Below are positions 1-64,000 of a stretch of 64,000 nucleotides of DNA, piece by piece. The DNA is from Bacteroidia bacterium. Lineage in GTDB: Bacteria; Bacteroidota; Bacteroidia; B-17B0; Aurantibacillaceae. The stretch's first letter is position 1; each line of letters opens with the position of its first letter. Location of the stretch: NCBI GenBank assembly GCA_016787785.1, contig JAEUTO010000006.1, positions 620,001 to 684,000 of the forward strand, given 5' to 3'. Made by a program: the position numbers and the translations under genes. Below the pieces are notes generated by a model. The model made no database searches and was not told where the DNA came from. It saw nothing but the letters and a program-made list of their open reading frames with translations.

Positions 1-3000
1 AACGTTAAACCCGCATTGTTAGTTGAGTTAACAATAAAATAATCACTCGCCGGGTTTGGATATAAAGAGAAGGACGTTGAGTTGACAACTGTTTTAATAT
101 CGGTACAAATAGAAACAATAACGTTTACGCTATCTGTTGCCGAGCAACCATTATTATCTGTATACGCATAAACTGAATAATAACTTCCGGCGCCTGTGCC
201 GGGGTTAAAACTGTTTCCGGTAACACCAATGCCGCTGTATGTTCCACCACTTGGTGTACCAACTAATGTTACAGGCGCATCGCTCGTACAAACCATTGTT
301 TGCGCTGCAGTAACTGCAACAACTGGTAATGGGTTTACAATTACATTCGTTACCGAGTTATCAGAACAGTTACCTGTTGTGCCATAAACTGTATAGGTTG
401 TATTGCTTGAAGGATTAACGGAAATATTACTTGTTGTTTGTCCGGAGCTCCACGAATAAGATGTAGCACCGCTCGCGGTTAAATTGGCGCTTTGTCCGTT
501 ACATACAGTTGCAGAGGTTGCCGATACTGTTGGAGTAGGGTCAACGTTAACAGTTGCAGAGGCTGTTGCATTACAAGCAGGCCCGTTACTTGCTGTAACA
601 TTGTAAACCGTTGTAACCGCGGGTGTAACGTTAATTGATTGGGCGTTAGAGCCGGTAGACCACGTGTAATTTGTTGCAGCGCTTGCATTTAAGCTAATGC
701 TTTGTCCAGAACAAATGGTTGGAGAGTTAACGGTTAAAACCGGAGGCGTGTTAACTGTTGCTGTTACTGCAATGGCAGAGCTTGTGCAATTATCTTTTTG
801 TACCTGCCAGTTATAAAAGAAGTAATAAAAACCACCGCCTGCACTTGAACCTGTCATGCTAACAAGGCCGCCAATATTGTATGGGTAAGCACCACCAGCA
901 CTGTTACGGTATAAATTGATAGCTGCACCACCAATACCTAAACGGAAGCCGGTACCAGGAGTTAAAGCAAAATTTACATTTACTGTATTGGCACCAATAG
1001 CAAGGTTTGCAACCGTACTTGTAATTAATACGTTTGCCGAGTTTCTTAATTCTATTGTGCGATTACCCGCTGTACTTGCATACATAACTACAGTTTTTAA
1101 AGAAGAAGCCTGTATCACATCAAAGATCTGGTACTGGCCGGCGGTATTATAATTACCACCAGTACCTATAGAGGTATTTGTGGCTGCCCCAAACACCGGA
1201 GCGTTAGTAGAAGTATTTACAACATAATAGGTTGTATTACTACTTAAACTTGGTGTTACATAATTACTGCCAATAGTTAACGGCGTTCCTGTGGCGGTTG
1301 GCGAAGCATACCAATACAATTGAGATGTGCCACTGGCAGACAAAGAAAGTGTTCCTGAGCCACAGCGCGCCGCACCTGTTGTTACAGGGTTATTTGGAAT
1401 ACTGATAACAATATAGGCAGGTTTTGTAATAGAATCAACCGCACTTAAACAACCGTTGGCTTTTAATTTTACAGTATACGTTCCTGCAGCAGTGTAGGTA
1501 TGTGCTGGGTTTGTGGTAGTTGATGCTGCACTGCCGTCACCAAAATTCCAGGTATACGTATTACCATTTACAGTTGTATTATTAAAGATAACACTTGCCG
1601 GTAAGGAACAAAAAGATGTTGAGTTAGCAATAAAATTAGAAGCAACAACATTAGAGTAGGCCGGACCAACACCCACCGCATACCATGCGTTGGTTGTTTG
1701 CACTACTTCGTTACTGCAATTGCCAAAAATATCTTTTGCAGCTTGTATACAATAACCTCTTGCTGCCAAGTAATTTGTTGATGGGGTAAAGTAAACCGTT
1801 AAAGCCCTGAAAGCGATTTGCGCTGCCGATGCTTTTGTGATGCCCGTAACATTGTAAGCATTATTAATGTCGTTTGTACCTGTACCCCCTTGACTTAATA
1901 AATAGAACCAATAATTACTTACACCGGAGTTGGTATGAACGCCACCGTTATCGGCGGTGCCAGTGTACCAATAGGTTCCTAAATAGGTATCAGGATCTGA
2001 AAATAGATTTGGATTTTGCATATTTCTGATGCCTTGTCCACTAGGTGTCATGTCTTGTCCAATTTTCCAGTCCCACTGTGTAGGGCGACCATAGTTCTCG
2101 ATCATTGTTCCGAAGATATCAGAGAAACTTTCGTTCAAAGCGCCTGATTCGTTACTGTAGGTGAGATTTGAAGTGTTTGAAGTAAGACCATGTGTAACTT
2201 CATGACCACAAACATCCAGCGCTGTTAAAATTGTAAATGTTGTACCGTTACCATCACCATAGGTCATGCGTAATCCATCCCAAAAAGCATTATTATAATT
2301 TGTATTGTAATGAACGTAACTCAATAATTTATAACCTGCGCCATCAATACTATTTCTATTATGAGCAGTCATGTAATAGTCGTACGTCATCTCAGCACCC
2401 CAGTGCGCATCGCGCGCTGCCTGGTCAACATTCACAACCGACCAGTTAGTGGTTGCATTTGTAAAATCGGTAGCGCTATAAGTAGCGGTGTTTTGCATAT
2501 TATATGTTTCAACGCCAAGTCCGCGACCTGTTTCGCGTAATCTGTAACTACCGGTGGCGTTATTATCTACGGTCATTGTTTGCACGCCACTGTATTTTGT
2601 TACTGCGGTAGCAGGTACATCGGCATGACAGATCAAATTCTCTTCTTCTAAAATAGCTCCACTATTGGCATCAACAATAACATTGGCTTTGTAAAGAGGG
2701 TCCTCTGCATAAATATTAAATTTATAAGCGTAAAATACGCTTGGTTGTTTGGCGACAGAATAATGTGTGTATAAAACAAGTTCTCCTTTTGGGTAATAGG
2801 TAAAGTTGGGTTGGTTCAGTGCTTGTTTTGTATGCGCTTCTTCTGCTTTATTTTCCCATTTGTATTTTTTTGCATTCACTTTTTTGAGCGCAAATTGTAA
2901 CGCACTTTTTTCATTAATATTAACTGTATTTGCAGGTTTTTGAATAACGCTAAGATCGCCATTAATAGAAGTAACCTGACCATTTCGAGAGTGTACAATT

Positions 3001-3317
3001 ATAATGGCATTATTTACCAACGCGTTTTTGTAACGCAGTTGGTATTTGGTATGAAGATAACCCAAATGATCGGGCTCGCTTTTTATTTTTATAGCTTTTA
3101 CATCGCTGTTATTTAAAACTACAGAGTTTAAAAAGCCTTCTACAGCCGACTCGTTTATAACGTAATCCTCTTTTAACTTAATAAAGTTAACCTGATTATT
3201 ACTGTTATAAGTGTACTCGTTTGCAATCTCTTTTAGTTTGTTATTGTTTTGTGCAATTAAACTGCTACAAGCAATTAATGCTAAAGCTATTGCGCCTTTT
3301 AAATAAAAAAACTTCAT
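1..3317 (-). CDS. Secreted thermolysin-like M4 metalloprotease with PKD and T9SS domains (3' end cut by window)
   Basis: The reading frame is open from the ATG at 3317 to the window edge, about 1105 codons, so the C-terminus is missing. Residues 1-22 form a signal peptide ending near SLIAQ. A propeptide-like region follows, then an M4 catalytic domain: the zinc motif HEVTH at 372-376, the third ligand Glu396 in NESGALNES exactly 24 residues after the first His (as in thermolysin), Asp400, and the later DNGGVHTNSG active-site His motif. Downstream are a PKD-like domain (WNFGDGS) and several Ig-like repeats of the type common in Bacteroidota surface proteins. The last visible residues, FSLYPNPASDYFIVN, are the beginning of a type A T9SS sorting domain. 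It is therefore probably a zymogen exported by T9SS and either released or anchored at the surface. Family assignment is secure; the substrate is unknown. Confidence 0.93.
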   Translation of the reverse strand, partial: MKFFYLKGAIALALIACSSLIAQNNNKLKEIANEYTYNSNNQVNFIKLKEDYVINESAVEGFLNSVVLNNSDVKAIKIKSEPDHLGYLHTKYQLRYKNALVNNAIIIVHSRNGQVTSINGDLSVIQKPANTVNINEKSALQFALKKVNAKKYKWENKAEEAHTKQALNQPNFTYYPKGELVLYTHYSVAKQPSVFYAYKFNIYAEDPLYKANVIVDANSGAILEEENLICHADVPATAVTKYSGVQTMTVDNNATGSYRLRETGRGLGVETYNMQNTATYSATDFTNATTNWSVVNVDQAARDAHWGAEMTYDYYMTAHNRNSIDGAGYKLLSYVHYNTNYNNAFWDGLRMTYGDGNGTTFTILTALDVCGHEVTHGLTSNTSNLTYSNESGALNESFSDIFGTMIENYGRPTQWDWKIGQDMTPSGQGIRNMQNPNLFSDPDTYLGTYWYTGTADNGGVHTNSGVSNYWFYLLSQGGTGTNDINNAYNVTGITKASAAQIAFRALTVYFTPSTNYLAARGYCIQAAKDIFGNCSNEVVQTTNAWYAVGVGPAYSNVVASNFIANSTSFCSLPASVIFNNTTVNGNTYTWNFGDGSAASTTTNPAHTYTAAGTYTVKLKANGCLSAVDSITKPAYIVISIPNNPVTTGAARCGSGTLSLSASGTSQLYWYASPTATGTPLTIGSNYVTPSLSSNTTYYVVNTSTNAPVFGAATNTSIGTGGNYNTAGQYQIFDVIQASSLKTVVMYASTAGNRTIELRNSANVLITSTVANLAIGANTVNVNFALTPGTGFRLGIGGAAINLYRNSAGGAYPYNIGGLVSMTGSSAGGGFYYFFYNWQVQKDNCTSSAIAVTATVNTPPVLTVNSPTICSGQSISLNASAATNYTWSTGSNAQSINVTPAVTTVYNVTASNGPACNATASATVNVDPTPTVSATSATVCNGQSANLTASGATSYSWSSGQTTSNISVNPSSNTTYTVYGTTGNCSDNSVTNVIVNPLPVVAVTAAQTMVCTSDAPVTLVGTPSGGTYSGIGVTGNSFNPGTGAGSYYSVYAYTDNNGCSATDSVNVIVSICTDIKTVVNSTSFSLYPNPASDYFIVNSTNNAGLT

Positions 3318-3466
3318 GTTTTGTTTAGGTTTAAATTTAATACTAATGAAATTAGGGAATTGCTTTTTAGAAAGCAAATTATAGGAGAAAATCTTATCAA
3401 TTAACAATTAGACATAAATATCTAAATTGTATTAGAGGTAAGTAAATGATGAGTGGTAAAAAAGAA

Positions 3467-4078
3467 TTATGGTTTTTCTTCTAAAAAAGTAGAGTGGTAA
3501 ATATCGCCAATTGCAACCATTTTTTCGTCAAAGATCTTTGGGCCAAAGGCGTCTACTAAGAATTCTTTTGCATTAACGTCTTCTATTTTGTATTCCTTTA
3601 ACTCCTTTGGTTCTGATAAAGGCAAACCAAGACATGATTTATAAATTTTCCAAACAAACTCTGCATTGTAAAGCTCATCGTTATTCAGGTTTATTTTATT
3701 ATCGTAGTGTATGCCCAGTTTTGCTTTTGCCCAACCATGCATTTTTGTTATTACATCCGCGGTAAGCTCTTCTTGTTCTATTAAACGTTTTATCATAAAA
3801 GCCCCGCCAATCGACATTTTTTTGAATTCCTCAAGGTTACACTTTTTTAAAGGTTCGGTAGCGTAGTACACCATAGGCACGTCTGCTTCAATAAAAATAA
3901 CGCCTATGTAATTAAATTTGCTGTTACCATTAGGTAAAAAACTATTGGCCTTATCCGTTTTAATAAAAATAATATCTCCGTCTTTTATCTGTGTTTCAAG
4001 TGCTTCATCTTTAGTTTGAGAAAATCCAAAACTAATCATGAATATAAAGAGCAGGCTTATAAATAGTTTTGTTTTCAT
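3467..4078 (-). CDS. YiiX-like permuted papain-fold protein, apparently lacking catalytic Cys and His
   Basis: The start is placed at the ATG at 4078 because it begins a good signal peptide (KTKLFISLLFIFMISFGFSQ); an ATG at 4108 would add ten residues before it. The body resembles the YiiX/YebB (C92, NlpC/P60-like permuted papain) family: GDIIFIKT near the N-terminus, an acidic/basic middle, VWKIYK, and a C-terminal 'P..I' segment. In active members the His sits in a SHVGI-type motif and the Cys in a YCSELV-type motif. Here, in numbering from 4108, these read FNYIGV (Tyr67) and YNAEFV (Asn148). Both catalytic positions are thus replaced, so it is probably a non-enzymatic periplasmic or outer-membrane binding protein. 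The family call rests on motif memory and is moderate. Confidence 0.6.
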   Translation of the reverse strand: MKTKLFISLLFIFMISFGFSQTKDEALETQIKDGDIIFIKTDKANSFLPNGNSKFNYIGVIFIEADVPMVYYATEPLKKCNLEEFKKMSIGGAFMIKRLIEQEELTADVITKMHGWAKAKLGIHYDNKINLNNDELYNAEFVWKIYKSCLGLPLSEPKELKEYKIEDVNAKEFLVDAFGPKIFDEKMVAIGDIYHSTFLEEKP

Positions 4079-4256
4079 TGGAACAAATTTTTTAAAAGAT
4101 GAAAACATAGATTTACTTTAATTGAGTTTTTGTTGTTAATGTATACGTTTAAGCCCTTAAAAGGTTATGCTATTAAAGTGTTAAAATAGCCTATAACGCA
4201 ATAAAAATCAAATTTTTTGGCTCAAAACCGGTCTTAAATCGTTTAAAAGCTCAAAA

Positions 4257-4892
4257 CTAACGCTTACGCATAAGCATAAGACCATCCCTTACCGGTAAAA
4301 GCAAGTTCTCGATACGCTCATCATTATGCATCTTTTCATTAAAATCATGAATGGCCTGTGTATCTGTGTCTTTTTTTTCTTCAACCACTTTTCCACTCCA
4401 AAGCACGTTATCGGCAATAATTAAACCGCCTTTATTTACTTTATCAATAACCAATTCGAAATACCAGGCATAGTTTTTTTTATCGGCATCAATAAATACT
4501 AGATCAAATTTTTGTGTTAAGGTTGGAATAACAGTATGTGCCTGACCAGTAATTAATTCAATTTTATTTTTAAAAGCCGAGCGATCAATATATTTTTGAG
4601 CAAAAAGGTTGGTCTCTTCATTGGGATCGATGGTGATTAATTTACCATTTTCTGTTAAGCCTTCGGCAAGACAAAGTGCAGAGTAGCCCGTATAGGTTCC
4701 TATCTCTAAAATACACTGTGGTTGTTTTATTTTTGATAAAAAACTTAATAACCGGCCCTGAATATGGCCACTTAGCATGCGTGGAGAAGAGATCTTAAGA
4801 TTAGTTTCGCGGTTCAACTCCTTTAAAAGATCAGATTCTTTCTCAGAAAATGCTTCGCTGTATGCAGATAATTTTTCGTCAATAAATTCCAT
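4257..4892 (-). CDS. Family 3 class I SAM-dependent O-methyltransferase (COG4122 type)
   Basis: A 211-residue cytoplasmic protein of the catechol/caffeoyl-CoA O-methyltransferase type. The SAM-binding motif ILEIGTYTG lies at residues 61-69, followed by ITIDP near 87-90. The metal/substrate region FIDADKKNY is at 133-141 (Asp135 is the expected metal ligand) and DNVLW is at 161-165. Length matches the bacterial members. It probably methylates a hydroxyl group of a small molecule with a divalent cation, but the substrate cannot be read from the sequence. It is followed 59 bp downstream by a hypothetical gene, across a short direct repeat. Confidence 0.88.
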   Translation of the reverse strand: MEFIDEKLSAYSEAFSEKESDLLKELNRETNLKISSPRMLSGHIQGRLLSFLSKIKQPQCILEIGTYTGYSALCLAEGLTENGKLITIDPNEETNLFAQKYIDRSAFKNKIELITGQAHTVIPTLTQKFDLVFIDADKKNYAWYFELVIDKVNKGGLIIADNVLWSGKVVEEKKDTDTQAIHDFNEKMHNDERIENLLLPVRDGLMLMRKR

Positions 4893-4917
4893 ACAATAAA
4901 TTTAAAATTAATTTTAA

Positions 4918-4951
4918 GACTAACGACTAACAACTTTTGACTAACGACTAA
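4918..4951. repeat. Two 13-bp direct repeats (GACTAACGACTAA) with 21-bp period
   Basis: GACTAACGACTAA occurs at 4918-4930 and again at 4939-4951, in the short gap between two minus-strand genes. The second copy abuts the stop codon of the downstream-lying gene on the plus coordinate side. Each copy itself contains two ACTAA words, so the gap looks like residue of a simple tandem array. Confidence 0.6.
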
Positions 4952-5521
4952 TTAAGTTAGTCTCTTTGAAATTACCTTACTAACATTACCAAAAACCTGG
5001 CCGGGCGAGAATTTTCGCCAATTAAAATCATCCAGTTCACCGCCATAAATAAAATAATAATCAATATGCGCTTTTTTAAATTCCTGTAACACATGTTCTC
5101 TAAAATTCAAAAGCACTATCCATCCGTCTTCACCGTTGTCGTCAAACCATTCTTCGTAATAACTATCGTCGCTATTATGAAAGTTAAGTACATTTTCACC
5201 AATTAAAATGTATTTATTAATGCCCATGTAATTTAGTTCATCAATAAAATCGCGTTTAAAAAGCATGATGTCGTTGTTAATGGCATCATTCCACTCGCCA
5301 ATAAATTCTATGATCGCATATTTTTCCTGGTAATCAACAAATAAGATCTTTATGTAAAGGGTATCGCTGCCAATATCATCCCACTGTGGGTGTATGTAAT
5401 AATTGTAAATGGTGTTCGAATATTCAAACTCGCTATAGTCGCGCTTGTAAAATGGCGATTGAGGATCATCAGATGCGATGTAAAGATGTCTCCAGTTAAA
5501 ATATGGTTCTAGCGTATGCAA
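4952..5521 (-). CDS. Conserved-looking hypothetical protein, cytoplasmic
   Basis: I do not recognise this 189-residue protein. It starts with TTG at 5521; the only in-frame codons between that and the preceding stop are TTT, TAC and ATA. There is no signal peptide or membrane segment. It is rich in Asp/Glu, Tyr and Trp, with motifs such as IEFIGEWNDAINNDI, YEEWFDDNGEDGW and FIYGGELDDFNWRKFSPG, which look like a folded alpha/beta domain rather than low complexity. It sits alone between the O-methyltransferase and the polysaccharide operon. Confidence 0.6.
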   Translation of the reverse strand: MHTLEPYFNWRHLYIASDDPQSPFYKRDYSEFEYSNTIYNYYIHPQWDDIGSDTLYIKILFVDYQEKYAIIEFIGEWNDAINNDIMLFKRDFIDELNYMGINKYILIGENVLNFHNSDDSYYEEWFDDNGEDGWIVLLNFREHVLQEFKKAHIDYYFIYGGELDDFNWRKFSPGQVFGNVSKVISKRLT

Positions 5522-5579
5522 TATGTAAAATTACTATAAAACAATTAAAATAAAATAGTTTTAAAATTTTAATTTTTGA

Positions 5580-7220
5580 TCAGGCAAGCGCTTTTGCCTC
5601 CCAGTCGCACATTAAAAAACCGTCTTTGATCGCGGCATCCAGCATCTCAAAATACGTGGGGGTCATGTTTGGCAAATAATCCTGTAAAAAAGTGTCTGAA
5701 AATGTTTGTCCTTTATATTTAGCACACATTAAATAATCAATCTCTTTTCCTTTTAAGAAGAAAAAATACTGCATATAATAATATTCAATAATTTGCTCGC
5801 GGTTTTGTTTTGAAGGAAGGTTCTTCACATTTTGTAATAATTCTTTGTATTCGTTTACAGAATTGGCCAAATGTGTAAAGTCGTAAGCGGTAAAAGGGTT
5901 GTCATAAATAGTAAGTACCGGAAAGCCCTCGTAAGAAAATTCGGCAGCTGCGGTGCCATAAGCTGTAACTATTGCTTTTGGACGTGAATTGATGATCTGC
6001 ATTTGTGAGGTCTTTTTGTCGATGAACAAAATTTTTGTGCCCGCATATTTTTTCTTCAACACTTCAAATAGCGGATCGTTTGCCGGTAAACCATTTGGAT
6101 GTTGTTTTACCAAGATGGTCAGATCTTTTTGTTTACTTAATTCATCTAAGGTAAAATTCATCCAATCATAAAAATCGGGGAAAAGCAGATCGCGATAAAT
6201 ATGTGGTGAATCAAAAAAACAATGCGCCAGTACAACAACTGTGTTTGGCCAATCAATAGTTTCAAGTTCTTTATTTGTATCTGCAGAAAAAGCAGACTGT
6301 TTCATGTAACTTGTTGCGCTGTCTATCACGCCTTCAAAACGTTTTTCGAATATGGCTTTATGGGTTTCAATGATCTTGTTTTTGTTTTCTAATTTTTGAA
6401 ACAGTTTATTGAATAAAAAATGATCGTTGGCGTGACTTGGATATTCTTTTAAAACTTTGTGTACTAAAGAATAGTAAGCACCTACAGTGTAAACAGGAAT
6501 ATTCTTTTGTAAGCAGATCCTTACAGCGATGCCGTGATAGATATAGGTTGTATAACTACTTACTAAGGATACAATATTGAATTCCTCTATTTTTTGTTTG
6601 GAAACGTAAAATATGTTGCAGGTTTGTGCAATAAGAATTTTAAAGAACGGGTCCCGAAGATCCAATTCGGGTTTATCGGCGTAACGCAGGTATGTATCAT
6701 AAATAAGATCACCCAGTTTTATATTCTCTATCTCTATATTTAAAACATCTTGTTTGTTTTTTGTTTGATCAATTATTTTAGCAACAAGTGTATTAATTTT
6801 TTGTTGATCGTGAAATAAATGATTGTTCCTGTAAATAAGCTTCCCGGCAAACGATAAAAAGATCTTATCAAGCGTTGTTTTAAAATTTTTTGTGGAGAGG
6901 GAATTTAATTGAGAGTTATAAAAGTACGTTTCATGCTCTGCAGAATAATAAGCAATATTGGCTTTTTTTTCTGTTGCCAACTGGTGACTAGCCGCTGCTA
7001 TTTTAATACACATTTGGTAATCGGAAACAGATTGAACTAAAACAACAGATTTTTTTGAATCGTCCCAATTAATTTTGTAACGACTTAATTTTGATATAAA
7101 ATTATTTTGAAGTACAGAAGTGGCAGCGTGTGCTTTTGAAAATGCCCTTTGATTTTGAACTAGGGACGAGACTCTGGTACTTATAAATTTTAGAGGGTTT
7201 TTTAAAAATAACTTGATCAT
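5580..7220 (-). CDS. Capsule polysaccharide biosynthesis-type glycosyltransferase (GT-B-like)
   Basis: A 546-residue protein and the last gene of the minus-strand polysaccharide operon. The C-terminal half carries the features of the KpsC/KpsS-like capsule synthesis family: a beta strand leading into VVVLAHCFFDSPH (328-340), KQHPNG (372-377), and the nucleotide-sugar-site-like loop TAYGTAAAEFSYEGFPV (419-435). There is no signal peptide or membrane span. Because it directly follows PseI, one reasonable inference is that it transfers the nonulosonic acid made by the upstream genes, but nothing in the sequence fixes the donor. The N-terminal 300 residues are not recognised beyond a Rossmann-like organisation. 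Confidence 0.7.
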   Translation of the reverse strand: MIKLFLKNPLKFISTRVSSLVQNQRAFSKAHAATSVLQNNFISKLSRYKINWDDSKKSVVLVQSVSDYQMCIKIAAASHQLATEKKANIAYYSAEHETYFYNSQLNSLSTKNFKTTLDKIFLSFAGKLIYRNNHLFHDQQKINTLVAKIIDQTKNKQDVLNIEIENIKLGDLIYDTYLRYADKPELDLRDPFFKILIAQTCNIFYVSKQKIEEFNIVSLVSSYTTYIYHGIAVRICLQKNIPVYTVGAYYSLVHKVLKEYPSHANDHFLFNKLFQKLENKNKIIETHKAIFEKRFEGVIDSATSYMKQSAFSADTNKELETIDWPNTVVVLAHCFFDSPHIYRDLLFPDFYDWMNFTLDELSKQKDLTILVKQHPNGLPANDPLFEVLKKKYAGTKILFIDKKTSQMQIINSRPKAIVTAYGTAAAEFSYEGFPVLTIYDNPFTAYDFTHLANSVNEYKELLQNVKNLPSKQNREQIIEYYYMQYFFFLKGKEIDYLMCAKYKGQTFSDTFLQDYLPNMTPTYFEMLDAAIKDGFLMCDWEAKALA

Positions 7221-7268
7221 GTTTTTTGTTTTCTCTCTCTAAAATTTAAGATACAAATATACAATTTA

Positions 7269-8312
7269 TCAATTTAAAGCATCCGGTGTAAGCGGTGAGC
7301 CTTTTTTATGGTCCTTTTTTGCTTTTTTTCCCAAAAGGCCAAGGTAGAATCTTGGATGCAGGCCGTCTCCCGGCCTAATAACCCTGATGTTTTTTTCTGA
7401 GAACAAATCACCTGCTTTAATATCTTCGGCTACATAAATAGACCGTTTAAAGAACACACTTTTACTTTCACTCTCCTGTATGCCTATTTGAATTTTACCT
7501 AATGCTAAAAAAGCCCGTTCGGTTTCAATAACCAAAGCTTTTAATTCTTCGGGTTCAAGTGAAAAAGCTGAATCCACGCCGCCGTCTGCCCGGCGAAGTG
7601 TAAAATGTTTTTCTATTATTCTTGCGCCTAAAGCAACTGCAGCAACAGAAGCACCAATACCCATGGTATGATCGGATAGGCCAATAATGCAATTATGTAG
7701 TTTTGCTAAATGCGGAATGGTATTCAAATTCGTGTTTTCCGGAGTAGCAGGGTAGGTGCTGGTACATTTTAATAGGATAAGATCTTTGCAACCGGCATCA
7801 CGCAATACTTTAACGCTCTCGGCAATATCCTCTGCCGAAGAAACGCCTGTGGAAACAATTACAGGTTTGCCTGTTTTGGCAACTTTAATTAATAATGGAT
7901 GGTGTGTGTTTTCGAATGAAGCAATTTTATATAGCGGTACATTTAATGTTTCCAAAAAATCAACGGCAGTCTCATCAAAAGGTGAACTAAATGCGATCAT
8001 GCCTTTTTCTTTTGCACGATCAAAAATAGCTTTATGCCATTCCCAGGGGGTGTACGCTTGTTTGTAAAGATCGTGCAGTTCTTTTCCATTCCATAACGAC
8101 TTTGGATCGTTAATGGTGTAAGCACCTTTCATAGTAATGGTATCTGCTGTATAGGTCTGTAATTTTAATGCATGTGCTCCGGCTGCAGCTGCGGCGTCAA
8201 CCAATTGCAATGCGCGTTCAAGCGACTGATTGTGATTGCCGCTCATTTCTGCAATAACAAAGGGCTTTTGATCATTGCCTATAATTACATTACCTATTTT
8301 TATGTTATCCAT
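7269..8312 (-). CDS. pseI: Pseudaminic acid synthase (NeuB family)
   Basis: NeuB-type synthase that condenses a 2,4-diacetamido-2,4,6-trideoxyhexose with phosphoenolpyruvate to give pseudaminic acid. The ATG at 8312 (347 aa) is preferred over 8348: it gives the normal family N-terminus and only an 8-bp overlap with the gene before. In this numbering AEMSGNHN (21-28) is the PseI-type signature, LQTY 51-54, SSPFD 109-113, GLSDHT 211-216 and EKHF 234-237, with the substrate and metal residues in a TIM barrel. A SAF (antifreeze-like) domain covers about 288-347 with RPGDGL. PseI rather than NeuB or LegI is inferred from the AEMSGNHNQSL signature and the PseB/PseF neighbours. Confidence 0.9.
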   Translation of the reverse strand: MDNIKIGNVIIGNDQKPFVIAEMSGNHNQSLERALQLVDAAAAAGAHALKLQTYTADTITMKGAYTINDPKSLWNGKELHDLYKQAYTPWEWHKAIFDRAKEKGMIAFSSPFDETAVDFLETLNVPLYKIASFENTHHPLLIKVAKTGKPVIVSTGVSSAEDIAESVKVLRDAGCKDLILLKCTSTYPATPENTNLNTIPHLAKLHNCIIGLSDHTMGIGASVAAVALGARIIEKHFTLRRADGGVDSAFSLEPEELKALVIETERAFLALGKIQIGIQESESKSVFFKRSIYVAEDIKAGDLFSEKNIRVIRPGDGLHPRFYLGLLGKKAKKDHKKGSPLTPDALN

Positions 8313-9327
8313 TTTTCGTTTTTTGAAACTTGTGACTTTTATATTCACCTACTTTTACATCTTCGATCTTTATAAAATTCGCACTGGTAAACAATTTCAG
8401 CGAAGCAACGTTGTCTTCTTTTATATAAGCGATAATTTTCGCCCCTGGAAATTGGTTTAAATACTCTGCTGTTGCTTTGTTTAGCATTTGTACCCCAAAA
8501 CCTTTTCCCCTTTGCTTTTCGTCGATAGAAATACCAATAACAATTTCATCTTTTGTTTTATCTATTCGCACTTGTCCAATAGGAATATTCTGCTCATTTA
8601 AAAATAAATAAAAAAAACAATCTTCAGAGTTTAATTTATTGGTGAACCAGTTGACATGTTGTTCGTAAGTGATCTCCGAACTGGTGAAAGAATTTTCTCT
8701 TACAACTTTATCGTTTGCCCAGTTGAAATAAAGGCCAACATCTGCGGCTGTTGCCATGCGCATTTTTAAAGGGCTCAAATAAAAGCTATGAATAACAATA
8801 TCTTTTAATATTCCGTCTATTTCAATGCCGTTTTTTGTGCGTTTTGTTTCTGTAAAGCCTGCTTTTTCGAGCGCTGTGTAAAGAGTGGGACGGATATCGT
8901 AAGCATAAGTAAACATTGAATTAAAGTTTAATTCTTTTGCTACTTTTTTTATTAATGAAAGATAATTACACCAATCGCCAATAAATAGTTCTTTCGAATC
9001 ATTGCGTGATGTCTCTGTTAAAAATGAGATCTCTGCGCTTTTATTCTTCCAGTCAATGTGCACTAATCCGCCGTAACCAATTAATTTTCCCTTCTCTAAA
9101 AATGAAAAAAGTAGTTGATCAGGAGTGGTTTCTTCAAACAGTTGCGCAACGGTTGTTTTAAAATAAATATCCTGTTGCTCTTTTGTAAGCGGCGCTTGTT
9201 GTCTTAAAATTTTTATTTGTGTATTTCGCCAGTTTAATATATCATATTTGTCTTCATCTCTTATTGGAACTAAAGAATAATTGCCTTCAGAAAATTGGTT
9301 AGTATGTAAACACTTATAGGCGCGCAT
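8305..9327 (-). CDS. Tandem GNAT acetyltransferase in the pseudaminic-acid operon (PseH candidate)
   Basis: This 340-residue protein consists of two GNAT folds. Domain 1, about residues 18-170, runs from YSLVPIRDEDKYDILNWRN to ALEKAGFTETKRTK and lacks an obvious R/Q-x-x-G-x-G/A loop. Domain 2, about 182-335, runs from KMRMATAADVGLYFNW and contains the acetyl-CoA loop EKQRGKGFG followed by NVASLKLFTSANF, so it looks active. Position between PseF and PseI suggests the 4-amino acetyltransferase step (PseH). GNAT domains are also found fused to PseG in some bacteria, but the PseG glycosyltransferase-like part is absent. Domain 1 may be a degenerate duplicate with a structural role. Confidence 0.75.
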   Translation of the reverse strand: MRAYKCLHTNQFSEGNYSLVPIRDEDKYDILNWRNTQIKILRQQAPLTKEQQDIYFKTTVAQLFEETTPDQLLFSFLEKGKLIGYGGLVHIDWKNKSAEISFLTETSRNDSKELFIGDWCNYLSLIKKVAKELNFNSMFTYAYDIRPTLYTALEKAGFTETKRTKNGIEIDGILKDIVIHSFYLSPLKMRMATAADVGLYFNWANDKVVRENSFTSSEITYEQHVNWFTNKLNSEDCFFYLFLNEQNIPIGQVRIDKTKDEIVIGISIDEKQRGKGFGVQMLNKATAEYLNQFPGAKIIAYIKEDNVASLKLFTSANFIKIEDVKVGEYKSHKFQKTKNG

Positions 9328-9340
9328 TTGCGTTTAAAAA

Positions 9341-10033
9341 TTATAGATCTGGAAATAATAAGGTGTGTTTTAGTTCTGCAATTTTCCAATCGGTGTCGTT
9401 ATCAATATCCTGAACTTGTAACTCATTTAAAATAACAGAACCTGAATTCTGCGTGAACATTTTTTTCTCCTTTAAAAAAGAGGAGGTATTTAACCAGTAG
9501 AATTGTCCCGCATCATGATAAGTAGTTTGTAGGTCTTGCGAGCGTTTATTGATATTCTCCGGCAAGATCATAGAGACTTTAGCATCTTTTATCTGTAGAG
9601 CCCTTTGAATGGGGTATGAAAAAGAGCAAACAGGAAAAACAGAATCAAATTTATTTTTTACAAGCAATTCGTATGCATCGTTTAAAATTTCTTTTGTGAT
9701 AAAAGGTGCTGTTGGATAAATACAACAGGCGTTTTCAAATTGTTTTCCACCTGCTTTTAGCTCAGTCAATACTTCAGAAATTACATCTGCTGTAGTAGAA
9801 AGATCATCTGAGTTTTTTTCGCTTCTTTTAAATGGAACTTCTGCGCCTGCTTTTTTAGCGATCACGGCTATTTCATCATCATCTGTTGAAACCATCACGT
9901 AGTCAAACAAACCAGAATTTAAAGCTGTTTCTATGGAATAAGCAATGATAGGCTTCCCTCTGAATAGCTTAATATTCTTTCGCGGAATACGTTTACTTCC
10001 GCCACGTGCTATGATGATCGCTGCATTAGCCAT
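9341..10033 (-). CDS. pseF: Pseudaminic acid cytidylyltransferase
   Basis: A CMP-nonulosonate synthetase that activates the acid with CTP. The 230-residue length fits the family. The nucleotide-binding signature ARGGSKRIPRKN is at residues 9-20, VSTDDDEIA at 48-56, and the downstream motif YPTAPF is present, as is the HDAGQFYW segment characteristic of PseF-like enzymes. It lies 2 bp downstream of PseB and 13 bp upstream of the tandem-GNAT gene, so it is translationally linked to both. Confidence 0.92.
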   Translation of the reverse strand: MANAAIIIARGGSKRIPRKNIKLFRGKPIIAYSIETALNSGLFDYVMVSTDDDEIAVIAKKAGAEVPFKRSEKNSDDLSTTADVISEVLTELKAGGKQFENACCIYPTAPFITKEILNDAYELLVKNKFDSVFPVCSFSYPIQRALQIKDAKVSMILPENINKRSQDLQTTYHDAGQFYWLNTSSFLKEKKMFTQNSGSVILNELQVQDIDNDTDWKIAELKHTLLFPDL

Positions 10034-10035
10034 TT

Positions 10036-11046
10036 TTATGGTTTGAACGCCGGATCTACATGTTCAACAATTAATTTTCGCAAACTTTCAATCGTTTCCC
10101 ATTCGGTATTGTTTTCAGAAGTGTAATGAAACCCTGCGGGTACCAATTTAGCATTAAAATGCTTGATGTAATCAGCCAAATTAAAAATTGGGCGTTGCGG
10201 CAAAATAACATAGTACTTTCCAAGGTCGTAGGTAGTAAAAGAATCAGAACTTGTGATCATTTCTTCATGAACTTTTTCTCCCGGGCGAATGCCTGTTACT
10301 TTATGCTCGCAATTGGGTGCAACAGCCTTTGCTACATCCATGATCTTATAGGAAGGTATCTTTGGTACAAAGAGTTCGCCACCCCAGGCCGTTTCCAGTG
10401 CGTTTAAAACCATATCAACGCCACCTTTTAAAGTAATATTAAAACGGGTCATGTTCTCATCTGTAATAGGCAGAACACCATTTTTCTTTTGGTTTAAAAA
10501 GAAAGGAATTACCGAACCGTTAGAACCCATTACATTGCCATAACGAACAACGGAGAATTTAAGATCTCTTTTTCCGCGTATACCATTGGCTGCAATAAAT
10601 AATTTATCGGAAGTTAATTTTGTTGCGCCATATAAATTTATTGGCGCGCATGCTTTATCTGTTGATAAGGCAACAACTTTACTCACGTTTGTTTCTAAAC
10701 AAGCCCTTATAACATTGTCGGCACCACCAATATTTGTTTTCACGCACTCGTCTGGATTGTATTCTGCAATGTGCACATGTTTCATAGCAGCTGCATGAAT
10801 AACATAATCAATACCTTCAAGCGCTCTTTTCACACGTTCAAAATCGCGCACATCGCCAATAAAATAACGCATGGCTGAATATTTTGCCGCAGGAAATTCC
10901 TGGTCCATCTGAAACTGTTTTTGTTCATCTCTTGAGAAGATAACCAGACGTTTAACGTCAGGCCAGTTTTTAAGGATGGTTCGTGTTAATTCTTTTCCCA
11001 AAGAGCCTGTACCGCCGGTAATTAATATTGATTTGTTTGATAACAT
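10036..11046 (-). CDS. pseB: UDP-N-acetylglucosamine 4,6-dehydratase (inverting)
   Basis: Extended SDR that performs C6 dehydration and C5 epimerisation of UDP-GlcNAc, the first step of the pseudaminic acid route. The NADP-binding glycine motif GGTGSLG is at residues 11-17, the GDVRD motif near 64-68, AAAMKHV near 85-91, STDKA with Asp130 and Lys131, and YGATK with Tyr139. These match the FlaA1/PseB active site rather than the non-inverting dehydratases. The 336-residue length is normal. The expected next enzyme, the PseC aminotransferase, does not follow; a PhyH-type gene lies on the upstream side instead. Confidence 0.93.
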   Translation of the reverse strand: MLSNKSILITGGTGSLGKELTRTILKNWPDVKRLVIFSRDEQKQFQMDQEFPAAKYSAMRYFIGDVRDFERVKRALEGIDYVIHAAAMKHVHIAEYNPDECVKTNIGGADNVIRACLETNVSKVVALSTDKACAPINLYGATKLTSDKLFIAANGIRGKRDLKFSVVRYGNVMGSNGSVIPFFLNQKKNGVLPITDENMTRFNITLKGGVDMVLNALETAWGGELFVPKIPSYKIMDVAKAVAPNCEHKVTGIRPGEKVHEEMITSSDSFTTYDLGKYYVILPQRPIFNLADYIKHFNAKLVPAGFHYTSENNTEWETIESLRKLIVEHVDPAFKP

Positions 11047-11058
11047 CTTTATGTTTTA

Positions 11059-12090
11059 TTAATTTTTAAATTTAAAGTTAGCAGCGTAAATTTTATTGTT
11101 CGCACAAAAAGTTTTAAACTCAGCAGAGCCATTTTCTATTACAAATTTAGGGTAATTTGCACCAAACATAGAGCTGGTATATTCAAACTCTAAAACCAAC
11201 CTGTGACCGGATTTTAAAGGCGTGCCCTTGTGCCAGCACTTCGTATCTTCGGCGAACATTGCACCAGCCTCTCCTAAAATTACAACAAAGTCTTCCGGTT
11301 TATAATGACCAACAAGATCTGCATCTGGAATGCGCACATAACCCCTGTTTAAAAGATCTTGTGGTTTTGCACCTGGTAAATGTGAACCTTTTATTAAACG
11401 GTGCGGACCATTATCTGCGGTTACGTCGTTCAAATAAATAAATATTTTCAACCACTTTATCCTGTCAAGATCAAAGTGATATAATTGTGCTGCCTCTCCG
11501 GAGGCTTCTTTTAAAAATGTAGTAGACCACCACATGGCAGGAAAATCAAAGATGGGTTCACAGCCTAAGTAATTTCTTGCAATATTAATCAGAACAGGAT
11601 CCATAATTAATTGTTGGATGTCTGGATTGTTCACAAGATCGTTCTGTTCAAACCGGTAAATTTCGGAAACAGGATTTTTTGGATCGTAAACAATTTTTGT
11701 ATCGTATTTAGGAGCCGTTAGTGTATTTGCTTTTAACGCGTAATTATAAATTTTAGAAACTAATTCCGGATCTGCTTTTTTTGTAAAGCCAACATATCCA
11801 TCTTTATTTAATGCTGTATTAAGATTTGCAAACTCTTGCTGGTCTATAGTTCCAGGAACACCTGTTAAAGATCCGGTGATCTTTTTTGGTGGGTTATCTA
11901 CTATCAGTTCTTTATGTTTCTGTTCGTTAAATTTTCCGTTTGTAGAGCAGTAGAGGTCTAGCAACGCTGTATAGCCTTCCGGAGTTGTAACGCCATTCTT
12001 AATAAACTCCGCATAAGCTTCAGCAAAGATCTTTTTGTTCTTTGCTTTGTTTTTTATTTTCTGTCTTAAATTATATATAAAAGTTCTCAT
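11059..12090 (-). CDS. PhyH-family Fe(II)/2-oxoglutarate-dependent dioxygenase
   Basis: A 343-residue protein with a double-stranded beta-helix core. The iron-binding facial triad is visible as YHFDLD (His205, Asp207) and the distal CWHKG (His287), followed by Arg297 in GHRLVLEF, which probably binds 2-oxoglutarate. NGPHRLIKGSH (227-237) is typical of phytanoyl-CoA dioxygenase-like proteins. In surface-glycan operons such enzymes are thought to hydroxylate or otherwise oxidise a sugar or lipid moiety. The gene sits between the hexapeptide acyltransferase (1-bp gap) and PseB (12-bp gap), so a glycan substrate is likely but unproven. Confidence 0.85.
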   Translation of the reverse strand: MRTFIYNLRQKIKNKAKNKKIFAEAYAEFIKNGVTTPEGYTALLDLYCSTNGKFNEQKHKELIVDNPPKKITGSLTGVPGTIDQQEFANLNTALNKDGYVGFTKKADPELVSKIYNYALKANTLTAPKYDTKIVYDPKNPVSEIYRFEQNDLVNNPDIQQLIMDPVLINIARNYLGCEPIFDFPAMWWSTTFLKEASGEAAQLYHFDLDRIKWLKIFIYLNDVTADNGPHRLIKGSHLPGAKPQDLLNRGYVRIPDADLVGHYKPEDFVVILGEAGAMFAEDTKCWHKGTPLKSGHRLVLEFEYTSSMFGANYPKFVIENGSAEFKTFCANNKIYAANFKFKN

Positions 12091-12091
12091 A

Positions 12092-13012
12092 TTAATTCAC
12101 TACTTCAACGTTTTTAATAACCAGGCATTTTTTATTTTTTCCAATAACTCCTTTTACAAGGAAATTATGATATGCATTTGAATCGGAATCATAGGTCAGA
12201 GTTTGAAAGTCGTTATTCTCGATTTTCATTTCTTTACTATTGTAAACAAGCGTTACACCAGTTGTTACGATCTTTTTAACCGTGATAACAATTTTTTTAC
12301 CAGGCGTTAAATAAAAGGTAAAATTTCCGGAAGCAACTATGCCATCGAGCGACTTGTTATCTTTTAAGCTCTTCTGATCAATAAAAAAACCTTTGTAAAA
12401 GTTTGGAAGATCATTCTCATTATCAAATTTTAAACTGTTTTTCGCTTCAAAGGTCAAGCGTTTTTTAATGAGCTTTGCTGGCGCACCACCCACCACCGAA
12501 AAGGGCTCCAGATCTTTTGTAACAACCGCATTGGCACCAATAACACAGCCTCTGCCAATTGTGACACCCGCCATAATTACTGAGTTAATGCCCAGCCAGC
12601 AATCATCACCAATGGTAACTTTTTTTGAATGTGCCTGAGACAACGTTTTGTTGTTTGCCACTAATTCATCCTGATCTTTAATGTATAAATATGGCTTGTG
12701 ATCGTAATAATGTTTGCCCGAGCTTATATAAACGTTTGGTGCAAATGTGCAAAAATTGCCAATTTCAACATCGCCTAAAATAATACACCTGTCTTGTATG
12801 CTTGTATTTGAACCAATTTCTATTTTCCCTGTTGTTCCTAATTCAACGTTTCGGCCAACATAATTATTTCCATCTAAAATTATTTCGCCTTTGCCGACGG
12901 TTGTAATAATTGAAGATGGATCGATAATACAATTCTCTCCTTTTACCAAGTTGTAGTTTGCAGGCTTGGTTGTTGAAGCCGGGAAGATCATTCTATATAA
13001 CTTACTTAACAT
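12092..13012 (-). CDS. Left-handed beta-helix (hexapeptide) acyltransferase
   Basis: The first 185 or so residues contain hexapeptide repeats ([LIV]-G-x4) forming a left-handed beta helix: VGRNVELG, IEIGSNTSIQ, VEIGNFCTFAPN, VTIGDDCWLGINSVI, VTIGRGCVIGANAVV, ending with the typical FSVVGGAPAKLIKKR (171-185). SSGKHYYD (98-105) could hold the catalytic His. Residues 190-306 form an extra C-terminal beta-rich domain not usual in plain acetyltransferases, possibly for glycan binding. It is probably an O- or N-acetyltransferase tailoring the exported glycan; the acceptor is unknown. Confidence 0.82.
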   Translation of the reverse strand: MLSKLYRMIFPASTTKPANYNLVKGENCIIDPSSIITTVGKGEIILDGNNYVGRNVELGTTGKIEIGSNTSIQDRCIILGDVEIGNFCTFAPNVYISSGKHYYDHKPYLYIKDQDELVANNKTLSQAHSKKVTIGDDCWLGINSVIMAGVTIGRGCVIGANAVVTKDLEPFSVVGGAPAKLIKKRLTFEAKNSLKFDNENDLPNFYKGFFIDQKSLKDNKSLDGIVASGNFTFYLTPGKKIVITVKKIVTTGVTLVYNSKEMKIENNDFQTLTYDSDSNAYHNFLVKGVIGKNKKCLVIKNVEVVN

Positions 13013-13015
13013 TGG

Positions 13016-14296
13016 TTAACTATTAATATTTAACTTGTAGGGTATAGAGAACATGCCTGAATTGTAATGTGGATCCATATCAATTGCCGTAATGTTTAGT
13101 GCTGGAAGATTAACATTATTATCAACCACATCATACCAGCGCGTTTGTTTTGCATCGCCTATGGCAAAGTATAAAAGAAACTGACCAACTCTTAATGTCT
13201 TTGCAGGAAGTGTGATGGTAAACGAAAGTTTTTCTCCCTTTACCACAGCGCCTTCTTTTACAACAACCTTAAAATTTGTAAGTACATCGGTTGTTAACGG
13301 CTCTAATAGTGCCATGTAAAAAAGTAAGCCATCAGATTGTTCTCTTGCTTCGCAATCAATTTGAAAATTTATTTCTTCATCGTATCTAAAATCCCAGGTT
13401 TTTTTACCATTTGAAAATGCCTGGATATTTGAAAATAAAATATTACCGCTGCTTTGTGATCTGTTAAGACGGTCTTTAATGCTTACTGTTCCTAAAACAG
13501 ATTCTTCGAACAAGCCATTATATTTTTTAATACAGGTATTCATGTCGCTCATTTCATCTATTAAACCATTCTTTAAAAGAATACCGGTTTTACAAATGCT
13601 TGACATGGCTTGCATATTATGGCTTACAAAAAGAACTGTACGACCTTCTCCGGCCACATTCTTTATTTTACCCATACATTTCTTTTGAAACTCTGCATCA
13701 CCAACAGCTAAAACTTCATCAACAATTAAAATCTCAGGTTCTAAATGGGCGGCTACCGCAAAGCCTAATCTTACCATCATACCGGATGAATAACGTTTTA
13801 CAGGCGTATCAATATATTTTTCTACGCCGCTAAAATTTACGATCTCATCAAATTTGCCAGCTATTTCAGCTTTAGTCATTCCCAGAATAGCGCCATTTAA
13901 AAAAACATTCTCGCGGCCCGTTAACTCAGGATGAAAACCAGTTCCAACCTCCAGTAACGCTGCAATTCTTCCCCGGATCTTTACTTTACCCGTAGTTGCA
14001 GTGGTTACCTGAGATAATATTTTTAATAAAGTAGATTTTCCTGCACCATTTTTTCCAATAATACCAAGAACATCACCTTGTTTCACTTCAAAATTTATGT
14101 CCTTTAATGACCAAACATAATCACTATCGCCCTTGGTACTTCTGTCATTTGTATCGCCGATCTGGATGTATGGATCTTCTTTGCCTCTTGCCAGGTGCCA
14201 CCATCGGTTAAGGTCATGCGCAATAGTTCCTGTACCCACCTGGCCCAGGCGGTATTGTTTGGAAATGTTGATAGCTTTTAGAACTACTTTGCTCAT
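13016..14296 (-). CDS. Wzt-like polysaccharide ABC transporter ATP-binding protein with C-terminal extension
   Basis: ATPase of an ABC-2 polysaccharide exporter, on the cytoplasmic face of the inner membrane. Walker A GKNGAGKST is at 81-89, the signature YSSGM at 169-173, Walker B ILIVDE at 189-194 and the H-loop SHN near 224-226. The 426-residue length exceeds a bare ATPase: about residues 260-426 form an extra beta-rich domain, as in Wzt proteins that read the non-reducing-end modification of an O antigen before export. It pairs with the permease gene 6 bp upstream. The exact glycan recognised is unknown. Confidence 0.9.
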   Translation of the reverse strand: MSKVVLKAINISKQYRLGQVGTGTIAHDLNRWWHLARGKEDPYIQIGDTNDRSTKGDSDYVWSLKDINFEVKQGDVLGIIGKNGAGKSTLLKILSQVTTATTGKVKIRGRIAALLEVGTGFHPELTGRENVFLNGAILGMTKAEIAGKFDEIVNFSGVEKYIDTPVKRYSSGMMVRLGFAVAAHLEPEILIVDEVLAVGDAEFQKKCMGKIKNVAGEGRTVLFVSHNMQAMSSICKTGILLKNGLIDEMSDMNTCIKKYNGLFEESVLGTVSIKDRLNRSQSSGNILFSNIQAFSNGKKTWDFRYDEEINFQIDCEAREQSDGLLFYMALLEPLTTDVLTNFKVVVKEGAVVKGEKLSFTITLPAKTLRVGQFLLYFAIGDAKQTRWYDVVDNNVNLPALNITAIDMDPHYNSGMFSIPYKLNINS

Positions 14297-14302
14297 AATA
14301 TT

Positions 14303-15178
14303 TTACACCGTATCCATAAAGGACTTTTCAACTTTATTAAAAACTACAAGGCCAATAAAAAGTAAAACAACTGTAAAAGAAAGGCTGTAACCTAAATAAA
14401 GCCAATTGAATTCACCTACGCCCAAAAAGGCATATTTAAAGGCTTCTATAATGCTTGTTATTGGGTTTGCCAAAAGGAAAATTTTGTATTGAGGATATTT
14501 TTCGCTTACAAGCGACAATGGAAATACAATTGGAGAAGCATACATTAGTAACTGTACACCAAACGTAATTAAAAATTTAAGATCGCGGTATTTGGTTGTC
14601 ATGGATGTGATGATAATACCAAAACCCAGACCTAAAAAACCCATCAGTAAAATTAAAAATGGTACTAATAAAATAGTTATGTTGGGATGCAGCGTGTTAT
14701 CAGTTGCAAGAAAATAGATCCATACAGCAATAAAAAGAAGAAGTTGTATGCCTAATTTAACAAGATTAGATAGAACAACCGATAGAGGCACGATCATGCG
14801 TGGAAAATAAACTTTTCCGAAAACGCTGGCGTTGGCGGTAAATGTATCGGCGGTTTTGGACAGTGTATCAGAAAAATAATTCCATAAAGTGATGCCGCAC
14901 ATGTAAAATAATAGTGGATTAACGCCATCGGTTGAAATATCTGCCAGAAAGCCAAAAATAACAGCGTAGGTAATACCCGTAATTACCGGTTGAACAAAGA
15001 ACCAGATAGGGCCAAGAATAGTTTGCTTATATACCGAAACAAAATCGCGGCGCACAAATAAAAATAAAAGGTCTTTAAAACGAAGAATTTGGCTTAGCCC
15101 CAAAGAATACCAACTTGTTCTGGGTTCTAATACAAGGTCCCAGGTTTCGTTATCATCTTCAATTTCTTTGTTGGCCAT
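14303..15178 (-). CDS. ABC-2 type polysaccharide export permease (Wzm/TagG-like)
   Basis: A 291-residue inner-membrane protein, first gene of the minus-strand operon. After a hydrophilic N-terminus come FVRRDFVSVYKQTILGPIWF, the amphipathic segment and motif typical of Wzm/TagG permeases, then about six hydrophobic spans and a final VVLLFIGLVVFNKVEKSFMD. It forms the channel with the ATPase encoded immediately downstream. Its presence, with no Wzx or Wzy in the window, points to ABC-dependent glycan export. Confidence 0.92.
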   Translation of the reverse strand: MANKEIEDDNETWDLVLEPRTSWYSLGLSQILRFKDLLFLFVRRDFVSVYKQTILGPIWFFVQPVITGITYAVIFGFLADISTDGVNPLLFYMCGITLWNYFSDTLSKTADTFTANASVFGKVYFPRMIVPLSVVLSNLVKLGIQLLLFIAVWIYFLATDNTLHPNITILLVPFLILLMGFLGLGFGIIITSMTTKYRDLKFLITFGVQLLMYASPIVFPLSLVSEKYPQYKIFLLANPITSIIEAFKYAFLGVGEFNWLYLGYSLSFTVVLLFIGLVVFNKVEKSFMDTV

Positions 15179-15269
15179 TCTTTACTGTTTTTTTAGCTGA
15201 ATTTTATTAAAATTGATCCAACTTTTTGGCTTCTTCAAAATGTGTTTTAACCGAAGAAGATTTAACATG

Positions 15270-15277
15270 CAAATTTA
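15270..15277 (-). promoter_or_regulatory. Possible -7 box for the export/pseudaminic operon
   Basis: Read on the minus strand this is TAAATTTG, a match to the Bacteroidota -7 consensus TAnnTTTG, about 90 bp ahead of the permease start. No clear TTTG -33 element lies at the right distance, so the call is weak. Confidence 0.3.
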
Positions 15278-15363
15278 ACAGAATTAATGGAATATTTTTT
15301 GGTTTTTACCAAGGCTTATTAAATTAATGGGCTATTTACCCAGCACGGTTTCCAAAGCTGTAT

Positions 15364-15397
15364 TTTGGCCCGTTTATTAGGATTTTTTATATCTTTG
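15364..15397 (+). promoter_or_regulatory. Bacteroidota-type promoter for the glycosyltransferase operon
   Basis: TTTG at 15364-15367 and TATCTTTG at 15390-15397 (perfect TAnnTTTG) are 22 bp apart, slightly longer than the usual 19-21. Transcription would begin near 15404, giving a leader of about 95 nt before the ATG at 15498. Confidence 0.45.
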
Positions 15398-15497
15398 GAT
15401 CCGGCCGTAAATGGCTTTGTGGCTAATATTCATAAAAAACCATATTCTTTTATAGTGCTTAAGAAATTGAAGGTCTAAAGTTTATGGAATTACAGGC

Positions 15498-16595
15498 ATG
15501 AAAGTACTTTTTTTAACCTCATATTACCCTCCTTTTTTGGAGAATTTTTTTAAGCAACACGATTGTTCAACTTTATCATTTGAGCAAACTTTAAACAAAT
15601 TATTAGAGCAGTTTTTTGCAGATACCGGATCATTATTTCACTATACCGGTAAAGCTGGTAACGAAACATTTTTAATAATTGCTAACTGCGAACCATTGCA
15701 AAAAAAATGGGCCAAAGAAAATAATGTAACTTATACCGAAAATTGGTTCCTTGAGATACCTTACGCGCAAATTAAAGCGTTTAAGCCGGATGTGTTTTAC
15801 TTAGAGTATGTGACAGAGTTCTTTGGCGAGTTTGCAAAGTCCGTAAGCCCGTTTTGCAAAAAAATAGTTTCGTGGATCTCATCGCCGCTTGATGAGAAAG
15901 CGAAATTAGATAACATCGATCTTGTGCTTTCTTCTACACCCGATTTTGTAGAGAGCTTTCGCAAACAGGGCATAGCGGCAGAATACATGCACCCCGCTTT
16001 TGACCCACGCATCTTAAAAAAAGTAAATAATCCACAAGAAAAAACAATTCCTTTCTCGTTCGTGGGTGGTTGGAGTGACGTGCACATCAATAGAAAAGCG
16101 GCACTTAAGGAGCTAGCAAAAAGAACACCCATTAAATTATGGGGATATAATTATAAAAAAAATTACAGTAAACTAGAGCTAACGTACTACAAAGAGCTTC
16201 TTAAAAATGAAAATCCAGAAGTGCGTAAAGCTTACAATGGTGAGGCCTGGGGTCTGGAGATGTACGACATCATACAACGCTCATTGATAACATTTAACAT
16301 TCACGAAGCGCTTTTAAAAGGTCATGTGGGCAACATGCGTATGTTTGAGGCAAGCGGCATGGGTACCATGTTGCTAAATGACGAAGGAACTAATTTGCCC
16401 TCATTGTTTAAGCCTGGTGTTGAAATTGAAACCTACAAAACGATTGATGAAGCTGTGGAAAAGGCAAAATATTATATTGCAAACCCGGCAAAAGCAATAG
16501 AGATAGGAAAAAACGCACAATTGAAAACCGTGAATGAGTACAATTACGAGAACTACGTGAAGATTTTATTTTCTCATTTAAAACGGCTATTTTAA
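15498..16595 (+). CDS. CgeB-like glycosyltransferase (GT-B, family 1-like)
   Basis: A 365-residue cytoplasmic protein. The N-terminal half is Rossmann-like (VLFLTSYYPPF). The C-terminal half has FVGGWSDVHINRK, LWGYNYKK and the donor-site region FNIHEALLKGHVGNMRMFEASGMG, then YKTIDEAVEKAKYYIANP, which matches the CgeB / Glyco_trans_1_2 group of glycosyltransferases. First gene of the plus-strand operon; a methyltransferase gene follows after 16 bp. Sugar donor and acceptor are unknown. Confidence 0.82.
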   Translation: MKVLFLTSYYPPFLENFFKQHDCSTLSFEQTLNKLLEQFFADTGSLFHYTGKAGNETFLIIANCEPLQKKWAKENNVTYTENWFLEIPYAQIKAFKPDVFYLEYVTEFFGEFAKSVSPFCKKIVSWISSPLDEKAKLDNIDLVLSSTPDFVESFRKQGIAAEYMHPAFDPRILKKVNNPQEKTIPFSFVGGWSDVHINRKAALKELAKRTPIKLWGYNYKKNYSKLELTYYKELLKNENPEVRKAYNGEAWGLEMYDIIQRSLITFNIHEALLKGHVGNMRMFEASGMGTMLLNDEGTNLPSLFKPGVEIETYKTIDEAVEKAKYYIANPAKAIEIGKNAQLKTVNEYNYENYVKILFSHLKRLF

Positions 16596-16611
16596 CAAAG
16601 CAAAAGTAATA

Positions 16612-17439
16612 ATGGAAAAATTACCTTACATAAATTTAGGTTGTGGCGCAAAGTTCAACGAACGTTGGGTAAATGTTGATTTTACCTCTACCGGAAAGGA
16701 TGTTATTGCCCATAATTTAACGCAGGGTATTCCATTTAAAGATAACGCATTTAAAGTTGCCTACCATTCGCACGTTTTAGAACATTTTACAAAAGATGGA
16801 GCCGAAAAATTCATAGCAGAGTGTTACCGTATACTTCAGTCAGGCGGTATCTTGCGGATTGCTATTCCCGATTTGGAAGCTATTGCGCGTAACTATATTA
16901 AGTATTTAGATGCTTCTTTAGCAAATGATAATTCCGCAAAGGAAAAATATAATTGGACCATGTTAGAAATGTACGACCAGGTGGTAAGATCAAAAGGTGG
17001 TGGTGAAATGATCGATTACATTATGGATGAAACAAAAAATAATGACGCATTTTTAATTGAAAGAAACGGCGACGAAATAAAACAATTGTTTAACAATTTC
17101 AGGAATGTAAAACCAGATGAACCTGTTACAAAGAAATCATCTGGTTTTAGCTTAGCAAATTTTAAATCACGTGTGAAAAATAAATTGATCAGGATGTTGT
17201 TGAAGGAAGATGTGAATGCTTTAAGTATTGGGCAATTCAGACTTGGTGGCGAAATTCATCAATGGATGTACGATCGGTATTCTTTAGGCGAACTGCTTAA
17301 AAAACATGGTTTTAAAAATCCAACAGTGGTTACTGCAACTGAAAGCAAAATAGCCGATTGGAATAGTTTTAATTTAGATATGATGGATGGAAAGGTGAGA
17401 AAACCTGATTCGTTATTTATGGAGGCACAAAAAATATAA
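16612..17439 (+). CDS. Class I SAM-dependent methyltransferase (type 11-like)
   Basis: 275 residues. The SAM-binding loop INLGCGAKF is at 7-15, WVNVDF at 19-24, and the Methyltransf_11 hallmarks HSHVLEHF and ILQSGGILRIAIPDLE follow. The C-terminal third carries an insert (a basic KSRVKNKLIRMLL helix) and a substrate-type region. In a glycosyltransferase operon it probably methylates a sugar hydroxyl of the glycan, possibly at the chain end read by the Wzt C-terminal domain; that last point is inference. Confidence 0.82.
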   Translation: MEKLPYINLGCGAKFNERWVNVDFTSTGKDVIAHNLTQGIPFKDNAFKVAYHSHVLEHFTKDGAEKFIAECYRILQSGGILRIAIPDLEAIARNYIKYLDASLANDNSAKEKYNWTMLEMYDQVVRSKGGGEMIDYIMDETKNNDAFLIERNGDEIKQLFNNFRNVKPDEPVTKKSSGFSLANFKSRVKNKLIRMLLKEDVNALSIGQFRLGGEIHQWMYDRYSLGELLKKHGFKNPTVVTATESKIADWNSFNLDMMDGKVRKPDSLFMEAQKI

Positions 17440-17441
17440 GG

Positions 17442-18482
17442 ATGTTGAACTTTGTAACATTATTTAATTCCGGCTACTTAACTAGGGGATTGGTGCTTTA
17501 CCAGTCGCTGGAAAAACAATGTGCCAATTTTCATTTATATATTGTTGCTTTTGATACTGCAACCTTAGACTATTTTAAAAATAATCCGCAAAAACATCTA
17601 ACAGTTATTTCTTTAGAGCAATTTGAGGACGATGAGTTAAAAAGGGTAAAACCAACCCGGTCGGTTGCTGAGTATTGCTGGACCTGCACGGCATCTACAG
17701 TGCTTTATTGCATTACTAATTTTAAATTAAGCAACTGCACCTACATTGATGCAGACATGCGTTTTTATTCCGATCCGAAAGTTTTGGTAGATGAAATGGG
17801 CGACAATTCTGTAATGATAACCGATCACCGTTATACAGCCAAGTACGATCAATCTCAAACAAGCGGAAAATACTGCGTGCAATTTGTTTGTTTTAAAAAT
17901 ACGGAGGAGGGCATGGCGGTTTTAAAATGGTGGCGTAATGCATGCATAGATTGGTGTTATAACAGAGTGGAGGATGGAAAATTTGGTGATCAGAAATATT
18001 TGGACGACTGGACCAAAAGATTTAAAGGTGTTCATGAATTAAAACACCTTGGCGGGGGCATAGCGCCTTGGAATGTGCAACAATATAATTTTACAACTCA
18101 AAACGGTAAGATCATTGGCACCGAGATTTCATCTAACAAAAGCTTTGACGCGGTATTTTTTCATTATCACAGCTTAAAATTCTTTGAGAATGAAATTGTT
18201 CATTTGGCCGATGCTGCTTACGATCTGAACGAAAATATTATTAGTACATTTTACAAAGATTATGTAAAAGCCATTATTACTCAATACAATCTTGTTCATA
18301 AAATAGCACCACAAATAAATGCTAACGGTGTTTTTGGTCCGGCAAAATATTTACCAATGAGTTTTAGTACATTAAAAAAATATTATAGCGAAAATTTTAA
18401 ATCATCAAAACGAAATGTTTTCGGATTAAAAGTGTTGCGACAAATAAAGAATCATTATTATTTTTATTTAAATAGTTTTTAA
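17442..18482 (+). CDS. GT-A glycosyltransferase with DxD motif (GT8-like)
   Basis: 346 residues; starts 2 bp after the methyltransferase stop. The N-terminal GT-A fold contains FVTLFNSGYLTRGLVLYQSL, an acceptor loop, and YIDADMRFYSDP, a DxD metal/nucleotide-sugar motif as in GT8-like enzymes. Further on are FGDQKYLDDW and LGGGIAPWN, again as expected for that group. No membrane segment. Specific donor not predictable. Confidence 0.75.
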   Translation: MLNFVTLFNSGYLTRGLVLYQSLEKQCANFHLYIVAFDTATLDYFKNNPQKHLTVISLEQFEDDELKRVKPTRSVAEYCWTCTASTVLYCITNFKLSNCTYIDADMRFYSDPKVLVDEMGDNSVMITDHRYTAKYDQSQTSGKYCVQFVCFKNTEEGMAVLKWWRNACIDWCYNRVEDGKFGDQKYLDDWTKRFKGVHELKHLGGGIAPWNVQQYNFTTQNGKIIGTEISSNKSFDAVFFHYHSLKFFENEIVHLADAAYDLNENIISTFYKDYVKAIITQYNLVHKIAPQINANGVFGPAKYLPMSFSTLKKYYSENFKSSKRNVFGLKVLRQIKNHYYFYLNSF

Positions 18483-18485
18483 AAA

Positions 18486-19259
18486 ATGCCAATTTTATCC
18501 ATCATAACTATAAACTATAACAACAAAGTGGGATTGGAAAAGACCATTACGTCCGTTATTTCACAAAGCGATAAGAGCTTTGAGTTTATTGTTATAGATG
18601 GTGGTTCAACAGATGGAAGCGTTGATATAATTGAGAAACATAAGTCTGCAATTACCTATGCCGTTTCAGAAAAGGACAACGGTATTTATAATGCCCAAAA
18701 CAAAGGTATTGCAAAAGCAAATGGCGATTATTGTTTGTTCTTAAATTCGGGCGATACGCTCGCTAATGAGAATGTTATTAAAGAGATAAGACAACATCTT
18801 GCAGGGATCGATATTGTTTACGGCGATCTGATTACGATAAATGCAGAAGGTAAAAAAGAACAGTTAAAATCTCCTGAAAAGGCCGATGCGCCGCATTTTA
18901 TGGTTTCTACGCTCTGGCACCCCACTGCTTTTATCAAGCGTTCTTTATTTGAAAAATTTGGCGCATACAACGAAACGTTAAAGATTACGGGTGATTATGA
19001 GTTTTTTATACGGACTGTTTTAAAAAATAACGTTTCTACTAAACACGTTTCATTTCCTATAAGTATTTTTGATTTGGGTGGCATAAGTAATTCTGAAGCT
19101 AGCAATGAATTGCATACTATTGAAAGGAGAAAAAGCTGGCAGCTAAATTATACCGATGCCGAAATTGAAGCTTTTGAAAAATATACTCAGTTAGTGCGAT
19201 CACGTGAATACAAAGTGGGTCAGTTATTTAAAAAAATATTTAAACCATTCTCTAAGTGA
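18486..19259 (+). CDS. Family 2 glycosyltransferase
   Basis: 257 residues with a complete GT-A domain: ILSIITINYNNKVGLEKTI at the N-terminus, FIVIDGGSTDGS (the first Asp motif), SEKDNGIYNAQNKGI and FLNSGDTL (the DxD-equivalent), then WHPTAFIKRSLFEKFG and ITGDYEFFIR near the catalytic base. This pattern is typical of GT2 enzymes close to WcaA-like transferases. Its stop codon overlaps the GTG start of the next gene by 4 bp (GTGA). Confidence 0.88.
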   Translation: MPILSIITINYNNKVGLEKTITSVISQSDKSFEFIVIDGGSTDGSVDIIEKHKSAITYAVSEKDNGIYNAQNKGIAKANGDYCLFLNSGDTLANENVIKEIRQHLAGIDIVYGDLITINAEGKKEQLKSPEKADAPHFMVSTLWHPTAFIKRSLFEKFGAYNETLKITGDYEFFIRTVLKNNVSTKHVSFPISIFDLGGISNSEASNELHTIERRKSWQLNYTDAEIEAFEKYTQLVRSREYKVGQLFKKIFKPFSK

Positions 19260-20014
19260 AAGAGGCTTTATTTCAACTAAATAAAAAGTTCAAACTTTTT
19301 TTAAGCTTGCAAAAGATAAAAAAGGCCCGTTCTGCTGTGAAGAATAGTCTTGGTTTGGAAGAATCGTTTAAGGTGCCTATCATCATTAATAATTATAATC
19401 GCTATACTTTTTTATTACAATTAATTACCTGGCTTGAAAAAAATAATTATACCAACATTGTTATTTTGGATAACAATTCTACTTACCCAAAATTGTTAGA
19501 GTATTACAAAATCACAAAACACAAAGTTATTTTCCTGAAAAAAAATGTTGGGTATAAAGCATTGTGGCAAACGTCTGTTTTTGATGAGTATAAAAAAAGT
19601 TTTTATGTTTATACCGATCCGGATGTTGCTCCAAATGAAAATTGTCCGGCCGATGTGGTTTTTAGACTGTATCAGGTACTCGAAAAGTATCAATCGATAG
19701 AAAAGTGTGGTCCGGCATTGGAAATAGATACTATTCCTGATTTTTATGATACTAAAAAGCAGGTAATTAACTGGGAGAGCAAGCATTGGGAAAATAAAGT
19801 GGAGTTGGATGTGTATGATGCGCCAATTGATACTACCTTTGCACTTTACAGGCCTTTTGCAATGGGTGAGGCAGAGATATGTAAAGCTTACAGGCTTGGT
19901 GGGAATTGTACTTTTTTACATTTGCCATGGTATTTAGACACTGCTAATTTATCTGAAGAAGAACTGTTTTACAGAAATAATATTAATAAGAACCAATCGC
20001 ATTGGATAAAATAA
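19256..20014 (+). CDS. GT-A fold glycosyltransferase, GT2-like
   Basis: 252 residues from a GTG start that shares GTGA with the preceding stop. A basic N-terminal helix (about 1-40) precedes PIIINNYNRYTFLLQLITWL and IVILDNNSTYPKLLEYY, a GT2-like start. VYTDPDVAP is the probable DxD motif. It lacks the standard C-terminal GT2 base motif, so the family assignment is looser than for its neighbours. It overlaps the next gene by 13 bp. Confidence 0.72.
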   Translation: MKEALFQLNKKFKLFLSLQKIKKARSAVKNSLGLEESFKVPIIINNYNRYTFLLQLITWLEKNNYTNIVILDNNSTYPKLLEYYKITKHKVIFLKKNVGYKALWQTSVFDEYKKSFYVYTDPDVAPNENCPADVVFRLYQVLEKYQSIEKCGPALEIDTIPDFYDTKKQVINWESKHWENKVELDVYDAPIDTTFALYRPFAMGEAEICKAYRLGGNCTFLHLPWYLDTANLSEEELFYRNNINKNQSHWIK

Positions 20015-20937
20015 CTACAGATGTTTTAGTTTCTATATGTATTCCAACATATAAACAAACCTTCTATTTAAAGAAGTGTTTGGATTCGGTATTTATTCAA
20101 ACATATGCGAATTATGAAGTTATTTTAACCGACGACACGCCGGATGATACCGTTAAGAATTTTTTACTGGAAAATTATTCTGATAAAAAGATAAACTATT
20201 TTAAAAATGAGCGATCACTCGGAAGTCCTGCTAATTGGAATTATGCGGTTAGTAAAGCCAAAGGTCAATTCGTGAAGATCCTCCATCACGATGATCATTT
20301 TACGTTTAATGACAGCCTGGAAAAATTTGTAATGGCATTAGATAAAAATAAAGACGCAGATTTTGTTTTTTCATTATCGTCCATCCATAATGCTGATACA
20401 GGTGAGAATTGGTCTAAAAGCCTGGTGAATGAAGTTCTTCAAAAATTGAAAGCAGACCCTACTTATTTGATATGCGGTAATTTTGTAGGCAGTCCGAGTG
20501 CAACCATGTACAGGAAAAGCGCTGTTTTATTTGATGAACAATTAAAATGGCTGGTAGATCTTGATTTTTATATTGCGATTCTTCTAAAGAACAAGACCTT
20601 TGTTTTTATAGAAGAAACATTGATCACCACTACTAATGCAGCAATGCATCAGATCACCAACAATTGCATCAATAATCCTGAAGTGGAGCTATTTGAATAT
20701 AGTTACTTATTAGATAAATACAAGCGATCCATTGTTTTTAACCATGATCTGAAAAACGTCTTTCTAAATTTGTTTTATAACTACAATATCAGATCTATTG
20801 AGGACTTAGCGGTTTATTACAAAAATGCAGGAGAACACAGCGAATTTTACCATTCGGTATTTAAAGAACAGGGCGCTTACAATTTTAAAAGAAAATTAAA
20901 ATCAAAAATTAAAAATATACTTGGAAAGAATAATTAA
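20002..20937 (+). CDS. Family 2 glycosyltransferase
   Basis: 311 residues from a TTG start inside the end of the previous gene (13-bp overlap, TTGGATAAAATAA). The GT-A domain is complete: VLVSICIPTYKQTFYLKKCL, VILTDDTPDDTV, SLGSPANWNYAVSKAKGQFVKILHHDDHF (the DxD-equivalent is HDD), and LVDLDFYIAIL. A basic tail (KRKLKSKIKNIL) ends the protein. Overlap implies translational coupling. Confidence 0.87.
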   Translation: MDKITTDVLVSICIPTYKQTFYLKKCLDSVFIQTYANYEVILTDDTPDDTVKNFLLENYSDKKINYFKNERSLGSPANWNYAVSKAKGQFVKILHHDDHFTFNDSLEKFVMALDKNKDADFVFSLSSIHNADTGENWSKSLVNEVLQKLKADPTYLICGNFVGSPSATMYRKSAVLFDEQLKWLVDLDFYIAILLKNKTFVFIEETLITTTNAAMHQITNNCINNPEVELFEYSYLLDKYKRSIVFNHDLKNVFLNLFYNYNIRSIEDLAVYYKNAGEHSEFYHSVFKEQGAYNFKRKLKSKIKNILGKNN

Positions 20938-21676
20938 AAATACATTTACCCGTTTTATATACAGGAATCTTAAATTAATCACGAATTATTTTAGGTACTT
21001 GCGAGATAAAAAGCAATTTGTAGCAAGTCAAAACGCTACCAATAAACGTTTTGAGATTAAAGATGAAATTAAATGTCTGGATGACAAAACCTCCGGTACG
21101 CCTTTTGACCGGCATTACACCTATCACACGGCCTGGGCTGCAAGAATAGTAAAACAAATTAATCCTGAAGTGCATTACGATATATCCTCGTTGCTATATT
21201 TCTCAACGCTTATTTCCGCCTTTATCCCTGTTAAATTTTACGATTACAGACCTGCGAAAGTAGAATTAAGCGGTCTTTCATCCAACAAAGGAGATCTGAA
21301 TGCTTTGCCTTTTGAAACCAATAGTATTCACTCTCTTTCATGCATGCATACAATAGAACATATTGGTTTAGGACGTTATGGCGATAAGATCGATTATGAT
21401 GGAGATCTCAAAGCCATAACAGAATTAAAACGGGTAGTTGCACCAAAAGGTAATTTGTTATTTGTTACACCTATTGGTATGCCTAAGTTGCAATATAACG
21501 CGCACCGGGTTTATAGCTATAACCAGATCGTATCTTATTTTAGTGAATTTGAACTTAAAGAATTTTCGTTGATCCCTGACTCAGAAGAACAGGGTGGGTT
21601 AATTAAAAATGCAAAACCTGAAATAGCCGACCAGCAAAATTATGGTTGTGGCTGTTTTTGGTTCGTTAAAAAATAA
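20921..21676 (+). CDS. DUF268-like SAM-dependent methyltransferase
   Basis: 251 residues from a TTG start overlapping the previous gene by 17 bp. It resembles the DUF268 methyltransferase-like family: YDISSLLYFSTLISAFIPVKFYDYRP, then LPFETNSIHSLSCMHTIEHIGLGRYGD, GDLKAITELKRVVAPKGNLLFVTPIGMP, and a C-terminal GCGCFWFVKK. The methyltransferase fold is inferred from the order of strands; a classical GxGxG is not clear. Probably a glycan methyltransferase. The next gene begins directly after its stop codon. Confidence 0.72.
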   Translation: MERIIKNTFTRFIYRNLKLITNYFRYLRDKKQFVASQNATNKRFEIKDEIKCLDDKTSGTPFDRHYTYHTAWAARIVKQINPEVHYDISSLLYFSTLISAFIPVKFYDYRPAKVELSGLSSNKGDLNALPFETNSIHSLSCMHTIEHIGLGRYGDKIDYDGDLKAITELKRVVAPKGNLLFVTPIGMPKLQYNAHRVYSYNQIVSYFSEFELKEFSLIPDSEEQGGLIKNAKPEIADQQNYGCGCFWFVKK

Positions 21677-22561
21677 ATGATAGTTGTAAAGCTCATAGGA
21701 GGATTAGGTAACCAGTTGTTTCAATACGCTGCAGGTACTGCTTTAGCTAACTATCATAAAACAGAATTATACCTCGATCTTTCTTATTTGAACGCCGATA
21801 CAAAGGGCGCTTACACCAAACGAAAATTTGAGTTAGATAAATTCAACATTCAGTCTAAAATTGCGGATGCAGGTGTTTTAAGGAACTTTAATTTTAACGA
21901 GAATAAGTTTAGCGTTAAATTAAAGAAACTTCTTCCTGGATTGTTTAGTAAAATGATCTTTAACGAGCATCAATTTAATTTTCATTCTAATTTTTTAAAA
22001 TTCCCGGCAACAACTTATTTAAATGGTTACTGGCAAAGCGAAAAATACTTTAATTCGTTTCGGGGTAAACTACTAAGTGAAATTACGCTAAGAAGCCCGT
22101 TTTCAGAGGGTGCAGTTGCTATTGCTAAAAACATCCAAAGTGCTAATTCTGTGTCTTTACATGTGAGAAGGGGCGATTTCGTAAGTTTAAAATCTGCCAA
22201 TCATTTTCATGGGCATTTAGAATTGGATTATTATAAGCTGGCTTTTGAAAAGATCAGTTCAAAAATTAAAGATCCAACCTTTTTTGTTTTTAGTGATGAT
22301 ATGGACTGGTGCAAAGTTAATTTTGATTTTATTTCTTCAAAAAAATTCATTGATGGAGAAGGCAATGGAATTACAACCCATGAGGAACTTATTTTAATGA
22401 GTCACTGCAAACATAACATTATTGCTAACAGCAGTTTTAGCTGGTGGGGCGCCTGGTTAAATCAAAATGCCGGCAAAATAGTTATTGCACCACAAAATTG
22501 GTTTGCCGATAAAAAAATTAATACTAACGATCTAATACCTTCTAGCTGGATAAAAATTTAA
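21677..22561 (+). CDS. GT11 alpha-1,2-fucosyltransferase-like glycosyltransferase
   Basis: 294 residues, typical GT11 length. GGLGNQLFQY at 8-17, the donor-binding motif HVRRGDF at 162-168, and SSFSWWGAWL at 252-261 are the diagnostic family motifs. It transfers fucose, or a similar 6-deoxyhexose, from a GDP-sugar to a galactose-like acceptor; the acceptor in this glycan is unknown. It starts immediately after the preceding stop and ends inside the next gene. Confidence 0.92.
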   Translation: MIVVKLIGGLGNQLFQYAAGTALANYHKTELYLDLSYLNADTKGAYTKRKFELDKFNIQSKIADAGVLRNFNFNENKFSVKLKKLLPGLFSKMIFNEHQFNFHSNFLKFPATTYLNGYWQSEKYFNSFRGKLLSEITLRSPFSEGAVAIAKNIQSANSVSLHVRRGDFVSLKSANHFHGHLELDYYKLAFEKISSKIKDPTFFVFSDDMDWCKVNFDFISSKKFIDGEGNGITTHEELILMSHCKHNIIANSSFSWWGAWLNQNAGKIVIAPQNWFADKKINTNDLIPSSWIKI

Positions 22562-23580
22562 ATAGTAATTCGCCAACGGTCTCAGTAGTTATGTCTGTTT
22601 TTAACGGCGAACACTATCTGCATGAAGCCATTGAAAGTATATTATCACAAACTTATACTGATTTTGAATTTATTATTATTAATGACGGTTCTATAGATTC
22701 TACAGACAAAATAATTACATCATTTAATGATAAACGTATTGTTTATTTAAATAACAATGCTAACATTGGTTTGATAGAATCTTTGAATAAAGGTCTGAGA
22801 GCCTCTAAAGGCAAATATATTGCCCGTATGGATGCCGATGACATTGCTTTGCCTGAACGGTTAAAATTACAGGTACAAACCTTTGGCGAAAACCAAAATG
22901 CTATTGTTGTTGGAAGTGATTATTATTCGCTGACACCAAAAAAACTTAAACATATAAAGAACAGAAATAACAGTGATTATCAAAAAGCGGTGCTACTTTT
23001 TTCACCCTGTTTTTGTCATCCCACCGTAATGATGAAAAATATCTTTAGTGAAAAAAATATTTTTTACAATAAAGAATATGTTCACGCGGAGGATTATAAA
23101 TTGTGGACCGAGCTTTGTTTTTTAGGTGAATTTTTAAATGTAAAAGAACCTTTATTAAAATACCGTTCGCACAGTTCGCAGGTTAGCTCTAATAATAAAC
23201 AAAGTCAATTGCTCATTAGCAGAAGGATCCGTGAACAATTTTGTGAAAGACTTAATTTTAAATTATCTAAAGAACAATTCGACACGTTAAACACTATTGG
23301 CAATAATGTTTTCATCACATCAATGGAAATGTTGGAGGAAATAGAAAGTTGTTTGCTGCATTTAAAAGAACAAAATAAACAGCAAAAAGTATTTTCTGAA
23401 AGTTCGTTTAATATTTTCCTTCATAAATTCTGGTTCGATAGCTGCGGTTACACCAACCTTGGGTTAGCGGCATACAGCAGTTATTCAAGATCCATGCTTT
23501 CAAAGGTTACCAAAGTTACATTAGACAAAAAAAGCAGGTTGCTTACAAAGTGTTTGATACGAAAGTTTAAGAAAGCTTAA
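22546..23580 (+). CDS. Family 2 glycosyltransferase with probable CTG start
   Basis: From the first ATG (22591) the protein would be 329 residues and begin SVFNGEHYL, which removes the first beta strand of the GT-A fold. In frame upstream is SPTVSVV, the expected strand; the frame is closed by a TAG at 22543-22545, and the only plausible initiator is CTG at 22546 (344 aa). That CTG lies in CTGGATAAAA, overlapping the end of the fucosyltransferase gene, just as TTGGATAAAA does at 20002. The remainder is a normal GT2: FIIINDGSIDSTDKII, ARMDADDIALPERL (DxD), CHPTVMM, HAEDYKLW. It converges with the next gene, overlapping by 14 bp. Confidence 0.82.
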   Translation: MDKNLNSNSPTVSVVMSVFNGEHYLHEAIESILSQTYTDFEFIIINDGSIDSTDKIITSFNDKRIVYLNNNANIGLIESLNKGLRASKGKYIARMDADDIALPERLKLQVQTFGENQNAIVVGSDYYSLTPKKLKHIKNRNNSDYQKAVLLFSPCFCHPTVMMKNIFSEKNIFYNKEYVHAEDYKLWTELCFLGEFLNVKEPLLKYRSHSSQVSSNNKQSQLLISRRIREQFCERLNFKLSKEQFDTLNTIGNNVFITSMEMLEEIESCLLHLKEQNKQQKVFSESSFNIFLHKFWFDSCGYTNLGLAAYSSYSRSMLSKVTKVTLDKKSRLLTKCLIRKFKKA

Positions 23581-24703
23581 GAATTTTCTTTATTTGGTCA
23601 ACCCATTTATCCCAATTCAATAAGTCGTCGTATAATTTTCTTGTTTCTTTTCTTAAGCGAATATACTCTTGCGGTTGATCAATGAGCTCTGAAATTTTTG
23701 TTGCGTATCCGTTTCCCTTATCGTTATAGTTTATTAAAAAGCCATTTTTGTTTTCTTTTAAATGTCCGGCCACACCCCCGGTGTTTGCAACCAGGCAAGG
23801 TATACCAAAGGCACTTGCTTCGTTAATTACAATAGGGGTGCAGTCAAAGCGGGTAGGTAAGATCAAGAAATGATGCTGTTTGTAAATGGCGTTTAATTCC
23901 TGCTGGCCCTTCATATCATTCTTGTCGATGAAAGGAATAACCGTCATTTTAGGATGTTTAAATGTGTTTGGGGGTAAACAGCCTAAAACGGTCAATGATA
24001 CGTTATACCCCTTCTCTAAAAGTAATTTAAAGGCATTAAAAGCAATTTCGCCTCCTTTGTTTTCCCAATATACGCCAACAAATAATAATTTCCATGCAGT
24101 AGGGGCAGAAAGATCGATCTCGGTTGCAGTTGGCAACAGATCAAAATTTGCACCAAATGGAATAACATTTAATTTATCTGGCGGCGCTTTGTAATCATTA
24201 ATAGCTGAGTGTTTAGCCCATTCGGAAGACACAATAACATGTTTGCTTTTTGCAATAGCATTTTGCTCAATTATATTTCCTTCTTTAATAGAATTGGCTA
24301 TAAGATTTTTTAAACTATCGTGGTAATTTAAGCAACCAGCAAATGTACCATCAGAAATGTAGATGATCGGAATTGAGGTCTCTAAATGAGCGATCTCCGC
24401 TGATCCAGCAGGCGCAACAATGTAATCGTATTTATTTTCCTTTAATTTTTTATTGAAATAATTAGCGTAACCTTTGCTTATAAATACACTGTGTCGGTAA
24501 CTATAACGCTTATTAAGCACTTTTAAATAAAATTGGTTAATGAATTTAGCTATAAATAACCTCAGTTCAGGATGGTACGGCCCTAAGATCGTTACATCCC
24601 CAAACGTGCAAAGCTGCCTGTAAATAGAATAGTGCGTACCACTCCAAACCTTCTTGTTCTTTGGGTTTTCAGATGATAAATAAGCTATTTTTAACCTTTC
24701 CAC
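23567..24703 (-). CDS. Family 4 (GT-B) glycosyltransferase
   Basis: 378 residues from a GTG start at 24703. N-terminal KIAYLSSENPKNKKVWSGTHY is typical of the acceptor domain; the C-terminal domain has LLFVGVYWENKGGEIAFNAFKLL, then FLILPTRFDCTPIVINEASAFGIPCLVANTGGVAGHL, the E-x7-E donor site. It is the only minus-strand glycosyltransferase between two plus-strand blocks and converges with its neighbour over 14 bp. Confidence 0.88.
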   Translation of the reverse strand: MERLKIAYLSSENPKNKKVWSGTHYSIYRQLCTFGDVTILGPYHPELRLFIAKFINQFYLKVLNKRYSYRHSVFISKGYANYFNKKLKENKYDYIVAPAGSAEIAHLETSIPIIYISDGTFAGCLNYHDSLKNLIANSIKEGNIIEQNAIAKSKHVIVSSEWAKHSAINDYKAPPDKLNVIPFGANFDLLPTATEIDLSAPTAWKLLFVGVYWENKGGEIAFNAFKLLLEKGYNVSLTVLGCLPPNTFKHPKMTVIPFIDKNDMKGQQELNAIYKQHHFLILPTRFDCTPIVINEASAFGIPCLVANTGGVAGHLKENKNGFLINYNDKGNGYATKISELIDQPQEYIRLRKETRKLYDDLLNWDKWVDQIKKILKLS

Positions 24704-24782
24704 TTTTTCGCTTTATGCTAGACAATTAAGAACTAAAACGTTAAATTTACGATAATTTTAATACTTAATTCTTTATTCAAAT

Positions 24783-25544
24783 ATGAAGTTTTCGATTATA
24801 GTACCTTCTTTTAATCAGGAACATTTTATTGACGATACACTAAAGAATTTGGTTGAAATTAAACAAAAGGCCAAAGAGCAAGGCATTAGTGTTGAGATTT
24901 TAGTGTTTGATTCTGAGTCCAATAAGAATGTACAGGCTTCTATCAATAATTTTAAGACAGAGCTGGATCATATTGAAATAAAAAAAGACCTTGGACAATA
25001 CGATGCCATTAATAAAGGAATTTTAAAGAGCACCGGCGACTACTGGACATGGCTTAACACAGATGACCTGCTGAATGTGGAAGGATTTTTAAAACTGGCA
25101 ACCATTTTGAAGAAAGATAATACAATTGATTACATATATGGCGGAGTGAATTACATAAACGAAAAGGGAGATATTACAAAACACTATGCTTCTTACGCTC
25201 TTGATATAAAAACCCTTTATTCGCATACTCCTGCTATATTTCAGCCCGGTTCTTTTTTTAAGAAAACCTTTACTGATAAAATCGGGCTTTTAATGCCTTA
25301 CCAATGTTGTTTTGATTACGAATATATTTTGCGCTGTTTTAAAAATAACGCGGTAATCTATTGCTGTAACTTTGTAGTATCAAATTTCAGGTTCTATAAA
25401 ACTTCTAAATCGGGAAGTATCGTTCCCATATTTATAAAAGAACAATTACAAATAAGTAAGAATTATGGCAGAAAATGGTTTCATTTTTTAACTGCCTTTT
25501 CTTATTTACGCCTATTTAAACACGCTTTATTTCCACGTAAATGA
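24783..25544 (+). CDS. Family 2 glycosyltransferase
   Basis: 253 residues. MKFSIIVPSFNQEHFIDDTL, ILVFDSESNKN, KDLGQYDAINKGILKSTGDYWTWLNTDD (DxD-like TDD), IYGGVNYINEKG and FQPGSFFKK identify a GT2 close to those using WLNSDD motifs. Its stop overlaps the ATG of the next gene by 4 bp (ATGA), so the pair is translationally coupled. Confidence 0.87.
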   Translation: MKFSIIVPSFNQEHFIDDTLKNLVEIKQKAKEQGISVEILVFDSESNKNVQASINNFKTELDHIEIKKDLGQYDAINKGILKSTGDYWTWLNTDDLLNVEGFLKLATILKKDNTIDYIYGGVNYINEKGDITKHYASYALDIKTLYSHTPAIFQPGSFFKKTFTDKIGLLMPYQCCFDYEYILRCFKNNAVIYCCNFVVSNFRFYKTSKSGSIVPIFIKEQLQISKNYGRKWFHFLTAFSYLRLFKHALFPRK

Positions 25545-26638
25545 AAATTTTACTGTTATCAGATACTTATAGTGAGCACACCGAGAAATGGGCGTTGGGG
25601 CTTGCCAACAATGGCATAAAGGTGGGGTTGTTTAGTTTTAATAAAGCTTCTTACGACTGGTATGTGCACGAGAATATCACCGTTTTTTTTGAGCCCGATA
25701 CCAAGATAAATGCAGAAAGTACTTTAACCAAGCTGGCTTATTTAAAATATGTATCTATTTTAAAAAAGATCATTAAACAATTTGAGCCTGATATTTTGCA
25801 CGCCCATTATGCAACCAGTTACGGTTTGGTAGGTGCATTAACCGATTTTCATCCCTTTGTTATTTCTTGCTGGGGCTCTGATGTTATGAAATTCCCGAAT
25901 AAGAATTTTGTAGCAAAATCTATTTTAAAATATAACTTTAAAAAGGCCGATCTGCTTTGCGCTACTTCGCATACGATCGAGGATTATATTAATGTGGTAA
26001 TAAAAACCCCTGTTTCGGTAATCCCTTTTGGGATCAATATTGAAGAGTTTAAGCCAAAGCAAGTAGCCTCTCTTTTTAATGTTAATGATTTTGTTCTGGG
26101 CAGCATTAAACCGCTCGAAAGCCTTTATAATATTGATATTTTAATGAAGTCTTTTGCCAAATTATTGCCCACCTACGATAATTTAAAATTGTTGATTATA
26201 GGGGAGGGTACAGAGCTAAATACATTAAAAGAACTTTGTAAGAATTTAGGTATTTTTGAGAAGGTGATTTTTATGGGCAGAATTCCCTTTAAGGAGATAA
26301 GCAAATATTATAATATGATAGATGTGCTTGTAAATATCAGCGAGTACGAAAGTTTTGGCGTTTCGGTAGTTGAAGCAATGGCCTGCGGTACACCGGTGGT
26401 AGTAACAAATGTTGGCGGATTAAAGGAAGTTGTAAGAGACGATTCGGTTGGACTCAAAGTAAAAGTTGGCGATGTGGACGATACAGCAACTGCAATTGAA
26501 CGTTTAATAAACGATAAAGCGTTATATGAACAAATAGCCCTAAATGCAAGAAAGCATGTGATAGAAAGATATAATTGGGAAGATAATGTGAAACAGATGA
26601 TAAGCGAATATTCAAAATTATTAAGTAAAAACGTATAA
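25541..26638 (+). CDS. Family 4 (GT-B) glycosyltransferase
   Basis: 365 residues, complete GT4. N-terminal ILLLSDTYSEHTEKWALGLANNGIKVGLFS, central ILHAHYATSYGLVGAL and SCWGSDVMKFP, C-terminal LLIIGEGTELNTLKEL, VIFMGRIPFKEISKYYNMIDVLVN, and the donor site SEYESFGVSVVEAMACGTPVVVTNVGGLKEVV. Typical of mannosyl- or N-acetylhexosaminyl-type transferases, but specificity cannot be read. Confidence 0.91.
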   Translation: MKILLLSDTYSEHTEKWALGLANNGIKVGLFSFNKASYDWYVHENITVFFEPDTKINAESTLTKLAYLKYVSILKKIIKQFEPDILHAHYATSYGLVGALTDFHPFVISCWGSDVMKFPNKNFVAKSILKYNFKKADLLCATSHTIEDYINVVIKTPVSVIPFGINIEEFKPKQVASLFNVNDFVLGSIKPLESLYNIDILMKSFAKLLPTYDNLKLLIIGEGTELNTLKELCKNLGIFEKVIFMGRIPFKEISKYYNMIDVLVNISEYESFGVSVVEAMACGTPVVVTNVGGLKEVVRDDSVGLKVKVGDVDDTATAIERLINDKALYEQIALNARKHVIERYNWEDNVKQMISEYSKLLSKNV

Positions 26639-26648
26639 ATAACAAGGC

Positions 26649-27611
26649 GTGATCTTAAAACCGATAAATAATTTAGACCAGTTTGCCGAAAAAGCAGAAC
26701 CAGTTATTGGCGTTTTTGCGAGTAAAAAATGGTTAGCCGTTTATGGCGATAAACTAGAGTTGATAGGTATTTATAAAGACGAGCATCAGCTAATTGGTGG
26801 CTTTTATTTTTTAAAGACAAAAAAGTACGGTTTTAATTTCGTAAAACTACCCCCTTACACACCGCACTGTGGTTTGTTCTTTCTTTCAGAAAGCACTAAT
26901 AAGTCTTCGAGCAATAATTTCTCTAAAGAAGTAATGAATGATATTTGTGCCTATTTTACGCTGCAAAAAAGTTCGCTCACCATTTTAGCTTTCCCTTCTG
27001 CGATCATCGATCTGCAGCCGTTTATTTGGGATAAATACAAGGTAATACCCAACTACACCTATCGTATTAATTTAAATAATACAATAGAAAGTATTAAGGG
27101 CAATTTTGATACAAAGAACAGGAACGTAATTAATAAAGCAATAAAGGAAGAAATAATTGTTACAGAGAACTCAATGAAGCAGGAAGAGCTTTATAAATTT
27201 TTTAAGAATTCATTAAAATCTGCAGGTGCAAATGTGTACGAAGAAGAATTGAAAAATATCTTTCTTGATTTTTCGGACGCTTCTAATTCTTTTGCATTAA
27301 TTGCAGAAAAAGGCAGTGAATTTTTTGGCGCGGTATTTTGTGTGTATGATAAGAATACATGCTATTATTTATTAGGCGGTGTAGATAAAAAATCAGGTAT
27401 TCAGGGTATTAATAATTTATTGATACAAAAAAGTATTGAAAAAGCAAAAGAATTGGGATGTACCACTTTTGATTTTGAAGGCTCGATGCTAAAAGGTGTT
27501 GAAAAATTCTTCAGAGGATTTGGTCCGGAGTTGATCCCATACTACACAGTTAATAAGGCGTCTTTGCCATTAGAGATCCTTTTAAAATATAAGAAGCGCG
27601 AAATATTTTAA
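26649..27611 (+). CDS. FemAB-like GNAT-fold acyltransferase, paralogue 1
   Basis: 320 residues from a GTG start. Two GNAT-like halves with the sequence style of FemAB/BioF2-like proteins: FASKKWLAVYGD near the start, RNVINKAIKEEIIVTENS in the middle, EKGSEFFGAVFCVYDKNTCYYLLGGVDKKSGIQGINNLLIQKSIEKAKELGCTTFDFEGSM near the end. Related proteins transfer amino acids from aminoacyl-tRNA, or acyl groups, to amines on cell-wall or sugar substrates. It overlaps the next, paralogous gene by 1 bp. Confidence 0.7.
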   Translation: MILKPINNLDQFAEKAEPVIGVFASKKWLAVYGDKLELIGIYKDEHQLIGGFYFLKTKKYGFNFVKLPPYTPHCGLFFLSESTNKSSSNNFSKEVMNDICAYFTLQKSSLTILAFPSAIIDLQPFIWDKYKVIPNYTYRINLNNTIESIKGNFDTKNRNVINKAIKEEIIVTENSMKQEELYKFFKNSLKSAGANVYEEELKNIFLDFSDASNSFALIAEKGSEFFGAVFCVYDKNTCYYLLGGVDKKSGIQGINNLLIQKSIEKAKELGCTTFDFEGSMLKGVEKFFRGFGPELIPYYTVNKASLPLEILLKYKKREIF

Positions 27612-28519
27612 TGGAAAAAGTTAGACATATTAAACATGTTGATATTGATCTTAAGAAATGGGATAATACGGTACTGTCTTCTAAATTTCCATTGGTATTT
27701 GCGCAATCCTTCTATTTAAATGCAACTTGCCCTAAATGGAATGCATTGGTTATTGGCGATTATGAAAGCATTTTCCCTTTAACACAAAAAACAAAATTAG
27801 GACTCAGTTATTTGCCGCAACCTTCTTTTACTTCTCAACTGGGCGCTTATGGCAAAGTAAACAGTGAGGTAGAATTAGCATTTTACAATTACATCACAAA
27901 ACAATTTAAGTTAATTGAGATCGAGCTAAACGCTTCTAATAAAATTAACACAGAGTATGTAAAACCAAAGTGGACATTTATAATTGACTATACAAAAGGA
28001 TATAGTTACAATCAAAACACAAAACGTAACATAAGTAAAGCTCTAAAAAGTAATTTTACAGTTAAGAAAGTAGAAGGCAAAGAAGCCTTAGTACTTTCAA
28101 AAAAATATATTGATCCATTTTTGTCTAAGGAAATTGGCCTTAGTAGTTCGGTGGTAAAAACCTTCAATGTACTATTAGAAAGCAGTATAAAACATAAGAG
28201 TTTAGTGACTTTTAAAACGGTAGATAGTAACAACACTATTTTGGCGCTGGGGCATTTTGTTTATAACAACAAGTATGCACTGTATTTAAAAGGTACAAAT
28301 GTTGATAAAAAAGAGAATTCGGGCAGCATGCATTTGTTAATTGATGAAGCAATTAAATATTTTGAAGACAAAGTTGCTATTTTTGATTTTGGTGGTGGTG
28401 CTAATACGGGTCTGGCTTCTTTTTACAAAGGGTTAGGTGGCGAACAGCTGGATTACAGCTTTTTAAGAATAAATAAATTACCAAAAATAGTTTCCATTTT
28501 AAAAGGAAAAAAGAAGTAG
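27611..28519 (+). CDS. FemAB-like GNAT-fold acyltransferase, paralogue 2
   Basis: 302 residues; TAATG overlap with the preceding gene. It shares the C-terminal organisation of paralogue 1: KRNISKALKSNFTVKK, ILALGHFVYNNKYALYLKGTNVDKKENSGSMHLLIDEAIKYFE, then FDFGGGANTGLASFYKGLGGEQLDY, parallel to FDFEGSMLKGVEKFFRGFGPELIPY next door. The pair therefore arose by duplication. A CE4-like deacetylase gene follows after 6 bp, suggesting that a sugar amine is exposed and then acylated; this is inference. Confidence 0.68.
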   Translation: MEKVRHIKHVDIDLKKWDNTVLSSKFPLVFAQSFYLNATCPKWNALVIGDYESIFPLTQKTKLGLSYLPQPSFTSQLGAYGKVNSEVELAFYNYITKQFKLIEIELNASNKINTEYVKPKWTFIIDYTKGYSYNQNTKRNISKALKSNFTVKKVEGKEALVLSKKYIDPFLSKEIGLSSSVVKTFNVLLESSIKHKSLVTFKTVDSNNTILALGHFVYNNKYALYLKGTNVDKKENSGSMHLLIDEAIKYFEDKVAIFDFGGGANTGLASFYKGLGGEQLDYSFLRINKLPKIVSILKGKKK

Positions 28520-28525
28520 ATCTTT

Positions 28526-29341
28526 ATGAAAGCCATTATATCGCACGATGTAGATCATATAAGTATTTTAGAGCATACCTTTAAGGATGCGATCATTCCT
28601 AAATTCCTGGCGCGCATGCATATTGAGCTTCTGGCAGGAAAGATATCTTTACGGGAGTATACCTTACGCTGGACAGACTTCTTTAAAAATAAATGGCAAA
28701 ATATTGACGAATTAATTACATACAATAACATCAATAACATTCCTTCTTCTTTTTTTATTGCCGTTAACAGAGGTATTGGTCTTAACTATTCTAACCGGGC
28801 GGCGCTACTGTGGATAGAACAAATGCAACGTCGTAATTGCGAGATCAATTTGCATGGCATCGAATTTGAGAATCAGGAGTTAATTAATAAAGAGTTTCAA
28901 TTATTTGAGTCGTTAACTAAAAGCAAAACCCGTGGTGTAAGAATGCATTATGTGCGCAATTCTGAGCAAACGTTTAATATGCTTGGTAAAGCAGGCTACA
29001 GGTTTGATAGTACAGAGCATTCTTTTAAGAACCCATATAAGATAGGCGATATGTGGGAATTTCCCTTTCAAATAATGGATGGCTGGGTAATTGAGAATGG
29101 AAAAAAATGGCAATCACTTAATCTCGATAAAGCAAAAGTTAGCACACTTAAAATAATTGAAAGAGCGCAAAAAGAAAATTTAAAATACATTGGTATTGAT
29201 TTTCACGACCGTTATTTTTCGCATTCCTTTAAAACCTGGTTAAATTGGTATATGTGGCTAGTTGAATACCTAAAGGCCAATAAAATTGAGTTTGTAAATT
29301 ATGAGATGGCTATTAACGAATTAGAAAATAATAAAAAATGA
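28526..29341 (+). CDS. CE4-like polysaccharide deacetylase family protein
   Basis: 271 residues with no signal peptide, so probably cytoplasmic. ISHDVDHIS at the N-terminus corresponds to the catalytic/metal Asp motif of NodB-type deacetylases, CEINLHGIEFENQ to the second metal motif (His), then MHYVRNSEQTFNMLGKAGYRFDSTEH and a C-terminal IDFHDRYFSHSF. The order is that of a CE4 fold. The substrate is probably an N-acetylated sugar of the glycan or a lipid-linked intermediate. It overlaps the next ATG by 4 bp (ATGA). Confidence 0.7.
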   Translation: MKAIISHDVDHISILEHTFKDAIIPKFLARMHIELLAGKISLREYTLRWTDFFKNKWQNIDELITYNNINNIPSSFFIAVNRGIGLNYSNRAALLWIEQMQRRNCEINLHGIEFENQELINKEFQLFESLTKSKTRGVRMHYVRNSEQTFNMLGKAGYRFDSTEHSFKNPYKIGDMWEFPFQIMDGWVIENGKKWQSLNLDKAKVSTLKIIERAQKENLKYIGIDFHDRYFSHSFKTWLNWYMWLVEYLKANKIEFVNYEMAINELENNKK

Positions 29342-29814
29342 AAAAAATAGTTTCTATTTTAATTCTGTTTTTTTTGGTTACTCCTGTTTTTTCACAGAAG
29401 AAGAAAAAAGTAAAAGAGCTGCATATTACATCTGTAACAGAGTTTGTTGAAATAAGTGGAAAGAAATTGATGGACTCAAAGACCATTTTTGATAAGAACG
29501 GAGAAATAATTGAAGAACAAAAGTATGATGATAAAGGCAAACTTCTGTCAACAACAAAATACAAATTAGATGTAAATAACGATGTGATCGAAGAGTTGGA
29601 GTATAATGCGACTAATAAGCTGTTACAAAAAAAGACCTGCAAATATAATTACCTGCAAAAAAAAACCGAGGAGTCTTTTTTTAATGATAAAAATGCCATG
29701 GTAAAAAAGCATGTTTATACTTATGACGCTAAAGGATTGAAACTAAGTAAAACCACCTATAATGGTTTAAATAAGATCGTTTCAAAAAAAATATATACTT
29801 ACGCTTATAAGTAA
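29338..29814 (+). CDS. Small secreted repeat protein of unknown function
   Basis: 158 residues with a clear signal peptide (KKIVSILILFFLVTPVFSQ). The rest is made of short repeats of the form (Y/F)DxKGKLLSxTKY, seen as FDKNGEIIEEQKYDDKGKLL, YNATNKLLQKKTCKYN and YDAKGLKLSKTTYNGLNKI, a beta-rich pattern like MORN- or RHS-type repeats. Overlap with the deacetylase and the adjoining VTC gene (no gap) places it in one operon with both. Confidence 0.65.
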   Translation: MKKIVSILILFFLVTPVFSQKKKKVKELHITSVTEFVEISGKKLMDSKTIFDKNGEIIEEQKYDDKGKLLSTTKYKLDVNNDVIEELEYNATNKLLQKKTCKYNYLQKKTEESFFNDKNAMVKKHVYTYDAKGLKLSKTTYNGLNKIVSKKIYTYAYK

Positions 29815-30591
29815 GTGGGAACAATAAACGACATATTAAAAAAGTTTGAAAGGATCGGTCTGAAAGAGATAAACCCTTTTAAATTAATGAATCGTACTGA
29901 TACAAAATTTACTTTTTCTTCTGCTGACCTCCCTTTATTCTTGGCTCAACTTTCAGGTCATTATAAAGTACTATCAATAAACAATAATTTAAAACTGTCA
30001 TATAGAACTCAATATTACGATACGCCCGAGTTTGCGATGTATATGAGGCACCATAACGACGCATTGAATAGATATAAAGTAAGACATCGTACTTACCAGG
30101 AAAGCAACACGGGCTTTTTAGAAGTAAAATTAAAGAACAATAAAGGCAGAACAATAAAGGAAAGGATTGCGCAAGATGTTTTACAGAGTAAATGGACAGA
30201 AACAGAAAATAATTTCATTGCTGATAGAACAACCTACGCCCCCCAAACACTCATAACCTCTGTTCTTGTAAAATATACGCGGATTACTCTGATTAATACC
30301 AGGGTTAACGAAAAGGTTACCATAGATGTTGATATTGCATTTTCAAATGATAACAATGGCCATGAGTTGGGAAATGTTGTGATAGCCGAAGTTAAACAGG
30401 CTGTTAAAGCCAAAACCCCTGCTCTTGCCATATTAAAAGATCTGGGTATAAAGCCTGTTTCTTTGAGCAAATACTGCCTGGGAGTTAACTACCTTTATCC
30501 TGATTTAAAGAAAAATAATTTTAAACAAAAATTAATAACTTTACAAAAAATAATAAATGATAAACCTATTAGCCATTTTGCAGGTATCTGA
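29815..30591 (+). CDS. VTC-domain protein (polyphosphate polymerase-like)
   Basis: 258 residues from a GTG start immediately after the previous stop. The VTC/CYTH-like tunnel fold is seen from LMNRTDTKFTF (basic residues that bind phosphates), through YYDTPEFAMYMRHHNDALNRYKVRHRTY and GFLEVKLKNNKGRTIKER, to EVKQAVKAKTPA and SLSKYCLGVNYLY. Characterised family members make polyphosphate from nucleotides. It overlaps by 35 bp with a DUF4956 membrane gene, a pairing common in bacteria, so the two probably act together at the membrane. Confidence 0.87.
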   Translation: MGTINDILKKFERIGLKEINPFKLMNRTDTKFTFSSADLPLFLAQLSGHYKVLSINNNLKLSYRTQYYDTPEFAMYMRHHNDALNRYKVRHRTYQESNTGFLEVKLKNNKGRTIKERIAQDVLQSKWTETENNFIADRTTYAPQTLITSVLVKYTRITLINTRVNEKVTIDVDIAFSNDNNGHELGNVVIAEVKQAVKAKTPALAILKDLGIKPVSLSKYCLGVNYLYPDLKKNNFKQKLITLQKIINDKPISHFAGI

Positions 30592-31207
30592 TGAAGTTGT
30601 TGTAACAGGCGTTGATGCTTTACAAAAAATTTCAGGAAAACTGATGTTTAGATTTGCTATTGACCTTCTATCTATAATTATTTTAATTCGTTTTGTCTAT
30701 TTTCCGGTTTATAAAAAACGTGAGTTTTATCTTACCTTCTTTGTTTTTAATATCGTAATATTTTTACTTAGTTTTTTATTGAATAAGGTTGATCTCAGCT
30801 TAGGCGCTGCATTTGGCTTATTTGCAGTATTTAGTATGTTGCGTTACCGAACAGAGAATATCAGCATTAAAGACATGACTTATTTGTTCTTGGTAATTGC
30901 CGTAGGTTTGATAAATGCTATTACAAAAATAAAATTTGCAGATGATCAGTACGAATATGTTTTTTTAGGAATTATTAATGCGCTTGTAATTGCTGTTGCA
31001 TTTTTGCTTGAAAGTAAATCCGTTATTAAGCGCGAAGGCATTAAAATAGTTGTTTACGAAAAAATTGAATTAGTGAACGCAACAAATCAAATGGAGTTGA
31101 TCGAAGATCTTAAAACCCGTACCGGACTTGATATTTACAAGGTGTCAGTAATTAAGATCGATTTTTTGAATGATTCAGCCCAAATTAAGATCTACTACTA
31201 CGAGTAG
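30557..31207 (+). CDS. DUF4956 membrane protein, partner of the VTC-domain protein
   Basis: 216 residues with about four hydrophobic spans: FAIDLLSIIILIRFVYFPVY, FYLTFFVFNIVIFLLSFLL, SLGAAFGLFAVFSMLRYRTE (the family hallmark) and later ones, ending in a soluble alpha/beta domain. It matches DUF4956 and starts inside the end of the VTC gene. It may anchor or feed the polymerase; its biochemical role is not known. Confidence 0.85.
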   Translation: MINLLAILQVSDEVVVTGVDALQKISGKLMFRFAIDLLSIIILIRFVYFPVYKKREFYLTFFVFNIVIFLLSFLLNKVDLSLGAAFGLFAVFSMLRYRTENISIKDMTYLFLVIAVGLINAITKIKFADDQYEYVFLGIINALVIAVAFLLESKSVIKREGIKIVVYEKIELVNATNQMELIEDLKTRTGLDIYKVSVIKIDFLNDSAQIKIYYYE

Positions 31208-31209
31208 TT

Positions 31210-31761
31210 CTATTTCTTTAACCAATTTAAGATCTTGGAACAATCTGGTTTTTTCCATGGCGAAACAACATTCACTAAAAAACCTTTTTCGTCAATTAAA
31301 TATTTTTGAAAATTCCATTTTACGGTTGAATTCATTACGCCGTTTTGCAACTTTGATGTAAGCCATTTATATATTGGATGCATATCGTTGCCTTTTACCG
31401 AGATCTTTTGCATCATTAAAAAAGTAACACCGTAATTACGTTCGCAAAATGAATGTATCTCATCATTGGTACCCGGATCCTGATGTGCAAAATCATTTGT
31501 AGGAAAACCAACGATCACCAGTCCTGAATCTTTATAGGCTGTGTAAAGTGCCTGTAGATCTTTAAACTGTGGTGTTAGGCCGCATTCGCTTGCCGTATTC
31601 ACTACAATGATTTTTTTGCCTTTAAAGTCCATAAAATCTATTTGTTTTCCTTCAATACTGTTGGCTTTAAATTGATGGATACTGCTTGTTGGTTGCCCGC
31701 GAAACAGGAACGGAATGAAGAAAAAAGGGGTCATAAATAGTTTAATAATTAAAGTTCTCAT
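31210..31761 (-). CDS. Glutathione peroxidase-family thiol peroxidase
   Basis: 183 residues with an N-terminal hydrophobic leader (about 1-22), suggesting export or membrane attachment. The peroxidatic Cys60 is in VVNTASECGLT; Gln94 in FAHQDP and Trp149-Asn150 in KWNFQKYL complete the catalytic tetrad; Cys106 in FCERNYGVTF is the likely resolving Cys, so electrons probably come from thioredoxin. FPTND replaces the usual FPCNQ, which does not remove a catalytic residue. It converges with the DUF4956 gene, 2 bp apart. Confidence 0.9.
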   Translation of the reverse strand: MRTLIIKLFMTPFFFIPFLFRGQPTSSIHQFKANSIEGKQIDFMDFKGKKIIVVNTASECGLTPQFKDLQALYTAYKDSGLVIVGFPTNDFAHQDPGTNDEIHSFCERNYGVTFLMMQKISVKGNDMHPIYKWLTSKLQNGVMNSTVKWNFQKYLIDEKGFLVNVVSPWKKPDCSKILNWLKK

Positions 31762-31806
31762 TTTGAATGTTTAAATTTAAACCAATAAATCGGATTAAAG
31801 TTCATT

Positions 31807-32235
31807 ATGAGTATTTGGAACGGGGAAATTACAACAGAGTTATTAAACAATCTAAATAAAAATACGTTAGGTGAATTCTTTGAAATAGAATTTACCGAAG
31901 TGGGGGCTGACTTTTTAAAAGCAACCATGCCTGTAATAAATAAAACCAAGCAACCTTTTGGTCTATTACATGGCGGGGCTTCTGTGGCTTTGGCCGAGAC
32001 CATTGGTTCTGTGGCCAGCTGGTGCTGTGTTAATCGCGATCTTTTTATTGGGGTGGGTATAGAAATAAATGCTAACCACTTAATCTCCGTAACTGAAGGC
32101 AAAGTAACTGCTATTTGTGCTCCAATTAAAGTAAGTGGCAAATTACACATCTGGGAAATTAAGATCTATAATGATAAACAAGAATTATGCTGTATTAGCA
32201 GGTTTACTTGTATGATCATTCCTAAGAAAAATTAG
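31807..32235 (+). CDS. Hotdog-fold thioesterase (PaaI-like)
   Basis: 142 residues. FGLLHGGASVALAETIGSVAS contains the HGG motif and the helix of the hotdog fold characteristic of PaaI/acyl-CoA thioesterases; VGVGIEINANHL continues the sheet. It probably hydrolyses an acyl-CoA thioester in the cytoplasm. It is divergent from the peroxidase and convergent with chorismate synthase, with a palindromic element in between. Confidence 0.87.
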   Translation: MSIWNGEITTELLNNLNKNTLGEFFEIEFTEVGADFLKATMPVINKTKQPFGLLHGGASVALAETIGSVASWCCVNRDLFIGVGIEINANHLISVTEGKVTAICAPIKVSGKLHIWEIKIYNDKQELCCISRFTCMIIPKKN

Positions 32236-32245
32236 TTTATTTTTT

Positions 32246-32331
32246 ACCACAAAGTCCACTAAGTATGCACTGAGATCGCAAAGATTATTTTTTCTTTGTG
32301 TGTTTTGAGAAAATTTTGAGTGCTTTGTGGT
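32246..32331. repeat. Nested inverted repeat between convergent genes
   Basis: ACCACAAAG at 32246-32254 pairs perfectly with CTTTGTGGT at 32323-32331. Inside it, CGCAAAG (32278-32284) pairs with CTTTGTG (32294-32300) with one wobble. The wording (ACCACAAAG...CACTAAG...GCACTGAG...) resembles short dispersed palindromic repeats seen in other genomes. It may act as a bidirectional terminator. Confidence 0.55.
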
Positions 32332-32336
32332 TAAAT

Positions 32337-33425
32337 TTATAACCTATTACATCTCGCCAACAATAAAAAATCAACCAGCACTAAAGCGGCCATGCTTTCT
32401 ACGATAGGCACCGCGCGCGGCAATACACAAGGGTCGTGGCGGCCTTTACCTTCTAAAATAATTTCTTCACCTTGTTTGTTTACAGAATTTTGTTTTTGCA
32501 TTAAGGTAGCAACAGGTTTAAATGCCACATTAAAATAAATTGGCATACCATTGCTGATGCCGCCTTGGATACCCCCGCTATTGTTGGTCTTTGTTTTTGA
32601 TTTCTCGTTCTTATTTTCTGAGGCAACAAAAAGGTCATTTAATTCAGAGCCTTTAAAATGAATACTATCAAAACCGCTGCCTATTTCAAATCCTTTAACG
32701 GCGTTAATGCTCAACATGGCATGGCCTAAAACGGCATGCAATTTATCAAACACAGGTTCTCCCAAGCCAATAGGTGTGTTTTGTACCACACATTGTATAA
32801 CACCGCCAATCGTATCGCCTTGTTTTTTTATTTCTTCGATATAGTTGATCATCTTTTCAGAAGTAGCAGTATCAGGACATCTTACAATGCTTTCTTCAGT
32901 TTTAGAAAGATCTAACTGATCAAATGTTTTCTCCAATTTAATGTCGCCAACCTGTTTTACAAAAGCGTTAATGGAAATATTTTGTTTGTTTAAGATCTGT
33001 TTTGCAATGGCACCAGCTACTATTCTACAGGCTGTTTCTCTCGCACTGCTTCGTCCACCGCCTTTGAAGTCTCTATGTCCGAATTTCTCTTCATAAGTAA
33101 AATCAGCGTGAGATGGCCTGTATGCATCTTTTAGATGCGAGTAGTCCTTCGACTTCTGATCTTCATTCTTGATAGTGAATCCAATAGGCGTTCCGGTAGT
33201 TACACCTTCAAAAATACCTGATAGAAATTCTACTGTATCATCTTCTTTACGTTGGGTTGTAATATGCGATTGACCTGGCTTCCGACGGTCAAGTTCCTGC
33301 TGAACAAGGTCAAGATCGATCTTTAAACCTGCAGGACAGCCATCAATAACACCGCCAATAGCAGCGCCATGACTTTCGCCAAAAGTGCTTAGTTTAAAAA
33401 GGGTGCCAAAAGAGTTTCCTGCCAT
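32337..33425 (-). CDS. aroC: Chorismate synthase
   Basis: Converts 5-enolpyruvylshikimate-3-phosphate to chorismate with reduced FMN, the last shikimate-pathway step. The ATG at 33425 gives the standard start [20 protein letters not shown] (362 aa); a longer frame from 33464 adds an unrelated 13 residues. Family signatures [26 protein letters not shown] and [14 protein letters not shown] are present. TAACTTTG (33432-33439 on the minus strand) fits a -7 box and would give a very short leader. Confidence 0.96.
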
Positions 33426-33491
33426 AATTAACAAAGTTAAATTATTGAATGGAATATTAAACATAAATAGTTTAATTTGTAGTACTATTTT

Positions 33492-34745
33492 ATGGCTTCA
33501 AAACTCCTGATAAAAAATATAAAAACTCTTGTGCAAGTGCGCGATGAGGCTCCTGCTAAGGTTTGCGGTAAAGATATGGCTGCATTGCCATGTATCCATA
33601 ACGCCTGGCTGGCCGTAGAAGATGGTTTAATAGCCGATTATGGCTCTATGGACGATTTTCCGGGCATTACAGACTGGAAAGGTTTAGAGGTAGTAGATGC
33701 AGCAGATAAGATAATTTTACCTTGTTATGTTGACAGTCATACGCATATCGTGTATGCCGGTAACCGGGAAGGGGAGTTTGTAGATCGAATCAATGGTTTA
33801 TCTTATGAAGAAATAGCTAAAAGAGGAGGAGGGATCTTAAATTCTGCTGCTTTATTACGAAATACAAGCGAAGAAGAACTTTTTCAGCAATCGTTAATTC
33901 GTTTCAACGAAATCATCGCTTCAGGAACGGGAGCAGTTGAAATTAAAAGTGGTTATGGTTTAAATCTTGAATCGGAGTTAAAAATATTGCGCGTTATTAA
34001 ACGTTTAAAGGATCTGAACATCATTCCTGTAAAGGCGACATTTTTAGGCGCACATGCAATACCACCCGAATTTAAAGACAATAAAGAGGGTTATGTACAA
34101 TTGATCATCAATGATATTTTGCCGGCAATAGCAAAAGAAAAATTAGCAGATTATATTGATGTGTTTTGTGAGAACGGTTATTTTACTGCAGAAGAAACCG
34201 AACGCATATTAGTAGCAGGAAAAAAACACGGTCTGGTTGGGAAAGTGCATGCCGAGCAATTAAGTCACAGTAATGGAATTAAAACAGCCATTAAATGCGG
34301 CGCCATAAGTGTTGATCATTTGGAATATTGTAACGATTCGGATATAGCAGAACTATTAAAAAGCAAAACTATGCCAACCGTTCTACCCGGTGCAGCTTTC
34401 TTTTTAGGTTTGCCTTTACCACCTGCCCGTAAAATGATAGATGCGGGTTTACCTATTGCATTTGCGAGTGATTATAATCCGGGTAGTAGTCCGAGTGGAA
34501 ATATGAATTTTATGGCCAGTCTTGGTTGTATACAGTATAAATTGACGCCTGAAGAAGTTATTAATGCTTCAACAATAAATTCTGCTTACGCAATGGATGT
34601 GAGCAACAAACTTGGAAGTATTACACGTGGTAAGCTGGCAAATTTTATACTCACAAAAAAAATAAACTCTTATGGGTTTATTCCTTATTCGTTCTCAAAT
34701 AACCAAATTGAAAGTGTATTCATAAACGGATCTGTTTTTAAATAA
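33492..34745 (+). CDS. hutI: Imidazolonepropionase
   Basis: 417 residues, amidohydrolase family, third step of histidine degradation (opens the imidazolone ring). Metal-binding HTH (His83, His85) lies in [16 protein letters not shown]; the family-specific [35 protein letters not shown] and [10 protein letters not shown] follow in the expected order. No other hut gene is nearby, so regulation within a hut operon cannot be seen here. Confidence 0.95.
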
Positions 34746-34752
34746 ATACTGC

Positions 34753-35907
34753 TTGAAAAAACTAGCTTATTTAGAGGGTTTAAGGGGTATTGCGGCTTTA
34801 ATAGTTGTGCTTCATCATTTAGTTTTACTTTTTTACCCGGTACTAAATTATGGAGAAGAAAATAATACGCTTTCCAAACACATTTCAATTTCTCCGCTGA
34901 ATATTTTTTACAATGGTGACTTTGCTGTTTGTTTATTTTTTGTTTTAAGCGGGTATGTTTTAAGTTATAAATACGTTTTCTCTAACAACCCAAAAATTCT
35001 TATTGGCTATGCCATTAAAAGGTATTTCAGGCTAATGCCTTTAATAGCTGCATCCGTCATTTTTGTTTTTGTTGTGGTAAAATTAAATTTGTTCAACAGG
35101 GCTTCTCTAACTTCGATAAGAGGCTCTGATGATTGGCTAAACGACCTTTTTAAATGCGATACTTCAGTCGTTACTTTGATCAAAGATGTTTTTTACGGTG
35201 TTTTATTTTTTGGCAATAATCAGTATAATCCGGTTGTTTGGAGTATGAAGATAGAATTCATCGGCTCTATGTTATTATTTGTTTTTTTATTAGCGAATCA
35301 TAAAATAAAACCTAAATGGATCTTATTTATTTTGGCATTTATTTTAGCTTTTTATTTTAAGCAGTATTATTATATAGCATTTTTACTTGGTTATGCTTTA
35401 TGTGCATTAAATAAGAGTAAGCAGCTAGAGATAAGTTCAACCATAATAAAATTAATGTTGTTGGTAATAGCTATTATGCTTTGTTCTTTTCCGGCAACCT
35501 GGCAGTATTGGGATTCTTCAATTTATTGTTTCATGCATTTTAGTGCCATCGATCTTTATTCGTTCTATCACGTTATTGGTTCAACGTTACTGTTGCTATT
35601 GATCATCAATCATCAACCCTCAATACATTTTCTTTCAACTAGGCCGGTCTTATTTTTAGGTAAGATCTCATTTTCTATGTATTTATTTCATTTAATTTTA
35701 TTGGTTTTAATTGCTAACCCTCTTTTTTTGGCGCTTCTTCCTCATTTGGGATATCATTTTTCATTCCTTACTTCTGTAATGTTAACCTTACCTATTATTG
35801 GGCTTGTAAGTAATATTGCAAACAGGTTTATTGATCAGCCAGCGTTGCGCTTTGCAAATAAAATTGAAACAAGGGTTTTACTGGCTATGTTTAAAGAGAA
35901 AACTTAG
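34753..35907 (+). CDS. Acyltransferase family 3 membrane protein
   Basis: 384 residues from a TTG start, about ten hydrophobic spans. YLEGLRGIAALIVVLHHL contains the catalytic His region and Arg of the AT3 family; FFVLSGYVLSYKY and PVVWSMKIEFIGSMLLFV are further family motifs. It transfers an acyl group, usually acetyl, to an extracytoplasmic sugar. It begins 7 bp after hutI and converges with the next gene (4-bp overlap). Confidence 0.88.
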   Translation: MKKLAYLEGLRGIAALIVVLHHLVLLFYPVLNYGEENNTLSKHISISPLNIFYNGDFAVCLFFVLSGYVLSYKYVFSNNPKILIGYAIKRYFRLMPLIAASVIFVFVVVKLNLFNRASLTSIRGSDDWLNDLFKCDTSVVTLIKDVFYGVLFFGNNQYNPVVWSMKIEFIGSMLLFVFLLANHKIKPKWILFILAFILAFYFKQYYYIAFLLGYALCALNKSKQLEISSTIIKLMLLVIAIMLCSFPATWQYWDSSIYCFMHFSAIDLYSFYHVIGSTLLLLLIINHQPSIHFLSTRPVLFLGKISFSMYLFHLILLVLIANPLFLALLPHLGYHFSFLTSVMLTLPIIGLVSNIANRFIDQPALRFANKIETRVLLAMFKEKT

Positions 35908-36311
35908 CACTTAAGTCCAGTCCCCAAGTGTACTTCAAACTTACTATTATAAAGTTCTTTTGGAAAGTTTAATGTTAAGAACCATTTCATAAAACGCTGT
36001 TCTAGTTTTTTTGAAAATGTAGAGGCGCATTTGCGTGAATTTACAACCTTGTATTCTTTTAGTTTACCAATACTGTCAATAGTAATAACTGTATTCATAT
36101 AAATACTTTCGCAACCATTGCAGTTCATTTTTAGTTTATTCTCTTTTAAGATGTTGCTGTATTCTTTTGAGAACCATTCCTGTTCTATTACTCGCCAGGC
36201 TTTGTATTGATCTGCTTTTAACTCGTAAGATTTAGGAATGGTGTCCTTTATTTCCTGCGCTTTAAAACAAATAGAGCAGAGGAGTAATAGAGATATGAAA
36301 CAATGTTTCAT
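35904..36311 (-). CDS. Small secreted protein, TonB-C-like beta domain possible
   Basis: 135 residues with a signal peptide (KHCFISLLLLCSICFKAQ). The middle, NTVITIDSIGKLKEYKVVNSRKCASTFSKKLEQRF, has the strand-helix pattern of TonB C-terminal-like domains, but the family call is uncertain. Several cysteines (CNGC, KC, KC) may form disulphides. It lies directly downstream of the beta-propeller gene. Confidence 0.55.
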   Translation of the reverse strand: MKHCFISLLLLCSICFKAQEIKDTIPKSYELKADQYKAWRVIEQEWFSKEYSNILKENKLKMNCNGCESIYMNTVITIDSIGKLKEYKVVNSRKCASTFSKKLEQRFMKWFLTLNFPKELYNSKFEVHLGTGLKC

Positions 36312-38009
36312 TTATTCCTTCACTATTTTTTGTGTGGCAATAATTTTACCCTCGCTTATTAAGTTCAGAAAGTATAAACCGTTTTGGAGAAGTTGAATAT
36401 TAAATGACAAATGATCAATGTCTGTAGTTTCGCTCACTACCACCTGTCCTGTTAAGGTTACTATTTCAATTTTTAGTTTATCGGAGGTTGAGCTTGTCGA
36501 AACCACATTTAACATCCCGGAAGTTGGATTCGGATAAACAGAAATAGTATTTCTCATTGTATTTTCTATTAGTCCAATTGGTGATTGAAATATCTTAAGT
36601 ATAAAAATATCAAAAGCCCCGACAGAATTTAAATTAGCGGTTGCAGAACCCGGATCAAAATCGGCAGTTCCTTCAAACCAACCAGTTGTATAAACGTTGC
36701 CTGAAGGGTCTACAGCAAGAGAATAGGCGTAATCGCGCTGTGTACCGCCAACATTTATTGCCCAGACGTAATTACCACTACTATTTAATTTTGAAATAAA
36801 TATGTCGTAATTACCGTTTGTCGTTATACTGTTCGTTCCAACACCCGGATCAAAATCTACAGTTCCTTGAAAGTAGCCAGTAGTATAAACATTACCCGAT
36901 GGATCTGTTGTTATGCCATAAACATAATCAGTTGTTGTGCCTCCAAAACCTTTGGCCCAGATAAAATTCCCGGCAGCACTTATTTTTGAAATATAAATAT
37001 CGTTACTTCCATTAGAAGTTAAGCTAAACGAAGCTGCGCCAGGATCAAGGTCGGCGCTGCCACCAAAAGTACCGGCAGAGTATATATCGCCAGACGCATC
37101 AATTGCAATGGAGAAGCCAATATCGTTAGACGTACCTCCCATGTTTTTTGCCCACACAAAATTTCCAACGCCATCTAATTTTGAAATAAAAATATCATTA
37201 GCCCCCGCGCTGGTTAAGTTTACGGTTCCGGTTCCCGGATCAAAATCTACAGTTCCTCCAAAATATCCGGTAGTATAAACATTGCCGCTTGCATCAAGCG
37301 TAATTGCGTTGCCAACATCAAAAGTAGTGCTACCAAAATTTTTCGCCCAGGTAAAATTTCCATTGACATCCAATTTTGCAACAAAAATATCGTACAAACC
37401 GGTAGAAGTTAAATTTATTGTTCCTCCGTTTGGATCAAAATCAGACGTGCCATCAAAATAACCGGTAACGAACACATTGCCATTTGCATCAACAGCCATC
37501 GCTCTTCCAAAATCAGAAGTGACACCACCCATATTTTTTGCCCAGATAAAATTTCCCGAAGCATCATATTTTGTAACAAAAATATCTTCGTTACCATTCG
37601 AACTTACAGTTGTTGTGCCTGCACCTCCGTCGAAATCTACTGTACCTGAAAAATGTCCGGTTGTGTATACGTTACCTGAAGCATCTACTCCAATTGAATA
37701 TCCATACTCATTTAAAGTATCTCCCATGCTTTTTGCCCAAACTAAATTACCACTGGGGTCAAATTTGGTAATGAAGATATCGTCACCACCACTTGAAGTT
37801 AAAACGGTCGTTCCTGCTCCGGGATCAAAGTCAAATGCGCCCTGAAACGAACCAGTAGTATAGACATTGCCTGCGTTATCGAGTGTAATGAACTGCCCAC
37901 GCTCATTGCCGCTGCCGCCCATTTGTTTTACTGAATGAAAAGCAGGAACCTGCGCATGTAAAAATGCAAAAGCAAAAAGACAAGTTGTTGGTAGTAATAG
38001 TTTTTTCAT
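36312..38009 (-). CDS. Secreted seven-repeat beta-propeller (SBBP-like) protein with T9SS domain
   Basis: 565 residues. Signal peptide about 1-20. Residues 31 to about 477 are seven tandem repeats of 65 residues; each has the core DASGNVYTTGxFxG-x-D-FDPG, then a DIFxxKxDxxGNxxWAKxxGG end (for example GNVYTTGHFSGTVDFD). Seven blades fit a closed propeller. A linker leads to a type A T9SS sorting domain (about 490-565) with SVYPNPTSG and a final KIIATQKIVKE. It is therefore probably a surface-exposed or released binding protein. At DNA level the repeats are about 195 bp. Confidence 0.87.
   Translation of the reverse strand: MKKLLLPTTCLFAFAFLHAQVPAFHSVKQMGGSGNERGQFITLDNAGNVYTTGSFQGAFDFDPGAGTTVLTSSGGDDIFITKFDPSGNLVWAKSMGDTLNEYGYSIGVDASGNVYTTGHFSGTVDFDGGAGTTTVSSNGNEDIFVTKYDASGNFIWAKNMGGVTSDFGRAMAVDANGNVFVTGYFDGTSDFDPNGGTINLTSTGLYDIFVAKLDVNGNFTWAKNFGSTTFDVGNAITLDASGNVYTTGYFGGTVDFDPGTGTVNLTSAGANDIFISKLDGVGNFVWAKNMGGTSNDIGFSIAIDASGDIYSAGTFGGSADLDPGAASFSLTSNGSNDIYISKISAAGNFIWAKGFGGTTTDYVYGITTDPSGNVYTTGYFQGTVDFDPGVGTNSITTNGNYDIFISKLNSSGNYVWAINVGGTQRDYAYSLAVDPSGNVYTTGWFEGTADFDPGSATANLNSVGAFDIFILKIFQSPIGLIENTMRNTISVYPNPTSGMLNVVSTSSTSDKLKIEIVTLTGQVVVSETTDIDHLSFNIQLLQNGLYFLNLISEGKIIATQKIVKE
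36579..37919 (-). repeat. Seven tandem 195-bp coding repeats
   Basis: In-frame repeats of 65 codons inside the beta-propeller gene; the last is truncated to about 57 codons. Conservation is stronger at protein than at DNA level, so they have diverged, but neighbouring copies still share blocks such as GGTAACGTTTATAC-like words and could recombine. Confidence 0.75.
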
Positions 38010-38087
38010 GGTTTTTTATTTTGACCTTAGGTAAATATAATAAAAAGCTCCTTGTTTTTGATGGTTTTTCTGGTATTAAAAATAAGT

Positions 38088-39716
38088 CTAATTCTTTTTA
38101 ATGTGCTTTTCTAAATATTTATCACTTGGCAATAACGCCTTTTGTATGCGACTGGCATAATTAATTGAATCTAGTATTTCTTTTTGTTTATCATCTACTA
38201 ATTGTTTTTGCTCTTCAACTAATTTTTTTTGATTCTCAATTAACTCATTTTTATATAATAATTCTTTATTTATCTTTTGTTTTTGTCGATATCCTCTAAA
38301 AATTAGAATTGCTAAGATCAATACAATAATTAATCCTAAACTAATGGCTGTAATAATGTTGTTTTTATTTTGATTTTCTTTTTCATTGATAAGGTCTTTT
38401 TGTTGTTGTTCTGCTTTAGCTCTTTGTTTTTGTTTTTCTAACTCATTTTGAAATTTTTCGCGAATGGCGGCCTTTTTCACATCTTCACCACTCAATTGAT
38501 CGCGAAGCTTAATGTATTTTAGATAATGAAGGTGCGCTTCTTTATAGTTGTTTGAGGCCGAATCAATTCTATACGCCATTTTTTCAGCGATCATGATGTC
38601 GCTTGCAGCGCCGCTTGCAGTGATTGTGATCAGAGCTTTATCTGAATAGGTTTTTGAATTTTTTAGATCATTTATTTCATAATAATCTTTTGCCAGTGAA
38701 CTACTGGCTAACCATAATGCCAAATAATTATCCGGTATTTTTAAAGCAATATCATAGTTTTTTTGATGTTGTTCTATTGCTTTTGTATAGTTGCCTAATT
38801 GGGCGTCTACTGAGCCTAAAGCGTTTGTAATAAAGAACTTGATCCTAGAATCATTTGCTTCATCTGCTAATACGTAACCTTCATTATAAACTTTTAAAGC
38901 CTCTTTAAATTGTTGTTTTGCCTGATAAGCTTCACCTAAACTTAAATAGATCTCTGGCAATGTGTTTATTTCTTTTAATGAGCCATACCGTTCAATCGCT
39001 TTATAGTAATAATAAATTGCTTTATCATAATATTTTAACCTTGCGTACAATAAACCCATCAAATAGTAGCCTCTCGAGATTCTGCTTTTATCGCCAATTT
39101 CTTTTTCAATTAGTAAACCTTTTTCAAGATAGTCTTTTGCGCGAGCAGTGTCTCCCTGGTCGGCATATAAAAAGCCAATTTCTTTTATAAATCTTGCTAT
39201 TCCTTTTTTATAGTTAGCATTTTCCCACATGGTCAGGCCTTTCTGCAATTCCTCAAGTTGACGAATAATATTGCCATCTCTTAAATAATAGTCCGCAAAA
39301 GAAACAATTGTGTTAGTAATTCCGGAAGTATCTTTCGCTTCTTTATAACTTGCTAGCGTTTTTTCTAAATAGTTAAAGTGGTTTTTTGAACCCGATTTTT
39401 CGGTTCTTTCATAGTAAACCGCCATTATTGCGAATATCTCAGCTTTTTGCTTTGAATACTTTCTTTTTAATTCTTGATCACTAGTGTTTTTAATTAAATT
39501 TTCCGCGGTTTTTACACCTGGCTCTCCGTACTTTAAATTATCATTAAGATCGCAGGCAATACAAAGAGAAAGGTGAAGTCGGAGCCGAGTAGAATCATGC
39601 TTGGCATTTTTAAGGCATAACTCAAGTGAATCAACAATTTTATTTTGAGCAAATACATTTGTGGTTAGCATAATTATGCTAAGCAAAATAAGTGTAAGCT
39701 TGTTTTTAATTTTCAA
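38088..39716 (-). CDS. TPR sensor with signal peptide and membrane span, lacking its C-terminal output domain
   Basis: TTG at 39716 is the preferred start because it begins a signal peptide (KIKNKLTLILLSIIMLTTNVFAQ) and does not overlap the small ORF upstream; an ATG at 39785 would add 23 poor-quality residues. Multiple TPR repeats follow (motifs such as KDYLEKGLLIEKEIGDKSRISRGYYLMG), then a membrane span (ITAISLGLIIVLILAILIF), a Gln/Lys-rich coiled coil, and the linker DSINYASRIQKALLPSDKYLEKHIKKN, where it stops. In the homologue at 61685 the matching linker continues into a SpoIIE/PP2C phosphatase. Here that domain is absent, so it is probably a truncated or regulatory paralogue. Confidence 0.82.
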   Translation of the reverse strand: MKIKNKLTLILLSIIMLTTNVFAQNKIVDSLELCLKNAKHDSTRLRLHLSLCIACDLNDNLKYGEPGVKTAENLIKNTSDQELKRKYSKQKAEIFAIMAVYYERTEKSGSKNHFNYLEKTLASYKEAKDTSGITNTIVSFADYYLRDGNIIRQLEELQKGLTMWENANYKKGIARFIKEIGFLYADQGDTARAKDYLEKGLLIEKEIGDKSRISRGYYLMGLLYARLKYYDKAIYYYYKAIERYGSLKEINTLPEIYLSLGEAYQAKQQFKEALKVYNEGYVLADEANDSRIKFFITNALGSVDAQLGNYTKAIEQHQKNYDIALKIPDNYLALWLASSSLAKDYYEINDLKNSKTYSDKALITITASGAASDIMIAEKMAYRIDSASNNYKEAHLHYLKYIKLRDQLSGEDVKKAAIREKFQNELEKQKQRAKAEQQQKDLINEKENQNKNNIITAISLGLIIVLILAILIFRGYRQKQKINKELLYKNELIENQKKLVEEQKQLVDDKQKEILDSINYASRIQKALLPSDKYLEKHIKKN

Positions 39717-39730
39717 AATAAATATCTTTA

Positions 39731-39865
39731 TTACATATAACCACCCATTTGGGTCTTTATTTTCTTTTTTCGTCTTCCACCACAATCTTTACGTGTTTTG
39801 CAGGATTCGGCTATGAGGCTGAAGAGGATTAAAAAAATAACCAGGTATTTACTTAGATGTCTCAT
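39731..39865 (-). CDS. 44-residue lipoprotein-like small ORF
   Basis: ATG at 39865, stop TAA at 39731-39733. The product begins with a basic/hydrophobic signal (MRHLSKYLVIFLILFSLIAE) followed by SCKTRKDCGGRRKKK and ends GGYM; the Cys at residue 22 could be lipidated, although the lipobox is loose. It lies just downstream of the aconitase terminator and 14 bp before the TPR gene's TTG. Length alone cannot prove it, but signal plus Cys/Lys-rich tail is a common small-lipoprotein form. Confidence 0.5.
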   Translation of the reverse strand: MRHLSKYLVIFLILFSLIAESCKTRKDCGGRRKKKIKTQMGGYM

Positions 39866-39880
39866 TTTATAAATTTAATA

Positions 39881-39908
39881 AAAAAAGCCCCACATTTCTG
39901 AGAGGCTT
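39881..39908 (-). terminator. Rho-independent terminator of aconitase
   Basis: On the minus strand AAGCCTC pairs with GGGGCTT (one G-T pair) around a TCAGAAATGT loop, followed by a run of T. It lies about 20 bp after the aconitase stop. Confidence 0.7.
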
Positions 39909-39927
39909 CTTAATTATTTCGGATAAA

Positions 39928-42195
39928 TTAAGCTTTTACATTCGCTCTAATGATATTTAAAGCGCCACCTGCTTTAAACCACTCAATTTGCTGAGCGTTA
40001 TAAGTATGGTTTGCTTTAATTTCTTCTGAACTTCCATCCGCATGGTTTAACACAACGGTTAGTGGTTTGCCGGGAGCAAATTCAGTTAAACCTAAAATAT
40101 CAATGGTATCATTTTCCTGGATCTTATCGTAATCTGCTTTATTGGCAAATGTTAAACCTAACATACCTTGTTTCTTTAAATTTGTTTCGTGAATACGTGC
40201 AAATGATTTTACCAATACAGCGCGTACTCCCAGATGACGAGGCTCCATTGCTGCATGCTCACGCGATGATCCTTCACCATAATTCTCATCACCAACAACA
40301 ATAGATCCAATACCTTTTGATTTGTAATCGCGTTGTACTTTTGGTACCGAATCGTAAGCACCCGTTAATTGATTTTTTACTGTGTCTGTTTTTTCGTTAA
40401 AGAAGTTTACAGCACCTATTAACATGTTGTTTGAAATATTATCTAAGTGTCCGCGGAACTTTAACCATGGGCCGGCCATACTAATATGATCGGTAGTACA
40501 TTTCCCTTTTGCTTTAATTAATAATTTTAAGCCTTTAAGGTTTACACCCTCCCAAGCTGCAAAAGGATCTAATAATTGTAAACGATCGCTCGTAGGAGAA
40601 ACGTTTACACTTACTTTGCTTCCGTCAGCTGCCGGAGCCTGATAACCCGGATCATCAACTGCAAAACCTTTGGTTGGTAATTCATCACCGCTTGGCGCAT
40701 CTAATTTTACTTTCTCGCCTTTTTCGTTCGTTAAATAATCAGTTAAAGGATTAAAAGTTAAATCGCCCGCAATTGCCATTGCTGTTACAATTTCAGGTGA
40801 GGCAACAAATGCATACGTGTTTGGATTTCCATCGGCACGTTTTGCAAAGTTCCTGTTAAATGAATGAATAATAGTATTCTTCTCTTGTTTCTCAGAACCC
40901 ATCCTGTCCCACATGCCAATACAAGGTCCGCAAGCGTTAGTAAATACTTTCGCACCTATCTGATCGAACACATCTAAAAATCCGTCACGTTTAATTGTGA
41001 AGCGAATTTGTTCCGATCCCGGATTAATTAAATATTCTGATTTTGATTTTAAATTTTTTGTAGAAACCTGTTTTGCCAAACTAACAGCTCGTGAAATATC
41101 TTCGTAAGAAGAGTTGGTACATGAACCCAATAAACCTACCGAAATTTTTGTTGGCCATCCGTTTGCTAAAGCAGCTTCTTTTAATTTTGAAATCGGCGTT
41201 GCAAGATCCGGCGTAAATGGTCCGTTAACATGCGGCTCTAATTCTGATAAATTAATTTCAATTACCTGATCAAAATATTTTTCAGGATTTGCATATACTT
41301 CTTTATCTGCGGTTAAATGTTCTTTTACTGTATCAGCTAAAGCAGCAACATCAGCGCGGCCTGTAGCTTTTAAATAACGGCTCATGCTATCATCGTAACC
41401 AAAAGTAGACGTGGTTGCACCAATTTCTGCACCCATGTTACAAATAGTTCCTTTACCGGTACAACTCATTGAGGTTGCGCCTTCACCAAAATACTCAACT
41501 ACCGCATCAGTACCACCTTTTACAGTTAAGATACCTGCTACTTTTAAGATAACATCTTTTGGAGCAGTCCATCCACTTAATTTACCGGTTAACTTAACAC
41601 CAATTAATTTTGGCATTTTTAATTCCCATGCTAAGCCAGCCATTACATCGCAAGCATCCGCGCCACCAACACCAATAGCAATCATCCCTAAACCACCGGC
41701 GTTAACCGTGTGCGAGTCGGTACCAATCATCATTCCACCGGGGAAAGCATAATTCTCTAATACCACCTGATGAATGATACCAGCACCCGGTTTCCAAAAG
41801 CCAATACCATATTTATTGGCTACCGAACCTAAAAAATCAAATACTTCTTTACTTTCTTTATTCGCAAAGGCAAGATCCTCATTAGCACCATTTTTAGCAG
41901 TAATTAAGTGATCGCAATGCACTGTTGAAGGCACAGCCACTTTAGGGCGACCCGATTGCATAAATTGTAACAAGGCCATTTGAGCCGTTGCATCCTGCAT
42001 GGCTACTCTGTCCGGAGAAAAATCCACATACGATCTGCCTCTTTCAAAATTATCCGACTTTTGATCCGCATGTAAATGTGAATACAATATTTTTTCAGTA
42101 AGTGTAAGAGGACGGCCAATTAATTTACGGGCTGCTTCTACTTTTGATGGAAGGTTCTTATAAACTTCCTTGATCATTTCAATGTCAAATGCCAT
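39928..42195 (-). CDS. Aconitate hydratase
   Basis: 755 residues, TCA-cycle isomerisation of citrate and isocitrate, with a [4Fe-4S] cluster. Cluster ligands are Cys359 in [10 protein letters not shown], and Cys422 and Cys425 in ACGPCIGMW. It resembles the mitochondrial-type enzymes ([15 protein letters not shown] at 156-170; [10 protein letters not shown] near the C-terminus). It stands alone, with its own terminator and a 160-bp upstream gap. Confidence 0.95.
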
Positions 42196-42358
42196 AGTAT
42201 AGGTTGTTGATGTTTGTAAAATTAAAAATAGACTTCTAAGGTAAATATTAATTAGGAATTTTAAAAGATAAAGAGGCGAAATATTTTTATTCTGCTCAAT
42301 GCCCTACTATTATTGAGTTTTGGAGGGGCATACCAAAGTTAAAAAGTACAAATTTTTA

Positions 42359-43138
42359 TTATTTCAGTACTTTATCAACGCCCAATCCAAATAAAGAGAA
42401 ATCGTATTTTACCGGATCTTTCGGATCAAATTGTCTTAAAACAGAAGTGATTTCTTCTACTGCCTGCCAATCGTTTTGACTACGTTTTAATAAACCCAAA
42501 GTGCGACTCACGTTACCCGTATGCACATCCAACGGAAGACAAAGGTCTTTTGCGCGGATGTTCTTCCAAATGCCAAAATCTACACCTTTTTTATCATCGC
42601 GCACCATCCATCGCAAGAACATACATATTCTTTTAGCACTTGATTTTTGCATCGGGTTCGAAATATGTTTTTCCGATCGAGAAAGATGCGTTGTATCTAA
42701 AAATAAATTCCTGAAACTTACAATGTTGTATTTTAAATTTTGATCTGTTGGTGCTATCTTATTTTCAAAAGCACCTTCCAAACCGTTATGTTTAGTGTAA
42801 ATGTTTTTTAACGACTGTAAAAAGAAAACACAGTCTTTACCATTAAAAGTGCGGTGCACAAATTTTTCAAATGGTTTTAATTCTTTTTTTGAATGCTCTA
42901 AAATAAATGCGTGGGGTGAATTATCCATCCAGGTCATTAATTTTGTAGCGTTATTTATGATGGACTTGCGATTGCCCCAGGCTATAGTAGCAGAAAGAAA
43001 AGCAGCGATCTCGATATCTTCTTTTTTTGTGAATTGATGAGGAATGCAGATGGGGTCGTTTTCAATAAATGAGCGATTATTATATTTTATATAACTCTCA
43101 TTTAAAAGGTCTAAAATTTCTTGTTTTATTTTTATCAC
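42359..43138 (-). CDS. TIGR02757 family protein
   Basis: 259 residues from a GTG start. The TIGR02757 (DUF2400) pattern is clear: YIKYNNRSFIENDPICIPHQF near the start, IEIAAFLSATIAWGNRKSIINNA, then FLRWMVRDDKKGVDFGIW and LCLPLDVHTGNVSRTLGLLKRSQNDWQAVEEIT. It resembles the helix-hairpin-helix glycosylase fold in layout. Biochemical function is not established. Confidence 0.88.
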   Translation of the reverse strand: MIKIKQEILDLLNESYIKYNNRSFIENDPICIPHQFTKKEDIEIAAFLSATIAWGNRKSIINNATKLMTWMDNSPHAFILEHSKKELKPFEKFVHRTFNGKDCVFFLQSLKNIYTKHNGLEGAFENKIAPTDQNLKYNIVSFRNLFLDTTHLSRSEKHISNPMQKSSAKRICMFLRWMVRDDKKGVDFGIWKNIRAKDLCLPLDVHTGNVSRTLGLLKRSQNDWQAVEEITSVLRQFDPKDPVKYDFSLFGLGVDKVLK

Positions 43139-43165
43139 GCTTCCCTAATTCCTGTTATCTACGCA

Positions 43166-44428
43166 CTATTGTAATTGATTAATATCCATTTTTTTTAATT
43201 TGGGATTTATTCTGTCAATACCAAGTACAACAAGTATTGTCATTGTGCCGCCAAAAATAATAGAGGGTACAAGCCCCATTAGTTTGGCTGCAAATCCACT
43301 TTCAAAGGCCCCAATTTCGTTACTACTGCCAATAAAAATATTATTTATTGCTGCTACTCTTCCGCGCATATTGTCCGGTGTCATCAATTGTAAAATGCTG
43401 TGACGAACAACTACACTCACGTTGTCAAAGGCTCCGGTCATAAACAACATACCGCAGGCAAGCCAGTAATTGGTGCTAATTGCAAACAAAATTGTAAACA
43501 CACCAAAAGCAATAACCGACCACAACAGGGCTATACCGGCTTTTTTTGCGGGCGGATATGCCACCATGATCAATGCAGATACAATGGCGCCAATAGCAGG
43601 AGAGGTTCTTAAAAGACCGTATGCTTCTGGACCCATATGTAAAACCTTGTCGGTAAATGCAGGAATTAAAGCTACTGCGCCACCAAACAAAACGGCAAAT
43701 AAGTCAAGTGAAATAGCACTTAAAACCATTTTTTTCTCAAACACAAATTTCAGTCCTAGTTTCATGCTTTCAAAAACACGCTCTTTTTTTTCGCGGTTTT
43801 GAGGCGCGCCATCGTTCTTAATTTGCCAGATAAAAAATAAAGCAAATAAAAAGAAAACTACTTCAGTTGCATGGCAGAAGCTGGCGTTTAATTTATTATT
43901 GTAACCATATATAATTCCAGCTAATACGGGGCCTAAAATTGCACCGGTGTGCCATGCCGTGCTATTCCAGGTGGCCGAATGTGTATAGTATTTACGGGGC
44001 ACTATCTGGCTCATAAAAGGATTGGTAACTGCACCTAAAAAAGCCCGTATAATTCCAAAAAGAAATACGATTACAAAAAGGGCGGTCATTCCCATATTTT
44101 TAAGTAAAGAAATTAAGGGTTCTGAGTTAAGGAAAAGAAACAAAGCGCCTGTCATTAACAAAATGGTACAAATAATAATGATCTTCTTTTTATGAACAAT
44201 ATCGGCCACATGGCCGCTAAAGAGGGAGGTAATTATAAAGGGAATAGCTTCTGTTAAGCCAATTAAACCAAGGTAGATCTCTTCTTTTGAATGTTCGTAG
44301 TAGATCTGCAGATAAATGGTACTAAACTGCATTTGGATGGCCAATGTTAAAAACAGCCTTACTAAAATAAATAGCCTGAATTCCTTTATTTTAAATATCT
44401 CTACAGATTCCGATTTTGCCAGTGCCAT
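43166..44428 (-). CDS. MFS transporter (MFS_3 / EntS-like)
   Basis: 420 residues from the ATG at 44428; a TTG at 44440 is an alternative adding four residues. About twelve hydrophobic spans, with FSGHVADIVHKKKIIIICT as the loop 2-3 motif and FLGAVTNPFMSQIVPRKYYTHSATWNS as expected for the enterobactin-exporter-like branch. Probably exports a small molecule; substrate unknown. It is divergent from radC. Confidence 0.88.
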   Translation of the reverse strand: MALAKSESVEIFKIKEFRLFILVRLFLTLAIQMQFSTIYLQIYYEHSKEEIYLGLIGLTEAIPFIITSLFSGHVADIVHKKKIIIICTILLMTGALFLFLNSEPLISLLKNMGMTALFVIVFLFGIIRAFLGAVTNPFMSQIVPRKYYTHSATWNSTAWHTGAILGPVLAGIIYGYNNKLNASFCHATEVVFFLFALFFIWQIKNDGAPQNREKKERVFESMKLGLKFVFEKKMVLSAISLDLFAVLFGGAVALIPAFTDKVLHMGPEAYGLLRTSPAIGAIVSALIMVAYPPAKKAGIALLWSVIAFGVFTILFAISTNYWLACGMLFMTGAFDNVSVVVRHSILQLMTPDNMRGRVAAINNIFIGSSNEIGAFESGFAAKLMGLVPSIIFGGTMTILVVLGIDRINPKLKKMDINQLQ

Positions 44429-44514
44429 ATATTTGTTCAAAATTAGTGAAGAATTTTAACAGTTTCTAATAATTGGGCTTTGTAATGGGAATCAATTTTG
44501 TATTTTAGCGTGCC

Positions 44515-45213
44515 GTGGAAAACAGCGTTAAACACTTAACCATTAAATCGTTATCGGAAGATGATCGCCCAAGAGAAAAATTGGCGACACTTGGCCGCCA
44601 AAATTTGAGCGATGCCGAGTTAATAGCAATTATTTTGGGCTCCGGAAATAAAAACGAAACCGCAGTGCAATTAGCACAGCGCATGCTGTCTGAGAATAAA
44701 AATAATATTAATCAGTTGGCAAAGCTGAGTTTGGCCGAACTAAAAAAGTTTAAAGGAGTAGGAGAAGCAAAAGCGATTACTATTGCCGCAGCCTTTGAGC
44801 TTGCAAGAAGAAGAACTGATATAGATACGCTTCAAAAAGTTAAGATAACTTCCAGCGCAGTAGCATACCAGATCTTGCAAAAACGTTTAAGCGATCTGCC
44901 TCACGAAGAATTTTGGGTACTGATATTGAACAGGGCTAATCAGGTTATTAAAGAAGAGAATTTAAGTAAAGGCGGCATATCCGGCACTGTTGTAGATATA
45001 AGATTGATATGCAAAGCAGCAATTGAGAACAATGCCAGCGGAATAGTTATTGCGCATAATCATCCAAGCGGCCAGTTAACGCCAAGCCAGCAGGATAAAA
45101 GTATTACAAATAAATTAAAAGAAGCATTAAAAACCTTTGAGATACCATTGTTAGATCATTTAATAATTGGAGATCAGAAGTATTTAAGTTTTGCAGACGA
45201 AGGGTTACTTTAG
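44515..45213 (+). CDS. radC: RadC family JAB-domain protein
   Basis: 232 residues from a GTG start. Helix-hairpin-helix region about 64-95 (LAELKKFKGVGEAKAITI) and a JAMM/MPN metalloprotease-like motif H-x-H-x7-S-x2-D: His181, His183, Ser191, Asp194 in HNHPSGQLTPSQQD. Annotated as DNA repair in many genomes, but the enzymatic role is not established. TTTG (44479-44482) and TATTTTAG (44501-44508) just upstream could be its promoter. Confidence 0.92.
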   Translation: MENSVKHLTIKSLSEDDRPREKLATLGRQNLSDAELIAIILGSGNKNETAVQLAQRMLSENKNNINQLAKLSLAELKKFKGVGEAKAITIAAAFELARRRTDIDTLQKVKITSSAVAYQILQKRLSDLPHEEFWVLILNRANQVIKEENLSKGGISGTVVDIRLICKAAIENNASGIVIAHNHPSGQLTPSQQDKSITNKLKEALKTFEIPLLDHLIIGDQKYLSFADEGLL

Positions 45214-45274
45214 TTGATAAACGACATATGATAGAAAACGCAAGATAAATTGCGCTTAAGAATTTAAAGAATAG

Positions 45275-46423
45275 ATGATAAAGATAGTTACAATCATTGG
45301 TGCCAGGCCTCAGATCATTAAAGCAGCGGCTTTAAGCCGCGCAATAAAAAATAAATATACAGGGCAGATAAAAGAAATTATCGTTCATACGGGGCAACAT
45401 TACGATGCAAATATGAGCCAGATATTTTTTGACGAACTTGGAATCCCTATGCCCGACTATAATTTAAATGTTGGCAGTGGCGGGCATGGAACGCAAACTG
45501 CAACAATGATCACTGGTATTGAAGAAATTTTATTAAAAGAAAAACCCAATGGTATTGTATTGTATGGCGATACAAATTCAACATTAGCGGGCGCATTAGC
45601 AGCAATAAAAATTCATGTGCCAACAATACATATTGAAGCAGGATTACGTTCTTACAATAAGGCAATGCCCGAAGAGATCAACCGCATTATGTGCGATCAT
45701 GTAAGTACTTTTTTATTCTCGCCAACAAAAACCGGAGTAACTAATTTAATAAAAGAAGGATTTAATGTGCGTAATATTCCACCATTCAATGCCAATAATC
45801 CAAAGGTGTATCACTGTGGTGATGTAATGTATGATAATAGTCTTTATTTTAGCGAAGTTGCTGAAAGTAAGACAACCATTCTTGAGAAATTAAAACTTAA
45901 AAAAAATAATTTTATTTTAGCAACCATTCATCGTAATAATAATACCGATGAGCCAAAACGCTTAAACGCGCTGTTTAAAACTCTAAATGATATTTCTAAA
46001 GAAAATAAGTTAGATGTTGTTTTGCCACTGCACCCAAGAACGGCAAAATTATTAGAAACGAATCTTAAAAGTGAATTATACGCTGATGTAAAGGCAAACA
46101 ACCAATTTAAAATTACAGAACCCGCATCGTTTTTAGAAATGGTGGCCCTTGAAAAGAATTGCAAATTAGTTATGACAGATAGTGGTGGCGTGCAAAAAGA
46201 AGCATTTTATTTTGAGAAGACCTGCATTATTCTACGTCCAGAAACAGAGTGGGTGGAGTTGGTAGAGAATGATGTGGCTATTGTTGCCGATGCGAATGAA
46301 GAAAAGATCAAAAAAGCTTTTGATGTATTGAGCACGAAGAAAGATCTTAAATTTCCTAAGCTTTATGGCGACGGACATGCAGCTGAATTTATCTGCGGAG
46401 AAATAATTAAATACATATTATAA
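45275..46423 (+). CDS. wecB: UDP-N-acetylglucosamine 2-epimerase (non-hydrolysing)
   Basis: 382 residues. Interconverts UDP-GlcNAc and UDP-ManNAc. TIIGARPQIIKAA and HTGQHYDANMSQIFFDELGI at the N-terminus, YGDTNSTLAGALAA, HIEAGLRSYNKAMPEEINR and TDSGGVQKEAFYFEKTCIILRPETEWVELVE define the family and active site. It could supply UDP-ManNAc to the surface glycan, although it lies 22 kb from that locus. Confidence 0.93.
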   Translation: MIKIVTIIGARPQIIKAAALSRAIKNKYTGQIKEIIVHTGQHYDANMSQIFFDELGIPMPDYNLNVGSGGHGTQTATMITGIEEILLKEKPNGIVLYGDTNSTLAGALAAIKIHVPTIHIEAGLRSYNKAMPEEINRIMCDHVSTFLFSPTKTGVTNLIKEGFNVRNIPPFNANNPKVYHCGDVMYDNSLYFSEVAESKTTILEKLKLKKNNFILATIHRNNNTDEPKRLNALFKTLNDISKENKLDVVLPLHPRTAKLLETNLKSELYADVKANNQFKITEPASFLEMVALEKNCKLVMTDSGGVQKEAFYFEKTCIILRPETEWVELVENDVAIVADANEEKIKKAFDVLSTKKDLKFPKLYGDGHAAEFICGEIIKYIL

Positions 46424-46427
46424 ATTT

Positions 46428-47183
46428 TTGAAAATAAAATTAAATATAGTTTTCTTTACGTTGCTCTTAAGTTTATTAAGTGTTACTGCTGTATTTGGGC
46501 AAAAAACAAAACATAAAACAAAGTCCTTCGCGGTAACCAATAAAGAAAAAGACAATAGGGGAAGAACAACACGATCAAAATCCGGCGCGATCAAAAGAAA
46601 AGGCGCAGATAAATTTTGGATAATAGGTATTGGTGGCAATGTGGTAGATGACGATGGCAGCCCTTTTAAAAAACTGTTTAACGTGCTGCCAAGATGGAAT
46701 GTAAGGCCATATCCAACCAGATTAACAGTTGAGCGCTCTTTAAATCAAAGCTTCAGTGTTGAGGGCGCTTTTAATTTTAACACGTATAAACCCGTTAAGA
46801 TCATTAATAATGAAGTTGGCCGCGCGGGGATATTTCTTTCGATGGATGTGAACATGAAGAATGATCTAAATTCGGACGGTTGGATTAATCCGTATGTTAT
46901 TTATGGTGTTGGCGGCACATTTCGAACCGTGCGTGTATTGCCAATTGGTGGCAACTTAAATATCGGTTTTGGCTTTAATATTTGGTTTACACGTTCTTTT
47001 GGAATTAATTTTCAAAGTATTGCAAAATTTGGTGTTAGCACAAGATTTCCAAGAAGTTCATCTAATTATTTGCAACATTCTACCGGCCTTGTTTTCAAGA
47101 TACAAAAAGGTGGAAAAAATCCATTTATCAAACCACGCTACAAGTGGATTCACAGAAATAACATAGGAAGAGAAAGGACCTGA
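46428..47183 (+). CDS. Outer-membrane beta-barrel-like protein of unknown function
   Basis: 251 residues from a TTG start 4 bp after wecB's stop. Signal peptide KIKLNIVFFTLLLSLLSVTAVFGQ, a basic low-complexity stretch (about 30-65), then alternating strands typical of an 8-stranded barrel: RLTVERSLNQSFSVEGAFNFNTY, NPYVIYGVGGTFRTV, LNIGFGFNIWFTRSFGINFQSIAKFGV and a final STGLVFKI. Localisation is inferred from pattern only. Confidence 0.65.
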   Translation: MKIKLNIVFFTLLLSLLSVTAVFGQKTKHKTKSFAVTNKEKDNRGRTTRSKSGAIKRKGADKFWIIGIGGNVVDDDGSPFKKLFNVLPRWNVRPYPTRLTVERSLNQSFSVEGAFNFNTYKPVKIINNEVGRAGIFLSMDVNMKNDLNSDGWINPYVIYGVGGTFRTVRVLPIGGNLNIGFGFNIWFTRSFGINFQSIAKFGVSTRFPRSSSNYLQHSTGLVFKIQKGGKNPFIKPRYKWIHRNNIGRERT

Positions 47184-47202
47184 TAAATTTAATTCAGAAA
47201 AA

Positions 47203-47355
47203 CTATTTACTGTGAATAGTTGTTTTAACCGCAAATTTGGATGGCGTTAAAGAGTATACTTTATCCAACACAACTAATAAAATACAAAGTACAATAAAGG
47301 CAATAGCTTTTTTAATATAAGTACTTCTATGTCTTTTTAATGCAATTTCTGTCAT
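47203..47355 (-). CDS. 50-residue putative single-span membrane protein
   Basis: ATG at 47355, stop TAG at 47203-47205. A basic N-terminus (TEIALKRHRSTYIKK) precedes one hydrophobic span (AIAFIVLCILLVVLDKVY) and a polar tail. Charge distribution follows the positive-inside rule. It is downstream of pnp after the terminator, on the same strand, so it would need its own promoter. Confidence 0.35.
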   Translation of the reverse strand: MTEIALKRHRSTYIKKAIAFIVLCILLVVLDKVYSLTPSKFAVKTTIHSK

Positions 47356-47471
47356 CTTACCTAACAATACGCAAAAGGCAGGGAAATGGTTGGGTATATG
47401 CTTTTCAACAGCATATAAACATCTAAATAGTTTAGATTGTATTAAATTGTTAATTGAACTGTGATTTTAAC

Positions 47472-47508
47472 AAAAAACCCCGATCTCATTTCTGAAACCG
47501 GGGTTTTA
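47472..47508 (-). terminator. Rho-independent terminator of pnp
   Basis: On the minus strand AACCCCG pairs with CGGGGTT around a loop containing TTCAGAAATG, followed by TTTTT. The loop shares TCAGAAATG with the aconitase terminator. Confidence 0.85.
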
Positions 47509-47526
47509 TTTAAGATATAAGATTTA

Positions 47527-49668
47527 TTATGCTTCTTTCTTTTCTACCATACCTTCTGGTTTTGGTAAAAGAACTTTACGGCTTAATTTTATTTTTTTGG
47601 TTTTAGGATCATCACCAACATATTTTACTTCAATAACATCACCTTCTTTTAAAACACCTTCTAAAGTATCAATACGTTTCCAATCGTACTCGCTAATGTG
47701 TAATAAACCATCTTTACCTGGCATGATCTCTACAAATGCACCGTAAGGCATTATTGTTTTTACTTTAGCCTGATAGATATCGCCAACTTCAGGAACGGTT
47801 ACAATGCCTTTAATACGCTGTTTAGCAGCAGTAACATCAGTAAGGTTAGTTCCAAAAATTTCAACAACACCAGTTTTATCAACTTCAGTAATTACAATTG
47901 TAGTGTTGGTTGCTTTTTGCATTTCCTGGATCACTTTTCCTCCTGGTCCGATAATGGCGCCAATAAATTCGCCTGCAATTACAATTCTTTCAAAACGCGG
48001 TGCGTGCTCTTTGTAATCTTCACGAGGTTTATCTAATGCTTTCAACATTTCATTCATAATGTGTAAACGTCCAACTTTAGCTTGTTCCATAGCTTTTGCC
48101 ATTACTTCGTAAGGTAAACCGTTTACTTTAAGATCCATTTGCACGGCAGTAATTCCATTTACTGTACCACAAACTTTAAAATCCATATCACCTAAATGAT
48201 CTTCATCACCTAAGATATCTGATAGAATTGCGTAATCACCTTTCTCATCTGTAATTAAACCCATTGCAATACCTGCAACCGGGTTAGCAATTTTTACACC
48301 GGCATCCATTAAAGCTAATGTACCTGCGCAAACGGTTGCCATACTGGATGAACCGTTACTTTCTAAAATATCACTTACAACACGAATGGTGTAACCAGTA
48401 TCCATTGGTACCACTTTTTTTAAAGCGCGTAATGCTAAATTACCATGTCCAACTTCTCTGCGACCAACGCCACGGTTAGGTTTTGCTTCACCAGTACTAA
48501 AGCCCGGGAAGTTGTAATGTAAAATAAAAGTTTCTTCGCCGCTATTAAAAGCACCGTCAATTCTTAATTTATCTAATGGTGTGCCTAAAGTTACAGTAGT
48601 TAACGATTGCGTTTCGCCACGTGTAAACACAGCGCTACCATGTGGAGTAGGCAGGTAACCAACTTCTGCCCAGATAGGACGGATATCGGTTGTTTTACGA
48701 CCATCCAAACGTACTTTCTCATCTATTGCTAAACGACGAACAGCAACGTATTCAACTTCGTGATAATATTTATTTATTAAAGCTTCTTTTTCTTTTAACT
48801 CTTCGGCAGAATATTGTTTTTTAAACTCTTCTAAAGGTGCTTTAAAATTGGCTTTACGGTTATTTTTATTTGGATCTAATTTTTTAGCAGCGGCATAAAC
48901 AGCATCGTAAGTTTCCTTCATTACCTTTGCTTTTAAGTCTGCATCATTCGTTTCGTGATTGTATTCGCGCTTTGGTTTTAAACCTGCTTTTACTGCAAAA
49001 TCATTAACAGCTTTTATCTGAAGTTTAATAGCTTCGTGAGCAAATTTAATAGCTTCTAACATTTCTGCTTCGCTAACTTCTTTCATTTCGCCTTCTACCA
49101 TAGCAATATCAGTAGCAGAAGCGGCAACGATCATTTCTAAAGTATTACCAACTAATTGCGTTTTTGTTGGATTGATAACTAATTTGCCATCGATCTTAGC
49201 AACGCGAACTTCGCTTATTGGTCCGTTAAACGGAATATCACTTACTGCAATTGCAGCAGAGGCAGCCAAGCCTACTAAAGCATCCGGTAAATTTTCTTTA
49301 TCAGAAGAAATTAATGATAACATTAATTGTGTATCGGCATGATAATCTTCAGGAAATTGCGGGCGTAAAGCACGGTCAACAATTCTTGAAATTAAAACTT
49401 CATAATCAGATAATTTTGCTTCGCGTTTAAAAAAACCTCCCGGGAAGCGGCCTGTAGAGGCATATTTTTCCTGGTAATCAACAGTTAAAGGTAAAAAGTC
49501 AACTCCTTCTTTTGCTTCTTTGTTACTTACAATTGTAGCTAAGATCATGGTATCGCCAAATCTTAATACTACAGCTCCATCAGCTTGTTTAGCTAACTTT
49601 CCTGTTTCTAATGATATCATACGACCATCGCCGATATCAAATGTGTGTGTTGTTCCTATTTGTGACAT
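47527..49668 (-). CDS. pnp: Polyribonucleotide nucleotidyltransferase (PNPase)
   Basis: 713 residues from the ATG at 49668. A frame from 49746 would add 26 residues that run through the rpsO terminator, so it is rejected. Two RNase PH domains, an all-alpha linker, a KH domain ([20 protein letters not shown]) and an S1 domain ([20 protein letters not shown]) are in normal order. It degrades RNA phosphorolytically from the 3' end. A 7-bp perfect hairpin lies in its leader, and rpsO is directly upstream, the same order as in many bacteria. Confidence 0.96.
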
Positions 49669-49685
49669 ATTTGTTTGTTTTTTGT

Positions 49686-49704
49686 GTTCCGACGTTTTCG
49701 GAAC
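49686..49704 (-). promoter_or_regulatory. Hairpin in the pnp leader
   Basis: GTTCCGA (49686-49692) and TCGGAAC (49698-49704) form a perfect 7-bp stem with a 5-nt loop, about 18 nt before the pnp start on the minus strand. In Escherichia coli, pnp is autoregulated through a leader stem-loop; the location suggests a similar role here, unproven. Confidence 0.4.
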
Positions 49705-49735
49705 GGATTTATATTTTGTTTTTTTGTTTCCTAAT

Positions 49736-49768
49736 AAAAAAGGCATTTCGAAAAAAATTCGAAATGCC
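49736..49768 (-). terminator. Rho-independent terminator of rpsO
   Basis: On the minus strand GGCATTTCGAA and TTCGAAATGCC form an 11-bp perfect stem with a T-rich loop, followed by TTTTTT. It separates rpsO and pnp, so pnp is probably served by read-through or a promoter in the leader. Confidence 0.85.
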
Positions 49769-49796
49769 CCCTTCTAATAATTCTGCACCGTAAAAA

Positions 49797-50066
49797 TTAT
49801 TTACGGATATCTAATGTTTTGATGATAGCACGGTAACGCATTAGATCGTTTTTCTTTAAATAATCTAATAACGCACGACGCTTACCTACTAAGTTCAATA
49901 AAGAACGTTGTGTACCAAAATCTTTTTTGTTGTTTTTTAAATGACCAGTTAAATGATCAATACGTAGAGTAAATAACGCGATTTGCGATTCTGAGCTCCC
50001 GGTATTTTTTTCAGCCCCTCCGTGTTTTTTGAAAATGTCTTTCTTTACTTGTGATGATAAATACAT
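49797..50066 (-). CDS. rpsO: 30S ribosomal protein S15
   Basis: 89 residues, the standard S15 length. LTGHLKNNKKDFGTQRSLLNLVGKRRALLDYLK contains the rRNA-binding region. It binds 16S rRNA in the 30S platform. It is the upstream neighbour of pnp, the usual bacterial arrangement. Confidence 0.97.
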   Translation of the reverse strand: MYLSSQVKKDIFKKHGGAEKNTGSSESQIALFTLRIDHLTGHLKNNKKDFGTQRSLLNLVGKRRALLDYLKKNDLMRYRAIIKTLDIRK

Positions 50067-50129
50067 TGTTGTCGTTTTTTTTAAGGATACAAAGATAGCA
50101 TTATTTAAAGAAGTCCAAAAATTATTTGC

Positions 50130-52034
50130 CTAATTCTTCACTATTTTAGACACTTTTATAGCTTTTTCGCCCTCTTTTATATAAACAAAATAGATCCCTT
50201 TTGCCTCATTATTTAAGGAAATTATGTTGTTTTCAGATGTAACTACCTGTTTTTTAACTAAAACGCCCAAATCCGAATAAATTTCTATTACCACGCTTTG
50301 TTCAAGATTGGCAATATTTACATCAAATACACCATTTGTTGGGTTTGGGAAAATACTGATGTTACTGCTTGAAAGCGAATTTAGCTCTAAACCCGCACAT
50401 ACGGCCACCGTTACTAAAGTGGATGAGGTACAGCCATTAACAGGATTTGTAACATAGATCGTATAAGTACCTGCCAGATTTACAACGGTCATAGAAGATG
50501 TAAATGATGAAATGGTTGCCGTTGGAGGCACGGTCCACGAATAAGTAAAACCTGTAGTTGGACCTGTAAGTACAGGGAAAATAGTAGCCGTTGGAGAAGG
50601 ACAATTAATATTAAATGGAGAAGGAGAACTTACCACCGGGTAAAGAATGTTACTTGAAACAATTTTATTTGCTATTGATGTACAACCATTATTAAGATCT
50701 TTTGCAATAAAAGTATAGGTGCCCGGAGTATAAGCAACATAAGAAGAAGAATTTGCGAGGGAGGCCTGAGGAGCAGGGCCGTACCAGGCAAGTCCGGTAA
50801 CTGGTAATATAGGACTAAACACCGGCGGAACATTACTTGTGCTTGCATTAGTTAATATTGCGGTTGGCGTGTTACATGAAAGTGATGGGTTTGAAGGAAA
50901 TATGGAAACAGTAGGTGCTGCAACATTTTGATACATGGTTAATGATTGTGATCCTGTACACATGTTTGATAGATTCATGATCGTTAATGTATAAGTAGAT
51001 ACAACAGTATTTGTAGTTAAAGAAGTTGATGAGACTGTAATTGTGTTTGATACTATTGGCGAACCAGGACCTGGAAATGCCCAGCTAAATGCAGCATTTG
51101 AACCTGTAGTTGCTCCTGTTAAAATAACGCTTGGTGTATTGCAGGATAAGGTTTGTGTTGGCGCATTCACACTAACATTTGGTGTAAATGTATTTTGAAT
51201 AACAGAAATTGGAATTTTAGTTTCACATGCATTTGTATTATCGTGAACGATCACAGTATACTGCCCTGGTGTATTGTAGGTATATGTAGCAGAACCACCA
51301 AGTGTATATCCGGGTCCGACAAATGATGGTGCTAAAATAGTATAAGATACTGGTCCACCCGGAACAGGCGCTGTTGAAACATTTGAAATATTAATAGTGG
51401 TTACACTTGTTGAACCGCAGCCAAGGGTAAATTGAGTTGGACTTGTAATGGAATAAGTTGGAAATCCACTTAACGAAGTAACTGTAATTGTTTTGCAGGT
51501 ACTGCAACCATTAATGTTATTGGTTAAGCAATAATTATAAACTCCTGGACCAGTTGTTGTATAAATTGAAACGGTACCATTGCTTATTGCAGAGCCTGTT
51601 GAGAATGGAGAAAGATATGAGTGAGTAACATTGGTCATTGTACTGGTTGTAATACCCGTAAATGTTGCCGGTGCCCCTGAACAATTAACAGTTTGTACCA
51701 TTGGTATAACTGTTGAGGTTGGCACGGTTGTATTTACACCAACACTATAAACCTGCGTTACGCTAAAACTGTTAGCAACATTAAAAGCTATAACTGTATA
51801 ATTACCCGGAACACTAATAATAACATTAGTTCCCGAAAGTGATGCAGGGCCTGTCCACGCATAAGTTAAAGGTGAAATGGTTGTGTTAATCACACCCGCC
51901 AAAACATTAACACTTGGATAACTACAAGTTATGCTGTTTGATCCTGAAACATTTGTAAAAGTTAAAGCAGGGGCCTGCGCTTTTATAGTTAAAGAAAAAA
52001 TAAAAGCAATTAAAAATGGTAGAAGTTTCTTCAT
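50130..52034 (-). CDS. Large secreted T9SS surface protein with repetitive Ig-like regions
   Basis: 634 residues from the ATG at 52034, which starts the signal peptide KKLLPFLIAFIFSLTIKAQ; a frame from 52055 adds seven residues. The body is Ser/Thr/Pro/Gly-rich with repeated beta-sandwich units starting with motifs such as TQTLSCNTPSVILTG and NPSLSCNTPTAILTN, each ending in a YTVxVxNxxNGC-type strand. The C-terminus ISIFPNPTNGVFDVN through KAIKVSKIVKN is a type A T9SS domain. Probably an adhesin-like or matrix protein. Confidence 0.85.
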   Translation of the reverse strand: MKKLLPFLIAFIFSLTIKAQAPALTFTNVSGSNSITCSYPSVNVLAGVINTTISPLTYAWTGPASLSGTNVIISVPGNYTVIAFNVANSFSVTQVYSVGVNTTVPTSTVIPMVQTVNCSGAPATFTGITTSTMTNVTHSYLSPFSTGSAISNGTVSIYTTTGPGVYNYCLTNNINGCSTCKTITVTSLSGFPTYSITSPTQFTLGCGSTSVTTINISNVSTAPVPGGPVSYTILAPSFVGPGYTLGGSATYTYNTPGQYTVIVHDNTNACETKIPISVIQNTFTPNVSVNAPTQTLSCNTPSVILTGATTGSNAAFSWAFPGPGSPIVSNTITVSSTSLTTNTVVSTYTLTIMNLSNMCTGSQSLTMYQNVAAPTVSIFPSNPSLSCNTPTAILTNASTSNVPPVFSPILPVTGLAWYGPAPQASLANSSSYVAYTPGTYTFIAKDLNNGCTSIANKIVSSNILYPVVSSPSPFNINCPSPTATIFPVLTGPTTGFTYSWTVPPTATISSFTSSMTVVNLAGTYTIYVTNPVNGCTSSTLVTVAVCAGLELNSLSSSNISIFPNPTNGVFDVNIANLEQSVVIEIYSDLGVLVKKQVVTSENNIISLNNEAKGIYFVYIKEGEKAIKVSKIVKN

Positions 52035-52144
52035 TAGTTTTTTTAAATCGGTCAAATGTAACGATTAAACAAATTGAATTTTTTGGAATTTGCTACCTGT
52101 GCATTTTTTGGCTCTGGTTTAACCCTTCTGCTTTATATCTGGCA

Positions 52145-52186
52145 TAAAAAAGCCCTTACTTTTTTTGTAAGAGCTCTTAAAAAACT
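52145..52186 (-). terminator. Rho-independent terminator after the 857-residue T9SS gene
   Basis: On the minus strand AGCTCTTAC and GTAAGGGCT form a 9-bp stem (one G-T pair) around an A-rich loop, followed by T residues, shortly after the stop at 52200. Confidence 0.75.
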
Positions 52187-52199
52187 ATGTAGATCTAAA

Positions 52200-54773
52200 T
52201 TATTGTTTTACGATTTTAGAAACGTGAACTGTTTTATTATTCTCAGTCACATAAATAAGATAAACACCATTTGATTGATCATTTAAATTAATTTCATTTT
52301 TTCCATTGCTTATATTTTGAGTTTTCACTTTCGCTCCAATAACATTATGCACCTCAATACCAGTAGTCCCGTTTGAATTAGTTATATCTAAAATAAACAC
52401 ACCATTAGTTGGATTAGGGAAAATACTTATTAAGGCAGAAGAACCTGTGTTTTCCTGAATACCCACACATGCATTTACGGTTTGTATTAGTGTTCTTGTA
52501 TGTGTACAACCAAAATTGTTCATGCCAACTATGGTATAAGTTGCTGATACTGTTGGCGAACTAACCAACGAAGGAGAATTAACAACAGTAGATGTAAAAA
52601 TACCTACCCCGGGATTAGTATAGAAAGTGTAGCTTGAAGTGCCACCTGCAGTTAGTGTAGTAGTTTCCCCAGAACATATAATGCTAGGAACGTTTACCGC
52701 TGTGATTGTTGGATTTGGATTTACTATTAAATTAATACTTTGTGTTCCTACGCAACCAAGTGAATTGGTTCCTGCAATTGAATATGAAGTTGTTACTGAT
52801 GGTGTAACATTAATATTGATCGCATTTGATCCTGTGCTCCAGGTATAAGAATTAGCACCACTCGCTAAAAGATTAGCAGTATTGCCTAAACAAATCGCCG
52901 TAGGACTACCAATACTTATATTTGGAATATTCATTGCAACAGCAACCGTGCCTGTACTATTACATCCAATACTATTGGTTCCCACCACACTATAAGTAGT
53001 GGCAACAGTCGGGTTAGCAGTTGTTACAGTAGTTGTAGCTGCAGTACTCCAGGTATAAGTATTTCCGCCGCTTGCAGTTAAGCTAACGGGGCTTCCAGGG
53101 CAAACAGCTGTGGGACTTGCAACTGCAGTTATAGTTGGCGAAGGGTTAATTGCCAGGGAAATAGAAGCGCTTGCCAAACAACCAACACTATTCGTTCCAA
53201 CAACAGAATATGTTGTTGCAACAGTCGGAGATACCGCGATAGTTGGTGATATGGGACCTGTACTCCATGTATATGTGCTGGCACCAACACCGCTTAACGT
53301 AATAGATGCACCATCGCAAACAACAGACGAGGGGCTTGTAGCACTTATTGTTGTTGTATGTGCGAAAATGCCATCAATTTCAAAATAACCTAAATTCTGT
53401 GTTAAGCTGCTTATAAAACCACCGCCAATAACAGAGGTGTAATAGATCGTACTTGGTACATAAGGCGCCGTGGATGCTGCTACCGGAAAATAACCAGTAA
53501 CAGAGTTGGTAGGTTGCGCCAAGCCAATGTAATAGGTTCCTGCTACTAAATTTTGCGGCGTCATGGTAAATGTTTGTATTAAGCCATACATGGGAGCAGT
53601 TATGGTAATTGTATTTGTAGTAGCTAATATAACACCACCTGAATTCATTAATACGGCGTAAACAGCGTTACCGGCGTTTTGTGTTGCAGAACCAATTCTC
53701 ACCCCAATGGCATTTAACGTAGATGCAATTGGGGTTACCATTCTACTGGCTATAATTCCGGATGCAGTGTTAAAACCGACTGAGCTTGAAAAGATCTGGC
53801 TCGGTTGCATCTGACACCAGGTATTACATGTTACACTTTGTGTATATACTTTTAGGTCATTTAAAGTGTTTTGGTCTGGCAAAGTGGAAACCGATATAGT
53901 ATTTATACCACCGGCAGTTGGATTAAAAGATGCAAAATTAACTTGAATGCTTGATCCGGCAGCTAACGTAGAAATTGTTTGCGTGTTTGCAAAGGTATTT
54001 GCACCGCCGATATTTAGCGCAACAGGAATGTTGTTTAATACACCACTACTCGCATTTTTAATTACTGCGCTTACGATGTGCGGCGAATTAAAACTTCCAA
54101 CAACTTTACCCGGCGCAATTATACCAGTAACCTGAACATCATTGGTAGCTGAGTTAACAGCGCCAAAAATAAAACAAGGTCTGAAATTAGTATTACCTAA
54201 AATGGTTGGAGCAGGAGCAATAGCTGCAGCTGCACTAGCACCACCAACCGGCATTGTGTTATCTGCTGCGTATGTTGCAAAGCCGCTACTGTATGGTCCT
54301 GCACAAGCCCAATCAAAGGCTACATATATTCCACCACCGGTGTATGTAAATGTAGGTGCCAATGCAAGATTGATAGATGTTGTTCCTGCAGAAACAGGAA
54401 TTGTCATATTACCATTATACACTGTGGCCATACCTGTAATTGCAGTAGCCCAAGAAGTACCTTTTAAATAACTAAGGTCAGTAGTATTTTGAAGATATAC
54501 AGTAAAACTTCCTGTTACCGGAGCTCCTGTTACACCTGTTGTAAGAGTGAATCCAAGTGAAGAAACATTTGTACCTGTTACTAATGCGGTTAATTCTGAA
54601 GCGGGTACAAGATAACAACCTCTTAAAAAAGCGTGAGATGCATTACCGTTTGGAGCTCTTGATTGAGTAGTTGCACCATTACCCACGGGAGCAACTATTG
54701 AAAGATTTGCCTGGCCAAAAACTGAACTCAGACTTGTTAGCAAAGCAAATAAGATCAAGTAGATTTTTTTCAT
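52200..54773 (-). CDS. Large secreted T9SS surface protein with CARDB-like and Ig-like domains
   Basis: 857 residues; signal peptide KKIYLILFALLTSLSSVFGQ. The N-terminal third has no assigned family. About residues 210-310 (NDVQVTGIIAPGKVVGSFNS to TLNDLKVYTQSV) look like a CARDB-type domain. Then come about four Ig-like repeats of about 75-80 residues, with the core CxGxxxxLxASGxxxYTWSTG and TYSVVGTNSxGC. The C-terminus ISIFPNPTNGVFILD to KTVHVSKIVKQ is a type A T9SS domain. It is probably a surface protein; ligand unknown. Confidence 0.88.
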   Translation of the reverse strand: MKKIYLILFALLTSLSSVFGQANLSIVAPVGNGATTQSRAPNGNASHAFLRGCYLVPASELTALVTGTNVSSLGFTLTTGVTGAPVTGSFTVYLQNTTDLSYLKGTSWATAITGMATVYNGNMTIPVSAGTTSINLALAPTFTYTGGGIYVAFDWACAGPYSSGFATYAADNTMPVGGASAAAAIAPAPTILGNTNFRPCFIFGAVNSATNDVQVTGIIAPGKVVGSFNSPHIVSAVIKNASSGVLNNIPVALNIGGANTFANTQTISTLAAGSSIQVNFASFNPTAGGINTISVSTLPDQNTLNDLKVYTQSVTCNTWCQMQPSQIFSSSVGFNTASGIIASRMVTPIASTLNAIGVRIGSATQNAGNAVYAVLMNSGGVILATTNTITITAPMYGLIQTFTMTPQNLVAGTYYIGLAQPTNSVTGYFPVAASTAPYVPSTIYYTSVIGGGFISSLTQNLGYFEIDGIFAHTTTISATSPSSVVCDGASITLSGVGASTYTWSTGPISPTIAVSPTVATTYSVVGTNSVGCLASASISLAINPSPTITAVASPTAVCPGSPVSLTASGGNTYTWSTAATTTVTTANPTVATTYSVVGTNSIGCNSTGTVAVAMNIPNISIGSPTAICLGNTANLLASGANSYTWSTGSNAININVTPSVTTSYSIAGTNSLGCVGTQSINLIVNPNPTITAVNVPSIICSGETTTLTAGGTSSYTFYTNPGVGIFTSTVVNSPSLVSSPTVSATYTIVGMNNFGCTHTRTLIQTVNACVGIQENTGSSALISIFPNPTNGVFILDITNSNGTTGIEVHNVIGAKVKTQNISNGKNEINLNDQSNGVYLIYVTENNKTVHVSKIVKQ

Positions 54774-54900
54774 GTTTTTTAATTTTGTATATAAATATAT
54801 AAAAATTTTTTATTCGTCTAACATTTTTAACGTTTGGGCGAAAAGTATCTGTAACGATGCAGGTCACAATTCATAAGGCTTTTAGGCATTTGATAAAATA

Positions 54901-54927
54901 AAAAAAGCTTCCCGTAAGGAAGCTTTT
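54901..54927 (-). terminator. Rho-independent terminator of transaldolase
   Basis: On the minus strand AAGCTTCC and GGGAAGCTT form a near-perfect stem with a TTAC-type loop, followed by TTTTTT. Confidence 0.85.
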
Positions 54928-54948
54928 TATTTAAAAAACATGTTGTGA

Positions 54949-55596
54949 TTATTTTTTTGCATCTGCCAAAAATTGGGCAAGACCAATATCCGTTAAAGGA
55001 TGTTTTAATAACGCTGTGATTGCGCTTAATGGTGCGGTTATAACATCTGCTCCAATTTTAGCACATTCAATAATATGCATTGGGTGACGAACACTCGCTG
55101 CTAAAATTTCAGTTTCATAACCATAGTTATCATAAATGATACGAATGTCTTCGATCAGGTTTAACCCATCTGTACTAACATCATCTAGTCTTCCAATAAA
55201 TGGCGACATATAAGTAGCTCCCGCTTTTGCAGCCAATAAAGCTTGTCCCGCAGAGAATACTAAGGTGCAATTGGTTTTAATTCCTTTTTCAGTAAAATAC
55301 TTAATGGCTTTAACTCCATCTTTTATCATTGGTATTTTTACAACAATACGAGGATGTAGTTTTGCCAAAGCTTCACCTTCTTTCACCATTCCGTCAAAAT
55401 CAGTCGAAATAACTTCAGCACTTACATCACCTGTAACAATATTGCAGATGTCTACATAATGTTTTAAAATATTTTCCTGGCCTTTAATACCTTCTTTAGC
55501 CATAAGCGAAGGGTTAGTAGTTACACCATCCAAAACACCAAGATCTTGTGCTTCTTTAATTTGAGCCAGGTTGGCCGTATCGATAAAAAATTTCAT
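54949..55596 (-). CDS. Transaldolase / fructose-6-phosphate aldolase-like (short type)
   Basis: 215 residues, the short TalC/FSA length. [24 protein letters not shown] (26-31 core) and VVKIPM with the Schiff-base Lys87 are diagnostic; [20 protein letters not shown] and [20 protein letters not shown] follow. It transfers a three-carbon ketol unit in the pentose phosphate pathway; an aldolase activity is possible and cannot be excluded from sequence. Confidence 0.93.
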
Positions 55597-55684
55597 AGTT
55601 AAATAATTTTTGCAGGCATAAAGTTATGCAATTGATAAAGAGTTCTCAGAAAATACTATTAACACTTAGCTTGATTTGTAAACA

Positions 55685-56914
55685 CTATACGTTACAATTT
55701 TGCGCACACACCCAAGCGGTACTCCAGGCACTTTGAAAATTAAAACCGCCGGTAATACCATCAATATTTAATACCTCTCCGCAAAAAAATAAGTTTGGTA
55801 CCAGTTTACTTTGCATAGTTTTAAAATCTATTTCTTTCAAATTAACGCCACCACAGGTTACAAATTCTTCTTTAAAAGTAGTTTTGCCTTCCATTTTAAA
55901 TTCGCTGTTACAAAGCTGTTCGGTTAATTTATTTATTTGCTTGTAACTTATCTCGGCCCAGGGCTTAGTGTTATCAATAGTTGCTGAGTTACATAAAAAC
56001 TCCCACAACCTTTTTGGAAGATCAAATAATGGGTTTGTATGTGGAAGTGCCTTGTGTTTTTCTTTTTGAATTTGTTTTAAAACAACATCTACCTCGTTTG
56101 GTTTTAACGGAAATACCCAGTTCACAAAAATGCCGGCACTATAATGTAACTCATAAAACTCTTTTGCAGCAAATGCCGAAAGCTTTAGAACGGCAGGGCC
56201 GCTCAAACCCCAGTGAGTAATTAAAACCGGCCCGCTATAATTTAATTTAGAGCCGGCAATTTTTACCTGTGCGTTTTGCACGCTAATTCCTTGCAGATCT
56301 TTTTTTATTTCCTCGTGAGGTAAATTAATAGTAAACAAACTTGGAATCGGCTCATCAATTACGTGACCAAGATCTTTAATTATTTGATACGCAGAAAGTT
56401 TGTTGTGCCCTCCCAGCGCACAAATAACAGCGTCTGCCGAATAGGTGTTACGATCGGTATTTATTATAAAAAGGTTTTCTTTTTTTTGGATGGACAAAAC
56501 ATCACATGACGTTTTTATTTCAATACCAAGTTCTGAGGAAAGCTTTAAAAAAAGATCAACTATGGTTTGACTGCTGTTGGAGTAGGGAAACATTCTGCCA
56601 TCTTCCTCAGTTCTTAAAACAACGCCTTGTTGCCGGAACCATTCAATAGTTTCTGTTACACTAAATTTTGAAAACACTTGTTGTAACTCTTTATTTCCTC
56701 TCGGATAATTTTTTACCAGTTCTGAATTTTCAAAACAATGATGAGAAACATTGCACCTGCCGCCACCCGAAACCTTTACTTTTGAAAGTAATTTATTTGT
56801 TTTTTCTAAAATGGTAATAGCGTAATTTGGTTGGCGCATGGCTAAATTAATAGCTGCAAAAAAACCTGCTGCGCCTCCGCCTATTACAATTATGTTTTTT
56901 TTTGTTTGAATGAT
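55685..56914 (-). CDS. HI0933/BaiN-like FAD-dependent oxidoreductase, probable ATC/ATT start
   Basis: From the first ATG (56839) the protein would be 384 residues and start MRQPNYAITILEKTN, without the FAD-binding motif. In frame upstream is NIIVIGGGAAGFFAAINLA, the required Rossmann GxGxxG. The frame is closed by the TAG at 56915-56917, which is also the MnmD stop, leaving only ATC (56914) or ATT (56911) as plausible initiators (409 or 408 aa). The rest is typical: KVKVSGGGRCNVSH, ALGGHNKLS, and the C-terminal FFCGEVLNIDGITGGFNFQSAW. It sits immediately after mnmD in the same frame. Confidence 0.85.
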   Translation of the reverse strand: MIQTKKNIIVIGGGAAGFFAAINLAMRQPNYAITILEKTNKLLSKVKVSGGGRCNVSHHCFENSELVKNYPRGNKELQQVFSKFSVTETIEWFRQQGVVLRTEEDGRMFPYSNSSQTIVDLFLKLSSELGIEIKTSCDVLSIQKKENLFIINTDRNTYSADAVICALGGHNKLSAYQIIKDLGHVIDEPIPSLFTINLPHEEIKKDLQGISVQNAQVKIAGSKLNYSGPVLITHWGLSGPAVLKLSAFAAKEFYELHYSAGIFVNWVFPLKPNEVDVVLKQIQKEKHKALPHTNPLFDLPKRLWEFLCNSATIDNTKPWAEISYKQINKLTEQLCNSEFKMEGKTTFKEEFVTCGGVNLKEIDFKTMQSKLVPNLFFCGEVLNIDGITGGFNFQSAWSTAWVCAQNCNV

Positions 56915-57583
56915 CTATGGTTTAATAGCCCTTGTAATTTCTCTTTTGCCGCTCGGACCAGGTAATGCTTCAACAATAAAACCCGTTTGTTTTAAAGTAC
57001 GTTTAACTTCTCCTTTGGCGCAATATGTAATTATACTACCTTTTTGTGGTAATACATTATATAATTTATCAAATACGGGTTTTTGCCACATGTCGGGCGC
57101 TGCTGCGGGTGCAAAAGCGTCGTAATAAATTAAATGCGCCTGCGGCAAAGTTGGCAGATCATGAATGTCTTTTTGAAGTTTACTGATCTTAAAAAATGGA
57201 TTTAGTGTTATTTGTTCTTCCCATTCACTAGCCATTATCCTTTCAAACTGATCTTCTTCAAGCGTTTTTACAAAAGATGAATAATTTAGTTTTTTGTAAA
57301 GTTCTTTTGGTACAGGATTTTTTTCGATAGCGTAATAATGAATATTCAATTTTTGTAATGTAGCCTCTTGTAGGGTTAAAAGTGCGTTTAGACCGGTGCC
57401 AAAGCCTATTTCAATAATGTTTATAGAGTTACCAAAATAAGACATTGATGGTACCAATCCATGGTTGATATAAATGTGTTTACTTTCTTCAACAGCGCCA
57501 AATTTAGAATGGTAGGTGGCATTCAATTCTTTGTTCAAAAGCGTTGTCGATCCATCGTTGGTATTTACAACTTCAAGCTGCAT
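56915..57583 (-). CDS. mnmD: tRNA (mnm5s2U34)-methyltransferase MnmD-like
   Basis: 222 residues, DUF752/MnmD family. The SAM-binding motif IIEIGFGTGLN is near 56-66, with AIEKNP further on; YYDAFAPAAAPDMW is the family hallmark, and YCAKGEVKRTLKQTGFIVEALPGPSGKREITRA the C-terminal signature. It methylates the wobble uridine modification in the tRNA anticodon. Its stop TAG is followed, in the same frame, by a flavoprotein, an order resembling bifunctional MnmC (methyltransferase then FAD domain), although the flavoprotein is of a different family. Confidence 0.9.
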   Translation of the reverse strand: MQLEVVNTNDGSTTLLNKELNATYHSKFGAVEESKHIYINHGLVPSMSYFGNSINIIEIGFGTGLNALLTLQEATLQKLNIHYYAIEKNPVPKELYKKLNYSSFVKTLEEDQFERIMASEWEEQITLNPFFKISKLQKDIHDLPTLPQAHLIYYDAFAPAAAPDMWQKPVFDKLYNVLPQKGSIITYCAKGEVKRTLKQTGFIVEALPGPSGKREITRAIKP

Positions 57584-59836
57584 TTATTTTTTCTTTTTAC
57601 TGTAAATTAAAAATAACAGAACCGGTAGTAAAAAAATATCAGCAAGTACAGCAATTATTACTGTTATACAAATTAAGAAGCCAAAATAAAATGTGCTTTG
57701 AAAATCACTGGTCATAAGTGTTACAAAGCCACCTAATAAAATAAAAGTGGTTAAAATAATGGGTTTACCTGTTTCAAAATAGGTGCGCTTAAAGGCATAC
57801 ATTAAACTTTTGCCATAGCCTAATTCAATTTTCAATCGCGAAATAAAATGTATGGTATCATCGGTTGCTATGCCAAATGCAATACTAAAAACTAATGAAG
57901 TTGCTGCTTTTAATTCAATACCGGCGTAACCCATTATGCCGCCAATAATAACTAATGGTATAACATTTGGTAATATAAAAACCAGCACCATTCGCCAGCT
58001 GCGATGAAGAAAAAATGTAAGTATTCCAATAACTAATAACGAAAATAAAAAGCCCTGTGTCATGTTATTTACCATATACTCGTTATTTCTGTCAATTAAA
58101 TGAGCAGCTCCTGTAATTTCGAATTGTAATAAATTGCTGTTCACATTTTTTTCTATAAAGGCAATTAAATTAAGATTGTGTTGGGTAGCCTGCAAACTTC
58201 CCATGTCCCTGATCTTCGCACTGATCCTGGTCTTTAAACCATCTGTGGTTATTAAACGTTTTACATCCCTGTTCTTTTTATTATTCTTTAATTGTTGTGA
58301 AATTGGCTCGTAATCTTCACCGCTTGGAAATTTTAAACTATAATCATTGTTAGAATTTTGATAAATAGATTTTACTAAACTTGAAGGGGACAGTAAAAAA
58401 CCTGCATCATATTCTTTGCGAATAAATTCATCTACTTTATTTAATTCTGTTATTACCTCGTAATCCCAAACCGATCTGTTCTTGTCTTTTACCGTAATTA
58501 ATATTTCAAAAGGTCTTACACCACTGTAGTTCTTATCAAAGAACATAAAATCCTGTTTTATTTTTACTTTATCGCTGAGGTCTTCCAACAAAATATTATT
58601 TACTCTTATTTTGGTGATGCCAATTACAGATAGGATAAGAATAACGCTTGTGATGACCAGTATTGTTTTTTGATGCCTGAAGATCCAGAACAAACCTGTG
58701 CGCATTAAATTATGGGTGCGGTTATTATTGCCGTGTACAGTAACCAATTTTTTTGGCGTAAAAAAATACAATAAAGCCGGAAGTAAAGTATAGGTTAATA
58801 TAAAGGCTATGGTTACGCCAACGGAGGTATAAATTCCAAATTCTTTTATCGGTTTTATACTTGAAAATAGTAGCGATAAAAATCCTACAACGGTTGTTAG
58901 CAGAGTTAAAAAGGTTGGGAAACCAACCTCTTTTAAGATCAGCGGATAGATTTTTCCACGATCTGTACCTTTTGCTAATTCCTCAAAATACTTCGAGAAA
59001 AAATGCACAACATCACTCATACCCGCAATAAATATCATTGTAGGCAACATAACCGTCATAATATCTATCGATTTACCGCAGAGTTTCATTATTCCTAATG
59101 TCCATAAAATAGAAATAAGTACAATTACAACCGGCACGGCTATGCCATAAAGGCTTCTAAAACTGAACCATAAAAAAAGTACTATTACAACAAACGATAA
59201 ACAAATAAAAACAATAAATTCTTTTTGCAGATTTTTGAGATATACGTTTTGAGCAAAGATCCTTCCAACAAAGTGGATCTCATCAAAATTAAATTCTTTT
59301 AAAGTGCGTTCAATACCGGTAGCCAACGAATCACTTTTTAGTTTGGATAAAAGATCATCTGTTTTTATGTAAATACTGATCGATTTTGCATTGAGCGGAA
59401 AAAACGAGCCTACTAAATGGCTAGACTGATAAATGTTTATGCTATCTTCTTTATAAAGTTCTTCGTCCTGAAAATGCAGAACACTAGTTTGCACCGGCAC
59501 CAAACCTCCAAGAGAAAGGGTTTTTAAGTTAGTGGGTGACGTTACTCTTTGAACATATCTTAAGCGGGCCAATTGTTTTGTAAGGCTGTCAACTTTTAAC
59601 AGGAAATCCTTTTTAAAAATGCCTTTATTATTTTCTACCGCAACAAGGGCAAACTCGTTATCGTACTCAAAGGTTTTGCGGTAATTATTATAAACCTCTA
59701 ATTCGTGGTCTTCGTTTGGGAAAAAAGCCTCAAAATCATAATCAAACTTAATGTTTTGGAGCTTGTACACGCAGAAAAGAGAGAATACAAGAACAAAAAC
59801 AATTATTATTAAATTATATGTTTTTTGATTTCTAAT
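57584..59836 (-). CDS. RND-superfamily exporter (MMPL-like), probable ATT start
   Basis: From the GTG at 59770 the protein is 728 residues but begins inside the first periplasmic domain (KLQNIKFDYDFEAFFP), without transmembrane helix 1. In frame upstream is RNQKTYNLIIIVFVLVFSLFCVY, a classic first helix preceded by basic residues; the frame is open to a TAA at 59855-59857 and has no ATG/GTG/TTG. ATT at 59836 gives 750 residues. Two sets of membrane helices flank soluble loops (for example GIMKLCGKSIDIMTVMLPTMIFIAGMSDVVHFFSKYFEE and FGIATDDTIHFISRLKIE), the RND arrangement. Substrate unknown. Confidence 0.88.
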   Translation of the reverse strand: MRNQKTYNLIIIVFVLVFSLFCVYKLQNIKFDYDFEAFFPNEDHELEVYNNYRKTFEYDNEFALVAVENNKGIFKKDFLLKVDSLTKQLARLRYVQRVTSPTNLKTLSLGGLVPVQTSVLHFQDEELYKEDSINIYQSSHLVGSFFPLNAKSISIYIKTDDLLSKLKSDSLATGIERTLKEFNFDEIHFVGRIFAQNVYLKNLQKEFIVFICLSFVVIVLFLWFSFRSLYGIAVPVVIVLISILWTLGIMKLCGKSIDIMTVMLPTMIFIAGMSDVVHFFSKYFEELAKGTDRGKIYPLILKEVGFPTFLTLLTTVVGFLSLLFSSIKPIKEFGIYTSVGVTIAFILTYTLLPALLYFFTPKKLVTVHGNNNRTHNLMRTGLFWIFRHQKTILVITSVILILSVIGITKIRVNNILLEDLSDKVKIKQDFMFFDKNYSGVRPFEILITVKDKNRSVWDYEVITELNKVDEFIRKEYDAGFLLSPSSLVKSIYQNSNNDYSLKFPSGEDYEPISQQLKNNKKNRDVKRLITTDGLKTRISAKIRDMGSLQATQHNLNLIAFIEKNVNSNLLQFEITGAAHLIDRNNEYMVNNMTQGFLFSLLVIGILTFFLHRSWRMVLVFILPNVIPLVIIGGIMGYAGIELKAATSLVFSIAFGIATDDTIHFISRLKIELGYGKSLMYAFKRTYFETGKPIILTTFILLGGFVTLMTSDFQSTFYFGFLICITVIIAVLADIFLLPVLLFLIYSKKKK

Positions 59837-59873
59837 GAGCGCAAATTTACGTACTTATAAGTAAATAAAAACT

Positions 59874-59881
59874 TATATTTG
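59874..59881 (+). promoter_or_regulatory. -7 box for the P5C dehydrogenase gene
   Basis: TATATTTG matches TAnnTTTG and would place the transcript start near 59888, about 40 nt before the ATG. No good TTTG -33 element was seen. Confidence 0.35.
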
Positions 59882-59926
59882 AGTCTTGTTTAATTAAATT
59901 TTACATTCAACTATAAATTTATAATT

Positions 59927-61558
59927 ATGCCAAAAGGAATTTATAAAATACCAACTCCGGTAAACGAGCCAATTAAAAGTTATGCATCGGGAAGTGCCGA
60001 ACGTAAAGAGTTACAGGCCATGCTAAAAGAATTACGCAGTAAGGAACTAGATATACCAATGTATATTGGTGGCGAGGAAGTTCGCGGTACAACAAAGGTA
60101 CGCCTTGCGCCACCACACGATCATAAACATACGTTAGGTCATTTTCATAAAAGCGAAAAACAGCACGTTGAAATGGCCATTAAAGCGGCACTGGCTGCAA
60201 AAGAAAAATGGCAGAATTTAAGCTGGGAGCACCGTGCCAGTATTTTTTTAAAGGCTGCCGAATTAATTGCAGGGCCATACCGCGCTAAATTAAACGCTGC
60301 CACTATGCTTGGCCAAAGTAAAAACGCTTTTCAGGCTGAGATAGATAGCGCCTGTGAGATAATTGATTTTTTAAGGTTTAATGTTCACTACATGATGGAG
60401 ATCTATGCCGATCAGCCCATCTCTGGTCCGGGCGTTTGGAACAGGTTAGAGTGGAGGCCTTTGGAAGGATTTATTTATGCTTTAACGCCGTTTAATTTTA
60501 CTGCAATTGCCGGAAATTTACCAACAAGTTGTGCCATGATGGGTAATGTGGTTGTTTGGAAGCCAAGTAATACGCAGGTTTACAGTGCTAATGTGTTAAT
60601 GGAAATATTTAAAGCGGCAGGTGTGCCGGACGGTGTAATTAACTTGATCTACCCAAGCGGACCAGATGCGGCGGATGTTGTATTTAATCACAAAGATTTT
60701 GCCGGTATACATTTTACTGGTAGTACAGAGGTTTTTCAGAATATATGGCAAACCATTGGAAACAATATTCACAAATATCGTTCGTATCCCAGGATCGTAG
60801 GCGAAACAGGGGGCAAAGATTTTATAATGGCACATAGTTCGGCCGATGCAAAAGTACTCTCAGTGGCAATTTCGCGCGGTGCTTTTGAGTATCAGGGGCA
60901 AAAGTGCTCAGCAGCTTCACGCGCTTATATTCCAAGTAATTTATGGAACGAAGTAAAAACTTATTTGATTGCAGATCTTAAATCGATGAAAATGGGGCCC
61001 ACTGAAGATTTTACCAATTTCATAAACGCTGTAATCGACGAAAAGAGTTTTGATAAATTGGCAAAATATATTGACGCTGCCAAAAACGATAGTTCTGTTG
61101 AAATTATAGCTGGTGGAAATTATGATAAGAGCAAAGGGTATTTTATTGAGCCAACTGTTATCGTTGCAAAAGATCCTAAATATATAACCATGTGCGAAGA
61201 ATTATTCGGACCTGTGTTAACACTTTATGTATATGATGAAAAGAAATTTGAAGAAACTTTAGAGTTGGTTGATAGCACTTCTATTTACGCGTTAACAGGT
61301 GCTATTTTAGCGCAAGACCGTTATGCTATAGAACTGGCAACAAAAAAATTAAGCAACGCTGCGGGTAATTTTTATATAAACGACAAATGTACCGGTGCGG
61401 TTGTGGGTCAACAACCGTTTGGTGGAGCCCGAGGAAGCGGAACAAACGACAAAGCAGGCGCAAAGATCAATTTATTGCGTTGGGTATCACCACGCACTAT
61501 TAAAGAAACATTTTCGCCGCCAACAGATTACAAATATCCATTCTTGCAGGCAGATTAA
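59927..61558 (+). CDS. L-glutamate gamma-semialdehyde (1-pyrroline-5-carboxylate) dehydrogenase
   Basis: 543 residues, NAD-dependent oxidation of glutamate semialdehyde, the last step of proline catabolism. FNFTAIAGNLPTSCAMMGNVVVWKPS (from 189), HFTGSTEVF (262-270), the general base Glu293 in VGETGGKDF, and the nucleophile Cys327 in EYQGQKCSAASRAY are in the expected order. N-terminal NEP..SYA..S..R motif fits the RocA/PutA-type enzymes. No proline dehydrogenase gene is seen nearby. Confidence 0.94.
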   Translation: MPKGIYKIPTPVNEPIKSYASGSAERKELQAMLKELRSKELDIPMYIGGEEVRGTTKVRLAPPHDHKHTLGHFHKSEKQHVEMAIKAALAAKEKWQNLSWEHRASIFLKAAELIAGPYRAKLNAATMLGQSKNAFQAEIDSACEIIDFLRFNVHYMMEIYADQPISGPGVWNRLEWRPLEGFIYALTPFNFTAIAGNLPTSCAMMGNVVVWKPSNTQVYSANVLMEIFKAAGVPDGVINLIYPSGPDAADVVFNHKDFAGIHFTGSTEVFQNIWQTIGNNIHKYRSYPRIVGETGGKDFIMAHSSADAKVLSVAISRGAFEYQGQKCSAASRAYIPSNLWNEVKTYLIADLKSMKMGPTEDFTNFINAVIDEKSFDKLAKYIDAAKNDSSVEIIAGGNYDKSKGYFIEPTVIVAKDPKYITMCEELFGPVLTLYVYDEKKFEETLELVDSTSIYALTGAILAQDRYAIELATKKLSNAAGNFYINDKCTGAVVGQQPFGGARGSGTNDKAGAKINLLRWVSPRTIKETFSPPTDYKYPFLQAD

Positions 61559-61579
61559 TTTAAAATCTTTAAAACATAA

Positions 61580-61611
61580 AAGCAAGCTTGTTGTTAGGCT
61601 TGCTTTTTTTT
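61580..61611 (+). terminator. Rho-independent terminator of the P5C dehydrogenase gene
   Basis: AAGCAAGC and GCTTGCTT form an 8-bp stem with a TTGTTGTTAG loop followed by a T run. Confidence 0.9.
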
Positions 61612-61684
61612 ATGCCATAAAAAGTATTAGTTTGAAGGGTTTTATTTTCCGATATTTGATCAGAAACCACAACAGTAGAAAAGC

Positions 61685-63646
61685 ATCAAAAATATTTTTA
61701 ACATATTATTTATTTTTTTAGCTAATTGTTTTTTTTGCCAAACTTACCTTGACACCGTTGCGGGTAAGATAAAAGAAGCAAAGAGTGATAGTATAAAAAT
61801 AAACATCATTTATAAAGCTTCGATTGCTACAGAAAAATTAAAACAAGATCAGCTGGATTCGCTATACAATTTGATGCTTGAAACCGGTAAAAAGTCCGAT
61901 AATAAAGCTATGCTTGCCTATGCGCTGGTGCAACAAGGCAGATGGCACCATATCCGAAAAGAACATAGTCAGGCACTTGCAAAACATTTCGACGCTTTAA
62001 AAGAAGCAGAAAAAATAAATTATATGTATGGCCGTGTGATTGCACATAATCGTATTGGTGCAGTTTACATGGATGACAAGAGTAATGATCTTGCCATTAA
62101 ACAGTACCATTATTCGGTGCCGCTTGCCCTTGCGATAAATGATAGCGATGACCTTTCTGAAAACTATTCTGCATTAGGAACAGCTTATACAAATAAAAAG
62201 GTCTACGACTCGTCTTTGTTCTATCACCATAAAGCGCTTGATATTAGGTTGAAGAAATCAAGCAAAAAAAATCTGGCAAATACTTACAATAATATTGGTT
62301 TGGTTTACAAAGGCCTTAAAGATTATGATAAGGCCATAGATTTTTTAAGTAAGGCTTTAGAAGTAAGATTCGAGATAAAAGACAAGCGTGGTATTGCAGG
62401 AGCAAAAATAAATATCGGAAATGTTTTAAATCTTAAAAAAGATTATAACAAGGCGTTAGAGTATTTGCATCAGGGTACCGATCTTGCTTATGAAATAAAA
62501 TACGGAGATTATTATTGCAACGGTTTATTAGGAATAAAGAACTCCTATTTTGGGTTAGAAAGATGGAAAGATTGCTGTGTCGCATGGGATATCTATAAGC
62601 AGGCCGCTGATTCTGTGAAGACAGAAAAAATAAAAAAAGATATTTTGGAGTTGGAAACAAAATACGACAGCGACAGAAAAGATACTGAGCTTAAATTAAA
62701 AGAAGAGCAGATCAAATTTAAAACCGAACAAAATTCTCAACAAAAAATTCTAATAATTGCGTCGTGCATTGCTTTGTTAATGGCTTTGGTAGCTGTTTTC
62801 TTTATTTATAGAAGTTTTAGGTTAAATAAAAAGAATGCGGTACAGCTGGCATTTAAAAATCATTTGATCGAAGAAAAGAATAAAGAAATAACAGATAGTA
62901 TAAATTATGCCCGTTTAATTCAACAAAGTTTATTGGCATCCGAATCTATGCTTGATAACAATTTAAAAGAGCATTTTATTTTATACATGCCTAAGGATAT
63001 TGTAAGTGGCGATTTTTACTGGGCCTCTGAGACAAATGAAGGGTTTTTATTAGCCTGTGTAGATTGCACCGGACACGGCGTGCCCGGCGCATTTATGAGT
63101 TTAATTGGTAAAGAAAATTTAGATAAGGCCATTGTAAAATCAAACAGTCCTAAACAAATTTTAAGCGAGTTAAATAAAGGCGTTAAAAGATCTTTGAATC
63201 AAAATAGTCAGGGCAGTAGTAACCGTGATGGCATGGATGCAGCAATAATTAGAATTGAAAAAGGCAACAATGCGGTTTCAAAAGTTTATTATTCGGGTGC
63301 AAACCGTCCGTTGTGGATCGTTAGAAAAACTACAGGCGCTTTGGAAGAAATAAAACCAACCAAGCAGGCAATAGGTGGTTTTACAAATGATAACCAGGAA
63401 TTTGAAGAACATGAATTAACTCTTAACGAGGGTGATATGATCTATATCTCAACAGATGGTTATGCTGATCAATTTGGAAGTGATAAGAACAAGAAGCTAA
63501 CTACCAAACGTTTTAAAGAATTATTGATCTCTTTGCACGCATCAAAAGCGCAAGAACAAAAGCAGGAACTGGAAGCTTTTTTTACGAGCTGGAAAGGAAA
63601 AAGCGAACAATTAGATGACCTGTTAGTAATAGGTATAAAGACATAA
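61685..63646 (+). CDS. TPR-SpoIIE (PP2C-type) sensor phosphatase, probable ATC start
   Basis: The first TTG/ATG (61871) begins inside the TPR region. Upstream, in the same frame, lie a signal peptide (KNIFNILFIFLANCFFCQ) and further TPR-type sequence. The frame is closed by a TAG at 61676-61678, and ATC at 61685 is the natural start (653 aa). TPR repeats run to about 310, a membrane span follows at about 354-376, and a PP2C/SpoIIE phosphatase fills about 432-653: metal-ligand SGDFYW (Asp443), ACVDCTGHGVPGAF (Asp460), YISTDGYADQF and LDDLLVIGIK. It probably converts an envelope signal into dephosphorylation of an anti-anti-sigma-like partner. Confidence 0.9.
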   Translation: MKNIFNILFIFLANCFFCQTYLDTVAGKIKEAKSDSIKINIIYKASIATEKLKQDQLDSLYNLMLETGKKSDNKAMLAYALVQQGRWHHIRKEHSQALAKHFDALKEAEKINYMYGRVIAHNRIGAVYMDDKSNDLAIKQYHYSVPLALAINDSDDLSENYSALGTAYTNKKVYDSSLFYHHKALDIRLKKSSKKNLANTYNNIGLVYKGLKDYDKAIDFLSKALEVRFEIKDKRGIAGAKINIGNVLNLKKDYNKALEYLHQGTDLAYEIKYGDYYCNGLLGIKNSYFGLERWKDCCVAWDIYKQAADSVKTEKIKKDILELETKYDSDRKDTELKLKEEQIKFKTEQNSQQKILIIASCIALLMALVAVFFIYRSFRLNKKNAVQLAFKNHLIEEKNKEITDSINYARLIQQSLLASESMLDNNLKEHFILYMPKDIVSGDFYWASETNEGFLLACVDCTGHGVPGAFMSLIGKENLDKAIVKSNSPKQILSELNKGVKRSLNQNSQGSSNRDGMDAAIIRIEKGNNAVSKVYYSGANRPLWIVRKTTGALEEIKPTKQAIGGFTNDNQEFEEHELTLNEGDMIYISTDGYADQFGSDKNKKLTTKRFKELLISLHASKAQEQKQELEAFFTSWKGKSEQLDDLLVIGIKT

Positions 63647-63667
63647 TTGTTAAAATTTTTTCTTTTT

Positions 63668-63699
63668 TTTGAATCTAAACATTTAAATCATTATGTTAG
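63668..63699 (+). promoter_or_regulatory. Bacteroidota-type promoter for the terminal protease gene
   Basis: TTTG (63668-63671), then 20 bp, then TATGTTAG (63692-63699), one mismatch from TAnnTTTG. A small GCTAA/TTAGC hairpin (63699-63713) follows in the leader. Confidence 0.45.
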
Positions 63700-63727
63700 C
63701 TAAATAAATTAGCAAACACACAACAAT

Positions 63728-64000
63728 ATGAAATTAAAATTACCCTTAATTGCAACAGCTTTTTGCCTTTCGTATGGCTTAAGCGCGCAAACCGGAAAGG
63801 TAGCGTTAAAAAATAATGCTGTCCAGGTGCAAAGCCAGGATGCACACATTACGAAAAGAACCTGCGGTACCGCAGAGCCCGGAGAGGCTTGGGATAGCTG
63901 GTTCAATAAACAGGTAGAAGCTTTTAAAGCTGCAAATCCTGAAGGTAAGACTCAAATGATACCTTATACAATTCCGGTTGTAGTTCACGTTATACATGGT
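63728..64000 (+). CDS. Secreted M43-like (pappalysin/cytophagalysin) metalloprotease, 5' part only
   Basis: The frame is open from the ATG at 63728 to the window end (91 codons), so the catalytic part is outside. Signal peptide KLKLPLIATAFCLSYGLSAQ. Then KRTCGTAEPGEAWDSWFNKQVEAF and IPYTIPVVVHVIHG, the typical N-terminal sequence of Bacteroidota M43 proteases before the HExxH domain. The zinc motif itself is not visible here, so the family call is by N-terminal pattern. Confidence 0.6.
   Translation, partial: MKLKLPLIATAFCLSYGLSAQTGKVALKNNAVQVQSQDAHITKRTCGTAEPGEAWDSWFNKQVEAFKAANPEGKTQMIPYTIPVVVHVIHG

Follow-up and report, generated by a model that had tools for sequence, protein, structure and literature searches.

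An ATC codon as the probable start of a TPR-SpoIIE sensor phosphatase gene in an uncultured Bacteroidota genus, and candidate ATT, ATC and ATA starts in other genes of the genome

A TPR-SpoIIE sensor phosphatase gene in the window (the whole 64,000-nucleotide stretch of Bacteroidia bacterium DNA that was analysed) lacks a usual start codon (ATG, GTG or TTG) at the N-terminus of the protein that it encodes, and carries at that position an ATC codon that is conserved, together with the N-terminus, in related species. The best explanation, and in our judgement a likely one, is that translation of the gene begins at AUC 61685 with fMet. The parts of the locus, all on the forward strand, are as follows.

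61580-61612, +: terminator-like hairpin and T run 3' of pruA, separating pruA from the SpoIIE gene; also present in G018 and G020
61641-61662, +: TTTATTTTCCGATATTTGATCA, common to G018 and G020; probable promoter with a TAHHTTTG-like -7 box, one mismatch (consensus from PMC6847099)
61676-61678, +: in-frame TAG that bounds the TPR-SpoIIE open reading frame on its 5' side
61685-61687, +: ATC, the proposed initiation codon (AUC decoded by initiator fMet-tRNA)
61685-61741, +: predicted signal peptide, (M)KNIFNILFIFLANCFFCQ
61685-63646, +: proposed coding sequence, 653 aa (signal peptide, TPR sensor, transmembrane helix, PP2C-type SpoIIE phosphatase)
61871-61876, +: TTG ATG, earliest usual start codons in the frame
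62273-62488, +: best match to TPR_12, residues 197-268
62747-62809, +: probable transmembrane helix, ILIIASCIALLMALVAVFFIY
63041-63640, +: SpoIIE phosphatase domain (Pfam PF07228), residues 453-652

The open reading frame extends from 61679 to 63646 (+), and its first usual start codons, TTG 61871 and ATG 61874, lie 64 codons past the TAG and 62 codons past ATC 61685. Reading of the frame bears out the first-pass annotation, which had reported that the stretch between the TAG and 61871 contains no ATG, GTG or TTG and encodes a signal peptide: the stretch translates as KSIKNIFNILFIFLANCFFCQTYLDTVAGKIKEAKSDSIKINIIYKASIATEKLKQDQLDSLYN, comprising a signal peptide and the first part of the sensor, and ATC AAA AAT ATT opens IKNIFNILFIFLANCFFCQ, a typical signal peptide. 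The position of this signal peptide directly after ATC AAA supports a start at AUC, as does the recurrence of the near-cognate pattern in other genes. The TPR and SpoIIE matches both exceed the curated Pfam cut-offs (PF13424, 82.1 bits; PF07228, 72.2 bits), which identifies the product as a TPR-SpoIIE sensor phosphatase. The genome contains dozens of TPR-SpoIIE paralogues, for example in a cluster at C6:277000-294000, and 198 tblastn matches to the sensor protein; for one paralogue (C14:344111-346264), the start likewise seems to be ATT.

Among 332 open reading frames in the first 464 kb of the genome that were read, the SpoIIE gene has the longest stretch from stop codon to first usual start codon (median 4 codons, next longest 41), and among 972 open reading frames in 1.26 Mb only four have a longer one, namely prfB, a known programmed-frameshift gene, and three other near-cognate candidates. 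By codon frequency alone, 64 codons free of a usual start codon have a probability of about 0.055; gap length alone is therefore not decisive, and what is decisive is the conservation of the protein sequence and of the ATC codon in relatives.

Strong matches to the N-terminal two thirds of the SpoIIE protein were found in 12 of the 40 genomes of the genus that were searched, and the first DNA alignment of the locus was read for three rows, the window, L013 and L015. The counterpart of codon 61685 is ATC in G018 and G020 (followed in both by AAA CAT ATT), ATT in G006 and TTG in G014, and is ATG in none. In G018, there is no ATG, GTG or TTG between the in-frame TAA and the signal peptide, or in the other two frames past their last stop codons. 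In G020, an in-frame ATG lies ten codons 5' of the ATC, so the ATC need not be the start in that species, and the ATC is common to three species only, which counts against the proposal. An ATG is found three codons 5' of the aligned position in G006 (ATG ACG CCT ATT) and in G025 (ATG AAC AAG GTC ATT); this ATG was probably the ancestral start, which the clade of the window's species has since lost.

The substitutions in codons 1-62 follow the pattern of a protein-coding sequence (dN 0.29 and dS 1.82 between the window's species and G020). Across the first 20 codons, third-position identity is 0.95 between the window's species and G018, 0.90 between the window's species and G020, and 0.95 between G018 and G020, as compared with 0.65, 0.67 and 0.77 for the same pairs in the neighbouring pruA (binomial P for the excess 0.002 with G018 and 0.019 with G020). 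This third-position conservation supports a functional initiation region, the sample being small and the AT-rich codons having few alternatives. The TPR sensor part (61745-62900) is strongly divergent, with about 58% amino acid identity and third positions near saturation, as compared with 90% for the SpoIIE domain and 93-98% for neighbouring genes, and with a far less divergent signal peptide; the sensor module looks as if it had been swapped out or were evolving fast.

These comparisons bear directly on the possibility that translation starts at TTG 61871 or ATG 61874 and that the signal peptide region is a relic that is no longer translated. These codons are the earliest usual starts in the frame. 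However, ATG 61874 occurs in the window's species alone, G020, G018, G006 and G014 having Ile at the aligned residue, and TTG ATG is not kept in any of those four; protein-level conservation extends through the region upstream, where dN is far lower than dS; and G018 would need yet another start, at codon 22. We consider a start at 61871 or 61874 very improbable.

The first-pass annotation had offered near-cognate initiation, a recent start-codon mutation or a sequencing error as explanations, and had proposed inspection of the homologous codon in relatives. The codons found there favour the first explanation and speak against the other two. The orthologue in G025 (L016, G025:C107) is broken by seven in-frame stops, which implies that the gene is dispensable there, and dispensability in some species would be compatible with a sequencing or assembly error or with a very recent start loss in an incipient pseudogene. 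Against this, the same ATC occurs in three species whose pruA genes are only 65-77% identical at third positions, the reading frame is intact across 653 codons and conserved downstream, and many other genes show the same signature. Error or recent start loss is thus exceedingly improbable as an account of the missing start codon.

In a further alternative, translation would begin out of frame, at a +1-frame TTG 29 bases 5' of the ATC, and pass into the main frame by ribosomal frameshifting or by transcript slippage on the seven-T run at 61713-61719. In the window, the +1 frame reads (M)IRNHNSRKASKIFLTYYLFF from that TTG as far as the T run. In G018 and G020, however, the +1 frame has no ATG, GTG or TTG after its last stop codon, yet both have the same ATC and T run, and slippage would leave the other near-cognate genes unexplained; we regard it as extremely unlikely. 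A programmed frameshift of the prfB type was rejected for the SpoIIE gene on the same finding in G018 and G020.

Two further possibilities are that translation starts at another non-standard codon nearby (AAA, AGC or ATT 61694) and that TAG 61676 is read through. Further Ile codons are indeed at hand (ATT 61694 and ATA 61703), and in L013 and L015 an in-frame mini-ORF, ATG AGA AAA TAA in G020 and GTG AGG AAA TAA in G018, lies about 48 bases 5' of the ATC, before the stop that bounds the open reading frame. But a start at ATT 61694 would deprive the signal peptide of its needed Lys, the window's species has no in-frame mini-ORF start before the TAG, and the ATC is the only near-cognate codon with a following Lys that is common to the three species. 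Both possibilities are highly unlikely.

The SpoIIE gene sits downstream of pruA, with the terminator-like hairpin in between. Judged from the promoter-like block at 61641-61662, the SpoIIE mRNA probably has a 5' untranslated region about 20 nt long. The leader, CCACAACAGTAGAAAAGC, contains no Shine-Dalgarno sequence, either strong or extended, and nothing stands out in RNA structure at the start (z-scores -1.07, -0.25 and -0.66). Bacteroidota hardly use Shine-Dalgarno sequences. All three species with ATC have A at positions -3 and -6 relative to it; in Flavobacterium, A at these positions favours initiation (PMC6847099). A-3 and A-6 are not found together in every other near-cognate candidate of the genome, which counts against the proposed start. 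A variant initiator tRNA was considered and rejected: the genome has an ordinary one, with anticodon CAU, three G-C pairs in the anticodon stem and a mismatch at 1-72.

AUC, AUU and AUA each depart from AUG at the third base, and starts of this kind are known to be counteracted by IF3. We propose that the 30S subunit would be positioned with no Shine-Dalgarno sequence, on a leader that is A-rich and mostly unstructured and in which A-3 and A-6 are favourable, and that the initiator fMet-tRNA (anticodon CAU) would pair with AUC with the third base mismatched. The presence of A-3 and A-6 in all three ATC species, the ordinary initiator tRNA and the absence of notable leader structure argue for this route. 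The product would begin MKNIFNILF..., would be exported by its signal peptide and would comprise a periplasmic TPR sensor, one transmembrane helix and a cytoplasmic PP2C-type phosphatase. Since such weak starts work poorly in other bacteria and are discriminated against there by IF3, expression of the SpoIIE gene is likely to be low and linked to the level of IF3. For a signalling protein, low dosage and coupling to IF3 would make sense, by analogy with Streptomyces sigR (PMC5472188).

The gene for IF3 itself, infC (L112, G000:C6:392401-393078, -), starts with ATC, 5 nt after a strong Shine-Dalgarno sequence, GCGGAGG. Throughout the genus (L112, L113-L141), infC has ATC or ATT after GCGGAGG or ACGGAGG, and no usual start, in nearly all genomes read; outside the genus it has mostly ATA, ATC or ATT, with a few ATG or TTG. 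The weak start of infC is thus the known habit of this gene (PMC5472188, PMC13009471), combined here with a Shine-Dalgarno sequence in a phylum that hardly uses one.

Two other genes in the window also appear to have near-cognate starts.

55688-56914, -: TIGR00275/HI0933-family flavoprotein; TAG followed by ATC ATT CAA ACA AAA, with the FAD-binding GGGAAG motif before the first ATG
57587-59854, -: MMPL-family transporter; ATT (59834-59836) AGA AAT CAA

For the flavoprotein, no usual start, and ATT, ATC or ATA at the N-terminus, was found in the window's species, G020, G018, G034, G025, G006, G001, G007 and G013, and a usual start codon in the stretch was found in G021, G003, G014, G033 and G030 (G061, in which the open frame extends further upstream, was left out). 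Orthologues from other families have ATG, GTG or TTG before the FAD motif in all 15 read (G057 and 14 others). The usual start is therefore missing in 9 of 14 genomes in the genus and in 0 of 15 in the outgroup (Fisher P = 0.0002, the related species not being independent). Almost every MMPL transporter orthologue of the genus has ATT, ATC or ATA before (R/K)(N/T)Q, and most lack a usual start upstream (G003, read out of frame, was not counted); a search for outgroup orthologues returned distant matches only.

The survey covered 1.26 Mb (972 open reading frames) with a coding score and then a further 0.4 Mb (326 open reading frames). By coding score, prfB, which serves as a control, was the strongest match among the 972 and the SpoIIE gene the second; others had N-terminal features before the first usual start. 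In total, about 15 candidates with ATT, ATC or ATA at the expected N-terminus were found in 1.66 of 4.6 Mb (36% of the genome; about 1300 open reading frames), corresponding to about 1.2% of open reading frames of at least 120 aa. The SpoIIE gene, which had been taken for a single odd gene, is one of these.

infC: ATC AAC AAC
SpoIIE gene: ATC AAA AAT
flavoprotein: ATC ATT CAA
MMPL transporter: ATT AGA AAT
GT2 glycosyltransferase: ATC AAA AAA
ABC ATPase: ATC TTA GAG
DUF2807 lipoprotein: ATC AAA AAA
TPR protein: ATT AAA AAA
another TPR-SpoIIE protein: ATT AAT CAG
two PorP/SprF proteins: ATT AGT AAA and ATA AAA ACA
beta-lactamase-like protein: ATA AAA AAG
TonB-dependent receptor-like protein: ATT CTG AAA
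lepB and bamD: exact codon less certain

For some of these genes, the choice among several nearby near-cognate codons is uncertain. Profile matches nevertheless extend upstream of the first usual start: position 1 of the TIGR00275 flavoprotein profile falls on residue 8 (first ATG, residue 26), the type IX secretion PorP profile (TIGR03519) begins at residues 9 and 15 (first usual starts, residues 76 and 24), the BamD profile (TIGR03302) at residue 12 (first usual start, residue 32) and the signal peptidase I profile at residue 21 (first usual start, residue 44). The matches indicate that several of these proteins begin upstream of that start. Signal-peptide genes that lack a usual start number 7 of 348 in this genome and 2 of 74 in G001 (both after by-eye removal of matches with no true signal peptide or with an internal usual start) and 0 of 87 in other Bacteroidota, a contrast in the expected direction in numbers too small to prove a habit restricted to the genus.

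We tentatively suggest, as a possibility slightly less probable than its opposite, that start recognition is relaxed in this uncultured genus, such that AUU, AUC and AUA serve as ordinary, conserved starts in about 1% of genes, or tens per genome, among them the probably essential envelope genes bamD and lepB, mostly without a Shine-Dalgarno sequence; the pattern may reflect either an altered initiation apparatus or simply the tolerance of many weak starts. ATT, ATC and ATA starts would escape standard gene finders. If recognition is relaxed, current gene finders would truncate such proteins throughout the lineage, and annotated N-termini are probably wrong, as are the signal peptides and localisation deduced from them. 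Known bacterial genes with AUU, AUC or AUA starts are few and mostly under IF3 control, and a genus whose species retain such starts in many unrelated genes, in a phylum with little use of Shine-Dalgarno sequences, would offer a natural setting in which to study start-codon fidelity and the benefit of weak starts.

In domain order (signal peptide, TPR, transmembrane helix, SpoIIE), the protein matches the TPR-SpoIIE (PP2C) sensor phosphatases of Bacteroidota, and the gene differs from theirs only in its start codon. That codon belongs to the same class as the start of infC, a third-base mismatch to CAU: infC has an IF3-autoregulated near-cognate start, AUU in E. coli and AUC in Streptomyces (PMC5472188), and AUA in S. 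aureus (PMC13009471), and here also has ATC. However, infC here has the strong Shine-Dalgarno sequence GCGGAGG, whereas the SpoIIE gene, whose product is an envelope signalling protein, lacks any such sequence. A further likeness is to Streptomyces sigR, which has a GTC start and is repressed by IF3, as a signalling gene held low by a non-standard start and misannotated by gene finders (PMC5472188), but sigR has GTC rather than ATC and belongs to another phylum, and its regulation has been demonstrated experimentally, where that of the SpoIIE gene is inferred. Near-cognate starts are also found in E. coli pcnB (AUU) and in S. aureus cvfC1 (AUU) and ccpN (AUA), and the S. aureus AUU and AUA starts are conserved and give about 10-30% of the AUG level in reporters (PMC13009471). 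The S. aureus cases depend on extended Shine-Dalgarno sequences, unlike the SpoIIE gene, and comprise two examples besides infC (PMC13009471), as against about 15 candidates in 36% of the present genome. Since near-cognate starts are already known from infC, pcnB, sigR and ccpN, the SpoIIE case belongs to a known kind; what is unusual is, for the SpoIIE gene, the missing Shine-Dalgarno sequence and, for the genome, the number of such genes and their conservation.
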